From NCBI GenBank assembly GCA_030950365.1, contig JAUZRQ010000111.1:1-64000 (forward strand): a stretch of DNA of 64,000 nt, written 5' to 3'. Numbering within the stretch: the first letter of the stretch is position 1; each line of letters starts with the position of its first letter. Positions 1 through 64,000 of this stretch are shown here, piece by piece. Source of the stretch: Candidatus Zhuqueibacterota bacterium (GTDB lineage: Bacteria > Zhuqueibacterota > Zhuqueibacteria > Zhuqueibacterales > Geothermadaptataceae). A program made the position numbers and the translations under genes. The notes beneath the pieces were generated by a model. It did not search any database. It was not told where the DNA came from and worked only from the letters and a program-made list of their open reading frames with translations.

Positions 1-43
1 GTTTCAGCTGACGGTAATCTGCCGTAACCAATTCCTTACTCAT
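1..43 (-). CDS. 5' end of an unidentified gene downstream of the methylase
   Basis: The reverse strand opens an ATG at 43 that overlaps the end of the preceding methylase (stop at 36-38) and reads MSKELVTADYRQLK before the window ends. The start/stop overlap is typical of translationally coupled genes. In restriction loci of this kind the next gene is often a helicase or nuclease subunit, but 14 residues do not allow identification. Confidence 0.4.
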   Translation of the reverse strand, partial: MSKELVTADYRQLK

Positions 44-1550
44 CGCCGTTGGCCTCCATGGGGCGAACCATGGACTCGATGAAAGCAATCTCTTCGGGCG
101 TTAAGCCGTATTTCTGGTAGAGTTTTTCTTCGGTCCAGGCTTGAGAGAAATCCTGGATTGGAACAAAGTAAAACTTGTCCTTGAAAATGTCTTGGGAGAA
201 TGATAGCTGAGACACTAAGAAGCGCACAAACCTGGTTCTAAGATAGGCCGCAAGATTTTCCGCTTACATCCTGTCATCAAAATAACCAACAACTAGATAA
301 GTCTCAGTGCAAATTGTTCCAGGTGGTAAAATGTCTATGATTGAGAACACGCGCCGCATTCCATTTTTGTCAGGGAGTCCTGCATGGTCATAAGATACCT
401 TGGACGTTATTACTTTCCATTTGTCAATCATCTCAACGCCGACGGTTACATCCTTTCGTTCGTACGGACCTTCTCCCCCATGCCATCGAAGTATCAAGTC
501 GCCTTGTGATTGTGGTCGTACAAATGTCCGCAGGCCGAAAGGCTTTGCCGACGATACCTGATCACTCATACTCCGTTCTTTATGCGCCTGCACCTTACGA
601 ATGATAGATACGGCTTTGCTGTGACGGATAAAGGTTGTAAACTCGTTGAGCTGGCGTACTGAAACTGTGCGTTCGCCATTTCGTATATTGGTGACCTCAC
701 AAAGTCCACGCGAATCACGTTCCCAAAGGAAGTAACAAACCCCACCGGCGATATCCACACCCGGAAAAACATCCGAAGCATTCTCAAAATCCACCAACTT
801 CCGAATGCGATTGTCGTTAAGCATCTCCTTGCGAAACTGATCCAGTCCCTTCCCCCCCGCAAACCAACGTGATGGGATGATCATCACTATATAACGAGGA
901 TTTAGTTTTTTAGCTTACTCCACGAATTTGTTATAAATAGGTCTGGCGCTGCGTCCAAAACCACCATCGCTTAACTGATATGGTGGATTGCTGATGATGA
1001 CGTCAAATTTCATGCTGAAAACCTCCTCTGGTTCCGCGGTATGTATGAACTCATAGGCGTGGGTTTCCAGCTCCGGCCCGCGGTCGTAGTTTTCCCGGTT
1101 GGCGCCGCAATAGGTACACCGTCCATTGTCTCCCCAGGTGTGCTCGATGCGCCGGTAGCGGATGTTGCCCTGTTCATCTTTAAAAGCATCGCACACGGAA
1201 TATTTGCCGTTGGCGGTTTTGGAGCAATACACCGAACGGCGGGACATAAGCCCGGTCAGTTCGGTAATCGCCAATCCGAAAAGCTGGCGCTTCATGATGT
1301 GGTTGATGCGCTTTTGCCGGTCGGGGATTTTGCTTTCCAGCCCCTTATCAAGCCGCCTGGCAATCTCGCGTAAAAACACGCCCGATTTGCAGGCCGGATC
1401 AAGGAATTTCGCATTCGGATCGCTCCACAGGTCTTCTGGCAGCAGGTCGAGCATCTCGTTGGCCAAATTGGGTGGGGTGAAGACCTCGTCGCTGCTCAGG
1501 TTCGCCAGGCAGGAGAGGATATCGGGGTTGTAATTAGTCCTCAAAAGCAT
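36..1550 (-). pseudogene. N6-adenine DNA methyltransferase of a restriction-modification locus, broken by two in-frame TAA codons
   Basis: This is one Eco57I-like adenine methylase reading frame in three pieces, all in the same phase: 1550-915, 914-264 and 263-36. The first piece has the family opening [17 protein letters not shown], a motif-I region [12 protein letters not shown] and the catalytic motif [12 protein letters not shown] at 917-915 follows FVE, and the text resumes without a shift as AKKLNPRYIVMIIPSRWF. A second TAA at 266-264 follows FDDRM and resumes as AENLAAYLRTRFVRFLVSQ. It ends naturally with EEIAFIESMVRPME. Both stops are single-base changes from a sense codon such as CAA or GAA. 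The start ATG lies inside the end of the upstream methylase gene. An intact protein would be about 505 residues. The locus is probably inactive unless the fragments reassemble. Confidence 0.85.
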
Positions 1551-2193
1551 TGGCCACCTCCAGAAAATGCACCGGTGGATAGTCTTTGATCGGATCGGGG
1601 ATAAAAACTTCTTCCCCCTGGTCGGAGAACAATGGGAGTTCCTTCATACTGGCATGGTCCAGCAGTTCATGAAAAGCAAAGTCGCGTCGCTTGAGCAGGC
1701 TACCGTTCACCAGCGACCATTCCGAGAAAATAATGGGCTGCGGGGTTTCACCTACGGTTTTGAGGGTCAGGGCGTCGCCATGGATGATGTTCCTGCTCAG
1801 AATGTATTTGACCGCCCCCCTGCACTGGTCTTTTATGGTTTTTTTGAATAACCGCCGGTATTCGGCATCGAAAATCTCAAAAAGCCGTTGCCGGCATTCC
1901 AGCACATTGTCTTCCAGAAGATCGATGCCATAGAGGGAAGAAACCGCGAGCACGGCATAGCGCTCATAGTCCAACTGATTTTTTCGATATCGCAATTCCA
2001 CAATACGCAATTTGCGCCGCAGAATCGCTGCGAGGAAATTCCCCGTACCGCAGGCTGGTTCAAGAAAACGTGAGTCGATCCGCTCGGTTTCCGGTTTTAC
2101 CAGGTCGAGCATATCGTTGACAATATGCTCTGGGGTCAATACCTCCCCGTGATCAATCACGCGTTGTCGCGATTTGATTTGGGTAGTCATCAT
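1534..2193 (-). CDS. SAM-dependent DNA methyltransferase-like subunit lacking NPPY
   Basis: The 219-residue product begins with a motif shared with its neighbour ([18 protein letters not shown]) and a clear SAM-binding motif [13 protein letters not shown]. An acidic motif-II/III region follows ([17 protein letters not shown], then [10 protein letters not shown]). Where an adenine methylase would show D/NPPY it reads [11 protein letters not shown], so it is probably not a catalytic methylase on its own. It overlaps the downstream methylase by 17 bases, suggesting a two-protein modification unit. The start could be either of two adjacent ATG codons (2193 or 2190). The gene itself is intact. Assignment to a restriction-modification system is from family resemblance and context. 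Confidence 0.75.
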
Positions 2194-2724
2194 ATTCTAC
2201 GATTATGAGCTTTATCCTCTTACCTTTCATTGGTTCGTAGCTATTCATTACTAAAAGTAAAACCTCAACATTGTGCCTCATCGTGCAAAAGAGAAGCTCT
2301 GAAATATCAGCTTGTCAATAGATAGCTTACCACTATTTCTTTGGCAAGGTCGTTTTCTACTGAATGTTATGCTCCTTACCGGGGTTTGTCATTCTAATAG
2401 ACCGATAGCTTTCCAATTTAGTGAGCGACTCAGAGAGTCGCTCTACGAAGGTTCTGCATTTTCCGGTGAACGTATTTCTGTTAGCTTGTTACAAGCAAGA
2501 AAAATTTCTATATAATTTAAAATTTTAATCTTATGATGCAAAAGTTTTGTGATCAAAGATTGTAAACTTTAGTTATCAGAAGGCTATTTTTCGGTTTCTG
2601 CATTTCTCCGATAACGGCTCTCCCGTCATTTCTCGTTTGAATTTTCCCTCAAATTGTTTATTTTTGCGTGTTCCTTTTTGCAACAGGATGAAAGAGGCTC
2701 ATGCGTTGAGTAGGGAGATTCAAC
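2194..2724. other. AT-rich gap with one perfect hairpin
   Basis: No convincing gene is present. The divergent promoters of the methylase locus (minus) and the protease (plus) must lie here. The clearest structure is the hairpin at 2423-2443. A 67-codon open frame at 2312-2515 has no ribosome-binding site or family resemblance and is not called. Confidence 0.5.
2423..2443. repeat. perfect 9-bp inverted repeat
   Basis: GAGCGACTC, a three-base loop AGA, then GAGTCGCTC. There is no T-run on either side, so it is not a standard intrinsic terminator. It resembles in style the hairpin at 6408-6428. Confidence 0.6.
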
Positions 2725-5235
2725 ATGGCCAGTTCGCAGCAGAAGTGGGAAGTTCGGCCGGAGCAACTGCGATGGCGTTGCGATCCAAAAGTGTTTGGCG
2801 CCAAGTCCAGCGATGAACTCAAGCCTCTGGATCAGATCATCGGCCAGGACCGGGCCTTGAAGGCCATCAAACTCGGCCTGGAAGTCAAAAGCGCCGGCTA
2901 CAATATCTTCGTCGCCGGCATGACCGGCACCGGCCGTAAAACCACCATCAAACACTTCCTCGATCAAATCGAAATCCAAGGCGAGATCCCCGGCGATATT
3001 TGCTACGTCAATAATTTCCAGAACGAAGACCTGCCCATCGTGCTGTATTTCAAGCCCGGACAGGGACGGCAGTTTGCCAGAGACCTCGAGCGCACCATCG
3101 ACTACATCAAAAAGCTGCTGTCCACGCTGTTCGAAAGCGAGGCGTTCCAGAAACGCGCCAAACAGATGCTGGAATCGTACAACGAACAGACGCGGCAGCT
3201 TTTTGTTGAGCTGGAAAAGAGGATCAATCAGGCCGGTTTTGCCATCGTGCGCGTGGATGCCGGGCCCATGAGCCATCCGGAGATTTTTCCGAAAATTGAC
3301 GACCGGGTGGTGCAGTGGGAAGAAGTGATGCAGATGGTGCAGCAGGGACGGCTGTCCAAAGACGATTTCGAGAAGCTGCAGCAAACCTATCAGGAGCTGT
3401 CGGCGCAATTGCAGGACACCCTGCGCCAGGTGCGTCGCATCAACGAACAGGCTACCGAGGCGATGGAAAAACTGGAAATCGATTCGGTACGGCCCACCAT
3501 TCACGAAATCTTCGCCGACCTCAAACAGAAATATCCCATCGAGAAGGTGCACGGCTATCTGGACGATGTCCGTGAAGACATTTTGAAACATCTCGATCAA
3601 TTCAAGGTTAAAACCGAGGCGCAGGCGACTGCACCCGCGCCCATGCCCGCGGGCGCCAAACCGGATCCGTTCCTGAAGTATCGCGTGAATGTGCTGGTGG
3701 ACAACTCCGGCCTGAACAAGGTGCCGGTCATCATCGAAAATTCGCCATCCTACAAAAACCTGTTCGGCACCATTGAGCGGGTGGTGGATTTCACCGGGGT
3801 GTGGCGCACCGATTTCACGCGCATCAAGGCCGGATCGCTGGTGCGCGCCAACGGCGGCTTCCTGGTGCTCAATCTCATCGACACCCTCATCGAGCCGGGC
3901 GTGTGGACCGCGCTCAAGCGGACGCTGAAAAACAGTCAGGTCGATATTCAGGCCTACGATCCGTTTTACATGGTCAGCACCTCGGGCATGAAGCCCGAGC
4001 CGATCAAGGTAAAGGTTAAAGTGTTGATCATTGGCGACGCGGATTTGTTTTACCACCTTTATTATTACGATGACGACTTCCCGAAGATTTTCAAAATCCG
4101 CGCCGATTTCGACACGGAAATGGAGATTCAGCCGGAAGCGCTGCTGAATTACGGCCGGTTTGTACGCAAGATTTGCGACGAAGAGGGACTGCTACCGTTT
4201 GATGCCGAAGCCATGGCGGCGGTGGCCGAGTATGGCGTCCAGCTTACCGAAGATCAGGCCAAAATTTCTACGCAGTTTTCGCTCATCGCCGATCTGATCC
4301 GCGAGGCTAGTTTCTGGGCCAGAGAGGACGGCGCCAGACGGGTAACGCGCCAGCACGTGGCCCGCGCCATCGATGAAAAAATCTACCGATCGCGGCTCAT
4401 CGAAGACAAAATGAAAGAGATGATCCGCGACGGACATATCCTCATCGCGACTGATGGCCAGCGCGTGGGGCAGGTGAACGGCCTATCGGTGTATCAGATC
4501 GGCGAGTACAGTTTTGGGCTACCAAGCCGGATTACGGCGCAGGTGGGCATCGGCCAGTCTGGCATCATCAGCATCGAGCGCGAGGCCGATTTGAGCGGCA
4601 AAACGCACACCAAGGGGGTGGCCATCATTGCGGGCTATTTCCGCGGACAGTACGCCTCGCACACACCGCTCAACATGAGCGTGAGCATCACCTTCGAGCA
4701 AAATTACAGCTATGTCGAAGGTGACAGCGCCTCGTCCACGGAGATCTATGCCATTCTTTCGGCGCTGTCCGAGCTGCCGCTGCGGCAGGATATCGCGGTG
4801 ACCGGCTCGGTGGATCAGTGGGGACACATTCAGCCCATTGGCGGCGTAAATGAGAAAATCCACGGCTTTTTCGATGTGTGCAAAATCAAGGGGTTCACCG
4901 GCAAGCAGGGGGTGATCATCCCGAGAAAAAACCTCAAGAACCTGATGCTGCGCCCTGAGGTGGTGGAAGCGGTGCAGAAAGGCGAGTTCCATATTTACGC
5001 CATCGATACCATCGACGAGGGCATCGAGATTTTAACCGGCGTGAAAGCGGGCGTGCGCAACAAAAAAGGCAACTTTCCGCGCAATTCAGTGCACTGGTGC
5101 GTGGAGCGCCGCCTGAAGGAGCTGGATGAAGGCAAGCGGAAGCCCGCCGCGCCAAAAAAGAAATCGAAAAATGAAAAGGCGGCCAAAAAGAAGGAAAAAG
5201 AAGAAGTGGAAGCCGAGGCCAAACGGAGGAGATAG
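2725..5235 (+). CDS. LonB-type ATP-dependent protease (AAA + S16 Lon protease domain)
   Basis: An 836-residue cytosolic AAA protease of the LonB-like family (COG1067 type), distinct from classical Lon because it lacks the N-terminal substrate domain. A nucleotide-binding loop GMTGTGRKTT sits at residues 65-74. A long, charged, helix-rich insertion runs to about residue 300. The C-terminal peptidase domain carries the Ser-Lys dyad: S668 in EGDSAS and K711 in GGVNEKI, spaced 43 residues as in Lon. The last 40 or so residues form a lysine/glutamate-rich tail. A GGGAG ribosome site precedes the ATG. Its stop is six bases before the next gene, suggesting co-transcription. Role by family: ATP-driven degradation of misfolded or regulatory proteins. 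Confidence 0.9.
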   Translation: MASSQQKWEVRPEQLRWRCDPKVFGAKSSDELKPLDQIIGQDRALKAIKLGLEVKSAGYNIFVAGMTGTGRKTTIKHFLDQIEIQGEIPGDICYVNNFQNEDLPIVLYFKPGQGRQFARDLERTIDYIKKLLSTLFESEAFQKRAKQMLESYNEQTRQLFVELEKRINQAGFAIVRVDAGPMSHPEIFPKIDDRVVQWEEVMQMVQQGRLSKDDFEKLQQTYQELSAQLQDTLRQVRRINEQATEAMEKLEIDSVRPTIHEIFADLKQKYPIEKVHGYLDDVREDILKHLDQFKVKTEAQATAPAPMPAGAKPDPFLKYRVNVLVDNSGLNKVPVIIENSPSYKNLFGTIERVVDFTGVWRTDFTRIKAGSLVRANGGFLVLNLIDTLIEPGVWTALKRTLKNSQVDIQAYDPFYMVSTSGMKPEPIKVKVKVLIIGDADLFYHLYYYDDDFPKIFKIRADFDTEMEIQPEALLNYGRFVRKICDEEGLLPFDAEAMAAVAEYGVQLTEDQAKISTQFSLIADLIREASFWAREDGARRVTRQHVARAIDEKIYRSRLIEDKMKEMIRDGHILIATDGQRVGQVNGLSVYQIGEYSFGLPSRITAQVGIGQSGIISIEREADLSGKTHTKGVAIIAGYFRGQYASHTPLNMSVSITFEQNYSYVEGDSASSTEIYAILSALSELPLRQDIAVTGSVDQWGHIQPIGGVNEKIHGFFDVCKIKGFTGKQGVIIPRKNLKNLMLRPEVVEAVQKGEFHIYAIDTIDEGIEILTGVKAGVRNKKGNFPRNSVHWCVERRLKELDEGKRKPAAPKKKSKNEKAAKKKEKEEVEAEAKRRR

Positions 5236-5241
5236 CAAACA

Positions 5242-6288
5242 ATGAGCACGATGAAGGCGGTTTTTTTCAACGAGCATGGCGATCGATCGGTACTGCAATA
5301 TGGCGAGCGGCCAGCGCCGAAGCCTGGTCCCGGGCAGGTGCTGGTGAAGGTGAAATTTTGCGCCCTGAACCATCTCGATATCTGGGTGCGCAAGGGCTGG
5401 CCTGGACTGAAGTTGCAGATGCCGCACATTCTCGGCTCGGACATTTCCGGCGACATTGCGGAATTAGGAGCGGGGGTGGAGCACCTGCAGCCCGGCCAGC
5501 CGGTGATCGTGTCGCCGGGGCATTCATGCGGCCATTGCTACCAGTGTTTGCTCGGGCAGGACAATCTGTGCGATCAGTACGGCATTGTGGGCGAGCACTT
5601 CCCGGGCGGTTATGCCCAGTATGTGGTGGTATCGGCGGCCAATATCATCCCCAAACCGGACAGCGTCACGTACGAAGAGGCGGCGGCGTTTCCGCTGACG
5701 TTTCTCACGAGCTGGCACATGCTGGTGTCTGAAGCGCAGATTCAGCCCGGGGAGTGGGTGCTGATTCTGGCGGCCGGCAGCGGCGTGGGCGTGGCGGCAC
5801 TGCAAATCGCGCGCATGTTTCAGGCGCGTATCATCGCTGCGGCGGGCTCGGATGCGAAATTAAAAAAGGCCGAGGAACTGGGCGCGGAGTATCTCATCAA
5901 TTACGAAAAAGAGGATTTTTATAAAAGGGCGCGGGAAATCACCGGCGGCCGAGGCGTGGATGTGGTGTTCGAAAATGTTGGCGAGGCGACGTGGGAAAAG
6001 TCGATCCGCATTTTAAAGAAAGGTGGGCGGCTGGTCACCTGCGGCGCGACGACCGGTCCGCGCGCAGTGACGGATTTGCGGTTTGTGTTTTACAAGCATC
6101 TGAAGATTCTTGGCAACCTCATGGGGTCGAAAGGCGAGGTCATCCAGCTTACGGAATTGGTGGCGCAGAAAAAGCTGCGACCTGTGATCGACCGGATTCT
6201 GGACCTGAAAGATGCCCGCGAGGCGCACGCCCTGATGGAACGCCGCGAGCAGTTTGGCAAAATCTTATTGCGGATTCCTGAGGCGTAG
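5242..6288 (+). CDS. medium-chain alcohol dehydrogenase / quinone oxidoreductase family protein
   Basis: A 348-residue MDR-superfamily oxidoreductase. The structural-zinc cysteines are present at C96, C99, C102 and C110. The Rossmann fold is marked by AAGSGVGVAALQIA near residue 175. The catalytic-zinc set is incomplete: C40 is present, but the usual GHE reads GSD at 65-67. The enzyme is therefore closer to zinc-poor quinone oxidoreductase-like members than to classical alcohol dehydrogenases, and its substrate is unknown. A GGAGG site lies at the end of the preceding protease gene, so the two are probably one transcript. Confidence 0.85.
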   Translation: MSTMKAVFFNEHGDRSVLQYGERPAPKPGPGQVLVKVKFCALNHLDIWVRKGWPGLKLQMPHILGSDISGDIAELGAGVEHLQPGQPVIVSPGHSCGHCYQCLLGQDNLCDQYGIVGEHFPGGYAQYVVVSAANIIPKPDSVTYEEAAAFPLTFLTSWHMLVSEAQIQPGEWVLILAAGSGVGVAALQIARMFQARIIAAAGSDAKLKKAEELGAEYLINYEKEDFYKRAREITGGRGVDVVFENVGEATWEKSIRILKKGGRLVTCGATTGPRAVTDLRFVFYKHLKILGNLMGSKGEVIQLTELVAQKKLRPVIDRILDLKDAREAHALMERREQFGKILLRIPEA

Positions 6289-6407
6289 AGTAGGATGAGG
6301 GGGATGTACCACAAATACATAAAAAGCACAAAGACGAGTCTGTTATTAGCCACGGATGGACGCGGATGAAACACGGATGAACCGGATGTCAGATGTCATA
6401 ATGATCC

Positions 6408-6428
6408 TACACGGTCTCTGACCGTGTA
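6408..6428. repeat. perfect 9-bp hairpin, arm echoed 40 bases on
   Basis: TACACGGTC, loop TCT, GACCGTGTA. The second arm reappears as GAGACCGTGT at 6461-6470. No poly-T tail follows. Confidence 0.6.
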
Positions 6429-6843
6429 TTGACGCGAATCCATTCGACGAAACGCCGTCGGAGACCGTGTTCGATCGGGCAAATTTCTATCGTTATTTAG
6501 GGAAAGCCGATGATTTCACAGAATGCCACTGATGAATTTGAGCCACGAATTGACGCAGATAACTACGGATGAAGCGGCTGTCGCAATGATCCTGGTTGAT
6601 TGAACTGAAACTTCCGTCATTCTGCTTGAGTTTTTCGTAGGTCTATCTACGGTTTTTGCCTACCCTGCCAATCCTGGGAGAGTTTCCTTTTTGAAAGATT
6701 TGAGCGGTTGATTGCCAAAACCATGAAATACGGCTTATGCTGGCGATGATGGACTTTCGTCAATATAATAATATCTTATAGAAGTAATTAAGCTATTGTA
6801 TTATATTTTAATGAGTTACGTTAAAGTTTAGTCAAATTTCATT

Positions 6844-6871
6844 TTGAAATCGCCTATTCATTGCTTATATT
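6844..6871 (+). promoter_or_regulatory. possible sigma70-like promoter of sdhCAB
   Basis: TTGAAA at 6844-6849 and TATATT at 6866-6871 are separated by 16 bases, about 100 bases before the sdhC start. Inferred from the consensus match only. Confidence 0.4.
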
Positions 6872-6978
6872 TAGGGCAAATTGCACTCCGTGATCTGGCA
6901 CCTGCGTTTTTTCCGCTGGCTTGATGTTAATGATACACTAAAATACTCCATGAACCGAACGCAATTGGAGCCTATGAA

Positions 6979-7677
6979 ATGCCATCTTTTATGACTACCG
7001 TCAAATCTTCGGTCGGTAAGAAATTCCTGATGGCCATAACAGGCCTTGCGATGATTATTTTTCTCATCGAGCATCTTACCGGTAACTTTCTGCTCCTCCA
7101 ATCCGATCCCGTTCCTTATAACAAATATGCCCATTTTTTGTTGAGTTTCGGCTGGCTGCTGATTGTGGCTGAGCTGATTCTGGTCGCATTTCTGGTGATC
7201 CACATGATCTCCGGCATTTCGGTGTTTTTAAAAAAACGGCAGGCCCGGCCTGTGGGGTATCACGTGCAAGGTAATGCAGGAGGGCCAAGCAAAAAGACGT
7301 TCGCTTCCACAACCATGATCTACACGGGCATCATTATCTTCGTTTTTTTGGCCATTCATTTAAAAACCTTCAAATTTGGACCGTATTATGAAACCACCAT
7401 CGATGGTGTGGTGATGCGCGATTTGTATAAGCTGGTGAGTGAGGTGTTCCGCGATCCGTTGTACGTTGGCGGCTATGTGGTGGCCATGATTTTGTTGGGC
7501 TTTCACCTGCGGCACGGGTTCTGGAGCGCCTTCCAGTCGCTGGGCCTGTATCATCCGAGGTACATGCCAATCATATATGGATTGGGCATTTTAATTGCTA
7601 TTATGCTGGCTGTGGGCTTTTTAGGCATTCCGATCTGGATTTATGTGAGAGAAGTCGTCTTAAAAGGAGCGATATAA
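6979..7677 (+). CDS. sdhC: succinate dehydrogenase cytochrome b558 subunit
   Basis: A 232-residue membrane anchor of the single-polypeptide, five-helix type that binds heme b and passes electrons between the flavoprotein and the quinone pool. Hydrophobic segments include residues about 12-36, 48-72, 108-125, 158-175 and 197-222. Candidate heme-ligating histidines lie in IEHLTGN, VIHMISG, AIHLKTF and GFHLRHG. The gene is followed by sdhA with a TAATG stop/start overlap and then sdhB. The absence of a separate SdhD fits this class. Confidence 0.9.
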
Positions 7678-9590
7678 TGAAACTCGATTCGAAACTCCCC
7701 TCGGGCCCATTGCACGAAAAATGGGATCGCCATAAGGCGGATTTGAAGCTGGTCAATCCGGCCAACAAACGCAAGCACACCATCATCGTGGTGGGCACCG
7801 GGCTTGCGGGCGCCTCTGCCGGCGCCACGCTGGCCGAACTGGGATACAATGTCAAGAGTTTTTGCATTCAGGATTCGCCGCGGCGCGCGCACAGCATTGC
7901 CGCTCAGGGCGGTATTAATGCGGCGAAGAATTATCAGAACGATGGCGATAGTATCTGGCGGCTGTTTTACGACACCATCAAGGGCGGCGATTACCGCTCA
8001 CGGGAAGCCAATGTGTACCGGCTGGCGCAGTTGAGCGTGCAGATCATCGATCAAGCGGTGGCGCAGGGCGTGCCGTTTGCGCGCGAATACGGCGGCCTGC
8101 TGGCGAACCGGTCATTTGGTGGCGCGCAGGTGTCGCGTACGTTTTACGCCCGCGGCCAGACCGGCCAGCAATTGCTGCTGGGCGCGTACAGCTCGCTTTT
8201 GCGGCAGGTCGATCTCGGCCGGGTGACCCTGTTCTCGCGGCGCGAGATGTTGGACCTGGTGGTCATCAACGGCAAGGCGCGGGGCATCATCGTGCGTAAC
8301 CTGGTGACCGGTGAGATCGAGCGGCACGTGGCCGATGCCGTGGTGCTGGCCACCGGCGGGTACGGCAACGTGTATTTCCTGTCCACCAACGCGAAAAACT
8401 CCAATGCCACGGCGGCCTGGCGCTGCTACAAACGCGGGGCGGCGTTCGCCAATCCGTGTTTCACGCAAATTCATCCCACCTGCATCCCGCGCGCCGGACA
8501 TTATCAGTCCAAGTTGACCCTGATGAGCGAGAGCTTGCGCAACGATGGCCGGGTGTGGGTGCCGAAGAAAAAAGGCGACAAGCGCCATCCGAACGAAATC
8601 CCCGAAGACGAACGCGATTACTACCTGGAGCGCCGCTATCCGGCCTTTGGCAACCTGGTGCCGCGCGACGTGGCGTCGCGGGCGGCCAAGGCCGTTTGCG
8701 ACGAAGGCCGCGGCGTGGGCGAGTTCGGCCAGGCGGTGTATCTCGACTTTGCCGATGCCATCAGACGGCTAGGCATCGATGTGATCCGCGACCGCTACGG
8801 CAACCTGTTCGACATGTATGAGCGCATCACCGGCGAGAATCCATACGAAGTGCCGATGCGCATCTATCCGGCGGTGCACTACACCATGGGCGGTCTCTGG
8901 GTGGATTACAATTTGATGAGCACCATCCCCGGTCTTTTTGTACTCGGCGAGGCAAATTTCTCCGATCACGGCGCTAACCGCCTCGGCGCCAGCGCGCTGA
9001 TGCAGGGCCTGGCCGATGGGTATTTCGTTATTCCGTACACCATCGGCGATTACATCGCCGGCACTGAGCTGGAAGTGGTATCCACCGACGCCGACGCGTT
9101 CAAAGAAGCGGAAGACGGCGTCAAGCAGCAGATCGATAAGCTATTGTCGATCAAGGGCAAGAAATCGGTGCTGGAGTTTCACCGACAGCTCGGCGAAATC
9201 ATGTGGGATTACGTGGGCATGTCGCGCAATGCCGAGGGCCTGAAGCACGCCATCAAGGAAATCCGCAAACTGCGCGAAGAATTCTGGCAGAACGTGTACA
9301 TTCCGGGCGATTCGCGCAACCTGAACAAGGACCTGGAGTTCGCCGGCCGGGTGGCCGATTTTCTGGAGCTGGGCGAGCTGATGGCCATCGATGCGTTGCA
9401 CCGCAACGAGTCCTGCGGTGGGCATTTCCGGGAGGAATATCAGACGCCCGATGGCGAGGCCCTGCGCGACGACAAAAACTTTGCCTACGTGGCGGCCTGG
9501 GAATACAAGGGCGACGGCAAAGAGCCCGAATTGCATAAAGAACCGCTCGAGTTTGAATATGTCAAGCCGACAACCCGAAGCTACAAGTAA
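7677..9590 (+). CDS. sdhA: succinate dehydrogenase / fumarate reductase flavoprotein subunit
   Basis: A 637-residue catalytic subunit that oxidises succinate to fumarate (or the reverse) on covalent FAD. The dinucleotide-binding glycines are G40, G42 and G45 (VVGTGLAG). The FAD-linking histidine is H72 in AHSIAAQGG. Active-site regions include the [14 protein letters not shown] stretch and [11 protein letters not shown]. The start overlaps the sdhC stop by one base (TAATG), implying coupled translation. The product joins SdhB and SdhC on the cytoplasmic face of the membrane. Confidence 0.95.
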
Positions 9591-9605
9591 GGGAGCCCCG
9601 GAATC

Positions 9606-10355
9606 ATGAAGAAAATGACCTTACATTTGCGCATCTGGCGACAAAAAGACGCAAACACTCCTGGAAAACTGGTGTCATACACGCTGAACGATGTCACGCC
9701 GGAAATGTCCTTTCTGGAGATGCTCGACGTGCTGAACGAGCATCTTGTGGCCAAAGGCGAGGAACCGGTCGAGTTCGATAACGATTGCCGCGAGGGCATC
9801 TGCGGCATGTGCAGTCTGGTGATCAACGGCATCCCGCACGGGCCGGAACACGCTACCGCGACCTGCCAGTTGCACATGCGGCATTTCAAAGACGGCGACA
9901 CGATCACCATCGAGCCGTTCCGCGCAAAGCCGTTTCCGGTGGTGAAGGACCTGGTGGTGGACCGCAGCGCGTTCGATCGTATTCTGGCCGCGGGCGGCTA
10001 CATTTCCGTCAATGCGGGCTCGGCGCCGGATGCCAATTCGATCCCGATTCCGAAAGAGGTTGCCGACGAGGCCATGGATGCGGCGGCGTGCATTGGTTGT
10101 GGCGCGTGCGTGGCGGCCTGTCCCAATGCTTCGGCCTCGCTGTTCGTGTCGGCGAAAATTTCGCAACTGGCGCTGCTGCCGCAGGGCCAGCCTGAGCGCA
10201 AGCGCCGCGCTCTGCGCATGATCGAGCAGATGGACCGGGAAGGCTTCGGCGATTGTTCGAACCATGCCGAATGCGAGGCGGTGTGTCCGAAAGAGATTTC
10301 CATCGCCCATATTGCGCGTATGCGCCGCGAGTACATGAAGGCAATGCTGTGCTAA
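9606..10355 (+). CDS. sdhB: succinate dehydrogenase iron-sulfur subunit
   Basis: A 249-residue electron-transfer subunit. The [2Fe-2S] cysteines are C61, C66, C69 and C87 in [10 protein letters not shown]...[16 protein letters not shown] cluster motif follows about residue 160, and [12 protein letters not shown] supplies the remaining ligands for the [4Fe-4S]/[3Fe-4S] centres. A GGGAG ribosome site lies upstream. It is the third gene of sdhCAB. Confidence 0.95.
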
Positions 10356-10671
10356 ACAGCCCGAAGGCGATTGGCGCAGCGATTCCCATGACGTGAATCG
10401 GAACGGGCGACGGCCTGTGTGCGGCTCTGTTTGTTTCTTTGATGAAATGGGCGAACACGCTCAGGCGCATGCAGCGAGCTTATATCTGGGGAATTCGACT
10501 TTATAAATGGATTGTAGTTTGGGATTGAACCCACCCCTGCATCCACTTCGATTGAAGGGACTTTCAATCGCACATTCAGGACAGGGGTGCGAATGCCTGA
10601 TGGATGGTTGTCACCTGATAGGCGCCCGATTGCATTAACTACGAATCAACCATAATAAGGAAAACGCATCG
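10356..10671. other. gap between sdhB and the reductase gene
   Basis: No gene. The main structure is the nested inverted repeat at 10532-10589. No T-run-linked terminator was seen after sdhB. Confidence 0.5.
10532..10589. repeat. nested double inverted repeat
   Basis: Outer arms CACCCCTG (10532-10539) and CAGGGGTG (10582-10589) enclose inner arms CGATTGAA (10549-10556) and TTCAATCG (10563-10570), with a six-base apical loop. Both pairs are perfect 8-mers. There is no T-run, so a regulatory or relic structure is as likely as a terminator. Confidence 0.6.
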
Positions 10672-11655
10672 GTGGAGAAAGATATTATTATCGTCGGCGC
10701 AGGCCCCATCGGTATCGCCTGCGGCATTGAGGCCAAAACCCGGGGCCTGTCCGAATTGATCATAGAAAAAGGCTGTTTGACCAATTCCGTTTATCACTTT
10801 CCGACCAACCTGGTGTTCTTTTCCACCCCGGAGCTTCTGGAACTGGCCGGGGTGCCGTTTATCACGTCCGGCCCCAAACCGACGCGGGTGGAAATTCTTA
10901 CCTATTATAAGCGCCTCACCCAGAGCTTTGAGCTCGACGTGCATCTGTTCGAACGCGTCGAGAAAATTGTAAAGCAGGATGGCCGGTACCTTGTTTATAC
11001 GGATAAAGCCGAAACGCCGTACCGCGCCCGTTTTGTGGTGCTGGCTATTGGTTTTTACGACCATCCCAACATGCTCAATGTGCCGGGCGAAGACCTCCCT
11101 AAGGTGACGCACTATTACAGAGAAGCGCATCTGTATTACAATCAAAAAGTGGCGGTCATCGGCGGGCAGAACTCGGCGGTGGAAGCGGCGCTGGAGGTGT
11201 ACCGCGCCGGCGCGGCCGAGGTGACCCTCATTCACCGCGATCCGACCCTGGGGCATAGCGTAAAATACTGGATCCGGCCGGACATCGAGAACCGGATCAA
11301 AGAAGGCAGCATCAAAGCCTATTTCAACGCCCGGGTGGTCGAAATCCGCGAGGACGCGATTGTGGTGGAGCAGAAGGACCGTGGCCGGTTCGAGCTGGAG
11401 AACGATTTCGTGCTGGCCATGACCGGCTACCATCCCGATTATAGTTTCCTGGAAAAAGTCGGCGTACAGCTCGATCTCGAAACGCAGAAGCCGATTTACA
11501 ATCCGCAGACCATGGAGACCACGCTGGAGAACGTGTACATTGCGGGCGTGGCCTGTGGCGGGAAGCATGATATCAATAAAATTTTTATTGAAAACGGACG
11601 CGAACATGCCCGACTGATTCTGGATGACATTCAATCCAAACTGGCAGCGAAATAG
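10672..11655 (+). CDS. ypdA: YpdA-family FAD/NAD(P)-dependent disulfide reductase
   Basis: A 327-residue flavoprotein with an N-terminal FAD Rossmann motif (IIVGAGPIGIACGIEA, from residue 5) and a second nucleotide-binding motif near residue 160 (VAVIGGQNSAVEAALE). It lacks the CxxC of thioredoxin reductase, as do YpdA proteins, which reduce bacillithiol disulfide. The start is GTG, preceded by an AAGGA-like site. It lies 12 bases before lpd and is probably co-transcribed with it. Actual use of bacillithiol by this organism is inferred, since no biosynthesis gene is in the window. Confidence 0.8.
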   Translation: MEKDIIIVGAGPIGIACGIEAKTRGLSELIIEKGCLTNSVYHFPTNLVFFSTPELLELAGVPFITSGPKPTRVEILTYYKRLTQSFELDVHLFERVEKIVKQDGRYLVYTDKAETPYRARFVVLAIGFYDHPNMLNVPGEDLPKVTHYYREAHLYYNQKVAVIGGQNSAVEAALEVYRAGAAEVTLIHRDPTLGHSVKYWIRPDIENRIKEGSIKAYFNARVVEIREDAIVVEQKDRGRFELENDFVLAMTGYHPDYSFLEKVGVQLDLETQKPIYNPQTMETTLENVYIAGVACGGKHDINKIFIENGREHARLILDDIQSKLAAK

Positions 11656-11667
11656 AAAGGGAGATCC

Positions 11668-13059
11668 ATGGCAGATAAATACGATGTCGTTGTGGTGGGG
11701 GGTGGTCCCGGTGGTTATGTCGCCGCCATCCGGGCCGCGCAACTGGGAAAGAAAGTCGCCATCATCGAAAAAGAGCGGCTCGGCGGTTTGTGCCTGAACT
11801 GGGGCTGCATCCCCAGCAAGGCCCTGATCCGTAGCGCCGAGGTGTATCACATTTTGAAGCAGGTAGATGAGTATGGTTTTGCCGTCAGCAATGTGAAGGT
11901 GGATTTCAACAAAGTGGTGAAACGTAGCCGCGCCGCCGCCGACCGGCTGAGCAAAGGCGTCGAGTATTTGATGAAAAAGAACAAAATCACCATGATTTTC
12001 GGCACGGCGTCGTTCGAAAAACGCGGCGAGGTGCGCGTGGAAAAAGACGGCCAAATGCAAACCGTGCAAGCCGATCACATCATCATTGCCACGGGCGGCA
12101 AACACCGCAGCCTGCCCGATGTGGCGATCGACCACAAGAAAATCATCAACAGCAGCGACGCGATGGTGCTGAAAAAGGTACCGAAATCGATGATCGTCAT
12201 TGGCGGCGGGCCCATCGGCGTGGAGTTCGCGTATATTTACAACGCATTCGGCACCGAAGTTACCATCGTCGAAATGATGCCCCAGATTTTGCCGTTCGAA
12301 GATGAGGAGATTGTCAAAACGCTGACGCTGAGTTTCAAGAAGAGCGGCATCAAAATCGAAACCAACGCGCGCGTGGAAACGGTGCGTAAGGTGGCCAAGG
12401 GCGTCGAAGTCGAGATCACCGCTGGCGAAAAAAAACGTATGCTTACGGCGGAACTCGCGCTGGTTGCTATTGGCTTTACGGGTAACACAGAAGGCATGGG
12501 GCTGGAAACTCTCGGCATCGAGATCGAAAAGACGTTTATCAAAACCAATTCGTACTATCAGACCAACGTGCCGGGCTACTACGCCATCGGCGATGTGATC
12601 GGCCCGCCGCTGCTGGCGCACGTGGCGTCGGCGGAGGGCATTGTCGCTGCCGAACACATTGCCGGGCTCGAGCCGGTGCCGGTGAATTACCAAAATATTC
12701 CGAGCTGCACCTACTGCAGTCCGCAGGTGGCCAGCGTGGGTATGACCGAGAAAAAGGCGCGCGAAGCCGGCTACGAGGTGCGGGTGGGCAAGTTCCCCTA
12801 CCGCGCGCTGGGCAAGGCCATTGCCGTGGGCGAAACCGAAGGCATGGTGAAGCTGGTGTTCGATGCCAAGTACGACGAGCTGCTCGGCGCGCACATCATC
12901 GGCGCGGAAGCCACGGATTTGATTCACGAGCTGGTCACGGCCCGTACCCTGGAAACCACGGCCCAAGAGCTATTCAAAACCGTGCACGCGCATCCGACGC
13001 TGGCTGAGGCCATCATGGAAGCGGCCGCCGATGCGCATGGCGAGGCGATCAATTTTTAG
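11668..13059 (+). CDS. lpdA: dihydrolipoyl dehydrogenase (E3)
   Basis: A 463-residue flavoenzyme that reoxidises dihydrolipoamide with NAD+. It has the FAD motif VVVGGGPGGYVAAI, redox cysteines C42 and C47 (GGLCLNWGCIPSK), an NAD-binding segment MIVIGGGPIGVEFAY, and the C-terminal His-Glu base region (VHAHPTLAEA). A GGGAG site precedes the ATG. It leads a run of lipoate-related genes (lipB and an E1 follow), while the matching E2 and lipA lie beyond the nuo genes. Confidence 0.95.
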   Translation: MADKYDVVVVGGGPGGYVAAIRAAQLGKKVAIIEKERLGGLCLNWGCIPSKALIRSAEVYHILKQVDEYGFAVSNVKVDFNKVVKRSRAAADRLSKGVEYLMKKNKITMIFGTASFEKRGEVRVEKDGQMQTVQADHIIIATGGKHRSLPDVAIDHKKIINSSDAMVLKKVPKSMIVIGGGPIGVEFAYIYNAFGTEVTIVEMMPQILPFEDEEIVKTLTLSFKKSGIKIETNARVETVRKVAKGVEVEITAGEKKRMLTAELALVAIGFTGNTEGMGLETLGIEIEKTFIKTNSYYQTNVPGYYAIGDVIGPPLLAHVASAEGIVAAEHIAGLEPVPVNYQNIPSCTYCSPQVASVGMTEKKAREAGYEVRVGKFPYRALGKAIAVGETEGMVKLVFDAKYDELLGAHIIGAEATDLIHELVTARTLETTAQELFKTVHAHPTLAEAIMEAAADAHGEAINF

Positions 13060-13071
13060 CGGTGTGGCGGC

Positions 13072-13761
13072 ATGAACGCCGACAGGCAGCCGGACAAATT
13101 GGGCTGGTTGTACATTCACCGGCCGATGGCCTACAAAGAGGCGTGGGACCTGCAGAACCGGCTCTTTGATAAGCGGATGCGCGGCGACATCCCGGATGTT
13201 CTGTTTCTGACCGAACATCCGCCGGTGTACACGTTCGGCAAAAGTGGCAAAATCCAGCATCTGCTGATTACCGAACAACATGCGAAGCAGAAGGGCATCG
13301 ATCTGTTCTGGATCGATCGCGGTGGCGATATTACGTTCCACGGACCGGGACAGCTCGTCGGCTATCCGATTTTCGATTTACACGGCTTTTATCTCGATGT
13401 CGGCCGGTTCCTGCGCGATGTGGAAGAGGCGCTGATCGTGGCGCTGGCGGCGTTCGGCATCGAGGCCGGCCGAATTCCGGGGCTCACCGGCGTGTGGGTC
13501 GGCGAGGAGAAAATCGCCGCCATCGGCGTGAAGCTGTCGCGATGGACCACCAAACACGGTTTTGCGCTGAACGTGAACACCGACCTGAGCTATTTCGGCC
13601 ACATCGTGCCGTGCGGCATTCCCGACAAGCCTGTCACCTCCATGCAAAAGGTGTTGGGGCATGAGGTGAATATGGAGACAGTGATCGCGCGCGTGGTGCG
13701 GGCCTTTGAGCAGGTGTTCGGCATCGAGCTGCGACCGGTGAAGCAAGCCGCGCTTGTGTGA
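13072..13761 (+). CDS. lipB: octanoyl-[ACP]:protein N-octanoyltransferase
   Basis: A 229-residue LipB that moves octanoate from acyl carrier protein to lipoyl domains, the first step of lipoate assembly. Signature segments are RGGDITFHGPGQLVGYP (83-99), the catalytic lysine in EEKIAAIG (K147) and the catalytic cysteine C181 in IVPCGIPD. It starts 12 bases after lpdA. LipA, which inserts the sulfurs, is encoded at 29860. Confidence 0.95.
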   Translation: MNADRQPDKLGWLYIHRPMAYKEAWDLQNRLFDKRMRGDIPDVLFLTEHPPVYTFGKSGKIQHLLITEQHAKQKGIDLFWIDRGGDITFHGPGQLVGYPIFDLHGFYLDVGRFLRDVEEALIVALAAFGIEAGRIPGLTGVWVGEEKIAAIGVKLSRWTTKHGFALNVNTDLSYFGHIVPCGIPDKPVTSMQKVLGHEVNMETVIARVVRAFEQVFGIELRPVKQAALV

Positions 13762-13850
13762 ACCCGGCTAGCGCCTGACGCCCGGTGGCGCGGAGAGGCG
13801 TGGCTGCCGCTATCGGCTGCGATGGCGGAGAATGAAAGCGAGATAAACCC

Positions 13851-15698
13851 ATGACATCCATAGATAGGCCGGTCCGGCGCGGCGGCAAAAAGCCGCTGCC
13901 GGAGGTGCGGGACGATGTGTCGTCGCTGCAACGGGCGCTGCGGACGGCGGCTCTCAGTCGCAAACTGGCCGCGGCGCTGCAAGCCAGCGATGCAACCGCG
14001 GCGGCGCGGTTCGCGGCCGCTGGCCATGAGGCCATTCAACTGGCCCTGGCGGTTCAACTGCGCCCCGGCGTGGATCGCGCGTTTTTGTATCACCGCGATC
14101 AGGCAGCATTGCTGCAGCTTGGCGTTTCGGCCGAAGCGTGGCTGCAGGCCGTTCGCGGCAGTGATGCGCAATTGGCCTTCGCATGGCCGGAAGGCCGGCC
14201 GCATGGCTTGATCTGGCAGCGAGCGCCGCAACCGGATTGGGTGCGCGACGGCGTGGCTGCTGCGGCGGCTCTCAAAGCCGCTGGCGGCGAGGCGGTGGTG
14301 GTGCTGTCCGCCGGCGATGGCCTGGCGGCTACCGGCGCGTTTCATGAGGCCCTCACCTGGGCCGCGCGAGAGCGGCTGCCCGCGGTTTTCCTCATTCAGG
14401 ACAATCACGCATCTGCAGGACTGTCCAGCCGGCAGGTTCTCGCCAACAGCTCCATTTTTGATCTCACCGCCGGATACCGCAACCTGGAGCGATTTCGGGT
14501 CGATGGCAGCGAGTTTCAGCAGTGCCGGCTGGCGCTGGAAGCCGCGTACCGGCAGGCCGTGCGTCGAAAAGGGCCGGCGCTGATTGTGGCGGATGTGGAC
14601 ACCCTTGCGGATTTGCAGCTAACATTGCAACCGACTTTGCCAGAGACGACTCCGTCCGGACAGCGCGATCCGGTTGCTCGCCTGCTGGAAGAATTGCGTG
14701 AGCGTATGGACGAACCGGAACTGACCGATTGGCTCGCCGGACTAGAGACTGAACTCAACTCAGAGGTCGAAAAAGCCGCCAGCGCCGTTGTTCGGACTTC
14801 GGTAGTGGTCGGTTCGCCAGCGCCTGCAGACATCCACCACATTCTTTATAATGAACAGGCGGCGGACACGTTGTTTTTGTGGCCTCACCCGCCCGCCGGC
14901 GATCCGCTGTTTGAAACGTTGCGCCGGCACGATTTGGCGGCGCGGATTCGCTATCTGCCACACTCCGGTGAAATGCTGGTTGCAGCCATGATGGCTTTTT
15001 CCGCCGCGGGGCAGAGGGTGGTGGCAAGTTGCGATGATCCGGCCCTGGCGCGGCGCATGCTGCAGGCGCTGTCGCAAAAGGGTGAGGTGGCGGGCGAAGT
15101 GATCCTGCGCCTGCCGACGGTCCGGATGGCGGTCACATCGGAGACGATGCCCTGGCAGATGCTGAACTGGCCCGTTGGATATCCGGCAGATCTTGAGGAG
15201 GCGCGCCGACTGTTGCGCTGGCAGGAGCAGGGCGGACAGCCGTTGGTGTTTTTAGAGCATCCTCATTTGCATCCGGCACCATTGGCTGCATCTTTTGCCA
15301 AAACCACCGATGATAAAATTGTGCAGCCCTGGGGGGGACATCTTGCGCGATCGGGTGAGGAGATGACCCTGGTTACGGTCGGCAATGCCGCCGGAGCGGT
15401 ACAGGCAGCAGCGAATCAGCTTGCCAGCGATGGTGTCGAAGCCGAGGTCATTCAGTTGTGCGCGCTGCGGCCGTACGACCGCGATTTGATAAAAATCTCA
15501 GTCAGTAAAACCAACCGGCTGCTGCTGGTGTTGGAGGCCTGGCTGGATGCGGGCTTTGGCGCAGCGATGGCTGCCGAGCTGTTTCAACAGTGTTTTTATG
15601 TGCTGGATGCGCCCATAGCGCGTCTGCCACTCTCCAGCGCGAATATGCAGCCGGAGGCGATTGCCGAGGACATTGCGAAGTGGATGCGCCAACAGTGA
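13851..15698 (+). CDS. divergent fused alpha/beta 2-oxoacid dehydrogenase E1-like protein
   Basis: A 615-residue protein whose N-terminal half resembles E1-alpha and whose C-terminal third resembles E1-beta. The alpha part shows GHEAIQLALA and the thiamine-diphosphate signature GDGLAATGAFHEAL (GDG at 155-157, closing asparagine N185 in IQDNHAS). The beta part shows LVTVGNAAGAVQAA, EVIQLCALRPYD and GFGAAMAAEL, matching the transketolase C-terminal domain. The middle (about 250-450) is poorly recognisable, and sequence is diverged at many normally conserved sites, so activity and substrate are uncertain. Neighbouring lpdA and lipB argue for a lipoate-dependent dehydrogenase role. Confidence 0.65.
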   Translation: MTSIDRPVRRGGKKPLPEVRDDVSSLQRALRTAALSRKLAAALQASDATAAARFAAAGHEAIQLALAVQLRPGVDRAFLYHRDQAALLQLGVSAEAWLQAVRGSDAQLAFAWPEGRPHGLIWQRAPQPDWVRDGVAAAAALKAAGGEAVVVLSAGDGLAATGAFHEALTWAARERLPAVFLIQDNHASAGLSSRQVLANSSIFDLTAGYRNLERFRVDGSEFQQCRLALEAAYRQAVRRKGPALIVADVDTLADLQLTLQPTLPETTPSGQRDPVARLLEELRERMDEPELTDWLAGLETELNSEVEKAASAVVRTSVVVGSPAPADIHHILYNEQAADTLFLWPHPPAGDPLFETLRRHDLAARIRYLPHSGEMLVAAMMAFSAAGQRVVASCDDPALARRMLQALSQKGEVAGEVILRLPTVRMAVTSETMPWQMLNWPVGYPADLEEARRLLRWQEQGGQPLVFLEHPHLHPAPLAASFAKTTDDKIVQPWGGHLARSGEEMTLVTVGNAAGAVQAAANQLASDGVEAEVIQLCALRPYDRDLIKISVSKTNRLLLVLEAWLDAGFGAAMAAELFQQCFYVLDAPIARLPLSSANMQPEAIAEDIAKWMRQQ

Positions 15699-16206
15699 GG
15701 GGTGGCGAGCCGCCGAAAAGGCCCGGAGGCTGGCACATGTGGGCTGCGTGAGTCCATAAGGGCACCATGCGGAGCTCTTTAGCAGCGATCTGGCGGGCAG
15801 GGGCCACCTCTAACCGATTTTTCATCATGCTTGTTCGGTAAGATGCCGTCCCTGGCCGCCGGGAGTTTATTGACGGATACCGGAATTTCCATCCATGGAT
15901 CGATACGGGTAAGAGATTCCGGCATTTCAGCGGCTTCCATTGATCGCCGCTGAAAACTGGAATGACGAATCGGGCAAAGGCCGTGCCTAACGACATGGAC
16001 GTATGGACCACTCTGCAGCAACGTACGTAAAGGCAGACGAAAGGCTGAATTGTTGCGCGAATAAATCCTTAAAATGTTGGATTTAAAAAATTTTTTCGTG
16101 AATTTTGTCAAAAAATATTTTATATTGCAATCTTTACGATGCAGGTAAGAAAAAGGCCGCGGTTCCATTGAAGATTGAAACTATGGTATTGTGAGGGTTC
16201 GGGTTC
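15699..16206. other. 508-base gap before the nuo genes
   Basis: No gene is supported. The gap contains a perfect 10-bp hairpin at 15925-15955, a palindromic ATCCATGGAT at 15891-15900, and a strongly AT-rich stretch at about 16070-16135 that probably holds the nuo promoter. No clean -35/-10 pair was found. Confidence 0.5.
15925..15955. repeat. perfect 10-bp inverted repeat
   Basis: TTTCAGCGGC and GCCGCTGAAA are separated by 11 bases. It lies in non-coding DNA upstream of nuoA with no adjacent T-run. Confidence 0.6.
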
Positions 16207-16560
16207 ATGGAAAAGATCATAGCGGTACTCTTCATGTTTGCGGTTTCGGCACTGTTGGCATTGATATTTTTTACCCTCAATCGGTTGCTAGGCCCGCGCA
16301 AGGAGAGCGTGGTCAAGAGTGTCCCCTTTGAAACCGGTCGCGCTCCGATTACGCTTCCCACCCATCGCATGTCTATCAAGTTTTATATGATTGCCATATT
16401 ATTTGTTCTATTTGATGTAGAAATGATCTTCTTTTATCCCTGGGCGGTGGTCTTTCGCAAGCTGGGGATTCTAGGACTCATTGAAATGGGCATTTTTATC
16501 TTAGTGCTCTTCCTCGGATTGGTTTATGCCTGGAAGAAAGGAGCTCTGGAATGGGAGTAA
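16207..16560 (+). CDS. nuoA: NADH-quinone oxidoreductase subunit A
   Basis: A 117-residue membrane subunit of complex I with three hydrophobic helices (about 3-22, 58-78 and 88-110). The family stretch FDVEMIFFYPWA includes the conserved acidic residues near the quinone site, and KSVPFETGRAP is the loop preceding it. It opens the larger nuo cluster and overlaps nuoB by 10 bases. Confidence 0.95.
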   Translation: MEKIIAVLFMFAVSALLALIFFTLNRLLGPRKESVVKSVPFETGRAPITLPTHRMSIKFYMIAILFVLFDVEMIFFYPWAVVFRKLGILGLIEMGIFILVLFLGLVYAWKKGALEWE

Positions 16561-17027
16561 AAGATATATTGGGTGGTGAGAATTTTCTGACCACCCGTCT
16601 CGATAAGGCCATTGGTTGGGCCAGAAAGTATTCAATTTTTCAATATCCGTTTGTTACTGCCTGCTGTGGCATGGAATTTATGGCCACAGCGGCATCTCAT
16701 CACGATATCGACCGTTTCGGGGCAGGGCTGCCGCGGTTTTCACCGCGTCAGGCCGACGTGCTGATGGTGGTCGGTACCATCAACCACAAAATGGCGCCAA
16801 TCTTGCGTCGTGTGTACGAGCAGATGTGCGAACCGAAATGGGTCGTGGCTTTTGGTGTGTGCACCTGTACCGGCGGATTTTACGATAATTACGCCGTGGT
16901 TCAGGGCATCGACACGATCATTCCGGTTGACGTGTATATTCCGGGTTGTCCCCCAAGGCCGGAAACGGTACTCAATGGACTGATGTTGCTGCAAGAAAAG
17001 ATCGAAAAAGGAAAGCAGGTCTATTAA
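16551..17027 (+). CDS. nuoB: NADH-quinone oxidoreductase subunit B (first copy)
   Basis: A 158-residue peripheral-arm subunit holding the terminal [4Fe-4S] centre N2. The ligands are the tandem cysteines C38-C39 (TACCGMEF), the cysteine in FGVCTCTGG and the one in [10 protein letters not shown]. The start overlaps nuoA. A second, different NuoB is encoded at 24109. Confidence 0.95.
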   Translation: MGVKDILGGENFLTTRLDKAIGWARKYSIFQYPFVTACCGMEFMATAASHHDIDRFGAGLPRFSPRQADVLMVVGTINHKMAPILRRVYEQMCEPKWVVAFGVCTCTGGFYDNYAVVQGIDTIIPVDVYIPGCPPRPETVLNGLMLLQEKIEKGKQVY

Positions 17028-17030
17028 TCC

Positions 17031-18953
17031 ATGACTCTGAAAGAACAGCTCATAGCGCGCTTCGGGGAGGATGTGACTCCGGAGCCATCGCGGGTTGGCG
17101 ATGAAGTGTACATTGTCCATCGCAACCGGATTTTTGAAGTTTGCCAGTATTTGAAAGAAAGCACCAATCCGAAATATGATTTTCTCATGGACCTGACCGC
17201 GGTGGATTACCTGCATACAGGCACAAAGCCGCGGTTCGCCGTGATCTATCAGCTTTATTCGATGTCCACGCATCGCCGGCTGCGTCTCAAGGCTCCGGTG
17301 CCGGAATCCGATCCGATTCTGCCCACGGTGGTGCCGCTGTGGGGCGTGGCCAACTGGTTCGAGCGCGAAGTCTGGGACATGTTCGGTATCAAATTCAAAG
17401 GGCATCCGGACTTGCGTCGGCTACTTATGTACGACGAGTTTAAAGGCCATCCCTTGCGCAAGGATTATCCTTTTAACAAACGGCAGCCGCTGGTCAAAAA
17501 CACGGAACCGTACGAGGACACCGAAATCCTGCAGTACTTGCAGCGTATCAAGCAGGATGAGGCGACGCAAAGGGATTCTGGACCGGAATATTTGCGCGAT
17601 TTCCTCAAGCGCCGCGAGACGTTCGAGGGCGATCGCAGCACGCGAAGTTTCTTACTCAACATGGGGCCGTCGCATCCGGCCATGCACGGCGTCATTCACA
17701 TCCTGCTAGAGCTGGATGGCGAGTACGTGCGCGCGGCGGACCTGGGCATCGGCTACCTGCACCGGGCGTTCGAGAAGGAGTGCGAGGTGGTGAAATGGGG
17801 CCAGGTGTTTCCATATACCGACCGGCTGAATTATGTTTCGCCACTGATCAACAACGTGGCCTATGCCATGGCGGTGGAAAAATTGTTGGGCATTGAAATC
17901 ACCGAGCGCGCCAAATATATCCGCGTGATTATGTCCGAGTTGTCGCGCATCACCGACCATCTGACTTGCATTGCGGCCAACGCCATGGAGCTCGGCGCCA
18001 TGACCGCGTTTCTGTATTTCATCGAGGCGCGCGAGGAACTGTACAACCTGATCGAAGAAATTACCGGCGCTCGGTTGACGATTTCGTACGTGCGCATCGG
18101 TGGCGTGAAAGCTGATTTCACGCCCGACTTCCCGGAGCGGTGCACGTCGGCCATCAAGCTGGTGCGCGAAAAGCTCAAAGAAGTGCACAAGCTGCTGACG
18201 CGCAATCGCATTTTCTATGACCGCATGGTCGGCACCGGCGTGATCGACAAAGACACGGCGCTGCATTACGGTTTCACCGGGCCGGTCCTGCGTAGTACCG
18301 GGATTGATTTTGATGTACGGAAAGCCAATCCGTATCTGGTGTATGATGAGTTTGATTTTGATGTCCCTTATGGTGAAAAGGGCGATAATTATGACCGCTA
18401 CTTGTGCCGCATGGAGGAAATCGAGCAGAGCTGTCGCATCGTAGAGCAGGCGCTGGCCAAGTTGCCCGGCGGGCCGCTGAACGTCGATCACGAGGGCAAG
18501 ATCATTCCGGCGCACGTGATGGCCGATTACGGTAAATTCGGCAAAACGCATGAGTTGCTGCAGATGGAGGCCGTCACCGATCCCACCCTCTCCGGCAGCA
18601 ATGCCGAATTTTACCGCAAAATTTATCCCGATGCAAAAGCGGTGGTGTTGCCGCGTAAAGAAGTTACCTACAGCAGCATCGAAGGCATGATGAATCACTT
18701 CATGCTGGTGATGGAAGGTGTGGGCATCGCGCCGGAACCGGGTGAAGCGTATGCCGCGGTGGAAGGCGCCAATGGCGAACTGGGCTTCTTTGTGGTCAGC
18801 GATGGTAGCGACCATGCTTACCGCGTGCGTGTGCGGCCCCCGTGTTTTACGCTCATGTCCGGATTTCATAAAATGATCGAAGGCGATCAGATCGCCGACG
18901 TGATTGCGACTTTTGGGACTATCAATATGATTGCAGGAGAATTGGATCGATGA
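17031..18953 (+). CDS. nuoCD: NADH-quinone oxidoreductase fused subunits C and D
   Basis: A 640-residue fusion. Residues 1 to about 185 are NuoC, with the 30-kDa signature ending in HPLRKDYPF. From about residue 200 it is NuoD, with the quinone-site region GPSHPAMHGVIH and the closing GTINMIAGELDR. The fusion occurs in several bacterial lineages and contrasts with the separate C and D genes of the second set. It overlaps nuoE by four bases (ATGA). Confidence 0.95.
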   Translation: MTLKEQLIARFGEDVTPEPSRVGDEVYIVHRNRIFEVCQYLKESTNPKYDFLMDLTAVDYLHTGTKPRFAVIYQLYSMSTHRRLRLKAPVPESDPILPTVVPLWGVANWFEREVWDMFGIKFKGHPDLRRLLMYDEFKGHPLRKDYPFNKRQPLVKNTEPYEDTEILQYLQRIKQDEATQRDSGPEYLRDFLKRRETFEGDRSTRSFLLNMGPSHPAMHGVIHILLELDGEYVRAADLGIGYLHRAFEKECEVVKWGQVFPYTDRLNYVSPLINNVAYAMAVEKLLGIEITERAKYIRVIMSELSRITDHLTCIAANAMELGAMTAFLYFIEAREELYNLIEEITGARLTISYVRIGGVKADFTPDFPERCTSAIKLVREKLKEVHKLLTRNRIFYDRMVGTGVIDKDTALHYGFTGPVLRSTGIDFDVRKANPYLVYDEFDFDVPYGEKGDNYDRYLCRMEEIEQSCRIVEQALAKLPGGPLNVDHEGKIIPAHVMADYGKFGKTHELLQMEAVTDPTLSGSNAEFYRKIYPDAKAVVLPRKEVTYSSIEGMMNHFMLVMEGVGIAPEPGEAYAAVEGANGELGFFVVSDGSDHAYRVRVRPPCFTLMSGFHKMIEGDQIADVIATFGTINMIAGELDR

Positions 18954-19423
18954 GCTTCCAATTATCGGACGAATCCAAAAAGCAGATTGAAGCGATTTTT
19001 AAACGATATCCTCATAAACGGGCGGCCACTTTGCCGATTTTGCATGTGATTCAGAAGGAGCACGGCTACATTCCGGAAGAAGCGGAGCCGTTTGTGGCCG
19101 AACTGGTGGAAGAGCCGCCGGTGAAAATCCGCGAAGTGATTCTGTTTTACACCATGTTTCAGACCAAACCGATTGGCAAATATCATTTTCAGGTCTGTCA
19201 CACGGTGTCGTGCTGGCTTCGCGGAGCGAAAGAGATCATCGAGCATCTGGAAAACCGGTTGAATATCAAGAGTGGCGAAACGTCGGATGATCAGAAATTC
19301 ACCATCACCGAGGTGGAGTGTCTGGGCGCATGCGAAATCGCTCCCATGATGCAGCTCAACGATGATTACATCGGTCCGTTGACGCGCGAAAAAATCGACG
19401 AAATTCTGGAAAAACTGCAATAG
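18950..19423 (+). CDS. nuoE: NADH-quinone oxidoreductase subunit E
   Basis: A 157-residue thioredoxin-fold subunit carrying [2Fe-2S] centre N1a, with ligand cysteines in CHTVSCWLRG and VECLGACEIAP. It belongs to the NADH-input module with NuoF and NuoG. The start overlaps the nuoCD stop. Confidence 0.95.
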   Translation: MSFQLSDESKKQIEAIFKRYPHKRAATLPILHVIQKEHGYIPEEAEPFVAELVEEPPVKIREVILFYTMFQTKPIGKYHFQVCHTVSCWLRGAKEIIEHLENRLNIKSGETSDDQKFTITEVECLGACEIAPMMQLNDDYIGPLTREKIDEILEKLQ

Positions 19424-19437
19424 AAGAGAAGGAAGAG

Positions 19438-20730
<1,293 letters not shown>

Positions 20731-20740
20731 GGATAGAGCG

Positions 20741-22399
20741 ATGCCAACCATTACCATAGATGGAAAACAACTGACTGTTGACGAGGGCAAGACCGTCATT
20801 CAGGCGGCCGAAGAAGCCGGCATTTACATTCCGCGCTACTGCTATCATCCCGGCTTGCGGATCGTTGGCCAGTGCCGAATCTGTCTGGTTGAAATTGAAA
20901 AGATGCCCAAATTGCAAGTGGCCTGCTACACCCGGGTGCAGGACGGAATGGTGGTGCATGTGAATTCCGAAAAAGCCAAACGCGCCCGCCAGCAAGTGCT
21001 GGAATTCCTGCTGGTGAACCATCCTATCGACTGTCCGGTGTGCGATCAGGCGGGGGAGTGCTATTTGCAGGAATATTACATGCAGTTCGGTCTGTACGAC
21101 CCAAAGATGGTCGAGGACAAGAACAAAAAGCACAAAGCGGTGCCGGTAGGGCCGCATGTGGTCCTCGATTCCGAGCGCTGCATTTTGTGCACTCGCTGTG
21201 TGCGCTTTTGCGATGAAATCAGCAAGACGTCCGAGCTGGGCGTGTTCCACCGCGGCGATCACGCCGAGCTGCTGCCGTATCCGGGCCGCACGCTGGATAA
21301 TCCGTACTCGGCCAATGTGGTAGATATCTGCCCGGTGGGCGCGCTGACCGAACGCGATTTCCGTTTCAAAGTACGGGTGTGGTATCTGGACGAGACCAAG
21401 TCGGTGTGTCCCGGCTGCGCCACCGGCTGCAATATCGAAATCCATACCAGTAAGGCGCGGCCGTATAAAAATGAGGGCCGGCGCATTGCCCGACTGAAGC
21501 CTCGCTACAATCCGGATGTCAACGATTACTGGATTTGCGACTACGGCCGCTACGGCTTCCTGTTTGTAGATGACGATTCGCGCATCGAGCAGCCGCTGGT
21601 AAAACAGAACGGTGAGTTCCAGGAGCTGAGCTGGGACGACGCGCTGCAAATGGTTTCTGGGGTCATCAACACTGCTCTGGAAAACGGCAAAGCGGTGCGC
21701 ATCCTGGGTAGCGCGCAGATGACCAACGAAGACCTGTACGCGCTGAAGCGGTTCGGCAACGAAGTGCTGGAAACGCACGACATCCCGGTGACCGTGAAGC
21801 CGCTGGAAAAACCGTACAGTGACGATTTTCTGATCCGTGAAGACAAAAATCCCAACACCCGCGGCGCTGCGCTGCTGGGCTTTGATACCGAACCTGCGGC
21901 AACCGAAAAGCTGCTCACAGCCTGCCGCAACGGCGAGGTGTACACGTTGATCATTTTCCATCACGATTTGTTCAAAGGTTTTGCCGAAGATGAAGTGAAA
22001 GCCGCGCTCGACAAGGTGGATTCGGTGATATTCGTGGGCAGCAACTTGAATCCCACAGCGGAGTTGGCCTCATACGTCCTACCGTCCTGCACCTGGGCTG
22101 AGAAGGACGGCACGTTCACCAATTACGCCGGCCGGGTGCAAAAAATTAACGAGGCCATCGAGCCGCTAGAAGGTAGCCTGCCCGAATGGAAAATCCTGCG
22201 GCGGCTGGCCAGGCAGTTTGATCATACCTTTGCTTATTTCGAAGCGGAGGATGTGTTTCGCGATATCGTCAAAAAAGTTCCGGCCTTCACCGGCATGTCG
22301 TATCGCGCCCTCGGCGATCGAGGGATGCTGGTGAGCGAAAACGGCCGCTCCGTACAACAGGCGGAAGTGAAAGAAGAGCTGACCGTGGTGAGCAAATAG
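20741..22399 (+). CDS. nuoG: NADH-quinone oxidoreductase subunit G, short form
   Basis: A 552-residue subunit. The N-terminal part has [2Fe-2S] N1b (CYHPGLRIVGQCRICLVE), the His/Cys N5 region (HPIDCPVCDQAGEC), N4 (CILCTRCVRFCDE with CPVGAL) and the extra N7-type motif CPGCATGCNIE near residue 230. The following molybdopterin-oxidoreductase-like region is much reduced compared with the usual 700-900 residues, jumping from a short N-terminal piece to the ASYVLPSCTWAEKDGTFTN segment. The cluster-binding part is intact, so electron transfer should work. Confidence 0.9.
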   Translation: MPTITIDGKQLTVDEGKTVIQAAEEAGIYIPRYCYHPGLRIVGQCRICLVEIEKMPKLQVACYTRVQDGMVVHVNSEKAKRARQQVLEFLLVNHPIDCPVCDQAGECYLQEYYMQFGLYDPKMVEDKNKKHKAVPVGPHVVLDSERCILCTRCVRFCDEISKTSELGVFHRGDHAELLPYPGRTLDNPYSANVVDICPVGALTERDFRFKVRVWYLDETKSVCPGCATGCNIEIHTSKARPYKNEGRRIARLKPRYNPDVNDYWICDYGRYGFLFVDDDSRIEQPLVKQNGEFQELSWDDALQMVSGVINTALENGKAVRILGSAQMTNEDLYALKRFGNEVLETHDIPVTVKPLEKPYSDDFLIREDKNPNTRGAALLGFDTEPAATEKLLTACRNGEVYTLIIFHHDLFKGFAEDEVKAALDKVDSVIFVGSNLNPTAELASYVLPSCTWAEKDGTFTNYAGRVQKINEAIEPLEGSLPEWKILRRLARQFDHTFAYFEAEDVFRDIVKKVPAFTGMSYRALGDRGMLVSENGRSVQQAEVKEELTVVSK

Positions 22400-22408
22400 A
22401 GGACCGAA

Positions 22409-23491
22409 ATGCAAGCATTAGCTGAAGCTGCCGGAAAGTTTGTCTTTTTTATCGGATTGATCGTCTTGAACATCGCCGCCATCCTGACCTGGGTGGAGCG
22501 CAAACAAAGCGCCGTGATGCAAGATCGGATTGGCGCCAACCGCGCTACCATTTTTGGCATCCGCATGCTGGGTATGTTTCACATGCTGGCGGATATGCTT
22601 AAGCTGTTCACCAAAGAATTTTTTATCCCAATGGGCGCGCGCCGGTTTGTTTATTTGCTGGCGCCGATGATTTCCCTGCTGTTTGCGCTGGTGGGGTTCG
22701 CTGCGATCCCATTTGGCGATACGCTGATCCTGGGCGGCCGCGAAATCCCGCTGCAAATCGCCAATGTCAACATTGGGATTTTGTACATCTTTGCCGTGCT
22801 GGGCATGGCGGTGTACGGCGTGGTGCTTGGCGCCTGGGCCTCTAATAATAACTACGCGCTACTGGGCGGACTGCGCGCCAGCGCGCAGATGCTGTCCTAC
22901 GAAGTGGCCATCGGCGTTTCGCTGGTCGGTGTGATCATGGTGTATCAAACCGTGGATCTGATGGAGATCGCTCGCGCCCAGGGACAGTTGCTCTGGGGCT
23001 GGCTTCCCCAATGGGGCATTTTATTGCAACCGTTGGGTTTTTTGATTTTTATGACCGCCGGTATCGCCGAAACCAAGCGCATCCCGTTCGATGCGCCGGA
23101 AGGCGAAAGCGAAATCGTTGGCTACTTCATCGAGTATTCGGGTATGGGATTCGGCATGTATTTTCTCACCGATTTCCTGGAGACCATCCTGATCGCCAGT
23201 TTAACGGTAACGTTTTTCCTGGGCGGTTTTCAGGTTCCGTATCTGTACGCCGACGGTTTTCATTTTCCATGGGGGCAGGCGATCCTGCTGCCCAATATCG
23301 CTGTGGCGGCATTGCAGTTCCTGTCATTTCTGATCAAGCTCATCGTGCTTTTATTCATCATGATGGCCATCCGCTGGACATTGCCGCGGTTCCGTTATGA
23401 TCAAATTATGCATCTTGGCTGGAAAATCTTGTTGCCCGCATCGCTCATCAATATATTGATCACGGCAGTGGTTCTTACAATCATTGGATAG
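22409..23491 (+). CDS. nuoH: NADH-quinone oxidoreductase subunit H
   Basis: A 360-residue membrane subunit with about eight to nine helices that forms the quinone cavity and links the peripheral and membrane arms. Family segments include WVERKQSAVMQDRIGANR, the E/D-rich loop FDAPEGESEIVGYFIEYSG, and PRFRYDQIMHLGWK near the C-terminus. Only one nuoH is present here, although two NuoB/C/D/I sets are encoded. Confidence 0.95.
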   Translation: MQALAEAAGKFVFFIGLIVLNIAAILTWVERKQSAVMQDRIGANRATIFGIRMLGMFHMLADMLKLFTKEFFIPMGARRFVYLLAPMISLLFALVGFAAIPFGDTLILGGREIPLQIANVNIGILYIFAVLGMAVYGVVLGAWASNNNYALLGGLRASAQMLSYEVAIGVSLVGVIMVYQTVDLMEIARAQGQLLWGWLPQWGILLQPLGFLIFMTAGIAETKRIPFDAPEGESEIVGYFIEYSGMGFGMYFLTDFLETILIASLTVTFFLGGFQVPYLYADGFHFPWGQAILLPNIAVAALQFLSFLIKLIVLLFIMMAIRWTLPRFRYDQIMHLGWKILLPASLINILITAVVLTIIG

Positions 23492-23502
23492 GATCGAGGG
23501 CT

Positions 23503-24069
23503 ATGAACGTACACGATAAATATAAACCGCTTAGCTGGTGGGATAAGACATACATTCCGTTGGTCATCGATGGCCTGGCGGTGACATTGCGGCATTTTTT
23601 CCGCAATATCCGGCTGCACATCTTGAACGTGATCGGCATCAAAACTAAAGAGCGCGGCGCAGTGACCTACCAGTATCCGGAAGAGATGCGTCCGCTGTGG
23701 CCGCGCACGCGGACATTGCACCGGCTGATGCGGCGCGAAGATGGCTCACCGCGCTGCGTGGCCTGCATGATGTGCGAAACCGCCTGTCCTGCGCGGTGTA
23801 TTTATATTGTAGCCGAAGAACGTCCTGAAGTACAGATCGAAAAGCAGCCCAAAATTTTTAATATCGATCTTGGCAAATGCGTATTTTGTGGTTATTGCGT
23901 GGAAGCCTGTCCAGAAGACGCCATTCGTATGGATACCGGCATCATCGACATTGCCTCATACACCCGCAATGGAATGCTATTGACAAAGGAACAGTTGCTC
24001 AACATCGAACCAAAAGTGGAAAACTATGTATCCCGTCCTGATTTGATGGAAGGCCAGCCAATTTATTAA
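23503..24069 (+). CDS. nuoI: NADH-quinone oxidoreductase subunit I (first copy)
   Basis: A 188-residue ferredoxin-like subunit with two [4Fe-4S] motifs, CVACMMCETACPARC and CVFCGYCVEACPEDA (centres N6a and N6b), after an amphipathic N-terminal helix. It ends the A-B-CD-E-F-G-H-I run. Subunits J to N, which build the proton-pumping arm, are not in the window. Confidence 0.95.
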   Translation: MNVHDKYKPLSWWDKTYIPLVIDGLAVTLRHFFRNIRLHILNVIGIKTKERGAVTYQYPEEMRPLWPRTRTLHRLMRREDGSPRCVACMMCETACPARCIYIVAEERPEVQIEKQPKIFNIDLGKCVFCGYCVEACPEDAIRMDTGIIDIASYTRNGMLLTKEQLLNIEPKVENYVSRPDLMEGQPIY

Positions 24070-24108
24070 TGAACGGATTTCAAATGACCATCTGGTAGGA
24101 GGATTGCC

Positions 24109-24651
24109 ATGGCTGATTCGATTCAGCCGTATTTGCCGGAAGAAATCAAAGCCATCTACGAAGGGCGTTACGGGGATAACGTGATCATCACCTCCGTCGA
24201 TAAAATTCTGAACTGGGCGAAGTTGTCGTCGCTGTGGCCGATGACGTTCGGTCTGGCCTGTTGCGCTATTGAAATGATGGCTGCTTCGGCGTCACGGTTC
24301 GACATCGACCGGTTTGGCGCTGGCGTGTTCCGGCCCAGTCCGCGGCAAAGTGATCTGATGATCGTGGCCGGGACGGTCACCATGAAAATGGCTGACCGAA
24401 TCAAAGTGCTATACGACCAGATGCCGGAGCCGAAATACGTGATTGCCATGGGAAGTTGTGCCACCTGTGGCGGCCCATACTGGAAGCACGGTTATCATGT
24501 GCTGAAAGGGGTGGACCAGATCGTGCCGGTGGATGTGTATGTGCCCGGCTGTCCGCCCAGACCCGAAGCCCTTCTGGATGGCCTGCTCAAACTGCAGCAG
24601 AAGATCCGCAGGGAAAGTCACATCCGCAGAAAATTTGAGGCGAGCGTATGA
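24109..24651 (+). CDS. NuoB-type subunit, second set
   Basis: A 180-residue paralogue of NuoB with the tandem cysteines in [10 protein letters not shown], further ligands in [12 protein letters not shown] and [11 protein letters not shown] strong AGGAGG site precedes the ATG. It begins a tight B-C-I-D run with short overlaps (ATGA junctions), separate in sequence from the first NuoB. Confidence 0.9.
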
Positions 24652-25250
24652 CCCCGCAAGATATTGCAGACAAGGTACAAAAGCAATTCGGTGACGCGGT
24701 GCTGGAATTCGATGCCGAAGCCCTCGATCCTGTGATCAAAGTCAACCCCGAGGCCTGGTTCGATATTTGCGAGTTTTTGAAGACCGATGCCGATCTGGAA
24801 TTCGACAATCTGGTTTGCCTGAGCGGCTTTGATTATGGCGCGGGCAAAGAGCTGGGCATCATCATTCATTTGTATTCGTTCCCCAAACGGCACAGCATCG
24901 CGGTGAAGGCCGATCTGCCGCGAGAGAATCCGCGCATCCGCAGCATCGAATCGCTATGGCGCACGGCAGACTGGCATGAGCGCGAGGTGTTCGATCTGTA
25001 CGGTGTGGTGTTTGACGGCCATCCGGATTTGCGGCGCATTCTGTGCCCCGACGACTGGGAAGGCTATCCGCTGCGCAAAGATTACGAGGTGCAGGAATTT
25101 TACCACGGCATCCGGGTGCCGTACAAAGAAGATTGGGAGGAGTTCGATACATTTCTGAAAAATCCCCGGCGCGGCCATTTTGTGTTTCAATTCGAACGGA
25201 CCCTGCCGGCTAACGGAAATGCGAAACCCAAAGAAAAGCCATCGCCATGA
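24648..25250 (+). CDS. NuoC-type subunit, second set
   Basis: A 200-residue 30-kDa subunit homologue with the family signature from [12 protein letters not shown] to [10 protein letters not shown] near residue 145. It overlaps the previous gene by four bases and the next by four. Here C is a separate gene, whereas in the first cluster it is fused to D. Confidence 0.9.
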
Positions 25251-25807
25251 GAACTTATTTCCGAAACGTCTATCGCAGCCTGATCACCATCCTCATCGGG
25301 ATGCGGCAAACCTGGCGACATCTGTTCACCCCATCGGTGACCCTGCAGTATCCCCATGAAAAATGGGATCTGCCGGTCGGTACTCGGCAGCAGCTTTTCG
25401 TGAATATCGATGATTGTATTGGCTGCTATAAATGTGCCCGCATTTGCCCGGTGGATTGCATCTATATCGATACGGTCAAGGCCAAGCCGGATGAAGACCT
25501 CGGCAAAGCATCCACTGGCAATCCCATCCGGCAGCACGTGGTGCGTTTCGATATCGATATGTTCAAGTGCTGCTATTGCAACTTCTGCACCACGGTCTGC
25601 CCGACGGACTGCATTTACATGACCGACAAATATGAGACTTCCGTTTACGATCGCAGCAACGGTATTTACCATTTTTCGAAATACGCCCCCGATTACGCCG
25701 CCAAATTGATCGTCGATGAAAAAGAGGCGGAAGCGGCCAAAGCGGCGGCACGGGCTGCTGCCAAAGAGAAGGCCATGGCGGCGAAAAAGGCAAAAGTGGC
25801 TGAGTAA
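25247..25807 (+). CDS. NuoI-type ferredoxin subunit, second set
   Basis: A 186-residue protein with two [4Fe-4S] motifs, CIGCYKCARICPVDC and CCYCNFCTTVCPTDC. The spacer between them is longer than in the first copy. The last 30 residues are an alanine/lysine-rich tail (KAAARAAAKEKAMAAKKAK). It sits between C and D, an order unlike the E. coli operon. Confidence 0.9.
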   Translation: MRTYFRNVYRSLITILIGMRQTWRHLFTPSVTLQYPHEKWDLPVGTRQQLFVNIDDCIGCYKCARICPVDCIYIDTVKAKPDEDLGKASTGNPIRQHVVRFDIDMFKCCYCNFCTTVCPTDCIYMTDKYETSVYDRSNGIYHFSKYAPDYAAKLIVDEKEAEAAKAAARAAAKEKAMAAKKAKVAE

Positions 25808-25831
25808 AATTGCACTGAACAGGAACCCACC

Positions 25832-27076
25832 ATGTTCAATAACATTTTTAAAAAGCAGCGCTATTACTTCGACAGCGAAGGCCTGCTGGTCGTCGATATG
25901 TCGCCGTCCAGTGCGGTGCATTATCAGGAGGCGGTGCAGGCGGCCACGCAAGATGCCGGCTTCTCCGGCGAAGATATGGTTATCAATTTTGGACCGCAGC
26001 ACCCCAGCACGCACGGTGTGCTCCGGCTGGAGGTGGTGCTGGAAGGCGAGCTGGTAAAAAAAGTCACCCCGCATCTGGGCTATTTACACCGCAATTTCGA
26101 AAAGCATGCCGAATACATTCCGTACAACGAAATCGTCCCCTATACCGACCGGCTGGATTATCTGGCCGCCATGAACATGAATCTGGGCTACGTGCTGGCG
26201 GTGGAAAAGCTCCTTGGCCTGACCGAGCTGCCGGAGCGCGTGGAATACATCCGGGTCATCTGCGCCGAGTTCAACCGCATTGCCAGCCACTTGATGGCCA
26301 TCGGCACGTTCGGTCTGGATGCCGGCGCCATTACGCCCTTTCTTTGGGCATTCCGCGACCGTGAAAAAATCCTCGACCTGTTCGAGTGGCTCAGCGGCGC
26401 GCGCATGCTGTATAACTACATCTGGGTCGGTGGCGTGGCTCGCGATCTTCCGGATGGCTGGGTGGAAAAAGCCAAAGAGTTTCTCGATTATTTCGAGCCG
26501 ATGATGGTGGAGTTCAACAACCTGTTGACCCACAATCACATTTTCATTGAGCGCACGGCGCATATCGGCATTCTGCCGGCGGACGTGGCCATCAATTACG
26601 CCGCCACCGGTCCGGTGTTGCGCGGCTCGGGCGTGAAATGGGATTTGCGACGCGACCAGCCGTATTCGATATACGACCGATTTGAATTCGATATTCCGGT
26701 GGGCGAGGGTATGTACGGGCCGGTCGGCTCGGCGTTCGATCGCTACTGGGTGCGAATCCGCGAGATTGAAGAGAGCGTTAAAATACTACGGCAGGCGCTG
26801 GATCAAATTCCGGAAGGCGATGTGTTCGAAGCGATTCCGCGCAAAATCCGACCGCCGGCCGGAAAGGAAGCGTATTTCCGCTCCGAGGCACCGCGTGGCG
26901 AAATCGGCTTCTACATCCGCTCCAACGGCTCGGACATTCCCGATCGTGTCAAATGCCGCTCGTCCTGCTTTGTCAACATCAGCCTGATCGATGAAATCAG
27001 CCGCGGCCAGCTCGTCGCGGATCTGGTCATCAACATCGGCAGCATCGACATCGTGCTGGGTGAAGTGGACCGGTGA
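25832..27076 (+). CDS. NuoD-type 49-kDa subunit, second set
   Basis: A 414-residue homologue of NuoD with [28 protein letters not shown], the E-rich [11 protein letters not shown] segment, and the C-terminal [11 protein letters not shown]. The first 45 residues are an unusual extension. The last member of a B-C-I-D set that lacks A, H, E, F and G. It may assemble with membrane subunits encoded elsewhere or swap into the complex from the first cluster. Confidence 0.9.
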
Positions 27077-27171
27077 ATGAATGCCCAAAGACAGAAATTT
27101 AGACTGAAATCGAAATCCGGGGGGCTCTTTGGCATGGTCGAATTCTGAAAAAGATACGCGAGTAGATACGG

Positions 27172-27398
27172 ATGATTTGCGAAATTTGTGGCAAAAAAGG
27201 CGCGCGGCTAAAACATGTGACCCGTTTTATGGTAAGGGTTATAATTTGCTGGTGCTTGAGAATATCCCCATGGTGAGTTGCCCGAATTGTGGAGAACGTT
27301 ATTTCACCGCCGAAACGTTGCATGAAATTGAGAAAATTAAGACGCAGCAAAAGACGATCGCAAAAAAGCGTTCCATTCCGGGCGCTGATTTTGCATAA
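27172..27398 (+). pseudogene. frameshifted YgiT/MqsA-type zinc-finger protein
   Basis: Read from ATG 27172, the sequence gives MICEICGKKGARLKHVTR, the first CxxC knuckle of the YgiT family. The continuation (FYGKGYNLLVLENIP, then VSCPNCGERYFTAETL, the second CxxC) is in another frame. A single T missing from the TTTT run at 27225-27228 joins the two halves. Proteins of this family are usually small antitoxins or regulators paired with a DUF4258 or MqsR-like toxin, but no partner was found upstream. It may be a relic, or an assembly error in a homopolymer. Confidence 0.75.
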
Positions 27399-27834
27399 AC
27401 AATAACACCCACGGTCTCTTTAATTGGAAAAACTATTGCTTATTGAAAACTTGGTAGGATCCGCATGAATTGAAGAAAGGAACAATTATCTCCAACCGCA
27501 ACGTACCAGCCAATCAATTTCCGTCTCAGGACGGGGACGTATTCGTTCGAATAAAAATTCAACAACCCGGCTGGCTTATTTTGAGATTGAGTGCCAGTGC
27601 GTTTTTGCGTGATTCGATATTGGAGTCTGTTCAAGTCAAGTTATTGCAAGTGAGTGAGTATCATTAATGCGGTTGGCCACAAAATGCAAAAATAGAATAA
27701 TTCCTTGCTACTAAGGAACCAATTCGTACGGACAATCCGCTCCGCGAGCTCTGCGCCTCTGCGAGATATTCTATTTTCTTGATGTTAATTAAATGATGAA
27801 AAGTATTTGGTATTAATTTAAACAGGACAACTGT
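27399..27834. other. gap between the zinc-finger relic and the methyltransferase
   Basis: No gene is supported. It includes the recurring phrase CTCCGCGAGCTCTGCGCCTC at about 27740. A 65-codon frame at 27470-27667 starts with TTG and has no recognisable relatives. Confidence 0.5.
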
Positions 27835-28464
27835 TTGAATATACTGCATCCTGACATTGAATCCTATTTGGCGAAGCACCTTCGAAGGCCTCATCCGGTC
27901 CTCACAGACATGGAAAAGCGAGCCGAGCGGCTTCGCTTTCCTATTATAGGGCCCGTGGTCGGCAATTTGTTGCGGCAATACGTGGCGCTACTGCGGGCCA
28001 GACGAATTTTTGAGATGGGATCGGGCTACGGCTATTCCGCGCTGTGGTTCGCATTCGGAATGCCTGCGGATGGCACGGTCATTTGCACCGAAAGGTCCTC
28101 CGAGAATCTTCAATTATTGCAGGATTTTTTTGCAAAAGCCGGGCAGCAAGGCAAGCTGGATGCCCGACAGGGCGATGCCATCGAAATACTTTTGAACGAA
28201 ACCGGGCCGTTCGATATCATCTTGATGGATATCGATAAACACGAGTATGTTCGCGGCTTCGAGGCGGCCTGGCCGCGGTTGCGTCCGGGCGGCCTGTTCA
28301 TCGCCGATAACGTGCTCTGGAAAGGCCAGGTGCTGGATCAGCAGCCAGACGCCCGTACCCGGGCCATTCTGGAATTCACGCAAATGGTTTTGAAGCAGAA
28401 AAACGCGCTCACCAGCATCATCCCGATCCGGGATGGTGTTTTGGTTGCATTAAAGAAGGAATGA
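27835..28464 (+). CDS. class I SAM-dependent O-methyltransferase (COMT-like)
   Basis: A 209-residue methyltransferase of the PF01596 family. It has motif I FEMGSGYGYSALW (about residues 59-71), an acidic residue following it in ICTERSS, the metal/substrate-binding ILMDIDKHEY, and IADNVLWKGQV. Start is TTG with an AGGA site. It ends ten bases before the E2 gene. Substrate unknown. Confidence 0.85.
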   Translation: MNILHPDIESYLAKHLRRPHPVLTDMEKRAERLRFPIIGPVVGNLLRQYVALLRARRIFEMGSGYGYSALWFAFGMPADGTVICTERSSENLQLLQDFFAKAGQQGKLDARQGDAIEILLNETGPFDIILMDIDKHEYVRGFEAAWPRLRPGGLFIADNVLWKGQVLDQQPDARTRAILEFTQMVLKQKNALTSIIPIRDGVLVALKKE

Positions 28465-28474
28465 GGGCTTACCC

Positions 28475-29863
28475 ATGAAAGTCGATATGATCATGCCCAA
28501 AATGGGCGAGAGCATCACCGAAGGCACGATTTTGCGGTGGTTGAAAAAAGAGGGTGATCGGGTCGAACGCGATGAGGTCATCCTGGAAATATCCACAGAC
28601 AAGGTCGATTCCGAGATTCCCTCGCCGACCAGCGGCGTGCTGAAAAAAATCCTGGCGCAGGAAGGCGATACGGTTGAAGTGGGCTCGGTGATTGCCGAGA
28701 TCGAAACCGAGGAAGCCGGCGTGGAAGGCGGCAACGGCAAAGATGAGACGGCCCCGACCGCAGCAGCCGAACCCACATCGGCCGCGCCAGAGCCCGAACC
28801 ACAGCAACAGCCACAGCCACAGCCTGCAGCACCTACAGCGCCACCACCACCACCGGCGCCCGAGCAGCCTGCGCCCGCGCCAGCCGCGGCCCCTGCCGTG
28901 GAAGCGCCGGCGGCTGCGCCAACGGCCGAAAAGCGCTTCTACTCGCCGCTGGTGCGATCCATCGCTGCTAAAGAAGGCGTCAGCGAAGAAGAGCTGGCTC
29001 GCATTCCCGGTACGGGCATGGGCGGTCGCGTAACCAAGCACGATATTTTGCAGTACATCGAAAACCGCAGGAAAGCACCAGCCGCGCCGCCTCCGCCACC
29101 GCCGCGTCCGGAACCGGCGCCTGCCGCAGCCCCTCCGGCGGCGCCCCCCGTGGCTCCCGCCGCGGCCGGCGATCGCGTGGAAATCATCGAAATGGACCAC
29201 ATGCGCAAGGCGATTGCCGAGCACATGGTGAAAAGCGTACACACCTCGCCGCATGTATATTCGTTCTCCGAAGCCGATGTGACGCATCTGGTAAAATACC
29301 GCGAGCGGGTGAAGGACGAATTTTACCGACGCGAGGGTTTTAAGTTAACCTACACGCCGTTTTTCATGATCGCGGCGGCCAAAGCGCTCAAAGATTTCCC
29401 GCTGGTCAATTCTTCGGTGGATGGTGACCGCATTATTCTGAAAAAGGATATCAACATCGGCATGGCGGTGGCGCTCGAGCAGGGGCTGATCGTGCCGGTG
29501 GTGAAAAACGCGGATACGCTGACGCTGGTTGGCATGGCGCGCGTGGTCAACGATCTGGCCCAGCGGGCGCGCGAGAAAAAGCTGCTGCCCGATGAGGTGC
29601 AGGACGGCACGTTTACCATCACCAATCTCGGCTCCTTTGGCAGCCTGATCGGCACACCGATTATCAGCCAGCCGCAGGTGGCCATCCTGGGCGTGGGCAT
29701 TATCAAAAAGCGCGTGGTGGTCATCAACGATGCCATTGCCATCCGGGACATGGTGTACCTGTCCCTGGGATTTGATCACCGCATCATCGACGGCGCGTTG
29801 GGCGGCATGTTTCTGGAGCGCGTGGTGAAATATCTGCAAGACATGGATCCGGAGACGCTATGA
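28475..29863 (+). CDS. 2-oxoacid dehydrogenase dihydrolipoamide acyltransferase (E2)
   Basis: A 462-residue core subunit. It has an N-terminal lipoyl domain with lipoyl-lysine K43 ([14 protein letters not shown]), a long Pro/Ala/Gln-rich linker, a peripheral-subunit-binding domain ([14 protein letters not shown] to [10 protein letters not shown], about 157-190), a second Pro/Ala linker, and the catalytic domain with H435 and D439 in DHRIIDG. The acyl specificity (pyruvate, 2-oxoglutarate or branched chain) cannot be read with confidence. It overlaps lipA by four bases, so the enzyme and its cofactor-maturation enzyme are co-translated. Confidence 0.9.
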
Positions 29864-30735
29864 GCGAGATTTATCAGATCGAACGCAACCGGCCGCGACC
29901 GCGGCATCCGGAGTGGTTGAAAATCCGGCTGGCTAATTCACCGGACTATGCCCATGTCAAAGGGCTGGTGGACAAACATCAGTTACATACCGTTTGTCAG
30001 GAAGCGCGCTGCCCGAACATGGGCGAGTGCTGGAGCCGCGGCACCGCCACGTTCATGATTCTCGGCGATATTTGCACGCGCAGTTGTGGCTTTTGTGCGG
30101 TGAAAACCGGCCGGCCCATCGGGCTGGATCTCGACGAGCCGCGCCGCGTGGCCGATGCCGTAGCCAAAATGCGCATCCGGCATGCGGTGATTACCTCGGT
30201 CAACCGTGATGAACTCGCCGACGGTGGCGCCTCGATCTTTGCCATGACCATTCGAGAAATCCGCAAGCGCGTGCCGGAATGCAAGGTGGAGGTGCTCATT
30301 CCCGATTTTCAGGGCGATGAAGCGGCGCTGAAAATCGTTTTTGACGCCCGCCCGGATGTATTGAACCACAATGTGGAAACCGTGCCGCGGCTGTATCCGA
30401 CCGTGCGGCCGCAGGCGGATTATCAGCAAAGTCTGAACGTGCTACAGCGCGCCAAGCAGGCGGGCCTGCTCACCAAAAGCGGACTCATGGTGGGGCTCGG
30501 TGAGGAAACCGACGAGGTATACGACCTGCTACGCGACCTGTATGAACACGGCGTCGATATCGTGACCATCGGCCAGTACTTGCAGCCGACGCCAAATCAC
30601 CTGCCGATCGTTCGGTACGTCCATCCGGAAGAGTTTGAGCGTTACCGCGAATTTGGCATGCGTCTTGGTTTCAAACATGTTGAAAGCGGCCCACTCGTGC
30701 GCAGCTCCTACCATGCCGAAGAGCATGTCAGATAA
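29860..30735 (+). CDS. lipA: lipoyl synthase
   Basis: A 291-residue radical-SAM enzyme that inserts two sulfurs into octanoyl groups. It has the auxiliary cluster C46-x4-C51-x5-C57 ([12 protein letters not shown]) and radical-SAM cluster C72-x3-C76-x2-C79 (CTRSCGFC). The C-terminal RSSYHAEEH contains the conserved serine that ligates the auxiliary cluster. The start overlaps the E2 stop (ATGA). Confidence 0.97.
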
Positions 30736-30750
30736 CGGACAGGTGCACGT

Positions 30751-31227
30751 GTGAGCAAAAAGAAACCCACGCGTGAGGTAGATATTTATACCGACGGGGC
30801 CTGCAGCGGCAATCCGGGCCCCGGAGGCTGGGCCGCCATTTTGATCAGCGGCGAACACGAAAAAGTGCTGTCTGGCCACGATCCGCAGACCACCAACAAC
30901 CGAATGGAACTCACTGCCGTGATCGAAGCGCTGAAAGCGCTTAAATATCCCTGCAAAGTCACGATTTATTCCGACAGCGCCTATCTGGTGAACGCGATCC
31001 GGCAGGGCTGGCTGGACAAATGGCAGCGGCAGGGGTGGACGCGTGGCAAGCCTCCTAAGCCGGTTTTGAACGTGGATCTATGGAAGGAATTGCTCAAATA
31101 CATGAGTATTCATGATGTGACTTTTAAGAAGGTACTAGGACACGCCGGGCATCCGCTCAACGAACGCGCCGACCGGATTGCAGTGCAAGAAATCAAAAAG
31201 GCGGTCCGGGGACGCAGTCAGGAATGA
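30751..31227 (+). CDS. rnhA: ribonuclease HI
   Basis: A 158-residue enzyme that cuts RNA in RNA-DNA hybrids. The catalytic acidic residues are D15 (YTDGACSGNPG), E53 (RMELTAVIEAL), D75 (YSDSAYLV) and D141 (NERADRIA), with the mobile histidine H131. GTG start. It closes the E2-lipA-rnhA run, and a hairpin with a T-run follows. Confidence 0.95.
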   Translation: MSKKKPTREVDIYTDGACSGNPGPGGWAAILISGEHEKVLSGHDPQTTNNRMELTAVIEALKALKYPCKVTIYSDSAYLVNAIRQGWLDKWQRQGWTRGKPPKPVLNVDLWKELLKYMSIHDVTFKKVLGHAGHPLNERADRIAVQEIKKAVRGRSQE

Positions 31228-31289
31228 TGCCGCAAACGGAAGGTGCATTTCTCGCAAAGTTGCAGGGAATGCGGAGCAAGCGAGCGGTG

Positions 31290-31348
31290 ATGAAGGGCTG
31301 CTGATTGCGATGCTTTTGACGTGACTCGAGAGTGGCCCTTCATTTTTT
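31290..31348 (+). terminator. possible terminator after rnhA
   Basis: The 9-bp arms ATGAAGGGC (31290-31298) and GCCCTTCAT (31335-31343) are followed directly by a run of six T. The 36-base loop is unusually large, so confidence is limited. Confidence 0.45.
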
Positions 31349-31426
31349 GCTCGAAAGCATTCACCGGGCCGGTCAACGGCCTTTCATTTTTTTACGCAGG
31401 AAGCCAACATCGAACTCGAACGAACC

Positions 31427-31936
31427 ATGCAGGCCATATCCGAAGCGACAATTTATACCCTCTGGCAAGAAATGAACGATCTTGATCCGGATGCTGCCAT
31501 CCGAATGGTCGAGGATCTCAGTGATCACCAACCGCTGCTGGTGAATTACTTGATTCATACCGGAAAGGATTTTCTCACCGCCGAAGAGCAGGAATTTTTC
31601 ATGTTTCTTGGCCTGTCCATTTATCTGGCCTTTGAAAAAGCCGGCGCGGTGATTCCGGAAATCCAGCGTGAGGCCATCGAGGCGGCCGAGCAACGCAATG
31701 CCTCGATGGTGAAGTACCTGTCGGAAGAGCCGGAAAGCGATATTTTGAACACGGTGCTCAACATCTGGAAGGGGTATAATCAACGCGGACTGTTGCGATT
31801 TCTGATCGAAACCATCGTGGATGACGAAGAAAACAACGAGATGTTCGAAGATGACGAGCACCGTGCCTTCGTATTCATCGGTCTCAAAACCCTCATCGAT
31901 TGCCTCGATGCCATCTGCACGGTGCCCGAAAATTAG
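31427..31936 (+). CDS. hypothetical acidic protein
   Basis: A 169-residue protein not recognised. It is acidic, leucine-rich and predicted helical throughout, without membrane segments, with a notable run of acidic residues (VDDEENNEMFEDDEH) near residue 140. The upstream frame stays open (IELERT before the ATG) and there is no clear ribosome site, so the true start may be further upstream. It stands alone between rnhA and the converging DUF1854/ABC genes. Confidence 0.6.
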   Translation: MQAISEATIYTLWQEMNDLDPDAAIRMVEDLSDHQPLLVNYLIHTGKDFLTAEEQEFFMFLGLSIYLAFEKAGAVIPEIQREAIEAAEQRNASMVKYLSEEPESDILNTVLNIWKGYNQRGLLRFLIETIVDDEENNEMFEDDEHRAFVFIGLKTLIDCLDAICTVPEN

Positions 31937-31968
31937 GCGACTGATACCGTCGCCTCCAAAAGCTACAG

Positions 31969-32008
31969 TTTTCTCGCTGAGACGCTGAGCCCGCCGAAAG
32001 AAATTTTA
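31969..32008. repeat. copy of the TCTCGCxGAGxCGCxGAG phrase
   Basis: TTTTCTCGCTGAGACGCTGA with its continuation matches, in reverse orientation, the phrase at 27740-27766 and, more loosely, 50289-50310. All copies lie in non-coding DNA. Confidence 0.4.
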
Positions 32009-32035
32009 TTTATCAGATCGTTATAGCGCACATTT

Positions 32036-32074
32036 CATTCCTCCTTCCCAAGTTAAACTTGGGAAGGAGGAATG
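32036..32074. repeat. 39-base perfect palindrome
   Basis: The 19-base arms (32036-32054 and 32056-32074) are exact reverse complements around a single A at 32055. The core is CCCAAGTT/AACTTGGG. There is no T-run on either side. It lies between two convergent genes, and a shorter relative is at 50336-50364. Confidence 0.8.
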
Positions 32075-32126
32075 GAGGGCCTAAAAGGAGGGAACCGGAT
32101 TGCGTTAGCACACAATTCTCTGCTCA

Positions 32127-32609
32127 TCAATCCAGATACATCCACAGCAGCTCCCGGCTGCGGCTGTCGAGGTTTTCCGGCTCCGGGATGTAGTAACGAT
32201 CGCCGGCGATATCCTTGATGATCACCCCGCCCTTTGACAGCTCGCGCGGGATTTCCCGCCGTCGGGTGTAAAAAATCCGCGCGCCCGCATCGGTCTTCAC
32301 TTTCCAGCGAAACAGATCGATTTGATCATCCAGCGCATCGATTTTCTCGATGCGCGGCAGAAACAACCGTTCCTGCAGTTCTTCTTCGATCAACCGCCGG
32401 GTTTGCTCATCGCCGAATTCATCCAGACGTTCTACGAATGCAATTTCGCGGCCTTTTTTGTCTCGAAGGCTGATGAAGCCGTCGGGCTGACTCCACGGAA
32501 AGCATTTGGCCACGAAAAGCTCAATCTCCTTGAGGCCATCATGGTCATTCGGAATTTTTGTGGCTAGATGGCCGGTTTTATTGCGATAGATTTGTAACGA
32601 TTTGGGCAT
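32127..32609 (-). CDS. DUF1854 domain protein
   Basis: A 160-residue protein of the DUF1854 family, with the family-like FISLRDKKGREIAFV and the C-terminal IKDIAGDRYYIPE. The ATG at 32609 is preferred over an upstream GTG because it has a GGAGG site at the right distance. It lies about 100 bases downstream of an ABC exporter gene. DUF1854 genes are commonly paired with such a transporter, in some genomes near cyanophycin genes. No cyanophycin gene is in this window, so the substrate is open. Confidence 0.7.
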   Translation of the reverse strand: MPKSLQIYRNKTGHLATKIPNDHDGLKEIELFVAKCFPWSQPDGFISLRDKKGREIAFVERLDEFGDEQTRRLIEEELQERLFLPRIEKIDALDDQIDLFRWKVKTDAGARIFYTRRREIPRELSKGGVIIKDIAGDRYYIPEPENLDSRSRELLWMYLD

Positions 32610-32716
32610 GAGCACCTCCTCTGGTTATGGTGTACCTGCAACATTCAAGCCTCACATCAACGCCCGGGCAGCGGTTCCACGCCGCCCGCGGCGAATCCTG
32701 GCAGCCCGGCGAAGCA

Positions 32717-35026
32717 TCACACCGCAATCATGGATTGCAACTCGGCCTGGATGCGATGCAATTTGGCGTAAACACCGTCTTCTTTTTCCAGCAGTTCCGC
32801 GTGCGTGCCCTGTTCCACCAGCCGGCCGTCCTCCATCACCAGTAATCGGGAGGCATGGCTCAGGGTGGAAAGGCGGTGCGCAATGGCAAAGGTGGTGCGC
32901 CCGGAGACCAGCCGCTGCAGCGCTTCCTGAATTTTTTTCTCCGTTTCTGTATCCACGCTGCTGGTGGCCTCATCTAAAATGAGTAGGCGCGGCTTATGCA
33001 AAATCGCGCGGGCAATGCTGATGCGCTGGCGCTCTCCGCCGGACAGCATGATGCCCCGTTCGCCGACCATGCTGTCGTAGGCATCGGGTAGACCGCAGAT
33101 AAACTCGTGTGCATTGGCCGCCCGCGCCGCCTCGACGATCTCATGCAGCGTCGCGCCGTGATTGCCATAGGCGATGTTCTCGGCGATGGTGCCGCGAAAC
33201 AGGTACGGCTCCTGCAGCACAATGCCGATCTGCTTGCGGTACACGCCGAGGTCGATGTCGCGGATGTCGTGACCATCGATATAAATGGCGCCGTCGCTCA
33301 CGTCGTAGAACCGACAGATCAGGTTGATGATGGTGGTTTTGCCGCTGCCGCTGGGCCCCACCAGCCCGATCATCTCGCCCGGGAACACCTCGAAACTCAC
33401 GCCTTTGAGCACGTTACGCACGCCGTCATAGCTGAACGTCACGTTGTCGAACACGATGTGGCCCTGTAGCGGATCGAGCTTCGGCGCGTGGCGCTTGCTG
33501 ACGATGGCCGGCGCGGTATCGAGAATCTCAAACACCCGCGAGGCTGAGGACGTGGCCCGGTTGAACGTGCGCGTCATGTTGCCGATATTTTGCACCGGCC
33601 CCCAGAACATCCACATGTAGCTGTTGAACGCGATGAAAACGCCAAGAGGCATGCCCTCCTGGCCGCCGCTGAGGATGTGCTGCAGCACCCGGGGCGCGCC
33701 ATACGCCCAGACGATGAAGCGCGACAGATGCATGAGCAGGGTCACGCGCGGATAAAACGCCGTCCAGAAGCGGTGGAAATCAAACGCGGCGGTGCGTACG
33801 TCCACGTTGCGTTTGTGAAAACGCCGCACCTCGAACGTTTCCTGCGCAAACGCCCGCACCACGCGGATGCCCGAAATCACGTCGGACAGCAAGCTGGTCA
33901 TAGCCGACCACTTGCGCCAGATGCGCAGGTACATGCCGTGAATACGCTGGCTGAATCGGTAAAACATGTAGCCCATAACCGGCAACGGTAGCACCACAAA
34001 CATGGCGAGTGTGGCATCCTGAAAGAACAGCGCCGTGGCCACGCCGATAATGGTGATGACCGAAATCACGAATTCGATGATGCCGAAAGTGACGAAATCC
34101 CAGAGGCGGTCCGTGTCCGAAATGAGGCGGCTGATGATATTGCCGGAGGAGCGCTGGTTGTAAAAACTCAAACTGAGCCGCTGCAGATGCTGATATAGTT
34201 CATCCCGCAGCCGGGTAGAAATTTTTTCGCCCACTATGCTCATGATGCGCAGGCGGAAAAATTCCAGCAACTGCGTCGTGCCCCAGATGAATACCAGCAC
34301 GCCGATGATCAGCCACCCCCAAAACGACGGATTGGTCAGCGCTCCGGTTTCCGCTGGCGCAAGCACATCGTCAATCCACAACCGGGTGATGTACGGCGGC
34401 AACAGCCCCAGCAGTGTGAGCAGAATAGAAAACGTGAAGCCGACGATCACACTCTTCTTGTGCGGCTTCAGATAGCGCAGCAACCGGCGAAAAATGCTGC
34501 GATCCTGCAGCAGAGTGAGGCCTTTCGCTTCGCGAATCGCCTGCACGATACTATCCACATAAGCGCGCGTCGGGTCGTCCATTGTGTCGAATTCGTGATC
34601 GTCGACGTGATTCTCGCGCAGCCGTTTGCAGCGCTGGTTCACTACGAACATCAAATTGCCGATAGCGCGGCGCTGCCGGCGGGTAAAAAACACCGCCGCC
34701 AGCAGGCCAAGATCATCGCGGCCGACCACGTTCAGCCGGTGCAAGGTGAGTCCTTCGATCAGCTCCAGTTGCTCGATGTCTTTAAGCGGAAACGTGCGCG
34801 GCACAAACCGAAAGTGGCCGTTCTGTCCGGTGGCGTCGGCGATGATGAGGTGGTCATCGGTGGCGACCAGGAATCCCTGATGAAATCGAAACTGCTCGCT
34901 CAAGTCGCAGAACGCAAAAATGCGCACGGGCTGCCCGAGCTCGCGTTCAATCCAGTTCTTGAGCTCCGCGGGCAGATCATCCGGCTGCCCGAACAGGCCC
35001 TGCAAAAGATTTGGCTTTCCCTTCAT
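32717..35026 (-). CDS. ABC exporter (fused membrane and ATPase domains) with an extra N-terminal domain
   Basis: A 769-residue half-transporter. Residues 1 to about 170 form a soluble domain absent from MsbA-type exporters. A six-helix membrane domain runs about 185-490. The ATPase has Walker A GPSGSGKTT, Q-loop VLQEPYLFRG, signature LSGGERQRIS and Walker B LLILDEATSS. A ribosome site AAGGAAA precedes the ATG. Co-oriented DUF1854 gene follows. By family it is expected to export a hydrophobic or peptide-like compound as a homodimer, but the substrate is unknown. Confidence 0.85.
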   Translation of the reverse strand: MKGKPNLLQGLFGQPDDLPAELKNWIERELGQPVRIFAFCDLSEQFRFHQGFLVATDDHLIIADATGQNGHFRFVPRTFPLKDIEQLELIEGLTLHRLNVVGRDDLGLLAAVFFTRRQRRAIGNLMFVVNQRCKRLRENHVDDHEFDTMDDPTRAYVDSIVQAIREAKGLTLLQDRSIFRRLLRYLKPHKKSVIVGFTFSILLTLLGLLPPYITRLWIDDVLAPAETGALTNPSFWGWLIIGVLVFIWGTTQLLEFFRLRIMSIVGEKISTRLRDELYQHLQRLSLSFYNQRSSGNIISRLISDTDRLWDFVTFGIIEFVISVITIIGVATALFFQDATLAMFVVLPLPVMGYMFYRFSQRIHGMYLRIWRKWSAMTSLLSDVISGIRVVRAFAQETFEVRRFHKRNVDVRTAAFDFHRFWTAFYPRVTLLMHLSRFIVWAYGAPRVLQHILSGGQEGMPLGVFIAFNSYMWMFWGPVQNIGNMTRTFNRATSSASRVFEILDTAPAIVSKRHAPKLDPLQGHIVFDNVTFSYDGVRNVLKGVSFEVFPGEMIGLVGPSGSGKTTIINLICRFYDVSDGAIYIDGHDIRDIDLGVYRKQIGIVLQEPYLFRGTIAENIAYGNHGATLHEIVEAARAANAHEFICGLPDAYDSMVGERGIMLSGGERQRISIARAILHKPRLLILDEATSSVDTETEKKIQEALQRLVSGRTTFAIAHRLSTLSHASRLLVMEDGRLVEQGTHAELLEKEDGVYAKLHRIQAELQSMIAV

Positions 35027-35254
35027 ACAATATTTCCTTATTTTTGGACATAAAGCTGCCTATGGAATGGACCGTTGCATACAGATCCATTCGCATGGAA
35101 ATGCCCATTTCCCCCGAAGATGGCGGCACGACTGTCATGGTAATTCCGGCCGATGACAGGGAGGACAATCGCGTTTGTTGAAGACGTTAGGAGAGAGGCT
35201 GGACAGCAAAAATCATTGGAATCATCCTTTCCTGACTAAAAGACTCCTTTGAAA

Positions 35255-35902
35255 ATGCAATATCCTGAGAACAAATTCAAGCATTTTATACAATCACAAT
35301 TAAAAAAAGATTCCGAAAAAATTCAAATTCCCCGACTTTCTGTGGAACAGCGGCAACATTTCCGCAAGGCCGCTGTGCTGATTCCGGTTTACTGGGATGA
35401 GCAGCGCCAGACGTTGATGGGCATCTACATCCAGCGCGCCCGCGAAATTTTGCAGAGCGGGGAAGAGGCCATTCATTCCGGGCAGATCGCCTTTCCCGGG
35501 GGGAAGATCGAGCCGGGGGAACAGCCGCTGCAAACCGCGCTGCGCGAAGCGCGGGAGGAAATCGCGCTCGAGCCGGAGACCGTGGATATCCTCGGCCATC
35601 TCGGCACGTTTTCCACCCTCACCTCGCATTTCATGACCGAAGCGTTTGTTGGCTGGCTGCACCGCGCGCCGCTGCTGCACCGCAACCACAACGAAGTCGC
35701 CGCCATTTTTCATATTCCGTTCACTGACCTGCTCGCCCAGCACCGGCGCGACCTCGACCTTCAGCGCTGGCAGGATATGATTTCCCTGCACTACCACTGG
35801 ACCAGCCCCGAACACCACCGCACCATCTGCATCTGGGGCATGACCGGCCGCATGACCTGGGTGTTTTTGGATAGGGTGTTTTTCGCGCAAACATCGGCAT
35901 GA
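35255..35902 (+). CDS. Nudix hydrolase, CoA pyrophosphatase-like
   Basis: A 215-residue protein with the Nudix box spread over GKIEPGEQPLQTALREAREE, preceded by the SGQIAFPGG segment typical of CoA and NADH pyrophosphatases. Its likely role is hydrolysis of CoA or a related nucleotide diphosphate. An in-frame TTG lies six bases earlier, and the ATG at 35255 is preferred. No clear ribosome site. The following genes use CoA thioesters. Confidence 0.8.
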   Translation: MQYPENKFKHFIQSQLKKDSEKIQIPRLSVEQRQHFRKAAVLIPVYWDEQRQTLMGIYIQRAREILQSGEEAIHSGQIAFPGGKIEPGEQPLQTALREAREEIALEPETVDILGHLGTFSTLTSHFMTEAFVGWLHRAPLLHRNHNEVAAIFHIPFTDLLAQHRRDLDLQRWQDMISLHYHWTSPEHHRTICIWGMTGRMTWVFLDRVFFAQTSA

Positions 35903-35980
35903 CATTTCCTTGCATAATTTGTAGATTTTTTGTAGAATTGGATTATCTTTACAAGACGGGAATTGGGAGTCAACTTTAAC

Positions 35981-37183
35981 ATGGGGTCGTTTATGAAAAT
36001 ACAGGACATCGTTTTTGTATCGGGTGTGCGTACGGCGTTTGGATCGTTTGGGGGCACTCTGAAAGACTTCACCGCCACCGATCTTGGCGTGATCGCCGCG
36101 AAAGGGGCTATAGAGCGAGCCGGACTGGAACCCGGCCAGATTGATCATGTCATTTTCGGCAACGTGATGCAAACCTCCCGCGACGCCATCTACCTGACGC
36201 GGCACATCGCGCTGCGGGCCGGCTGCCCGGTGGAAACGCCGGCGGTGACGGTCAACCGGCTATGCGGATCGGGGTTCGAGTCGATTGTGCAGGGCGCGCG
36301 CATGCTCCTGCTGGGCGAGGCCGATGTAGTGCTGGTGGGCGGTACCGAGAGCATGAGCCAGGCGCCGCACATCATCCGCGGGGCGCGCTGGGGACTCCGG
36401 CTGAATGAGGGCAAACTGGAAGATTACCTGTGGGAAAGCCTCACTGATTCGCAGTGCGGTCTTTCCATGGCCGAAACCGCCGAAAAGCTCGCCGAGATTC
36501 ACAACATCACCCGACAGCAGGTGGATGAATATGCCTATTTGAGCCAGATGCGCGCCAAAGCGGCGTACGAGGCCGGTAAAATTCAGCAGGAACTGGTGCC
36601 GGTAGAAATCAAATCGCGCAAGGGCAAGGTGAAAGAATTTATGCACGATGAGCACATGCGGCCGGAAACCACACTTGAAGGCCTGGCGGCGCTTCGACCG
36701 TACTTCAAAAAAGACGGCACCATCACGGCGGGCAACGCCTCGGGCATCGTGGATGGCGCGGCGGCCATGATCATGGCCACGGAAAAAGCGGCCGAAAAAC
36801 TCAACCTCAAGCCCATGGGCCGGCTGGTCAACTGGGGCTTTGCCGGCGTGGATCCGTCGATCATGGGCATCGGGCCGGTGCCGGCCAGCCGTAATGCTCT
36901 TCAGCGCGCCGAAATGAAGCTCGATGAAATGGAACTCGTCGAGATCAACGAAGCGTTTGCGCCGCAATACCTGGCCGTGGAAAAAGAGCTGGGACTGAAC
37001 CGCGATATCACCAATGTGAACGGCGGCGCCATTGCCATCGGCCATCCGCTGGCGGCCACGGGCACGCGGTTGACGCTGACCCTGCTGTACGAACTCGCCC
37101 GCCGTAAGGCGCGCTATGGGCTGGCTTCGGCCTGTATTGGCGGGGGGCAGGGCGGCGCCGTGATCGTGGAGGCGCTGTCGTAA
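35981..37183 (+). CDS. thiolase (acetyl-CoA C-acyltransferase)
   Basis: A 400-residue biosynthetic/degradative thiolase. It has the acyl-binding cysteine C95 (NRLCGSGFES), the histidine in IGHPLAATG and the second catalytic cysteine in SACIGGGQGGA. The ATG at 35981 is chosen because a GGGAG motif lies 11 bases upstream, although an in-frame TTG exists at 35963. Followed by a 3-hydroxyacyl-CoA dehydrogenase, suggesting acetoacetyl-CoA metabolism. Confidence 0.93.
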   Translation: MGSFMKIQDIVFVSGVRTAFGSFGGTLKDFTATDLGVIAAKGAIERAGLEPGQIDHVIFGNVMQTSRDAIYLTRHIALRAGCPVETPAVTVNRLCGSGFESIVQGARMLLLGEADVVLVGGTESMSQAPHIIRGARWGLRLNEGKLEDYLWESLTDSQCGLSMAETAEKLAEIHNITRQQVDEYAYLSQMRAKAAYEAGKIQQELVPVEIKSRKGKVKEFMHDEHMRPETTLEGLAALRPYFKKDGTITAGNASGIVDGAAAMIMATEKAAEKLNLKPMGRLVNWGFAGVDPSIMGIGPVPASRNALQRAEMKLDEMELVEINEAFAPQYLAVEKELGLNRDITNVNGGAIAIGHPLAATGTRLTLTLLYELARRKARYGLASACIGGGQGGAVIVEALS

Positions 37184-37253
37184 GCCGCACGGCATAAAAG
37201 CAAACCACGTAAACCGCGAGTGAGTGAACCACAACCATAGAGAGGGACAACGC

Positions 37254-38138
37254 ATGGAAATAAAGAAAGTGGGTGTGTTGGGCTGCGGCCTGATGGGCTC
37301 GGGCATTGCCCAGATTGCCGCACAGGCCGGCTATGAAACCTACGTGCGGGAAGTGGATGAAGACGTGCTGAAGAAAGGGCTTTCGCGGATCGAGGATTTT
37401 TTGACCAAAGGGGTCCAAAAGGGTAAACTCACCGAAGCGCAGATGACCGAAACCCTCGACCGGCTGCACGGCACCACCAGGCTCAGCGATCTGGCTGGAT
37501 GCGACATCATCATTGAGGCGGTGGTGGAAAATATCGAGGTGAAAAAACAGGTGTTCTCCGAGCTGGATGGCCTGTGCCCGGAGCACACGATTTTCGCCAC
37601 CAACACGTCCTCGCTCACGGTGATTGAAATGGCGGCGGCCACGAAACGCCCGGACCGGTTCGTGGGGTTGCATTTCTTCAATCCCGTGCCCATAATGAAG
37701 CTGGTGGAAGTGGTGCGCACGGTCTCCACCAGCCAGGAAACCTTTGACAAAGCGTTTGCCTTTGCCAGATCGCTGGGCAAGGAACCCATCGCCTGCAAGG
37801 ATCGTTCCGGTTTTGTGGTGAACCTGCTGCTGGTGCCGTATCTGCTGGACGCCATCCGGGCGGTGGAAAACGGCGTGGCCAGCGTGGAGGACATTGACAA
37901 GGGCATGCAGCTTGGCTGCGGCTATCCCATGGGACCGCTCACCCTGCTGGATTTCGTGGGTCTGGATACGACTTACTACATCGCTAACATCATGTTTGAA
38001 GAATACCGTGAAGCCAAATATGCGCCGCCGCCGCTATTGCGGAAAATGGTGCTGGCCGGTCTGCATGGCCGCAAATCCGGCAAAGGCTTTTACGATTATT
38101 CCACCGATCCACCGAAAGTCACCAACCTGGGGCTGTAA
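37254..38138 (+). CDS. 3-hydroxybutyryl-CoA dehydrogenase family protein
   Basis: A 294-residue NAD(P)-dependent enzyme. It has the Rossmann motif GVLGCGLMGSGIAQIA from residue 7, the catalytic-histidine segment GLHFFNPVPIMKLVE, and the C-terminal substrate domain (GYPMGPLTLLDFVGLD). The ATG at 37254 has a GAGGG site, and an upstream in-frame GTG is not needed. It lies between thiolase and the nitrilase-like gene, two bases from the latter. Confidence 0.92.
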   Translation: MEIKKVGVLGCGLMGSGIAQIAAQAGYETYVREVDEDVLKKGLSRIEDFLTKGVQKGKLTEAQMTETLDRLHGTTRLSDLAGCDIIIEAVVENIEVKKQVFSELDGLCPEHTIFATNTSSLTVIEMAAATKRPDRFVGLHFFNPVPIMKLVEVVRTVSTSQETFDKAFAFARSLGKEPIACKDRSGFVVNLLLVPYLLDAIRAVENGVASVEDIDKGMQLGCGYPMGPLTLLDFVGLDTTYYIANIMFEEYREAKYAPPPLLRKMVLAGLHGRKSGKGFYDYSTDPPKVTNLGL

Positions 38139-38140
38139 CC

Positions 38141-38977
38141 ATGGCGGACATGGTTCGTATTGCCCTGGCGCAGTTTGCCGTTACCGACAGTTTGCAGGAA
38201 AATCTGGCTCGCGGCACCATCATGGCCGAGCAGGCCGCGATGAAAGGCGCGCGATTCATTGGCTACACCGAGCTGGCATTCCGGCCGTTTTTCCCGCAAG
38301 TCCGCTGGGAAAAGGCGTATTTTGACTGGGCAGAAACGCTGGACGGGCCGACGGTGTCGCACTTTTTGAAGGTGGCCAAAGCCAATCAAATCGATTGCGC
38401 CATTAACTTTTTCGAGAAGGCGGGGCGCGGCCGATTTTGCGATACCACAGTCATTTGCCGCGTCAATGGCGACGTGCTCGGGCCGATTCGCATGGTGCAC
38501 GTGGCGGAGGAGCCGGGATACAACGAGAAATTCTACTATTGGGCCGGCGACACGCCGCCCACAGTGTGGGACCTCGGGTACATGAACATCGGAGTGGCGA
38601 TCTGCTACGATCGCCACTTCCCGGAATACACCCGGCCACTGGTGCTGCAAGGTGCGGATCTGATTTTCTCGCCCTTCGCCGGTATGGAAGCCGATCCCAT
38701 GGATCTGTATGAAGTGGAGATGCGCGGGCTGGCGTTTCAAAATCAGGTGTATGTGGCCTGCGTTAACCGGGTGGGAGAGGAGCAGCTTTCCACCTTTGCC
38801 GGCGGCAGTTTCGTAGTCGATCCGGAAGGGCAGGTCGTGGAACGGGCGCCGCGCGGCGAATCGCATTTGCTGATCTGCGATCTGGATCTGGAGCGCATTG
38901 ACAAGTGCCGGGTGAAGCGGCCGTTTCTGCGCGATCGCCGCCCGGATTTTTATCGGCGGTTTGAGAATTGGGTGTGA
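38141..38977 (+). CDS. carbon-nitrogen hydrolase family protein with altered catalytic triad
   Basis: A 278-residue member of the nitrilase/amidase superfamily. The catalytic glutamate is E44 (GYTELAFRP) and the nucleophile C155 (VAICYDRHFPEY). The position normally holding the catalytic lysine (family pattern YRKxH, ahead of PGYxEKFY) reads IRMVH, with methionine M118. It is probably not a standard amidase, or it uses another lysine. It starts two bases after the dehydrogenase stop, and the two are likely co-translated. Confidence 0.8.
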   Translation: MADMVRIALAQFAVTDSLQENLARGTIMAEQAAMKGARFIGYTELAFRPFFPQVRWEKAYFDWAETLDGPTVSHFLKVAKANQIDCAINFFEKAGRGRFCDTTVICRVNGDVLGPIRMVHVAEEPGYNEKFYYWAGDTPPTVWDLGYMNIGVAICYDRHFPEYTRPLVLQGADLIFSPFAGMEADPMDLYEVEMRGLAFQNQVYVACVNRVGEEQLSTFAGGSFVVDPEGQVVERAPRGESHLLICDLDLERIDKCRVKRPFLRDRRPDFYRRFENWV

Positions 38978-39126
38978 TTGACCACAAAGGCGCAAACGGC
39001 ACAAAGGCAAGAAAAATAAAGCGTTGCATTTGTTTAGAAGTCAAGGTTTAGCCACAAACCTTCGCCGGCTTGCGGAGGGGCGTGTCCGACTGCCGGCGGA
39101 CGGCGATCTTCTTGCCTTTAATAGGA

Positions 39127-39161
39127 AGATTGCATCGTCGTTTCACTCCGCGCAATGGCGG
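39127..39161. repeat. copy of the AGATTGCxTCGTC...CGCAATGxCGG phrase
   Basis: This stretch and 50205-50248 share AGATTGC, TCGTC, CTCC and CGCAATG in the same order. Both are in gaps between genes. Confidence 0.4.
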
Positions 39162-39255
39162 GTGAAAACGAAAAATGATTAAAATAGCACGATGCTAATT
39201 TGGTATTGCTGATGGAATTGCGCGATGATGGACAGAAGCATGGAGGATGGTGAAC

Positions 39256-40038
39256 ATGGCGTTTGAGAATATTTTGTACGAAGTGAAGGATCAAATTGCG
39301 CATATCACCCTGAACCGCCCCGAAAAGCTGAACGCGCTGAACTGGAAAACCATGAGCGAACTGCGCGAGGCTTTTCTGCAGGTGAAAGACGATCCTGCGG
39401 TCAAAGGCATTATCCTGACAGGGGCCGGCGACAAGGCGTTCGCCGCCGGTGCGGATATTCAGGAGCTGTCCGAAATGTCGGCTTATGAAGCCAAAGAATT
39501 TGCCCTGAATGCGCAGGAGATCCTCGGCCTGATCGAACATTTTCCCAAACCGGTGATTGCGGCGGTCAATGGCTACTGCCTGGGCGGCGGCAACGAGCTG
39601 GCCATGGCCTGCCACATGCGCTGGGCCTCGGAAAAGGCCAAATTCGGACAGCCTGAAGTCAATCTGGGCATCATTCCCGGCAACGGCGGCACGCAGCGAC
39701 TGCCGCGGCTCATCGGCAAGGGGCGCGCCATCGAGCTGGTGATCTCCGGCAATATGATTGACGCGCAGGAAGCCTACCGCATCGGGCTGGTGAACCATGT
39801 GGTGCCGCACGAGGAGCTGATTTCGTCCTGCGAGGCCTTCCTGCAGACCGTGTTCCAGAAAGGGCCGGTGGCGGTGCGTCTGGCGCTGGAGGCCGTCACC
39901 CGCGGGCTCGAAATGGGCGTGGAGGACGGCATCGCCTTCGAAGCCAGCCTGTTCGGGGTGGCGTTTTCCACCGAAGACATGAAAGAAGGCACAAAGGCGT
40001 TTTTGGAGAAGCGGAAAGCGCAGTTCCGAGGCAAATAA
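39256..40038 (+). CDS. enoyl-CoA hydratase (crotonase family)
   Basis: A 260-residue protein with the oxyanion-hole segment AAGADIQELSE and catalytic glutamates E114 (GGGNELAMAC) and E134 (FGQPEVNLG), 20 residues apart as in classical hydratases. The ATG at 39256 is selected because GGAGG ends nine bases before it. Together with the thiolase and dehydrogenase it completes a short acetyl-CoA to crotonyl-CoA pathway, or a step of fatty-acid oxidation. Confidence 0.92.
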   Translation: MAFENILYEVKDQIAHITLNRPEKLNALNWKTMSELREAFLQVKDDPAVKGIILTGAGDKAFAAGADIQELSEMSAYEAKEFALNAQEILGLIEHFPKPVIAAVNGYCLGGGNELAMACHMRWASEKAKFGQPEVNLGIIPGNGGTQRLPRLIGKGRAIELVISGNMIDAQEAYRIGLVNHVVPHEELISSCEAFLQTVFQKGPVAVRLALEAVTRGLEMGVEDGIAFEASLFGVAFSTEDMKEGTKAFLEKRKAQFRGK

Positions 40039-40097
40039 CGCTTTGCGCTGAAGTGAACCCCGCCCTTTTCTTTAAATTAACTTGAGGCGAAAGGATC

Positions 40098-41339
40098 ATG
40101 GCAGATATCAATACCAAGAAGTTGATATACGACTGGAACCAGCACGAGACCGAGCCGTTCAAACCGCAGCGGCCGGTCGAATTTGATGACGAAACCCTGC
40201 GCGATGGTCTGCAATCGCCATCGGTGGTGGATCCGGACATCGAGGATAAAATCCGGATTTTGCACTACATGGAGAAACTGGGCATCCAGGCGGTGGATAT
40301 CGGGCTGCCGGCTGCCGGGCCACGCGCGGTGGAGGATGCCGGGCGGCTGCTCAAAGAGATCGTGGACGCCGGCATGAAGATTTCACCCAATTGCGCCGCC
40401 CGCACCCTGGAAAATGACGTGCGGCCGATCGTCGAGTTGTCGCAAAAATACGGCAAGGCCATCGAGGCGGCCACGTTCATCGGCTCCAGTCCAATCCGGC
40501 AGTACGCCGAAAACTGGGACCTCGATTTCATGCTGAAGAACATCGAGAAGGCGATCACGTTTGCGGTGAAGCACGATCTGCCGGTGATGTTCGTGACTGA
40601 GGACACCACGCGGGCGCATCCCGAGCATCTGAAAATGCTGTACACCACGGCCATCCGCGCCGGCGCGAAGCGCATTTGCTGCGCCGATACCGTGGGCCAT
40701 GCCACGCCGCAGGGCGCGCGGGCCATCATCCGGTTCTTGCGCCGGCTGGCCGATACCATCGACCCGGAGGTCAAAATCGACTGGCATGGCCATAAAGACC
40801 GCGGGCTGTCCGTGGCCACGGCGCTGGCGGCCATTGAGGCAGGCGCCGACCGCGTGCACGGCACGGCGCTGGGCATCGGCGAGCGCTGCGGCAATGCGCC
40901 CATGGAGCAACTGCTGGTCAACTGCAAGCTGCTCGGCTGGATCGATAACGATCTCACCGCGTTGCTGGATTACGTCGAACTGGTGTCGCGCGCCACGCAT
41001 ACGGCCATACCACGCAACTATCCGATGGTCGGCATGGACGCGTTCCGCACGGCCACCGGCGTGCACGCCGCGGCCATCATCAAGGCGCAGCGCAAGGGCG
41101 AGGCGGATCTCGCCGACCGGGTGTACAGCAGCGTGCCGGCGAGCTGGCTCGGCCGCCAGCAGATCATCGATATTGGTCCGATGAGCGGGGAATCGAACGT
41201 GATCCACTGGCTGGAAACGCGGGGCATTGAAGCCAGACCGGAGCTGGTCCGCGCCATCTTTGAAAAAGCCAAGACCTCGAAGACGACGCTTTCGGAAGAG
41301 GACATTCAGGCCATCATTCGCAATTTTGAAAGCAACTGA
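40098..41339 (+). CDS. LeuA-like (isopropylmalate/homocitrate synthase family) protein without regulatory domain
   Basis: A 413-residue TIM-barrel lyase of the HMGL-like family. It has the metal-binding start DDETLRDGLQSP (from D30), the HGHKDRGLS segment with metal-ligand histidines, and GIGERCGNAPMEQ. The C-terminal leucine-binding dimer domain of true LeuA is absent, and the tail is short. It probably condenses an acyl-CoA with a 2-oxoacid (isopropylmalate, citramalate or similar). The substrate cannot be read. It sits six bases before a nucleotide hydrolase gene. Confidence 0.8.
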   Translation: MADINTKKLIYDWNQHETEPFKPQRPVEFDDETLRDGLQSPSVVDPDIEDKIRILHYMEKLGIQAVDIGLPAAGPRAVEDAGRLLKEIVDAGMKISPNCAARTLENDVRPIVELSQKYGKAIEAATFIGSSPIRQYAENWDLDFMLKNIEKAITFAVKHDLPVMFVTEDTTRAHPEHLKMLYTTAIRAGAKRICCADTVGHATPQGARAIIRFLRRLADTIDPEVKIDWHGHKDRGLSVATALAAIEAGADRVHGTALGIGERCGNAPMEQLLVNCKLLGWIDNDLTALLDYVELVSRATHTAIPRNYPMVGMDAFRTATGVHAAAIIKAQRKGEADLADRVYSSVPASWLGRQQIIDIGPMSGESNVIHWLETRGIEARPELVRAIFEKAKTSKTTLSEEDIQAIIRNFESN

Positions 41340-41344
41340 CTTGC

Positions 41345-41755
41345 ATGAAAGTGTATCTGGCTGCATCCATCAGCGGGGGGAGAGACAACCTCGCCGCCGT
41401 CAGGACGATTCAGGCCGCCCTGAAGAATCGGGGCATGGAAATCGTCAACGATCATATCAGTGCGGAAGATATTTTTGACATCGAAAGCGCATACTCGCCG
41501 CAGCACATTTTCCGCCGTGATCTGGACTGGATCGATTCGGCGGACCGGCTGGTGGCTGAGGTGAGCGTGCCTTCGCTGGGTGTGGGCTATGAAATCGCCT
41601 ATGCGCTGCAGCAGGCCAAACCGGTGCTGTGCTTTTGCCAGCGTGATGTGACCCTGTCTGCGATGATCGAAGGAAACGATGACGATAATATAGTACTGGT
41701 TCGCTACGACACGGTACAGGATATCCCAACCGCGATCGAAACGCATTTCCGCTAA
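41345..41755 (+). CDS. nucleoside 2-deoxyribosyltransferase / DNPH1-like hydrolase
   Basis: A 136-residue small Rossmann-like protein with the family start VYLAASISGGRD, the middle IFRRDLDWIDSADRLVAEVS, and the active-site stretch SVPSLGVGYEIAYA. The last contains the catalytic glutamate. The resemblance is to deoxynucleoside monophosphate N-glycosidases. It may remove damaged or modified deoxynucleotides. Confidence 0.8.
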   Translation: MKVYLAASISGGRDNLAAVRTIQAALKNRGMEIVNDHISAEDIFDIESAYSPQHIFRRDLDWIDSADRLVAEVSVPSLGVGYEIAYALQQAKPVLCFCQRDVTLSAMIEGNDDDNIVLVRYDTVQDIPTAIETHFR

Positions 41756-42226
41756 ATGAAGACGAACGCATCGCAGACACCGGACGACCGACGCTCACAG
41801 CCGGACCGCCGACGAGCTCCGACGCCGCCGGTCAGCCGCTTCTGGCTTCGCGGCCAGCGCATGGGGCCTCGCCGCGCCGAAGAGCAGTCCGGCGAATATT
41901 ACGTGGATCGGTACAGCGCGCGCACGCTGCTGCTGGTGTTGGTCATCATTGCGCTTAGCATCGCGGACGCCTTTTTGACGCTGTATCTCATCGGGCACGG
42001 AGCGGCGGAGGTCAACCCGGTGATGGCCCATTTTCTCGATTACGGTCCGGCGGCCTTCCTGGCGGCCAAGTATCTGCTCACGGTTTCAGCCATTCTTCTG
42101 CTGCTGATTCATAAAAATACGTTTTTATTTCGCACCCGGATGCGGGCCAAGATTTTGTTTGTGGTGTTTCTCGGAATTTTTATGGCGGTGGTGTTGTGGG
42201 AGGTGTACCTGATTACGCAGCTTTAA
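41756..42226 (+). CDS. DUF5658 membrane protein
   Basis: A 156-residue protein. The first 60 residues are arginine-rich and hydrophilic (RRSQPDRRRAP). Three or four membrane helices follow (about 58-80, 98-120 and 130-155). The segment IADAFLTLYLIGHGAAEVNP is typical of DUF5658, a family of unknown function. The ATG directly follows the previous stop, implying coupling. Confidence 0.75.
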   Translation: MKTNASQTPDDRRSQPDRRRAPTPPVSRFWLRGQRMGPRRAEEQSGEYYVDRYSARTLLLVLVIIALSIADAFLTLYLIGHGAAEVNPVMAHFLDYGPAAFLAAKYLLTVSAILLLLIHKNTFLFRTRMRAKILFVVFLGIFMAVVLWEVYLITQL

Positions 42227-42256
42227 TGGGCCAGGAAACGATCGCTGACAACGCGG

Positions 42257-43918
42257 ATGATGAACAAACAAGGACCAACCATTCTTTCGACCTTTTTGAT
42301 TTTGATGCTGTCCTGTGCGGGCTCGGCTCCAATCTATGTGATGCCGGGCGCTGTGCCGGAACCGGCTGCCAATGGCGCCCATGCGCCTGCGCCGCAGCAA
42401 GATATTCGGCCGCGGTTTAGCAACGGCAAGATCGTGGTGGATGTGTATCCGCGCCATGGCGAGGGCTATATCGACGTGGCGCTTCGGATTAGCCATGAGC
42501 CCAAGGCCTGGCGGAAACTCAAACGGTGGAATGGCAATCGCCGGTTTCCGCAGCGTGGCCGGCCCATCCCGGTACCGTACGATTACTTGAACGCCCGTTA
42601 CCGCATGCAGGCGGTTCGCAAGCTGTTCCCGAAAGACCGCATGACCGGCGACGGCTGGAAGCATGTGGTTACCTACCGCGGCGAAACCACCTGGTTTATT
42701 GCCGAGTTGTTCACCGGAGACGGAGCCAATTACCCGATCGTCCAAAAAGCCAATAGCATGCGAAAAGGGCAGCCCATCGCCATTGGGCAGGTAATCATCA
42801 TTCCCAATCGCATTCTTAGCGAAGAATTTACGCGCACGCTGCCAAGCCATCCCGATCTCACGTTTGAAAAAGGCCGCGACGGCAAACTATATGCGGTGTA
42901 CCGGCTCAAAGAGGGGGAAGCGCTGTACAGCGCTGTGGTGGTGCGCTTTACCGGCCGCGTCGATGCGGATGACGTGAACGACATGGCGAGAAAAATTCTG
43001 CGTCTCAATGGCCTGAAAGATCCACGGCGCATTCCCACCGGATTCAAAATCCGCATCCCTTTCGAGTACCTGTCCGACGATTTCCTGACCGAAGGCGCGC
43101 CCAGCCGAATGGTCAAAGTCGATTTACCGCGCAGGGGCAGCCGCAAATACGTGATTCTCGATCCCGGTCACGGTGGCAGCGATCCGGGCACGCGCGAGGG
43201 TGGGTTGTATGAAGACGAGCTGGCGTATGATATCATGCTGCGGATCAAGCGCATTTTGCAGGCCCGCGGCGTGACCGTATATACAACGATTCATGACAGC
43301 CATGACAACAATCAGCCCAAAAACAGTCGCAAACTGGCCAACGGCACGCGCGAGTATGTCAACACCACGCCGCGCTATCTGATCTCCGATCCGCGCGTGA
43401 GCGTGAATTTGCGCGTGTATCTGGTGCATTCCATTTACCGCAAACTCAAGCGCATGGGCGTCAAAGATCGCGATATTTATTTCGTCAGCTTGCATCTGGA
43501 TCACCGACATCCCAGCTTGCGTGGCGCAATGATTTACTATCCCTATAGAAAGATGCGCAAACCTCAATTCCGGCCGCCTGGAAGAATATATAAGAAGTAT
43601 AAAGAAAGCCGCAATGTGACTTTGCATTTCGATAGCAGCGAAATCAAACGTTCTGAAGCCTATAGCTACCGATTTAGCCTTGATTTGAAGCGGTCGCTTA
43701 AAAGCAAGCGCATTCCGGTTCAGAAAGAGCGCCCGATCCGTCCATTCGTGATTCTCCGGAACCGAAAGTACATTCCCGCCGTTATTCGCTATAGCAAGGT
43801 GCCGACGTCCGTGCTGATCGAGGTAGTCAATATGGCCAATCGCCATGACCGGGCGAACATTTCGGATTACCGATTCCGTCAGCGCGTGGCCGAGGCCATC
43901 GCCGCAGCGATTCTGTAA
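42257..43918 (+). CDS. N-acetylmuramoyl-L-alanine amidase (Amidase_3)
   Basis: A 553-residue secreted or membrane-anchored cell-wall hydrolase. The N-terminus has a hydrophobic signal ending near LSCAGS, so a lipoprotein is possible, though the lipobox is weak. Two LysM-like segments lie at about 135-195 and 225-275. The zinc catalytic domain begins near residue 296 with VILDPGHGGSDPG, then YEDELAYDI, the histidine in SLHLDHRHP, and the final glutamate in SVLIEVVNMANRHD. All expected zinc and catalytic positions are present. It trims peptidoglycan cross-links, for example during cell separation. Confidence 0.85.
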   Translation: MMNKQGPTILSTFLILMLSCAGSAPIYVMPGAVPEPAANGAHAPAPQQDIRPRFSNGKIVVDVYPRHGEGYIDVALRISHEPKAWRKLKRWNGNRRFPQRGRPIPVPYDYLNARYRMQAVRKLFPKDRMTGDGWKHVVTYRGETTWFIAELFTGDGANYPIVQKANSMRKGQPIAIGQVIIIPNRILSEEFTRTLPSHPDLTFEKGRDGKLYAVYRLKEGEALYSAVVVRFTGRVDADDVNDMARKILRLNGLKDPRRIPTGFKIRIPFEYLSDDFLTEGAPSRMVKVDLPRRGSRKYVILDPGHGGSDPGTREGGLYEDELAYDIMLRIKRILQARGVTVYTTIHDSHDNNQPKNSRKLANGTREYVNTTPRYLISDPRVSVNLRVYLVHSIYRKLKRMGVKDRDIYFVSLHLDHRHPSLRGAMIYYPYRKMRKPQFRPPGRIYKKYKESRNVTLHFDSSEIKRSEAYSYRFSLDLKRSLKSKRIPVQKERPIRPFVILRNRKYIPAVIRYSKVPTSVLIEVVNMANRHDRANISDYRFRQRVAEAIAAAIL

Positions 43919-43932
43919 ACCGGCGCAATCCC

Positions 43933-45138
43933 ATGAGCAAACCATCCAGACAACGCCTCATCATCCACGTGGACATGGATGCGTTTTTTGCCGCGGTGGA
44001 GCAACTGGATCACCCGGAATACCGCGGCAAGCCGGTGGTGGTGGGTGCGGACCCGAAAGGCGGCAAAGGGCGTGGCGTGGTGGCCACGGCCAGTTACGAA
44101 GCCCGTCAGTTTGGGATTCGTTCCGCCATGCCGATTTCCAGGGCCTACCGTCTGTGTCCCAATGCCATATATCTGCGTGGCCGGCACCGCCGCTACCACG
44201 ATGTGTCGCAGCAGATCATGGCCATTCTGCGCGATTTTTCCCCGGTGATTCAGCAAATCAGTATCGACGAGGCCTTTCTGGATATGACCGGCAGCCTGGG
44301 CCTGTATCCGGATCCGCTGGCCCTGGGCCTCCAGATCAAGGAGCGGATTCGCACCGAAACCGGCCTCACTGCCAGCCTGGGGATCGCAACGAACAAGTTC
44401 GTGGCCAAGGTGGCCTCGGACCTCGAAAAGCCGGACGGACTGACCTGTTGCCCACCGGGCCAGGAAAAGGCGTTTCTTGCGCCGCTACCGATCCGGCGGC
44501 TCTGGGGCGTGGGGGAAAAGACGGCGCAGAAACTCATGCAACTGGGATTCCGCACCATCGGCGATATCGCGGCCGTGCCCAAAGAGCATCTGGTGAAAGC
44601 GCTGGGAAGCTGGGGGTTGCATCTGTGGAAACTGGCCAACGGCATCGACCACCGGCCGGTTTCCGATCAATCGGTGCGCAAATCCATCAGCGAGGAGACC
44701 ACGTTTCATGAAGACGTGGACGATGCCGAAGCCATCGAGCTCACGCTGTTTAAAATTGCCGACCGGGTGTCGCGCGCCATGCGGCGCAAGGACTGGAAAG
44801 GCCGCACCATCACGCTGAAAATCCGCTACGAGGATTTTGAGACCCATACGCGCAGCAAAACCCTGGGTGATTATGTGAACGATGCCGAGACTCTGCGCGC
44901 CATCGGCGTGCAACTGTTTCGCAAAATCTGGAAGGGGGAGAAGAAAATCCGCCTGATCGGGCTCGGCGTTTCCATGCTCAACACCCTGGGCGGCGAACAA
45001 CTCAACCTGTTCGGCGAATCCGCTGGCTATGGCGATGAACGGATCGATGCGCTGCTGGAAGAGCTGAAAGAGAAGTTCGGGGAAGACGCCGTCGATCGCG
45101 CCTCATTTTTGATCCCACCAATGTCCCGCAAAAAGTAG
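43933..45138 (+). CDS. dinB: DNA polymerase IV
   Basis: A 401-residue Y-family translesion polymerase. It has catalytic D14/D16 (HVDMDAFFA) and D112/E113 (SIDEAFLD), the steric region SYEARQFGIRSAMP, and a helix-hairpin-helix near LWGVGEKTAQKL. A sliding-clamp binding motif QLNLFG lies at about 355. No LexA-like box was recognised upstream. Confidence 0.95.
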   Translation: MSKPSRQRLIIHVDMDAFFAAVEQLDHPEYRGKPVVVGADPKGGKGRGVVATASYEARQFGIRSAMPISRAYRLCPNAIYLRGRHRRYHDVSQQIMAILRDFSPVIQQISIDEAFLDMTGSLGLYPDPLALGLQIKERIRTETGLTASLGIATNKFVAKVASDLEKPDGLTCCPPGQEKAFLAPLPIRRLWGVGEKTAQKLMQLGFRTIGDIAAVPKEHLVKALGSWGLHLWKLANGIDHRPVSDQSVRKSISEETTFHEDVDDAEAIELTLFKIADRVSRAMRRKDWKGRTITLKIRYEDFETHTRSKTLGDYVNDAETLRAIGVQLFRKIWKGEKKIRLIGLGVSMLNTLGGEQLNLFGESAGYGDERIDALLEELKEKFGEDAVDRASFLIPPMSRKK

Positions 45139-45378
45139 CCTGTTCTTTAACTGCAAACATTCGACATCCATCACCAATCTGCTGTTGCAGAGCAAAACAC
45201 AGTTCATCTTGCGACAGAATGTTAATGAAGCGTCACAATTGTGTGCTTCTATAATTCCAATAAAATTAAGAAGTAAGGATCAACTGGCAGACGGAAATGG
45301 TTTGGTACGGCATTTGTTTATGAAAAGGGCACAACAGGACCGGGATCGGAACTTGTAAAAACGGGACGACCTACCAGA
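45139..45378. other. gap before the surface-glycan island, with a TATAAT
   Basis: No gene is seen. A perfect TATAAT occurs at 45250-45255 without a convincing -35 element at normal spacing. It may be the promoter for the gene at 45379. Confidence 0.4.
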
Positions 45379-46218
45379 ATGAAAATTGAACTGCAGCATC
45401 GAAACGGCACCGCCCTGAGGAGTCCACTGCTTCATCAAAACGAAGCGTTTGTGGATATCGATTTCATTGCGGAAAATCATGCCGCCCGCGAACAGCGCCT
45501 GGCGCAGGTGAATAAAACCAGCTCGCCCTTTTTGCACGCGGTTGCACAGAGCCTGAATCGCAAAAATTATTATCAGGAGTTGCAAAAGCATCTCCTGGCC
45601 GAATCACGGCAGCTTTACAAATTCATATTGGAACAGAAAAAACGCCAGGGCCGGAAGGTGTTCGTGTTTTCCAGCGCTTACAAGAACGAAGGCGTGGCCA
45701 CGGTTGTGCTGAATCTGATCAAGGCGTTCGAAAAAGCCGGCGAAAACCATCGCGTGCTGGTGGTTGATGCCAATGTGAAAACCCCCGGGTTGACGCGCTT
45801 TCTCGGTGGCATGGCGCTGGGGCAGGGCCTGCTGGACCTGCTGGCTGAAGGCTGCGAAATCAAAGGCATTTTGCAAAAGCTGGTCGGCGCAGAAATCTAT
45901 TTTCTCGGCCACGGACGTAAGCGCAAAAACGCCCATGAATATATGACCTATACCAATCTCAAAACGCATCTGGCCCGGCTGGAGGATTTGTTTGATTTTA
46001 TTATCGTAGCGGCACCGCCGCTGGAATTGAACCTCGAAGGTTATTTGTGGGGCCGCCTGGCGGATGGCCTGATCCTGGTGATTCATGCCTACCGCACGCC
46101 GCTGCGGGCCATCAAGCGCATCAAGCGGCGTACGCAAAAATTCAACGCCTCCATTCTCGGCACGGTGCTGAATCGCCGTCAGTTCGCGATTCCGAAATTC
46201 GTGTACGAATGGGTCTAA
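45379..46218 (+). CDS. degenerate BY-kinase-like P-loop protein
   Basis: A 279-residue protein with the overall plan of a CpsD/CapB bacterial tyrosine kinase. The Walker A region at 98-109 reads SSAYKNEGVATV, where the expected EGK[ST]T lysine is V106. The Walker A' motif retains its aspartate (VLVVDANVKTPG, D130). The Walker B region reads FDFIIVAAPP, with alanine for aspartate. There is no tyrosine-rich tail, and the ending (FAIPKFVYEW) lacks the usual cluster. ATP hydrolysis is therefore doubtful. It may act as a regulatory partner for glycan polymerisation. The two glycan-type genes that follow support this, though a 558-base gap separates them. Confidence 0.7.
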   Translation: MKIELQHRNGTALRSPLLHQNEAFVDIDFIAENHAAREQRLAQVNKTSSPFLHAVAQSLNRKNYYQELQKHLLAESRQLYKFILEQKKRQGRKVFVFSSAYKNEGVATVVLNLIKAFEKAGENHRVLVVDANVKTPGLTRFLGGMALGQGLLDLLAEGCEIKGILQKLVGAEIYFLGHGRKRKNAHEYMTYTNLKTHLARLEDLFDFIIVAAPPLELNLEGYLWGRLADGLILVIHAYRTPLRAIKRIKRRTQKFNASILGTVLNRRQFAIPKFVYEWV

Positions 46219-46776
46219 AAAGGGCAAAATTGGTGAACACGATCTTATAGAATCCCACTTCCATGGCAATCCTCCTGTTGCGCGGCGTTCGGGAGTTGTT
46301 TCCCGGCGTCGCGTTTTTTGTTGATGCCGAATTGCAGGGATTCTGGCATTCGTACCGCTTTATCAGGAGCAGGGTAACAATTCTGGCCTCTTTTACCATG
46401 CGTGAATTGGGAAGTCTTTTGTTCATTCGAAAACCAATAGCGCCCCGGGATGGTTGATGCTTATGAAAGCGCCATCTTCTGCAACGCCGCAAGTGTGGTG
46501 CGGGCTTGCCGGAAATCAAGACATTGTTGTCGAATGTTTTGTGAAGCCATGAAACATTGTTTACAGGTTCGACAAAAATTTGAAAACCATTCAGACAGGC
46601 AATCAAAAATAAATATGTCTAATTTAATAAAAATCAATTAATTGGCAGAATAAAAAAATGTAACAGACATGGCATTGTTTTTGATTGAAGATGCACAGGA
46701 GTCAAAGCGGCAGGAGCAATGAAAGGGATTTTCGTGTGGCCGGTCTTCAGGCCATATTTAAAACAGGGAGGTTTCA
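46219..46776. other. 558-base gap inside the island
   Basis: No gene is supported. Short open frames at 46263-46457, 46450-46641 and 46685-47086 lack ribosome sites and family features. The last third is AT-rich, and the next gene has its GGGAGG site at about 46768-46773. Confidence 0.5.
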
Positions 46777-48717
46777 TTGGGAGCGATTTTCGGTCTCGTT
46801 GACTTCGGTCGGCCTGCTCGGCGTTCGCCGAAAAAGGTCATTCAATATATGGCAACCATTCAAGGGGATCACCTCGCTTCGCGTTTGCAGCTCCATGCCG
46901 ATGGCTGGATCGGCCTGGGCGCCCTGCCTGCACGCCACGAAGCATCCCGCACCTATGATGATCAGTTTTTTACCGATGACCGGTTGGCGGTCTTTTTCGA
47001 CGGTGATTTGCTCAACCGCGCCTCCATCGCTGCGGCCAGCCGAATTTCGCTCGAAACAGCGCGGGAAATGTCCACGCCGGAACTGATCGCGCGCTGTTTC
47101 GAGCACCGTGGGCCGGTGCTGTTCGAAGAGCTGGATGGCATTTATCGCATAATTGTGTGGGACTTTGTGGATAAAAAGCTGTATATTGCCAATGACCGTT
47201 TCGCCATGATGCCCATGTTTTATTATCAGGAAGGCGAGCGCATCTTTTTCGGATCGGAAATCAAATTCATCTTGAAGGGCATCGAAGCGCTGCCGGGCAT
47301 CAACGTGCAGGCCATCGCCGATTTTCTGGCCTTCGGCTCAATTCTCAACGAGAATACGTTTTTCTCCGGCATTCGGTTTGTTCCTCGGGAAGCCTGTGTG
47401 GAAATCGCCGAGGACAGCATCAAGGAAATCCCCTATTCCAACCGTCTCGATTTCACTCAGTCTCCAGGCATCACTCAGTTTGAAGATGCCTGTGCCCATA
47501 TCCGCAATGCCGTCATGACCGGCATCCGTGCCTATTCCGGGGATCACTCGGCGGCGGTTTTTCTCTCCGGCGGCATATCGTCGCGATTTCTTGCCGCGGC
47601 GGAGAAACGTCTTCGCGGTCATTTGCAAACCTTCACTTTCGGCGCCGATTTCAGCGATGACATGGAAATCGCCCGGGAAGTTGCCATCGCCCTGAATGCC
47701 GAACATGAGACGCGCGTGCTGGCCCCGGAACGGTACATCGAGTCGTTCCAGCGGGCCGTCTGGCTCAGCGATGGCCTTCTCGATGGCGGCGCCGGCGGCT
47801 TGCTCTCGATGATGGCCGGTTCGGAGAATGAGATACCGCTCTATTTATACGGTCTGAATTTTCTCAATGCGCCTTTTTACAATGCGGAGTTCGCTTACTG
47901 GAGGCGGCGCAAGCACGACGTGCGATTCAAAACCTGGCTGGCCGAGCGTATTTTCGGCAAAATCTATCGCGCCGATGATGAATACCTGCCGGCCGGTGCG
48001 ATCATTCGGGATGAAGTCAACGGGCCTCTTTTCGATCCGGATGCGCAATTGCGGCACCTGGCTGCAAGCACGGATCTGTTCGAGGAATACCCCGGCAAAG
48101 CGCTTCATTATTTGCAATTCGCTTACCGGCAGCCGTACCGGCAGGCGTTGCAGTTCCAGGCGCTAAATCACTATGCGCCGGTCAAAGCGCCGTATTTTAC
48201 GTTTCAATATCTCGATACCGTGCTCAAATTGCCAGAAAGTTACCTGTCGCGGGATCAAAAACTGTTCCGGCATTTGCTAGCGGAGTTTGCCCCGGAGTTG
48301 TTAAACATTCGATGGCAAAACACCATGCTGCCGCTAAATGCCTCACAAAAAGAGGAATATTTCTGGCGCATTTTGAAATTTTTGAACGATCATTTCCGGT
48401 TCTACCGCGGTCGGCCGCTGGAAAACAACCCCCTGGTGCGCCAGCCGATTTTCGATTTTCAAAAGGCGCTGGAAAGCGATGCCGGGTTCCAGCAGGCCGT
48501 GCGCTACCTGCTGTTCGATTTGCTACCGGACGAACTGATCAATCGCTATACCGTGCAGAAGTTGTTCCGGTATGCCATTACCTATCGTCTCGATGTATCC
48601 GAGTTTCTGTCGCGAATCATGACGATCACGCTCTGGTATCAGTATTTCGTGCTGAAAAACGATCCCTTCGATATGATGGTGCGCAAGCGGAGCGGAGGAT
48701 TGCAGAAGGTATTCTAA
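46777..48717 (+). CDS. asparagine-synthetase-like protein lacking the glutaminase cysteine
   Basis: A 646-residue protein with a class-II amidotransferase-like N-terminal half and an asparagine-synthase C-terminal half. It begins (TTG start with a strong GGGAGG site) MGAIFGLVDFG instead of MCGIFG, so the nucleophilic Cys2 is missing. The pyrophosphatase loop reads LSGGISS (264-269) in place of SGGLDS. The FTFGADFSDDMEIAREVA segment for AMP binding is kept. Without Cys2 it cannot use glutamine in the usual manner, and ammonia or another nucleophile would be needed. Similar homologues occur in peptide-modifying and polysaccharide loci. The role here is unknown. It is six bases upstream of the glycosyltransferase. 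Confidence 0.75.
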   Translation: MGAIFGLVDFGRPARRSPKKVIQYMATIQGDHLASRLQLHADGWIGLGALPARHEASRTYDDQFFTDDRLAVFFDGDLLNRASIAAASRISLETAREMSTPELIARCFEHRGPVLFEELDGIYRIIVWDFVDKKLYIANDRFAMMPMFYYQEGERIFFGSEIKFILKGIEALPGINVQAIADFLAFGSILNENTFFSGIRFVPREACVEIAEDSIKEIPYSNRLDFTQSPGITQFEDACAHIRNAVMTGIRAYSGDHSAAVFLSGGISSRFLAAAEKRLRGHLQTFTFGADFSDDMEIAREVAIALNAEHETRVLAPERYIESFQRAVWLSDGLLDGGAGGLLSMMAGSENEIPLYLYGLNFLNAPFYNAEFAYWRRRKHDVRFKTWLAERIFGKIYRADDEYLPAGAIIRDEVNGPLFDPDAQLRHLAASTDLFEEYPGKALHYLQFAYRQPYRQALQFQALNHYAPVKAPYFTFQYLDTVLKLPESYLSRDQKLFRHLLAEFAPELLNIRWQNTMLPLNASQKEEYFWRILKFLNDHFRFYRGRPLENNPLVRQPIFDFQKALESDAGFQQAVRYLLFDLLPDELINRYTVQKLFRYAITYRLDVSEFLSRIMTITLWYQYFVLKNDPFDMMVRKRSGGLQKVF

Positions 48718-48732
48718 CCCAAGGTGGCTGCC

Positions 48733-50028
48733 ATGTTTTTGGTGTATAACGAAAAAAAGAGTAAAACGCTCCCCCGCGATGCGATCGGAGCGCGTAAGAC
48801 CATTGCGTATCTGTTTTATAGCTTTCCGCGCTATACCGAATCGTATGCGTATCGTGAGGTGCTGCAGCTCGATAAACTGGGCCTGGATATGGCGCTGTTT
48901 GCGTTGCGGCGTGAACCGCCGGGCCCTGTGCCCAATGAGGCGGTACAGCTCCTGGAAAAGACGGCCTATTTGCAACGGATGCCGCTTCCGCGCAAGCTGG
49001 CGTACCATGTGGCCGTGTTCGTCAGGCATCCTTTTCGGTATGTACTGGCCTTTTTGAAGCAGATGCTGTTTGCCGGCCAAAATCCGCTATTGTTCTGGCG
49101 CAACTGGCGCGTATTCTGGATCGGTGTCGTTTTGGGTCGCAAGCTGTATCGACGCGGACTCGAGCATTTGCATATTCATCATGCGCAGACCATTACGGCG
49201 GTCGGTTATGTTGCCTCTCAGATTGCGCGCATTCCGTTCAGCATTATGATGTATGGCAAAGACCTGCTGTCGCTGAAACGGGATGCGCGAGCTGCATTGC
49301 GAAAGGCCGAATTTGTCCTATGCTTCAATGAAGCACATAAAGAAACCCTTCTGGATCACATTCCCGGCCTGCCTCAATCCAGGATTCATGTGCTGCATCC
49401 AGGAGTGGATACGGATGTGTTCAAGCCGGTGGATGAAAAAAAAGAATCGTTGTTTCAATACCGGCTGGTGACCGTGACGCAACTGGCGCCGAACCGCGGA
49501 CTGGAAGCGTTTTTGACATGCTGCAAAATTCTAGATGCCCGTCACGTGGATTTCGAAGCGATCATCATCGGGGAAGGGCCGGATCGGCAAAAGCTGCAGG
49601 AAACGGCCAACCGCTATCGATTGAATCATCGCGTGCGTTTTTCCGGGGCTCGGAGGATGGAGGAGATTATCGAGATCATGGGCAGGGCAGACCTGTTTGT
49701 GCTGCCCCTGCCCAGAACTCGTGAGAACGATTACGAATCCACGCCCATGGCGCTGCTGGAGGCCATGGCCATGGGGATTCCGGTGGTGACCACGGAAATC
49801 GAAGGCATCCGCGAGCTGGTGGATGAATCCACCGGCCGCTTGCTGGATGAGCCAGAACCGGTGGCGCTGGCGGATGTCATTGAAGAATTGCTAATGCAAG
49901 GTGTGGTACGCGAGGAGATGGGACGCCAGGCCCGCCTCCGCATTCAAAGACAGTATCAACTGGAAAAAACTTCACGGCAGCTCATTCGCCTGTTCAGCAT
50001 CGATCCCAAGAAAATGGAGCCGTATTAA
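48733..50028 (+). CDS. GT4-family glycosyltransferase
   Basis: A 431-residue GT-B fold enzyme. The C-terminal half shows the sugar-nucleotide binding plan LVTVTQLAPNRGLEAFL, IIGEGPDRQKLQETA, and the ExxxxxxxE-type motif ESTPMALLEAMAMG. The N-terminal acceptor half is less conserved (YSFPRYTESYAYREV). ATG at 48733 is preferred to an upstream GTG. It lies directly after the asparagine-synthetase homologue and is followed by a strong terminator, marking the end of the transcript. It probably adds a sugar during exopolysaccharide or lipid-linked glycan assembly. Confidence 0.85.
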   Translation: MFLVYNEKKSKTLPRDAIGARKTIAYLFYSFPRYTESYAYREVLQLDKLGLDMALFALRREPPGPVPNEAVQLLEKTAYLQRMPLPRKLAYHVAVFVRHPFRYVLAFLKQMLFAGQNPLLFWRNWRVFWIGVVLGRKLYRRGLEHLHIHHAQTITAVGYVASQIARIPFSIMMYGKDLLSLKRDARAALRKAEFVLCFNEAHKETLLDHIPGLPQSRIHVLHPGVDTDVFKPVDEKKESLFQYRLVTVTQLAPNRGLEAFLTCCKILDARHVDFEAIIIGEGPDRQKLQETANRYRLNHRVRFSGARRMEEIIEIMGRADLFVLPLPRTRENDYESTPMALLEAMAMGIPVVTTEIEGIRELVDESTGRLLDEPEPVALADVIEELLMQGVVREEMGRQARLRIQRQYQLEKTSRQLIRLFSIDPKKMEPY

Positions 50029-50095
50029 GTGTCACGCAATCAGGTAGATAGACTCGCAATTGCATGGGATGAATGGGGGGAGGGGATGCAACCAG

Positions 50096-50120
50096 GGCCG
50101 TCTCAATGACGGCCTTTTTT
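50096..50120 (+). terminator. intrinsic terminator of the glycan island
   Basis: GGCCGTC, loop TCAAT, GACGGCC, followed by six T. It lies 68 bases after the glycosyltransferase stop. Confidence 0.85.
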
Positions 50121-50153
50121 AATTGCGTTGAAATAAGGAGCCGATCTCTAAAG

Positions 50154-50191
50154 GAACCACAGATTGCACAGATTTTCACAGATTTCATGTG
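50154..50191. repeat. CACAGATT tandem phrase
   Basis: ACCACAGATTGCACAGATTT then TCACAGATTTC: three near-repeats of CACAGATT in a non-coding gap, related in style to the CACGGATGA phrases in the 6289-6978 gap. Confidence 0.5.
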
Positions 50192-50204
50192 TGGGAAGAA
50201 AACG

Positions 50205-50248
50205 AGATTGCCTCGTCTTCGCCTGTTGGCGGCTCCTCGCAATGACGG
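50205..50248. repeat. second copy of the AGATTGCxTCGTC...CGCAATG phrase
   Basis: Matches 39127-39161 in order and spacing of the shared blocks, with a longer middle. Non-coding. Confidence 0.4.
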
Positions 50249-50335
50249 CGCTATTTTGCGGCTTTGCGTGAGCTGACTTTTCCCACGCTTTCTGCGCCGC
50301 TGCGGGAGAATGAGAAGCTCAGCTTCTGAAATTCG

Positions 50336-50364
50336 TTCCGTCCCAAATTGGATTTGGGACGGAA
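50336..50364. repeat. 13-bp perfect inverted repeat, relative of the 32036 palindrome
   Basis: TTCCGTCCCAAAT, loop TGG, ATTTGGGACGGAA. The arms share the CCCAA/TTGGG core and the preceding ATTC-TTCC context with the palindrome at 32036-32074. A shorter inverted repeat AGAAGCT/AGCTTCT precedes it at 50313-50327. No T-run follows on either strand. Confidence 0.7.
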
Positions 50365-50391
50365 AACAAAATGGCTGATCGATGCATTGAA

Positions 50392-51342
50392 TCACGGCTG
50401 AAAATCCACCAGCAACGCATCGATATCTTGCAATATTTCGGGCGTAAGTTTGGCTTCAGCAGCGGCGGCGTTTTCCATGGCCTGTTGCGCATTGCGTGCG
50501 CCGACAATGGCCGAGGTGATGACGGGCTGCGCCAGCACCCAGGCAATGGCCAATTGCGCTAGAGTGAGATTTTTGCGTTCTGCTATCGGCCGCAGTTGGT
50601 CCACCAGCTTTTGCACCCTGGAATATTTAGGCTCCTTGAAGAATTCGCTTTTGTGCCGCCAGTCATCCGGAGCCAGACGTTCTTTGCTGACCTTACCGGT
50701 GAGAAGTCCGGTTTGCAGCGGGCTGTAGGCTACGACGCCGATCTGCTGCTCGCGGCAGTAGGGGAGGATTTCCTTTTCGATTTCCCGCTTGACCATGCTG
50801 TATGGTGGCTGTAGCGACTGCACCGGTGCAATGGCCGCGCAGCGCCGCAACAGCGGCACATCATAGTTACACACACCGATGTAACGCACCTTGCCCTCTT
50901 CCTGCAGGCGCACCAATTCGCCCCAAGAATCTTCCACCGGTACGTTCTGGTCCGGCCAGTGGTGCTGGTATAAATCCACATATTCGGTTTTCAGCCGTTT
51001 CAGGCTGGCATCGATCTCTTTGCGGATGCTCTCCGGATGGAGATTGCGATCGACGCGGCCGCGGTCGTCCCACACCAGGCCGCATTTGGTGGCAATGAAC
51101 ACCTCATCGCGGTTGTAGCCGTCCAGCGCCTGGGCCACGACTTCTTCGGCGTGACCCAGGCCATACACTGGCGCGGTATCGATCCAGTTGATGCCGTTAA
51201 CGAGCGATTGGCGGATGGCGGCAATGGAATCTTCATCGTTTTGCGGTCCCCAACCCCAGTCCCACGGCCCGCCGATGGCCCAGGTGCCGAGACCAATCAC
51301 TGTAATCTCCGGTCCATTTTTACCAAGCTGTCGCGTTTTCAT
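50392..51342 (-). CDS. aldo/keto reductase
   Basis: A 316-residue NADPH-dependent oxidoreductase with a TIM-barrel fold. The catalytic tetrad is D55, Y60 (IDTAPVYGLG), K86 (IATKCG) and H128 (LYQHHWPDQ). The cofactor-binding end is SAIVGARNAQQ. An AGGAGG site precedes the ATG. It follows malQ by 11 bases, so the two may be co-transcribed. Substrate unknown. Confidence 0.92.
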   Translation of the reverse strand: MKTRQLGKNGPEITVIGLGTWAIGGPWDWGWGPQNDEDSIAAIRQSLVNGINWIDTAPVYGLGHAEEVVAQALDGYNRDEVFIATKCGLVWDDRGRVDRNLHPESIRKEIDASLKRLKTEYVDLYQHHWPDQNVPVEDSWGELVRLQEEGKVRYIGVCNYDVPLLRRCAAIAPVQSLQPPYSMVKREIEKEILPYCREQQIGVVAYSPLQTGLLTGKVSKERLAPDDWRHKSEFFKEPKYSRVQKLVDQLRPIAERKNLTLAQLAIAWVLAQPVITSAIVGARNAQQAMENAAAAEAKLTPEILQDIDALLVDFQP

Positions 51343-51353
51343 GGCATCTCCTC

Positions 51354-52898
51354 CTAATCTTGCATCATTTTGCCATCACGTTCAAAAAGTTCCACCAGCT
51401 CTCGCAAACGATGCCGGATTTCCCGGGTCAGCGCTTCGGTGCGGAAGCGCCATTCCCAGTTGCCATCCGGCCGGCCGGGCAGGTTCATGCGTGCTTCGCT
51501 GCCCAGTCCCAACACATCCTGCAGTGGCACGATGGCGGTATTGGCCACCGAACCAAACGCCAGCCGGATGAAGTCCCAATGGATTTCCCGGCCATCGGTA
51601 TTCATGTATTTCTTTGCCCGGGCGCGTTCGGCTTCGATTTCTTCCTGTGTGCGCGTGGATGAATTCAGATCATTACCCTGGAACCAGCCGACGCAGGTAT
51701 CGTTGTCGTGCGTGCCGGTGTACACCACGCAGTTTCGAGGGTAGTTGTGGGGCAGGAAAAAACGCGCATCCTCGCCATCGGCAAAGGCAAATTGCAGCAC
51801 ACGCATGCCCGGGAATTCGAATTGATCGCGCAGGGCGATGACCTCTTCGGTGATCACCCCCAGGTCTTCCGCGATGATCGGCAAGTTACCGATTTCCTGC
51901 TGCAAAACCTCGAAAAAGTGCGCGCCCGGTCCCTTGACCCAGCGGCCATGAATCGCCGTTTCTTCTTCGGCCGGGACTTCCCAGTATGCCTCGAAGCCCC
52001 GAAAATGGTCGATCCGAACGATATCCACCAGATCGAAAATAGCGCGGAAGCGCTGAATCCACCAGGAATAATGTTGCGCTGCCATCACATCCCAGCGGTA
52101 CAGGGGGTTGCCCCAGCGCTGGCCGGTTTCACTGAAATAGTCGGGGGGCACTCCGGCCACCACCAGTGGCTGGCCATTTTCATCGAGATAAAAATAATCC
52201 TGATGCGCCCACACATCGGCGCTATCATGCGCCAGAAAGATGGGAATGTCACCGATGATCTTAATGTTGCGTTCAGCGGCCCGGCGGCGAATGGCTCGCC
52301 ACTGGCGGTAAAACAGAAACTGCTCGAAGCGAATGGCCTCAATTTGCTGCGCCAGCTCGGACCGCCGGGCCTGCAGGGCGTGTGGTTCGCGCCGCACCAG
52401 CTCCGCTGGCCAGTCCGTCCAGGCGCCGCCGCCCTGCTGATCTTTGATGGCCCGGTACAAGGCGTAATCATCCAGCCAATACTGGTAATGATGACAAAAT
52501 TCCTCGAACTCGGCCTTCAGTTCGGGAAAGGAGCCCTGCTGGAAATTGTGAAAGGCCTGCTGCAGGAGCCGGGTTTTGAATGGGATGAGGCGGCCGTAAT
52601 CCACGCGCTTGGCGGGGAAGTCGGGGAGTTGCTGCAGCACCTGTTCGGGCAGCAGCCTATCGCGAATCAGATATTCGATGCTGATCAAAAAAGGATTGCC
52701 GGCAAAGGCCGACAGGGTCTGATACGGACTGTTGCCGTATCCGGTTGGGCCCAGGGGTAAAATTTGCCATAGCCGGATGCCGCTTTCGGCGAGAAAATCG
52801 ATGAAGGTGTCGGCCTGGCTGCCCAGCTCGCCGATGCCATAGATGCCGGGCAGAGACGTCGGGTGCAGCAGTATCCCTGCCTCGCGTGCCAGTCTCAT
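51354..52898 (-). CDS. malQ: 4-alpha-glucanotransferase (amylomaltase)
   Basis: A 514-residue GH77 enzyme that transfers maltooligosaccharide units during glycogen or maltodextrin use. The family opening GILLHPTSLPGIYGIGELG and LWQILPLGPTGYGNSPYQ are complete. Catalytic residues are the aspartate in VRIDHFRGF, the glutamate in IIAEDLGVI and the aspartate in TGTHDNDT. An AAAGGA site precedes the ATG. Confidence 0.97.
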   Translation of the reverse strand: MRLAREAGILLHPTSLPGIYGIGELGSQADTFIDFLAESGIRLWQILPLGPTGYGNSPYQTLSAFAGNPFLISIEYLIRDRLLPEQVLQQLPDFPAKRVDYGRLIPFKTRLLQQAFHNFQQGSFPELKAEFEEFCHHYQYWLDDYALYRAIKDQQGGGAWTDWPAELVRREPHALQARRSELAQQIEAIRFEQFLFYRQWRAIRRRAAERNIKIIGDIPIFLAHDSADVWAHQDYFYLDENGQPLVVAGVPPDYFSETGQRWGNPLYRWDVMAAQHYSWWIQRFRAIFDLVDIVRIDHFRGFEAYWEVPAEEETAIHGRWVKGPGAHFFEVLQQEIGNLPIIAEDLGVITEEVIALRDQFEFPGMRVLQFAFADGEDARFFLPHNYPRNCVVYTGTHDNDTCVGWFQGNDLNSSTRTQEEIEAERARAKKYMNTDGREIHWDFIRLAFGSVANTAIVPLQDVLGLGSEARMNLPGRPDGNWEWRFRTEALTREIRHRLRELVELFERDGKMMQD

Positions 52899-53000
52899 GC
52901 GATCGTCCTTTCACGTTTGATTGAAACCCTGTACCTTGGGGGGAACGTCGGCGGAAACGGCCGAACGGCAATGTTCGTTATCCTGAAAAACAGCCGGATA

Positions 53001-53768
53001 TTAAATAGCCTGAGCGGTTGCTTGCTCGTATTCACCAGCCCACTTCAGATACATGTTGCGCACATCCTCAATGTGCTCGTCCAGGGTTTCGAGGCGCCAG
53101 TGACTCGTATCAATGGGCGGATGAATGTACACGGTGACCTCCCCCGGGCGCACCAGAAGCGAATCCACCGGGCAGAGCTCGCGGGTGCCAGAAAAATACA
53201 TGGGCACGATCGGGTATCCCAGATCGATGGCCATGCGGAAGGCGCCCTTTTTGAACGGGCCGATGGTACCAGGATGTTTGCGGGTTCCCTCCGGAGCAAC
53301 GTACAGCGATAGCTTATGGCGGTGGATCTTTTCGTAGGCGCGGCGCAAAATGGTCACCGCCTTTTCGGAATCCTGGCGTTTGATAAAAATTTGATCGGTA
53401 ATGCGGCCCATGATGAAGAAAAACGGATTGTACTGCAGCTCGTATTTGGCCACGAATCGTACGCGCGGCAGGCCCAGGCCAAGGATAATAAACAGATCGA
53501 TGGTGGAGCTATGATTGGATATGTACACGGCCGGGCCATCGAATGATTCACCGATTTGCACGATATTCATGTGGATGCCGGCGATGCGCAATACGGTCCG
53601 GCCCAAAAAACGGCCGTAGTTTTGAATCACCCAGTTGCGCGCCAGGCCAAGCGTGCCGAGAATCATGCCCGAAACGATGAAGGTGCTCAGGATGAGCAGG
53701 GTGAAGGTGGCCGTTACATTGATGAACAGTCGCAGATACAGATAACTTTTGGAATACTGTTTTGCCAT
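53001..53768 (-). CDS. plsC: 1-acyl-sn-glycerol-3-phosphate acyltransferase
   Basis: A 255-residue membrane enzyme that adds the second acyl chain to make phosphatidic acid. An N-terminal helix (about 12-40) is followed by the HX4D motif H86-D91 (NHSSTID) and the substrate motif PEGTRKHPG. It is oriented with malQ but more than 100 bases from it. Confidence 0.92.
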   Translation of the reverse strand: MAKQYSKSYLYLRLFINVTATFTLLILSTFIVSGMILGTLGLARNWVIQNYGRFLGRTVLRIAGIHMNIVQIGESFDGPAVYISNHSSTIDLFIILGLGLPRVRFVAKYELQYNPFFFIMGRITDQIFIKRQDSEKAVTILRRAYEKIHRHKLSLYVAPEGTRKHPGTIGPFKKGAFRMAIDLGYPIVPMYFSGTRELCPVDSLLVRPGEVTVYIHPPIDTSHWRLETLDEHIEDVRNMYLKWAGEYEQATAQAI

Positions 53769-53995
53769 ATTCTGGATTTGATAAAATTGTCGGTTATTTC
53801 AAATCCCGGTCAGGTGCCTCGCCCGTTGCCATAAACCTGGCGCAGCGTGGTTTCTGCCCCGGGAGGCGTTCTGATGGTTTGCCGCTTCACATTGGCGGGC
53901 AGAAAAGCCACATGCCAGAAAGAACCGGGACCGTCTCATGATAAAATGGGAATTCATCGATAGCCACATGCTGATGGGGTGCCGGCAGCGTCGGG

Positions 53996-55681
53996 TTATT
54001 TCTTTTTCTGGTTTTCCTGCTGCAAAGCCGCTGCCAGCAAAGCCCCGAATTCGGTGATTTGCTTCGGCCGGTTCGGTTTCACCGGTGCGGATTTGGGCGC
54101 CTTGCCTTTAGATTTGGACTTGGTTCGGCGCGCCTTCACCTGTGCCTCGTATTGCTGCGCATCCAATTCCGGCATCAGGGCTAGTCGCCGCTTATCCGGC
54201 GCGATGTTGGCAATTTTGAACCGGTGTTTCGAGCCCATGGGAAAGGCCTTTGTGGGCTTTTTGTAGCCCATTTTCTTCAACGCCGAAAATGGCACCAGTC
54301 CGGTGAGGCCCGGCTCCACCTCGGCCAGCAGGCCAAAATTGGTCATTCCGTCCACTTTGGCCTCGATGACATCATCGATGTGATATTTTTCGTGAATGGT
54401 TTCCCAGGGATCGTGCGACGGTAATTCACGCTGCGTCAGTTGCAGCCGCTTTTGCACCGGATCCAGCGAACGAATCCAGCCTTCAATTTCGTTGCCGACA
54501 TCGTACTCGGGTTGGTTGTACTGCGCGCCAGAACGGATCTGCGAAATATGCAACAAGCCTTCGATGCCCGGCTGCAATTCTACAAAAATGCCAAAATCGG
54601 TTTTGCGTTTGATTTTGCCTTTGAACGGATCGCCGGGTTTAGCCTGCTCGGCAAATTCCTGCCACATTTCCTCATGCAACGATTTCATCGAAAGCGAAAT
54701 GCGCTGGCTTTCCGGCGCCAGCTTGATGACCCGCGCGCGCACCTCCTGACCGACCTTCAGTACCTCTGACGGATGTTCGATGAAATTCTCACTGATTTCG
54801 GAAATGTGCACCAGCCCTTCGACACCGCCGAGATCGATGAACGCGCCGAAGCTGTGCAACGAGGCGACTTTGCCCTCAACCACATCGCCAACTTTCAGCC
54901 GGTCAAAGATTTCGCTGGCTTTTTCTTCGGCCTCTTCCTGTTGCCAGTCGCTGCGTGAAAGTACAAACTTGTTGGCATTCGGCTGATATTCCAGAATTTT
55001 GAACGTGAAGGTTTTGTCCACCGCCTCATCGGGATTTTCATTCGATTGCCGGTCCAGCTTACCGGTGGGCAAGAATGCCATTTCGCCGCCCACGTCCACG
55101 CGAAAACCGCCGTTGACTTTCTCAACGATTTTCCCCACCACCGGAATGCCGGTTTTGTAGGCGGCTTCGATGGCCATGCGGTTGGCCATCTCCGGCTGCA
55201 GCACCCGTGCCAGGCGCAGGGTCGGCTCGGTTTCTACGATCACGCCTTCCACTTCATCGCCGACGCCCTGGCCGTCCAGCTCGCGCACCAGCAACGTGGC
55301 CTCGGATTTGGCGCCGCAATCGACAATGGCCACATCATCATGGATGGCCAATATCTTGCCTTTGACGCGATCTCCCACCCGGGGCGAGTATAGCTCCAGA
55401 TTCTCCTCGACTGCGCTGGCGAACTCACCGGCGTCCGCGGGGGCATCATCGACGCTGGCGGTCTCCTGTGACGCAGCTTCTTCTAATGCGGCTTCCGACG
55501 CTTTGGTCGCCTGGCTTGCGGCTTCCTGAGGCTCGGCCTGAAAAGGCTCAGGCTGAGCGGTTTGCGGGTCTTGCAATTCCTGCTTGACTGCGTCTGATGT
55601 ATCCACGTCCTGATGGTTGATTTCGGAATTCACGGGGTCCTGATCATTGGGTTGAGTCGTCATCTTGTCATCGGTCACCAT
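53996..55681 (-). CDS. rpsA: multi-S1-domain RNA-binding protein (ribosomal protein S1-like)
   Basis: A 561-residue protein with an acidic, Glu/Gln/Ala-rich leader of about 95 residues and five S1 domains in succession from about residue 97 to 500. The clearest cores are VEGKVASLHSFGAFIDLG, FKGKIKRKTDFGIFVELQ and EAKVDGMTNFGLLAEVEP. A basic, lysine-rich tail ends it. Bacterial S1 delivers mRNA to the 30S subunit, but this could be an S1-like accessory protein, so the symbol is tentative. Confidence 0.7.
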   Translation of the reverse strand: MVTDDKMTTQPNDQDPVNSEINHQDVDTSDAVKQELQDPQTAQPEPFQAEPQEAASQATKASEAALEEAASQETASVDDAPADAGEFASAVEENLELYSPRVGDRVKGKILAIHDDVAIVDCGAKSEATLLVRELDGQGVGDEVEGVIVETEPTLRLARVLQPEMANRMAIEAAYKTGIPVVGKIVEKVNGGFRVDVGGEMAFLPTGKLDRQSNENPDEAVDKTFTFKILEYQPNANKFVLSRSDWQQEEAEEKASEIFDRLKVGDVVEGKVASLHSFGAFIDLGGVEGLVHISEISENFIEHPSEVLKVGQEVRARVIKLAPESQRISLSMKSLHEEMWQEFAEQAKPGDPFKGKIKRKTDFGIFVELQPGIEGLLHISQIRSGAQYNQPEYDVGNEIEGWIRSLDPVQKRLQLTQRELPSHDPWETIHEKYHIDDVIEAKVDGMTNFGLLAEVEPGLTGLVPFSALKKMGYKKPTKAFPMGSKHRFKIANIAPDKRRLALMPELDAQQYEAQVKARRTKSKSKGKAPKSAPVKPNRPKQITEFGALLAAALQQENQKKK

Positions 55682-55758
55682 AAACCATCACCTGTTTGGG
55701 TTCGAAACTCATCAGGCCCGGCGGCCTGGTTGCTTCACCTGTTGTTTCGGCGTTTGTC

Positions 55759-57552
55759 TTAGATTTCCTGCAAAGTGTATTTGCGTCCTTTGTTGACCTT
55801 CTTCAAATAATCCAGCAGAGGCGCAAAATATTCCAGCATGGGTTTGGCTGTCAGGTCTTCGCCCGTGGTTTCACGCAGCAGCTCGCGCCAGTCCCGCGTG
55901 GCTCCGGGCTGCATGATCTTCTTCAAGAAATCGCCAACCGCTTTGTTGCCATAGTAATTGGTGGCGTGCGGATCCTGATTCAGGATATTTTTGGCAATGT
56001 AATTGTGCAATTGGAACAAAATGACGTAGGAAATGGCGTAATCGTAATACTGCGCGGCATCATCGGTGATATGCGTTTTGGAAGCCGGATCGCAGTACTC
56101 CTCGCCGCGCGGCGATGGCGGCACAATGCCCTGATACGTTTTCTTCAGTTCCCACCATTTGCGGTTGAATTGATCCGCAGGCAGGTCGTTGGCGTATAGT
56201 TCATACTCGAATTCGGTCATCACCCCGGCCGACCAGGGAATGAACACGATGTAGTTGAGCGCTTCTTTCAGCAGCGTTCGCATTTCATCGGTTTGTGCAT
56301 CGGCCGGCAACAGATCGAGATGGGCCAGAAACGGCTTTTGCATGGCGGCGAGGCCGAGTAAACTGCCCATGCCTTCATGAAACGCCCGGTTCGCGCCTTC
56401 GCGAAGCAGGATCGGCACTTCGGGTCGGCTGTATTCGAGGAAATAGTAAATATGACCGAGCTCGTGGTGCACGGTTTCGTACCACTCGGCGTTTGGCACC
56501 ACGCTCATCAGGCAGCGCACATCGCGCTCGAGATCCATGTGCCAGGCCGAAGCATGGTTGTTCTTTTTGTAATCGGCATCTGGAGGCAGGGGATAGAGGC
56601 TCGACTTTTTCCAAAAGCTCTGCGGCAGCGGCTCGAAGCCAACACTGACGTAGAAACGCTCTCCCTGTTTAACCAACCATTCGGCGGTTTTGGTTTTCAG
56701 GGCGCTGTCCAGATCAAGGCCCTCGACTTTGACCATCGCGGTCCAGTCCTGCCCCCAGCGGTTGGGCAGCCAGTGCGCCGGCAGCATGTCCGGCACCTTT
56801 TTCAGGCCGTATTTTTTTGCCAGCTCGTAGCGCGCATAGGTATGCAGTTCACGGTACAGCGGCCGGATTTCCCGGTTTAGCCGACGCATCAGTTCGAGCA
56901 TCTCGACAGTGGTCATGCCGTAATCCGACACCTGGTAGGAAAAATAATCGTCGTATCCCAACGCCTGTACGGTTTTATTGCGCAGCGCCTGCAGCTTCAC
57001 CATGCCATCCCGCAAAGGCCTGCCCACCTCTTTGCTGGCTTCCCAGGCTTTGAGGCGCCGTGACGGCCGGGTTTCGTTTTTGAGGATGTCGTCGATGTCG
57101 TTGGTAGAAACCGATTTCCCGCCGATGCGGAAATCGAATCCGAACAGCTTTTTGACCTGCTCGGTCTCGACTTTGATTTTTTCTTTGACCAGATCGGCCA
57201 CGGTTTGCGGATTTTCCGCCGCCTGGTACAGGATTTTTTCCAGTTGACGAACCTGCAACGGTTCGAGCCGATCCTTGCGCTCGAGAAAATAGCGTGCCTT
57301 TTCGATGTTTTCGGTGCTGCCAGTAAAAGCGGCCAGGGCCTCTTTGGCGGCCCGGGCGGCGGCCTGAATGGTGGTATCGCCTTCAATAATCATCGTATTG
57401 GCTTTCCACTCGGCTTCGGCGGCTTTGTATTGCAGGTCTTTGTAGGTTTGCGTGTAGTCATCGAGGAAGGCTTGCGCCTGACGCGACACCTCGTTTTTGC
57501 CGCTGCAGGCGAGGAGAAGGGGAATCAAGGCCATTGCCAAAAACGATCTCAT
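55759..57552 (-). CDS. M2-family (ACE-like) zinc metallopeptidase, lipoprotein
   Basis: A 597-residue dipeptidyl carboxypeptidase-type enzyme with a lipoprotein signal (LLLAC, cysteine 16), so it is exported and lipid-anchored. The zinc site is H363-E-L-G-H367 with the third ligand E393 in FHEGMG, matching the spacing of angiotensin-converting enzyme apart from two extra residues. A GGAGGG site lies directly before the ATG. It probably trims dipeptides from extracytoplasmic peptides. Confidence 0.92.
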   Translation of the reverse strand: MRSFLAMALIPLLLACSGKNEVSRQAQAFLDDYTQTYKDLQYKAAEAEWKANTMIIEGDTTIQAAARAAKEALAAFTGSTENIEKARYFLERKDRLEPLQVRQLEKILYQAAENPQTVADLVKEKIKVETEQVKKLFGFDFRIGGKSVSTNDIDDILKNETRPSRRLKAWEASKEVGRPLRDGMVKLQALRNKTVQALGYDDYFSYQVSDYGMTTVEMLELMRRLNREIRPLYRELHTYARYELAKKYGLKKVPDMLPAHWLPNRWGQDWTAMVKVEGLDLDSALKTKTAEWLVKQGERFYVSVGFEPLPQSFWKKSSLYPLPPDADYKKNNHASAWHMDLERDVRCLMSVVPNAEWYETVHHELGHIYYFLEYSRPEVPILLREGANRAFHEGMGSLLGLAAMQKPFLAHLDLLPADAQTDEMRTLLKEALNYIVFIPWSAGVMTEFEYELYANDLPADQFNRKWWELKKTYQGIVPPSPRGEEYCDPASKTHITDDAAQYYDYAISYVILFQLHNYIAKNILNQDPHATNYYGNKAVGDFLKKIMQPGATRDWRELLRETTGEDLTAKPMLEYFAPLLDYLKKVNKGRKYTLQEI

Positions 57553-57928
57553 CGTGTCCCTCCGTAAAAATAAATCATGATCCGCCGGGCGGTGCGGCTC
57601 CGATCGTCCCCCAATGGTAGCATGACAAAAGCACTAACCATAGTTCTACGCCTGTTTCTTTCCTGCACCGTGCCCACGCTGAACGCGGCGCACCAATCGT
57701 GTTGCGTTTTGCAAACACCAAAGGGGCTATTCCGCGACATTTTCGCACAATCGGCCAAAATTAGCCGCTGCGGAACCCTTTTCGTAACCTCAAGTTTTCA
57801 TACAAGATATACACAGAAAGGCAAAACATCCAATCCGTAGGGAAGAATCCTTACCAATATATCATTTGCGCTGAAAATGTCAAGCGATTCAGACATCAAG
57901 TTGTCGATTCTTTGGAGTTTGCCCGCAG
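57553..57928. other. gap between the peptidase promoter and the dsbD terminator
   Basis: No gene is supported. A plus-strand 87-codon frame at 57577-57840 has no family resemblance. Confidence 0.5.
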
Positions 57929-57968
57929 AAAAAAAAACACCAGGCACCTCGAAGGTGCCTGGTGTTTT
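57929..57968 (-). terminator. strong intrinsic terminator of dsbD
   Basis: The arms (57934-57949 and 57953-57968) are 16-base perfect reverse complements with a three-base loop. On the minus strand the stem is followed by nine T, so it ends the dsbD transcript about 130 bases after the stop. The plus strand has only four T. Confidence 0.9.
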
Positions 57969-58098
57969 GCAGAAAGTTTAAGCGCTTTTCAGTTTCCGAT
58001 TGCCGCCGCTTTTGGGAATCAAAGATTTTTCCTGATCCATTCGCAAACCAATTGGAATGAGCCGGCACAGCAAAGAGAAACTGCAGTGTGAACCGCAA

Positions 58099-60399
58099 TT
58101 AGTTGGTGCCGCCAAACACCGCGTCCATGCGTCTGGCGAATTCCTCACCCGGAATGAACCCGACCACACGCAGTTCGCGGCGCTCCTGGCCATCCGGGCC
58201 GATGAACACCACCGTGGGCAACCCTTTGATGTTGAATTCTTTGCGGATGGCCTGCACCGGCGGCGATGCGAATTTGGTCAGATCGGCGCGCAGCAGCAGA
58301 AATTTATGCGCCCGCTGCCGAACCGGCTCGCTGGGAAATGTCAATTTTTCCAGCTCCCGGCAGGCCACGCACCATTCTGCGGTAAAATCGATGATCACCG
58401 GTCGGCCTTCCATTTTGGCCTGCTGCAACATTTCTTTCGAATACGGCTGCCAGTCGTCGGCTGCGGCCGTGCTTTCTGGCCAGGCAAGCCACACCGCCAC
58501 GGCCAGAAACGTCAGCCCCACTCCGCGGCGCACCAGTCCGAAGTATTTCGAAGCGAATTGCGTCCGGTCAACGAAGCCGATGTAAATACCGCCGAGAATC
58601 AGCACGAACGGCAGCAAGTAAGTGGCCAGGGTATCCGGCATGATCGGCTCCAGAAAATACGCCGCCATACCCAGCAAAATAAAGCCGAAAATCTTTTTTA
58701 CCCATATCATCCACAGGCCGGATTTGGGCAGTTTCGACAGCGAGCCGGTAAAGGTCCCCAAAATGAGATACGGCAATCCAAGTCCGAGCGACAGCACGAA
58801 AAACAGCCAGAATCCCAGCACCGGGTCACCGGTGGTGCCCACGTAGGTCAGCAGGGCGAGGACAAACGGCCCGATGCATGGCGCCGCCACGATGCCCACG
58901 GTCAGGCCCATGAAAAAGGCGCCAAAATAGCCCTGGCGTGCGCCGCCGGCCAGCCGGTTCAGCGATTGCGGCACGGTCAGTTCCCAAACGCCGAACATGC
59001 TCAGGGCCAGGGCCACCATCACCGCGGCGACGAAAATCAGCACCACAGGGTTCTGCAGCATGGAGCCAAACAATGAGCCGCTCAGCGCGGCGACGAGCCC
59101 GAGAATGGAATAGGTGATGGCAATGCCCATGACATAAATGAAGGCCAGCACCGCAGATTTGGCCACGCTGCCCCTGGCCTGTCCGCCGAAATAGGAGATG
59201 GTGATCGGGATCAGCGGGTACACGCAGGGCGTCAGATTCAGGGCAAGGCCGCCCAGAAAAATGAACACCAGCGCCAGCGCCAGGCCCTTTTCGGCGATGA
59301 GTCCGCCGATTTTGTTGTCGTTACCGTTGGACGTTGCGGTCAAAGACAAATCGAGATTATCGAAAATTTCGGGATACAGCATGTTGATGGCTTCCTGGCG
59401 GTCGGCCAGCTCCAGAACGCCACTAAACGAAGCGGTGGCCGGCGGCAGACAGGCCACGTCGTTGCATGCCTGATAGCTAAGCTCGCCACGGAGTTCGACC
59501 TGCTCCGCTTTCACCGATTCATTGATAGTAAGCAGCACGCCAACATATACGGTGCCGTCGTACACCGCCAGAGAATCCTCGGAGAAATCGAATTTGGCAA
59601 TTTTTGCTTTCGGAAACACCACCTTGCGAATGGTGACGCCTGCCATATCTGCGAAGTGCACTTCGGTGGGAATCAAAAACTCATCGCGCGGACGATCAGA
59701 GTTGATGTGCCAGCCCGGTTGGATGTTGAGTTCAATGGCCGCTTTCAATTCGCTGCCCGGGTAGGCGCGATCCAGCGAAAACAGCACCCTGGCCTTCACG
59801 ATGTCTTCGGCATTCTCTGCCGCCGCTGTGCGAGTTTCGGCGCCGGATGGAAATTGGATTCCGGTTTGCGGAGTCAAAGCTGGTGCCGGAGTCGCCGCGG
59901 CCTGTCCGGCCAGTCTCAGCTCGTGCGCAAACGATTTGGTCACCGGCGGTAGGCAACTGTTATCGTTGCAGGCCTGGTATTGCAGCGTGCCCTGCACGCG
60001 GATGCGATCTCCTGTAGCCTGCGGCGAGATGGACAGGCGGATTTCGATCACCGCCTCGCCATCGTACACCGCCAGCTCGGTCTCGGAAAAGGCAAATCTG
60101 GCCATTTTCGGTTTGGGATATCGGATGGCCACGACCTTGAATTGCTTGGAAGGCGTGAGTTTGAGTTTCGTCGGAATGAGAAATTCGTCCAGCGGCTTGT
60201 GGGCGTTGATGTGCCAGCCTTCCTGGATGTACAAAATCGCCGATAGCGTGACGGTCTCGCCCGGCTTGACCTCCTCGCGGTCGGCGCGGAGCTCCAGCTT
60301 AACAAGGTTTTCCGGATTGGCTAACTGCGCCTTCGCACCTCCAACGAAAAGCAGTGCAGCAAACAGCCCTGGCAACAGCAGATTTTTGAAGCGAGTCAT
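58099..60399 (-). CDS. dsbD: thiol:disulfide interchange protein DsbD with duplicated N-terminal domain
   Basis: A 766-residue protein. The signal peptide is MTRFKNLLLPGLFAALLFVG. Two DsbD-alpha-like domains occur in tandem (about 25-170 and 195-335), each with a GWHIN segment and a CX4C pair (QACNDNSCLPP and QACNDVACLPP). An eight-helix membrane domain carries the cysteines of LTPCVYPLIP and AAPCIGPFV. A C-terminal periplasmic thioredoxin domain has EWCVACREL. It carries reducing power from the cytoplasm to the periplasm or cell envelope. A GAGGG site precedes the ATG. DsbD normally has one such N-terminal domain. Confidence 0.92.
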   Translation of the reverse strand: MTRFKNLLLPGLFAALLFVGGAKAQLANPENLVKLELRADREEVKPGETVTLSAILYIQEGWHINAHKPLDEFLIPTKLKLTPSKQFKVVAIRYPKPKMARFAFSETELAVYDGEAVIEIRLSISPQATGDRIRVQGTLQYQACNDNSCLPPVTKSFAHELRLAGQAAATPAPALTPQTGIQFPSGAETRTAAAENAEDIVKARVLFSLDRAYPGSELKAAIELNIQPGWHINSDRPRDEFLIPTEVHFADMAGVTIRKVVFPKAKIAKFDFSEDSLAVYDGTVYVGVLLTINESVKAEQVELRGELSYQACNDVACLPPATASFSGVLELADRQEAINMLYPEIFDNLDLSLTATSNGNDNKIGGLIAEKGLALALVFIFLGGLALNLTPCVYPLIPITISYFGGQARGSVAKSAVLAFIYVMGIAITYSILGLVAALSGSLFGSMLQNPVVLIFVAAVMVALALSMFGVWELTVPQSLNRLAGGARQGYFGAFFMGLTVGIVAAPCIGPFVLALLTYVGTTGDPVLGFWLFFVLSLGLGLPYLILGTFTGSLSKLPKSGLWMIWVKKIFGFILLGMAAYFLEPIMPDTLATYLLPFVLILGGIYIGFVDRTQFASKYFGLVRRGVGLTFLAVAVWLAWPESTAAADDWQPYSKEMLQQAKMEGRPVIIDFTAEWCVACRELEKLTFPSEPVRQRAHKFLLLRADLTKFASPPVQAIRKEFNIKGLPTVVFIGPDGQERRELRVVGFIPGEEFARRMDAVFGGTN

Positions 60400-61175
60400 G
60401 GTATCCCTCGAATTGGTTCAGGACACGTGTCTTCGATTAAACCGAGATAGTTCTGTTATTCTTTAGCAGAAATAGGATGTCTGCGAAAGAATGCCGTCCA
60501 TCGGCCACCGGGGCAGGCGATGGAATGATGGATTTCAATACGGTACTTTTATGTAAAAATTTTACACGCATTACTGCAACCCTGCTCTTGAGGAGCCATT
60601 CTCCTTTCTATGGCTTCTGACAGGGATGCTATTGGTTCGACGCTGCTTATATATTCAATATTGCCATAACAACGATCGCAGGATATCTCTTCCATTATTT
60701 GGAAGCGAAATCGCTGAGAATTGGCCTACCCGTTTTTCAATACTTGAGTCCCTGAGCAATATCCGTGCAAAACCAATTAAGCCTGAACGGGGTTTTATGC
60801 AATCAAAAACGCACAATAATGATGCACAACCTTTTCATTTTGAAAAGGTGCTTTTCATTTTTGACAGTCTGGACAGAAGTCTTGATGCAGGTCGTTGAAA
60901 AATTGGAAATTAAGGCATCGAACTAATATAAATAAAATTAATGAGTTGCGTGGCTGCCGCTCTGAAACCCAAGCGGCGGCTAATAAACGTGGTATAATCC
61001 TTGCGCTATGTTGAGGCAAACCGCCGCTATGAAACGCAACCGATTCCGGCGATATAACGCTTTCATAATAAAGAATTTCGCACAAAATTACAATAGCGTA
61101 TTTCCCAAATGTGAGTGCATGTGTGCAAGGTTGAGAGCCAAATGGATATGTGAATGCTAAGCGAAGGGTAGGTTG
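60400..61175. other. gap between dsbD and hemA
   Basis: No gene is supported. A 90-codon frame at 60626-60898 has no ribosome site or recognisable relatives. It holds divergent promoters and the TATAAT below. Confidence 0.5.
60990..60998 (+). promoter_or_regulatory. possible extended -10 promoter of hemACD
   Basis: TGGTATAAT at 60990-60998 matches an extended -10 element. No clear -35 was seen. It would give a leader of about 170 bases before hemA. Confidence 0.35.
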
Positions 61176-62483
61176 ATGCATGTAAAGGTTATTTCGTTTC
61201 ATGTTTTTGACACTCCGATTGACATGCTTGAACGGCTGTTTATCGGCGCCGATCAGGGATGTGCACTGGCCGCGCAGTTAATCGACGCTGATAACACCAA
61301 CGAAATCGTGCCGATATGTACTTGCAATCGCCTCGAATTTTACCTCTCTACGACAACCCCGGAATGGCTCACCCGAAAGCTGTACGAAGCCTTATCCGCG
61401 CTGACTGGCATCGCCGTGGACGACCTGATACAGCAGGCCCGCGAATATGAGGGCGAGGAGGCCATTCAGCATTTGTTCGAATCCATTGCCGGGCTAAAAT
61501 CCATTGCGGTTGGTGAGAACGAAATCCAGGGGCAAATCCGGCAGGCTTATTTGGCGGCGCGTGAGCAGGGCCTGGCCCGGCAGATGCTGTCGCCGCTGTT
61601 TGAAACCGCAATCCGCGTGGGCAAGCGGATCCGCAACGAGACCCGGCTCGGCAGCGGCCGGTTTTCGCTTAGTAAAATGGCGCTGAAACAGATCCTGCCG
61701 GAACTGAAAAGCATGGATCAGCCCCGGGTGCTGATCATCGGTACCGGCAAAATGGCGCGGGCCGCGGCCGACTATCTACAAACTCAGCATCACTGCGAAT
61801 TCGTGTTCATCAGCCGGCACCCCGAGCAACGCAGCGATCTCGCCAGGCAATTCGGCCGGCCCATTTATCATTTTCATGAACTGCCGCAACAGCTTGCCAG
61901 GGCGGATGTGCTGTTTTCCGCCTATGGCACCCGCGACATTCTCATCACCCGGCGGCAGCTCGCGGAAATCGTGGCCGGTCGCCAGCGGCCGCTCTTTGTC
62001 ATTGATATTGCCATGCCGCGCGATATCGATCCCGGCGTCAGTCAGCTCGATGGCGTGCGCTTCATTGACTTCGAGACGCTGTATCATTCTCAATGGCGCA
62101 GAGAGCTGGCCGCCGACACGGAAGTGCAGGCGGCGAAACGGATCATCGAGGCGGAGCGGCTGCAGTTCCGCATCCGTCAAAAGCAGCGCGAGCTGTCCAA
62201 AACGATTCAGCGGCTGCACGCCTATTTCGGTGAAATCGCCCGCGACGAGCTGAACCGCACGCTGCGGGCCATGTCTCACCTCTCGGAACAGGATCAGAAA
62301 AAGATCGAAAAACTGGCACACAGCATCACGCAGAAAATTCTGCACCGTCCCACGGTCATTTTGCGGCATCATGCCGGTGAGGATAGCCTGCCCGCATACC
62401 TGCGTTTTGTGGAAGAAATGATCAATCTGAAAACGCGTAATGAAACGAAATCCATGGAGAGCATGAACCTTGAGCAGCCATGA
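61176..62483 (+). CDS. hemA: glutamyl-tRNA reductase
   Basis: A 435-residue enzyme that reduces glutamyl-tRNA to glutamate-1-semialdehyde, the first committed step of tetrapyrrole synthesis. With ATG 61176 the catalytic cysteine is C50 (CTCNRLE), the canonical number. It continues with SVAGLKSIAVGENEI-like AGLKSIAVGENEIQGQ, the NADP-binding VLIIGTGKMARAA, and a helical dimerisation end. A TTG three bases earlier is the alternative start. It overlaps hemC by 14 bases. Confidence 0.96.
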   Translation: MHVKVISFHVFDTPIDMLERLFIGADQGCALAAQLIDADNTNEIVPICTCNRLEFYLSTTTPEWLTRKLYEALSALTGIAVDDLIQQAREYEGEEAIQHLFESIAGLKSIAVGENEIQGQIRQAYLAAREQGLARQMLSPLFETAIRVGKRIRNETRLGSGRFSLSKMALKQILPELKSMDQPRVLIIGTGKMARAAADYLQTQHHCEFVFISRHPEQRSDLARQFGRPIYHFHELPQQLARADVLFSAYGTRDILITRRQLAEIVAGRQRPLFVIDIAMPRDIDPGVSQLDGVRFIDFETLYHSQWRRELAADTEVQAAKRIIEAERLQFRIRQKQRELSKTIQRLHAYFGEIARDELNRTLRAMSHLSEQDQKKIEKLAHSITQKILHRPTVILRHHAGEDSLPAYLRFVEEMINLKTRNETKSMESMNLEQP

Positions 62484-63414
62484 GACGCTAATTTTCGGAT
62501 CACGCGGCAGCAAGCTGGCGCTGGCGCAAACCCAGTCCATTATGACGGCTCTGGAACGGCGGTTTTTCGGACTGCGCTGCGAGTTGAAAATCATCAAAAC
62601 GCTTGGCGATCGCATTCTCGACCAGCCGCTGGCGAAAATTGAAGGCAAAGGACTTTTCGTCAAGGAGATCGAGAAAGCGCTTCTCAGCGGTGAAATCGAT
62701 GTGGCCGTGCACAGTCTCAAAGACCTGCCCACGGAACAGCCCGAGGAGCTGATCATCGCGGCCATTCCCGAACGCGCCGATGCGCGTGATGTGCTTTATC
62801 ATCCCCGGCAGCTCACACTGGCCGAACTTCCGCCAATGGCCCGGATCGGCACCAGCAGTTTGCGCCGGTCGGCGCAGCTCAGGCGACTCCGCCCCGATAT
62901 TCGCCTTTCTGACATCCGCGGCAACGTGGATACCCGCATGCGCAAGGTGGATGCCGGCGAATACGACGCCACCGTTCTGGCGGCGGCGGGCCTGCTCCGT
63001 CTGAATATGCTCAGCCAACGCATGGTGTTTTTCCTGTTTGAGGAGATGCTGCCTGCTCCTGGCCAGGGCGCGCTGGCCATCGAAGTGCATCGCAATAATG
63101 AACGGGCGCTGCGCTATGTGCGCGCCCTGAACCATGAGCCGACTGCGCTGGCGGTGCTGGCCGAACGCACGGTATTGTCCGCGCTGGGCGGCGGATGCGC
63201 CATTCCGCTGGCGGCCTTCGCGCAGGTGGATGGCAATGACATCCATCTGCAGGCGCGGGTGATTCACCCGGATGGCGCACCCATGCTGGCGGCCAGTGGG
63301 CATGCTCGTCGTGAGCAGGCCGAACGGCTCGGCCGGCAAATTGCTGAAAAACTGATTGAACAAGGTGCCCATGACATCATCCATGCAAAAGAAGTGAGCC
63401 ATGCAATCGAGTAA
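62470..63414 (+). CDS. hemC: porphobilinogen deaminase
   Basis: A 314-residue enzyme that polymerises porphobilinogen into hydroxymethylbilane. It has the substrate residues in GSRGSKLALAQTQ, LPTEQPEELIIAAIPERAD and the cofactor cysteine C243 (LGGGCAIP). TTG start inside the end of hemA, preceded by a GGAG site. Its own end overlaps hemD by 14 bases, so hemA, hemC and hemD form one coupled operon. Confidence 0.96.
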   Translation: MSSHETLIFGSRGSKLALAQTQSIMTALERRFFGLRCELKIIKTLGDRILDQPLAKIEGKGLFVKEIEKALLSGEIDVAVHSLKDLPTEQPEELIIAAIPERADARDVLYHPRQLTLAELPPMARIGTSSLRRSAQLRRLRPDIRLSDIRGNVDTRMRKVDAGEYDATVLAAAGLLRLNMLSQRMVFFLFEEMLPAPGQGALAIEVHRNNERALRYVRALNHEPTALAVLAERTVLSALGGGCAIPLAAFAQVDGNDIHLQARVIHPDGAPMLAASGHARREQAERLGRQIAEKLIEQGAHDIIHAKEVSHAIE

Positions 63415-64000
63415 CTCTCTGAAAGGCAAGACGATTCTGGTCACGCGCGCCGAGGCACAGGCAAAAGAACTGCAAACATTGATCGAGGCTCGCGGCGGCA
63501 GGGCAGTACTGTTGCCGTGCATCCAATTCCGGGCCTATACGGAAGGCAAAGCCCTGCTGCATTTCAAAGCCAATTTGCATTTCACCGACTGGCTGATTTT
63601 AACCAGCGCCAATGGTGCGCGTTTCTGCCGGCAATTTCTGGATGCATCGGGAGCGAAACTGCCGAAAAGCCTGCGTGTGGCGGTCATCGGGCAGAAGACC
63701 CGCAAGGTGGCCGAAGAGGTGGGCATCCGGGTGGATTTCTCGGCCGAAGCTCTGGATTCGCGGGATTTCGTGCGCACCTTTTTGTTGCGTCAAACCCTGC
63801 CGTACAGGGTGTTTTACCCCACCAGCCGGCAGGCGCACGACGTGCTGGAAAAGGAGTTCAACAAATTTGGCGTGGATGTGATTCGGCAGGACATTTACGA
63901 AACTGTGCCGGTGGTCACCGAAGCGGCGATTCGCGAGGCTTTCCGCCAGCCCATCGACGCGCTGACGTTTTTCAGCCCATCGGCGGCACAGGCGTTTATG
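63401..64000 (+). CDS. hemD: uroporphyrinogen-III synthase (5' part, runs off the window)
   Basis: The frame from ATG 63401 stays open to the window end (200 codons), reading MQSSNSLKGKTILVTRAEAQ and later LILTSANGARF and VAVIGQKTRKVAEEV, typical of HemD. The end falls in the segment ALTFFSPSAAQAF, close to the conserved C-terminal domain entry. It cyclises hydroxymethylbilane. A HemD partial is expected to extend about 60 residues further. Confidence 0.9.
   Translation, partial: MQSSNSLKGKTILVTRAEAQAKELQTLIEARGGRAVLLPCIQFRAYTEGKALLHFKANLHFTDWLILTSANGARFCRQFLDASGAKLPKSLRVAVIGQKTRKVAEEVGIRVDFSAEALDSRDFVRTFLLRQTLPYRVFYPTSRQAHDVLEKEFNKFGVDVIRQDIYETVPVVTEAAIREAFRQPIDALTFFSPSAAQAFM

Follow-up and report, generated by a model that had tools for sequence, protein, structure and literature searches.

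A locus probably derived from an exopolysaccharide gene cluster in candidate division KSB1 encodes a BY pseudokinase and an asparagine synthetase-like protein lacking catalytic residues

Introduction

BY pseudokinases have been recognized in glycan assembly only recently (EcpK, 2025). EcpK and HfsB, BY pseudokinases encoded as stand-alone proteins, act by binding their polysaccharide co-polymerase (PCP) (PMC12004946). AsnB homologues also occur in glycan pathways, where WbpS and PGN_1234 amidate surface sugars (PMC7468200). To judge from NCBIfam model names, XrtA-type exopolysaccharide (EPS) loci likewise contain a tyrosine autokinase together with an amidotransferase and GT4 glycosyltransferases. 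In beta-lactam synthetase, CarA, and lasso-peptide cyclase, also homologous to AsnB, the glutaminase half is not used but the synthetase motifs are retained; the known AsnB homologues without the catalytic Cys are active ligases.

Here, we describe a locus in a 64,000-nucleotide stretch of DNA (the window) from an organism of candidate division KSB1, a bacterial group without cultured members. It encodes a stand-alone BY pseudokinase (K), an AsnB-fold protein (ASN), and a GT4 glycosyltransferase (GT4). The comparison covered 82 genomes of the phylum, several of them fragmented metagenome-assembled genomes (MAGs) and 15 of them in the window's order. Genomes, loci, and contigs are designated by G, L, and C numbers; G001 (KSB1 MAG contig WFVT01000171) is a sister species in the same genus as the window organism.

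Results

Gene order and predicted transcripts. All three genes lie on the plus strand. K (positions 45379 to 46218; 279 amino acids) was assigned by homology, motifs, a structure match, and its orthologues in the order; ASN (46777 to 48717; 646 amino acids; TTG start after GGGAGG) by Pfam, motifs, structure, and selection (dN/dS, 0.08); and GT4 (48733 to 50028) by Pfam, motif, and selection. The ATG at 48733, preceded by AAGGTGG, is the likely GT4 start and agrees with that of the orthologues; the first possible start, a GTG at 48724, follows the ASN stop codon after a 6-base gap. GC content is 0.51 to 0.52 in the island versus 0.54 to 0.61 in neighboring genes.

The preliminary description read the locus as three co-oriented genes ended by one strong terminator. 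The open reading frames and the final terminator (50094 to 50121, plus strand; 9-bp GC hairpin with a T-run at 50094 to 50116; fold z, -4.0) were confirmed, but a second intrinsic terminator lies directly 3' of K (46280 to 46319, plus strand; 15-bp GC-rich stem with a T-run; -24.7 kcal/mol and z of -4.2 by in silico folding), and the single operon was therefore not upheld. A homologous hairpin with changed sequence follows K in G001 (z, -4.0). From this terminator, also found in the sister species, we conclude that K is probably transcribed on its own and apart from ASN and GT4, which form a second transcript ending at the final terminator.

Purifying selection on all three genes. Between the window and G001, dN/dS was 0.069 for K, 0.081 for ASN, and 0.117 for GT4, compared with 0.03 to 0.085 for ten neighboring genes; these values are rough, with synonymous sites near saturation, and pN/pS agrees. 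Neutral simulation at 0.5 changes per site gave a mean of 8 to 19 stop codons per gene and 38% identity. The three genes have no stop codons and 69 to 84% identity, which is incompatible with that simulation. K, ASN, and GT4 are under purifying selection and are not decaying, in agreement with the earlier view that their alterations are not random decay.

K is a BY pseudokinase. K matched the BY-kinases BceF, VpsO, CapAB, and Wzc in phmmer and Foldseek searches (PDB), and scored 77 bits against eps_fam. Its AlphaFold model (pLDDT, 76) had Wzc, VpsO, BceF, and Etk as best PDB matches, with Foldseek E values of 1e-12 to 1e-10 to Wzc, VpsO, and BceF. The Walker A sequence is YKNEGVAT, without the Lys of TGEGKST in same-genome paralogues, and Walker B is VAAPP, without the Asp of VDAPP. 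The tail of K has one Tyr, versus 5 to 10 in the last 40 residues of four same-genome BY-kinases, all of which have GEGKST or GDGKSF and the Walker B Asp. Fold and missing residues thus bear out the description of K as an eroded BY-kinase-like protein. The Walker A Lys and the Tyr tail were missing from 10 of 10 K orthologues; in the sister family, Walker A reads EGTST, and the Walker B Asp is retained. In a tree, the grouping of K of the window's family with that of the sister family had low support (66/44), with modest sampling of K and ASN paralogues; K proteins of the two families are therefore taken as orthologues from their gene order and profile scores.

We conclude that K belongs to the known kind of BY pseudokinase represented by EcpK and HfsB. 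Like these proteins in the pseudokinase and PCP-2 pairs EcpK/EpsV of Myxococcus xanthus and HfsB/HfsA of Caulobacter, K stands alone and has the BY-kinase fold without Walker motifs or a Tyr tail, and sister-family K adjoins a Wzz without a kinase domain inside a Wzx/Wzy cluster. Unlike them, K in the window's family has no linked Wzz or other PCP and is accompanied by a pseudo-AsnB. We found no orphan PCP in the window's genome: all four Wzz proteins (on C66, C82, C129, and C57) have a fused or adjacent BY-kinase. Elsewhere in the order, L072 and L073 (G004:C99 and G002:C8) encode further stand-alone pseudo-BY-kinases, with EGTTT or EGAST and no Tyr tail, beside a stand-alone Wzz; pseudokinase-PCP pairs seem to be common in the order.

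ASN lacks the residues of both AsnB half-reactions. ASN scored above the Pfam cut-offs for GATase_7 and Asn_synthase, and its predicted model (pTM, 0.84) had TsnB9, E. coli AsnB, beta-lactam synthetase, and CarA as structural neighbors. The N terminus reads MGAIFG rather than MCGI, so the catalytic Cys is missing, and the PP-loop reads SGGISS rather than SGGxDS. Compared with canonical AsnB of the phylum, ASN has also lost R49, N74, and D98, together with the catalytic Lys and the acidic residues of SGxGGDE; it retains the SGG loop and a DG motif. The earlier reading of an AsnB homologue altered at both active sites accordingly holds and extends to further positions. Cys, R49, D98, GDE, and Lys are absent from all ASN proteins examined in the window's family (Lys and the SGxGGDE acids in 5 of 5), while the PP-loop Asp is lost in 3 of 5 and the Ser in a fourth. 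Sister-family ASN begins MPGIFG and has no Cys, R49, or GDE, but retains SGGxDS and the Lys. In the ASN tree the two families group together (support, 93/90), and the stem of the window's family is long (1.48).

The preliminary description argued that changes at critical sites indicated a changed function. A changed function stands, and we infer it from conservation under selection and not from where the changes lie. Targeting of the sites does not stand: among the columns that do not vary in canonical AsnB, 49% of the catalytic ones and 28% of the others are kept in the window's family, so that 72% of the noncatalytic invariant positions have changed too. Moreover, the Cys of ASN, like the Walker A Lys of K, is lacking even from the homologues in sister-family EPS clusters. 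Structural glycines are kept and chemically active side chains are lost in a protein that has diverged far as a whole. Amidation or amino-acylation of a surface glycan, the role first suggested for the locus, is not borne out by an ASN without the residues for either half-reaction. On its sequence, a catalytic role of ASN is unlikely, and the retained SGG loop and DG motif would allow it to bind a ligand.

ASN resembles the EPS amidotransferases (TIGR03108, WbpS, and WbqG) in having an AsnB fold in a polysaccharide-derived locus, and differs from them in lacking the glutaminase Cys and the synthetase residues. It scored 108 bits against TIGR01536 (asparagine synthase B; cut-off, 267) and 78 bits against TIGR03108 (cut-off, 817). 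Membership in an exosortase/XrtA system was rejected, every score being far under its cut-off. A lasso-peptide or beta-lactam-type cyclase was rejected as well: unlike beta-lactam synthetase, CarA, and lasso-peptide cyclase, ASN has lost the synthetase motifs, and we saw no precursor, partner, peptide, or beta-amino-acid genes nearby. In the literature, we found no dead-glutaminase AsnB in EPS loci, and on plasmids only ordinary AsnB matches, over about half the length.

GT4 and a nucleotidyltransferase-like protein of related loci. GT4 scored 107.8 bits against Glycos_transf_1 (cut-off, 26.4) and has the E-x7-E motif. Its donor-phosphate residues read TQL..NRG versus GRL..KG, and some presumed active paralogues vary at the Arg too; GT4 may still be active. 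The nearest EPS family is the EpsE type (NF041876), from which GT4 differs in scoring under the cut-off (181 bits versus 400) and in its donor-phosphate residues. In the cross-family comparison, an in-genome paralogue scored similarly to GT4 (134 bits), so the GT4 genes of the two families are putative orthologues at most. GT4 follows ASN only in the window's genus and in G003 (2 of 3 genera), and is absent from G002 and G004.

In G002, G003, and G004, a nucleotidyltransferase/hexapeptide-like protein of about 370 to 400 amino acids (NTPT) is encoded between K and ASN; in G006, it lies downstream of K. All NTPT proteins examined in the window's family have lost the signature GGxGTRL..PK, reading RNNTSLRPL..DK or similar. 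NTPT is absent from the window's genus. The position that it takes elsewhere is occupied in the window by a noncoding gap of 558 bases (46219 to 46776, plus strand), in which we found no match to a hidden NTPT remnant and which is poorly conserved between the two species save for short blocks. NTPT and ASN as pseudoenzymes beside K appear to be undescribed.

Distribution in the order and the phylum. K orthologues (>240 bits) were found within the order only, in 11 of its 15 genomes; the other 67 genomes of the phylum had none. Full-length orthologues of ASN (>690 bits) were found in 10 of the 15, besides a contig-end fragment in G014; elsewhere among the 82 genomes, none reached full-length scores. 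The two share a locus in 8 of 15 (G000 to G004, G008, G010, and G012), and thus co-occur beyond the window's genome, as the preliminary description had proposed to check. G011 and G014 have them on separate small contigs, G006 has K and NTPT with an unrelated open reading frame where ASN would be, G009 has two ASN copies and no K, and G005, G007, and G013 have neither.

Beyond the order, we found only looser Cys-less relatives of ASN, in G016 and G021 (another family of the class) and in Roseilinea. The G021 protein reads MPGIFG; that of G016 also looks Cys-less, its N terminus lying outside the alignment. Both sit in loci with PGT-like (glycosylphosphotransferase) and glycosyltransferase-like genes. 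The Roseilinea homologue (L111:9731-11557), in a glycosyltransferase cluster of a Chloroflexota MAG, was the only hit outside KSB1 matched along most of its length.

Relationship to a Wzx/Wzy cluster. The chromosomal site between dinB and AKR/malQ is common to G000, G001, G002, and G004, and its dinB side is found in G006. At this site, G001 has K-ASN-GT4, and other genera of the window's family have K-NTPT-ASN, with or without GT4; G003 has the matching gene order on a short contig. The common site indicates vertical inheritance of the island. Despite the somewhat lower GC content of the island, horizontal acquisition in the window's genus was rejected on the same site in two genera whose full context is available (this genus and that of G002/G004) and the same order in G003. 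In G004, malQ itself is split over two frames (L045:13152-14698), and it is intact in the other compared genomes.

The sister-family cluster of L046 runs Wzz, K, an NTPT-PGT fusion, Wzy, Wzx, GT2, ASN, PMT, further genes, GT4, GT2, WecG, and a canonical AsnB; parts of it are kept in L049/L119, L050, L051, and L116. K, NTPT, ASN, and GT4 thus follow one another in this cluster as they do in the island. The search for flanking polymerase or flippase genes, also proposed at the outset, therefore gave a positive result in the sister family, where homologues lie beside Wzz, Wzy, Wzx, and PGT genes. All four functions (Wzx, Wzy, PCP, and initiating PGT) are present in sister-family loci and absent from the window and from its family's loci. 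The fusion protein of these clusters (L046:15772-17583, L050:13675-15474, and L051:2600-4372) has about 600 amino acids and joins a sugar nucleotidyltransferase, hexapeptide repeats, and an initiating polyprenyl glycosylphosphotransferase. In G009, which lacks K, the usual C terminus of the Wzz (L051:674-2539) is replaced by a long tail rich in Pro and Ala.

We conclude that the island is, with high probability, a reduced and vertically inherited derivative of a Wzx/Wzy EPS cluster, and that most of its catalytic capacity is gone. The losses of the Walker A Lys and the Tyr tail from K and of the Cys from ASN are probably ancestral, since the sister-family cluster already shows them. Sister-family K and ASN are only partly defective, and so catalysis was probably lost stepwise, the first part in or before the common ancestor and the rest in the window's family.

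Discussion

We favor, at about an even chance, a model in which K, NTPT, and ASN act by binding and not by catalysis, as scaffolds or regulators. The sequence analysis shows the anatomy and homology of the island, the loss of catalytic residues, their conservation as genes, and in silico the division into transcripts; the binding functions and their partners we infer. Membrane and polymerization genes would have left the locus in the window's family, and K, NTPT, and ASN would have turned into pseudoenzymes that are still selected. By analogy to EcpK and HfsB, K would scaffold a PCP without Tyr phosphorylation. Such a partner would be encoded elsewhere, as one of the four kinase-linked Wzz proteins or another protein, and is hypothetical because the genome has no orphan PCP. 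ASN, with its fold and most of its P-loop (SGG) kept, may be a noncatalytic partner or ligand sensor of the co-transcribed GT4. Counting against the model are the low support of the K tree, the lack of an orphan Wzz, and the E-x7-E that GT4 keeps in the window's genus. ASN missing beside K in G006 and K missing in G009 further indicate that the two are not strictly interdependent. We consider it possible, but doubtful, that the kinase-, nucleotidyltransferase-, and asparagine synthetase-like enzymes lost catalysis jointly and were kept by selection as a noncatalytic complex. If true, a glycan gene cluster would here have been put to a new use.

Somewhat less probable still is that K and ASN-GT4 have no functional connection and are remnants of the cluster, separately co-opted for different functions and neighbors only by descent. 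The terminator between K and ASN would fit this explanation, as would the genomes with K-NTPT without ASN or ASN without K and the lack of GT4 in G002 and G004; however, K-ASN synteny is kept in three genera of the family, the two genes occur together in the sister-family cluster, and both proteins have lost catalysis.

We think it improbable that ASN, regulated by K, works as an ATP-dependent amide ligase on a glycan that GT4 helps to make, with a remodeled site and with ammonia or an amine as its nucleophile, as in beta-lactam synthetase. Active Cys-less homologues are known, beta-lactam synthetase and CarA are among the structural neighbors of ASN, WbpS and PGN_1234 amidate surface sugars (PMC7468200), and SGGxDS and the Lys persist in ASN of the sister family. 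Against this stand the losses of Lys, SGxGGDE acids, and PP-loop residues across the window's family; moreover, the genes examined at the locus include no sugar dehydrogenase or aminotransferase gene. Least probable of all is a dead EPS cluster without present function on its way to loss, for although Wzz, PGT, Wzx, Wzy, and then NTPT were lost stepwise, active sites were lost, and GT4 drifts fastest, the genes have no stop codons or frameshifts, dN/dS is 0.07 to 0.12 with synonymous sites near-saturated, and the neutral simulation is incompatible with the data.

The locus extends what is recognized of pseudokinases in glycan assembly: in one lineage, several neighboring enzymes of an EPS cluster, beyond the kinase, have lost their active sites, yet their genes are under purifying selection. 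It also argues for caution in annotating such AsnB-like proteins as amidotransferases. The natural series from the complete cluster of the sister family to the reduced island can be used to separate structural from catalytic roles of EPS enzymes.
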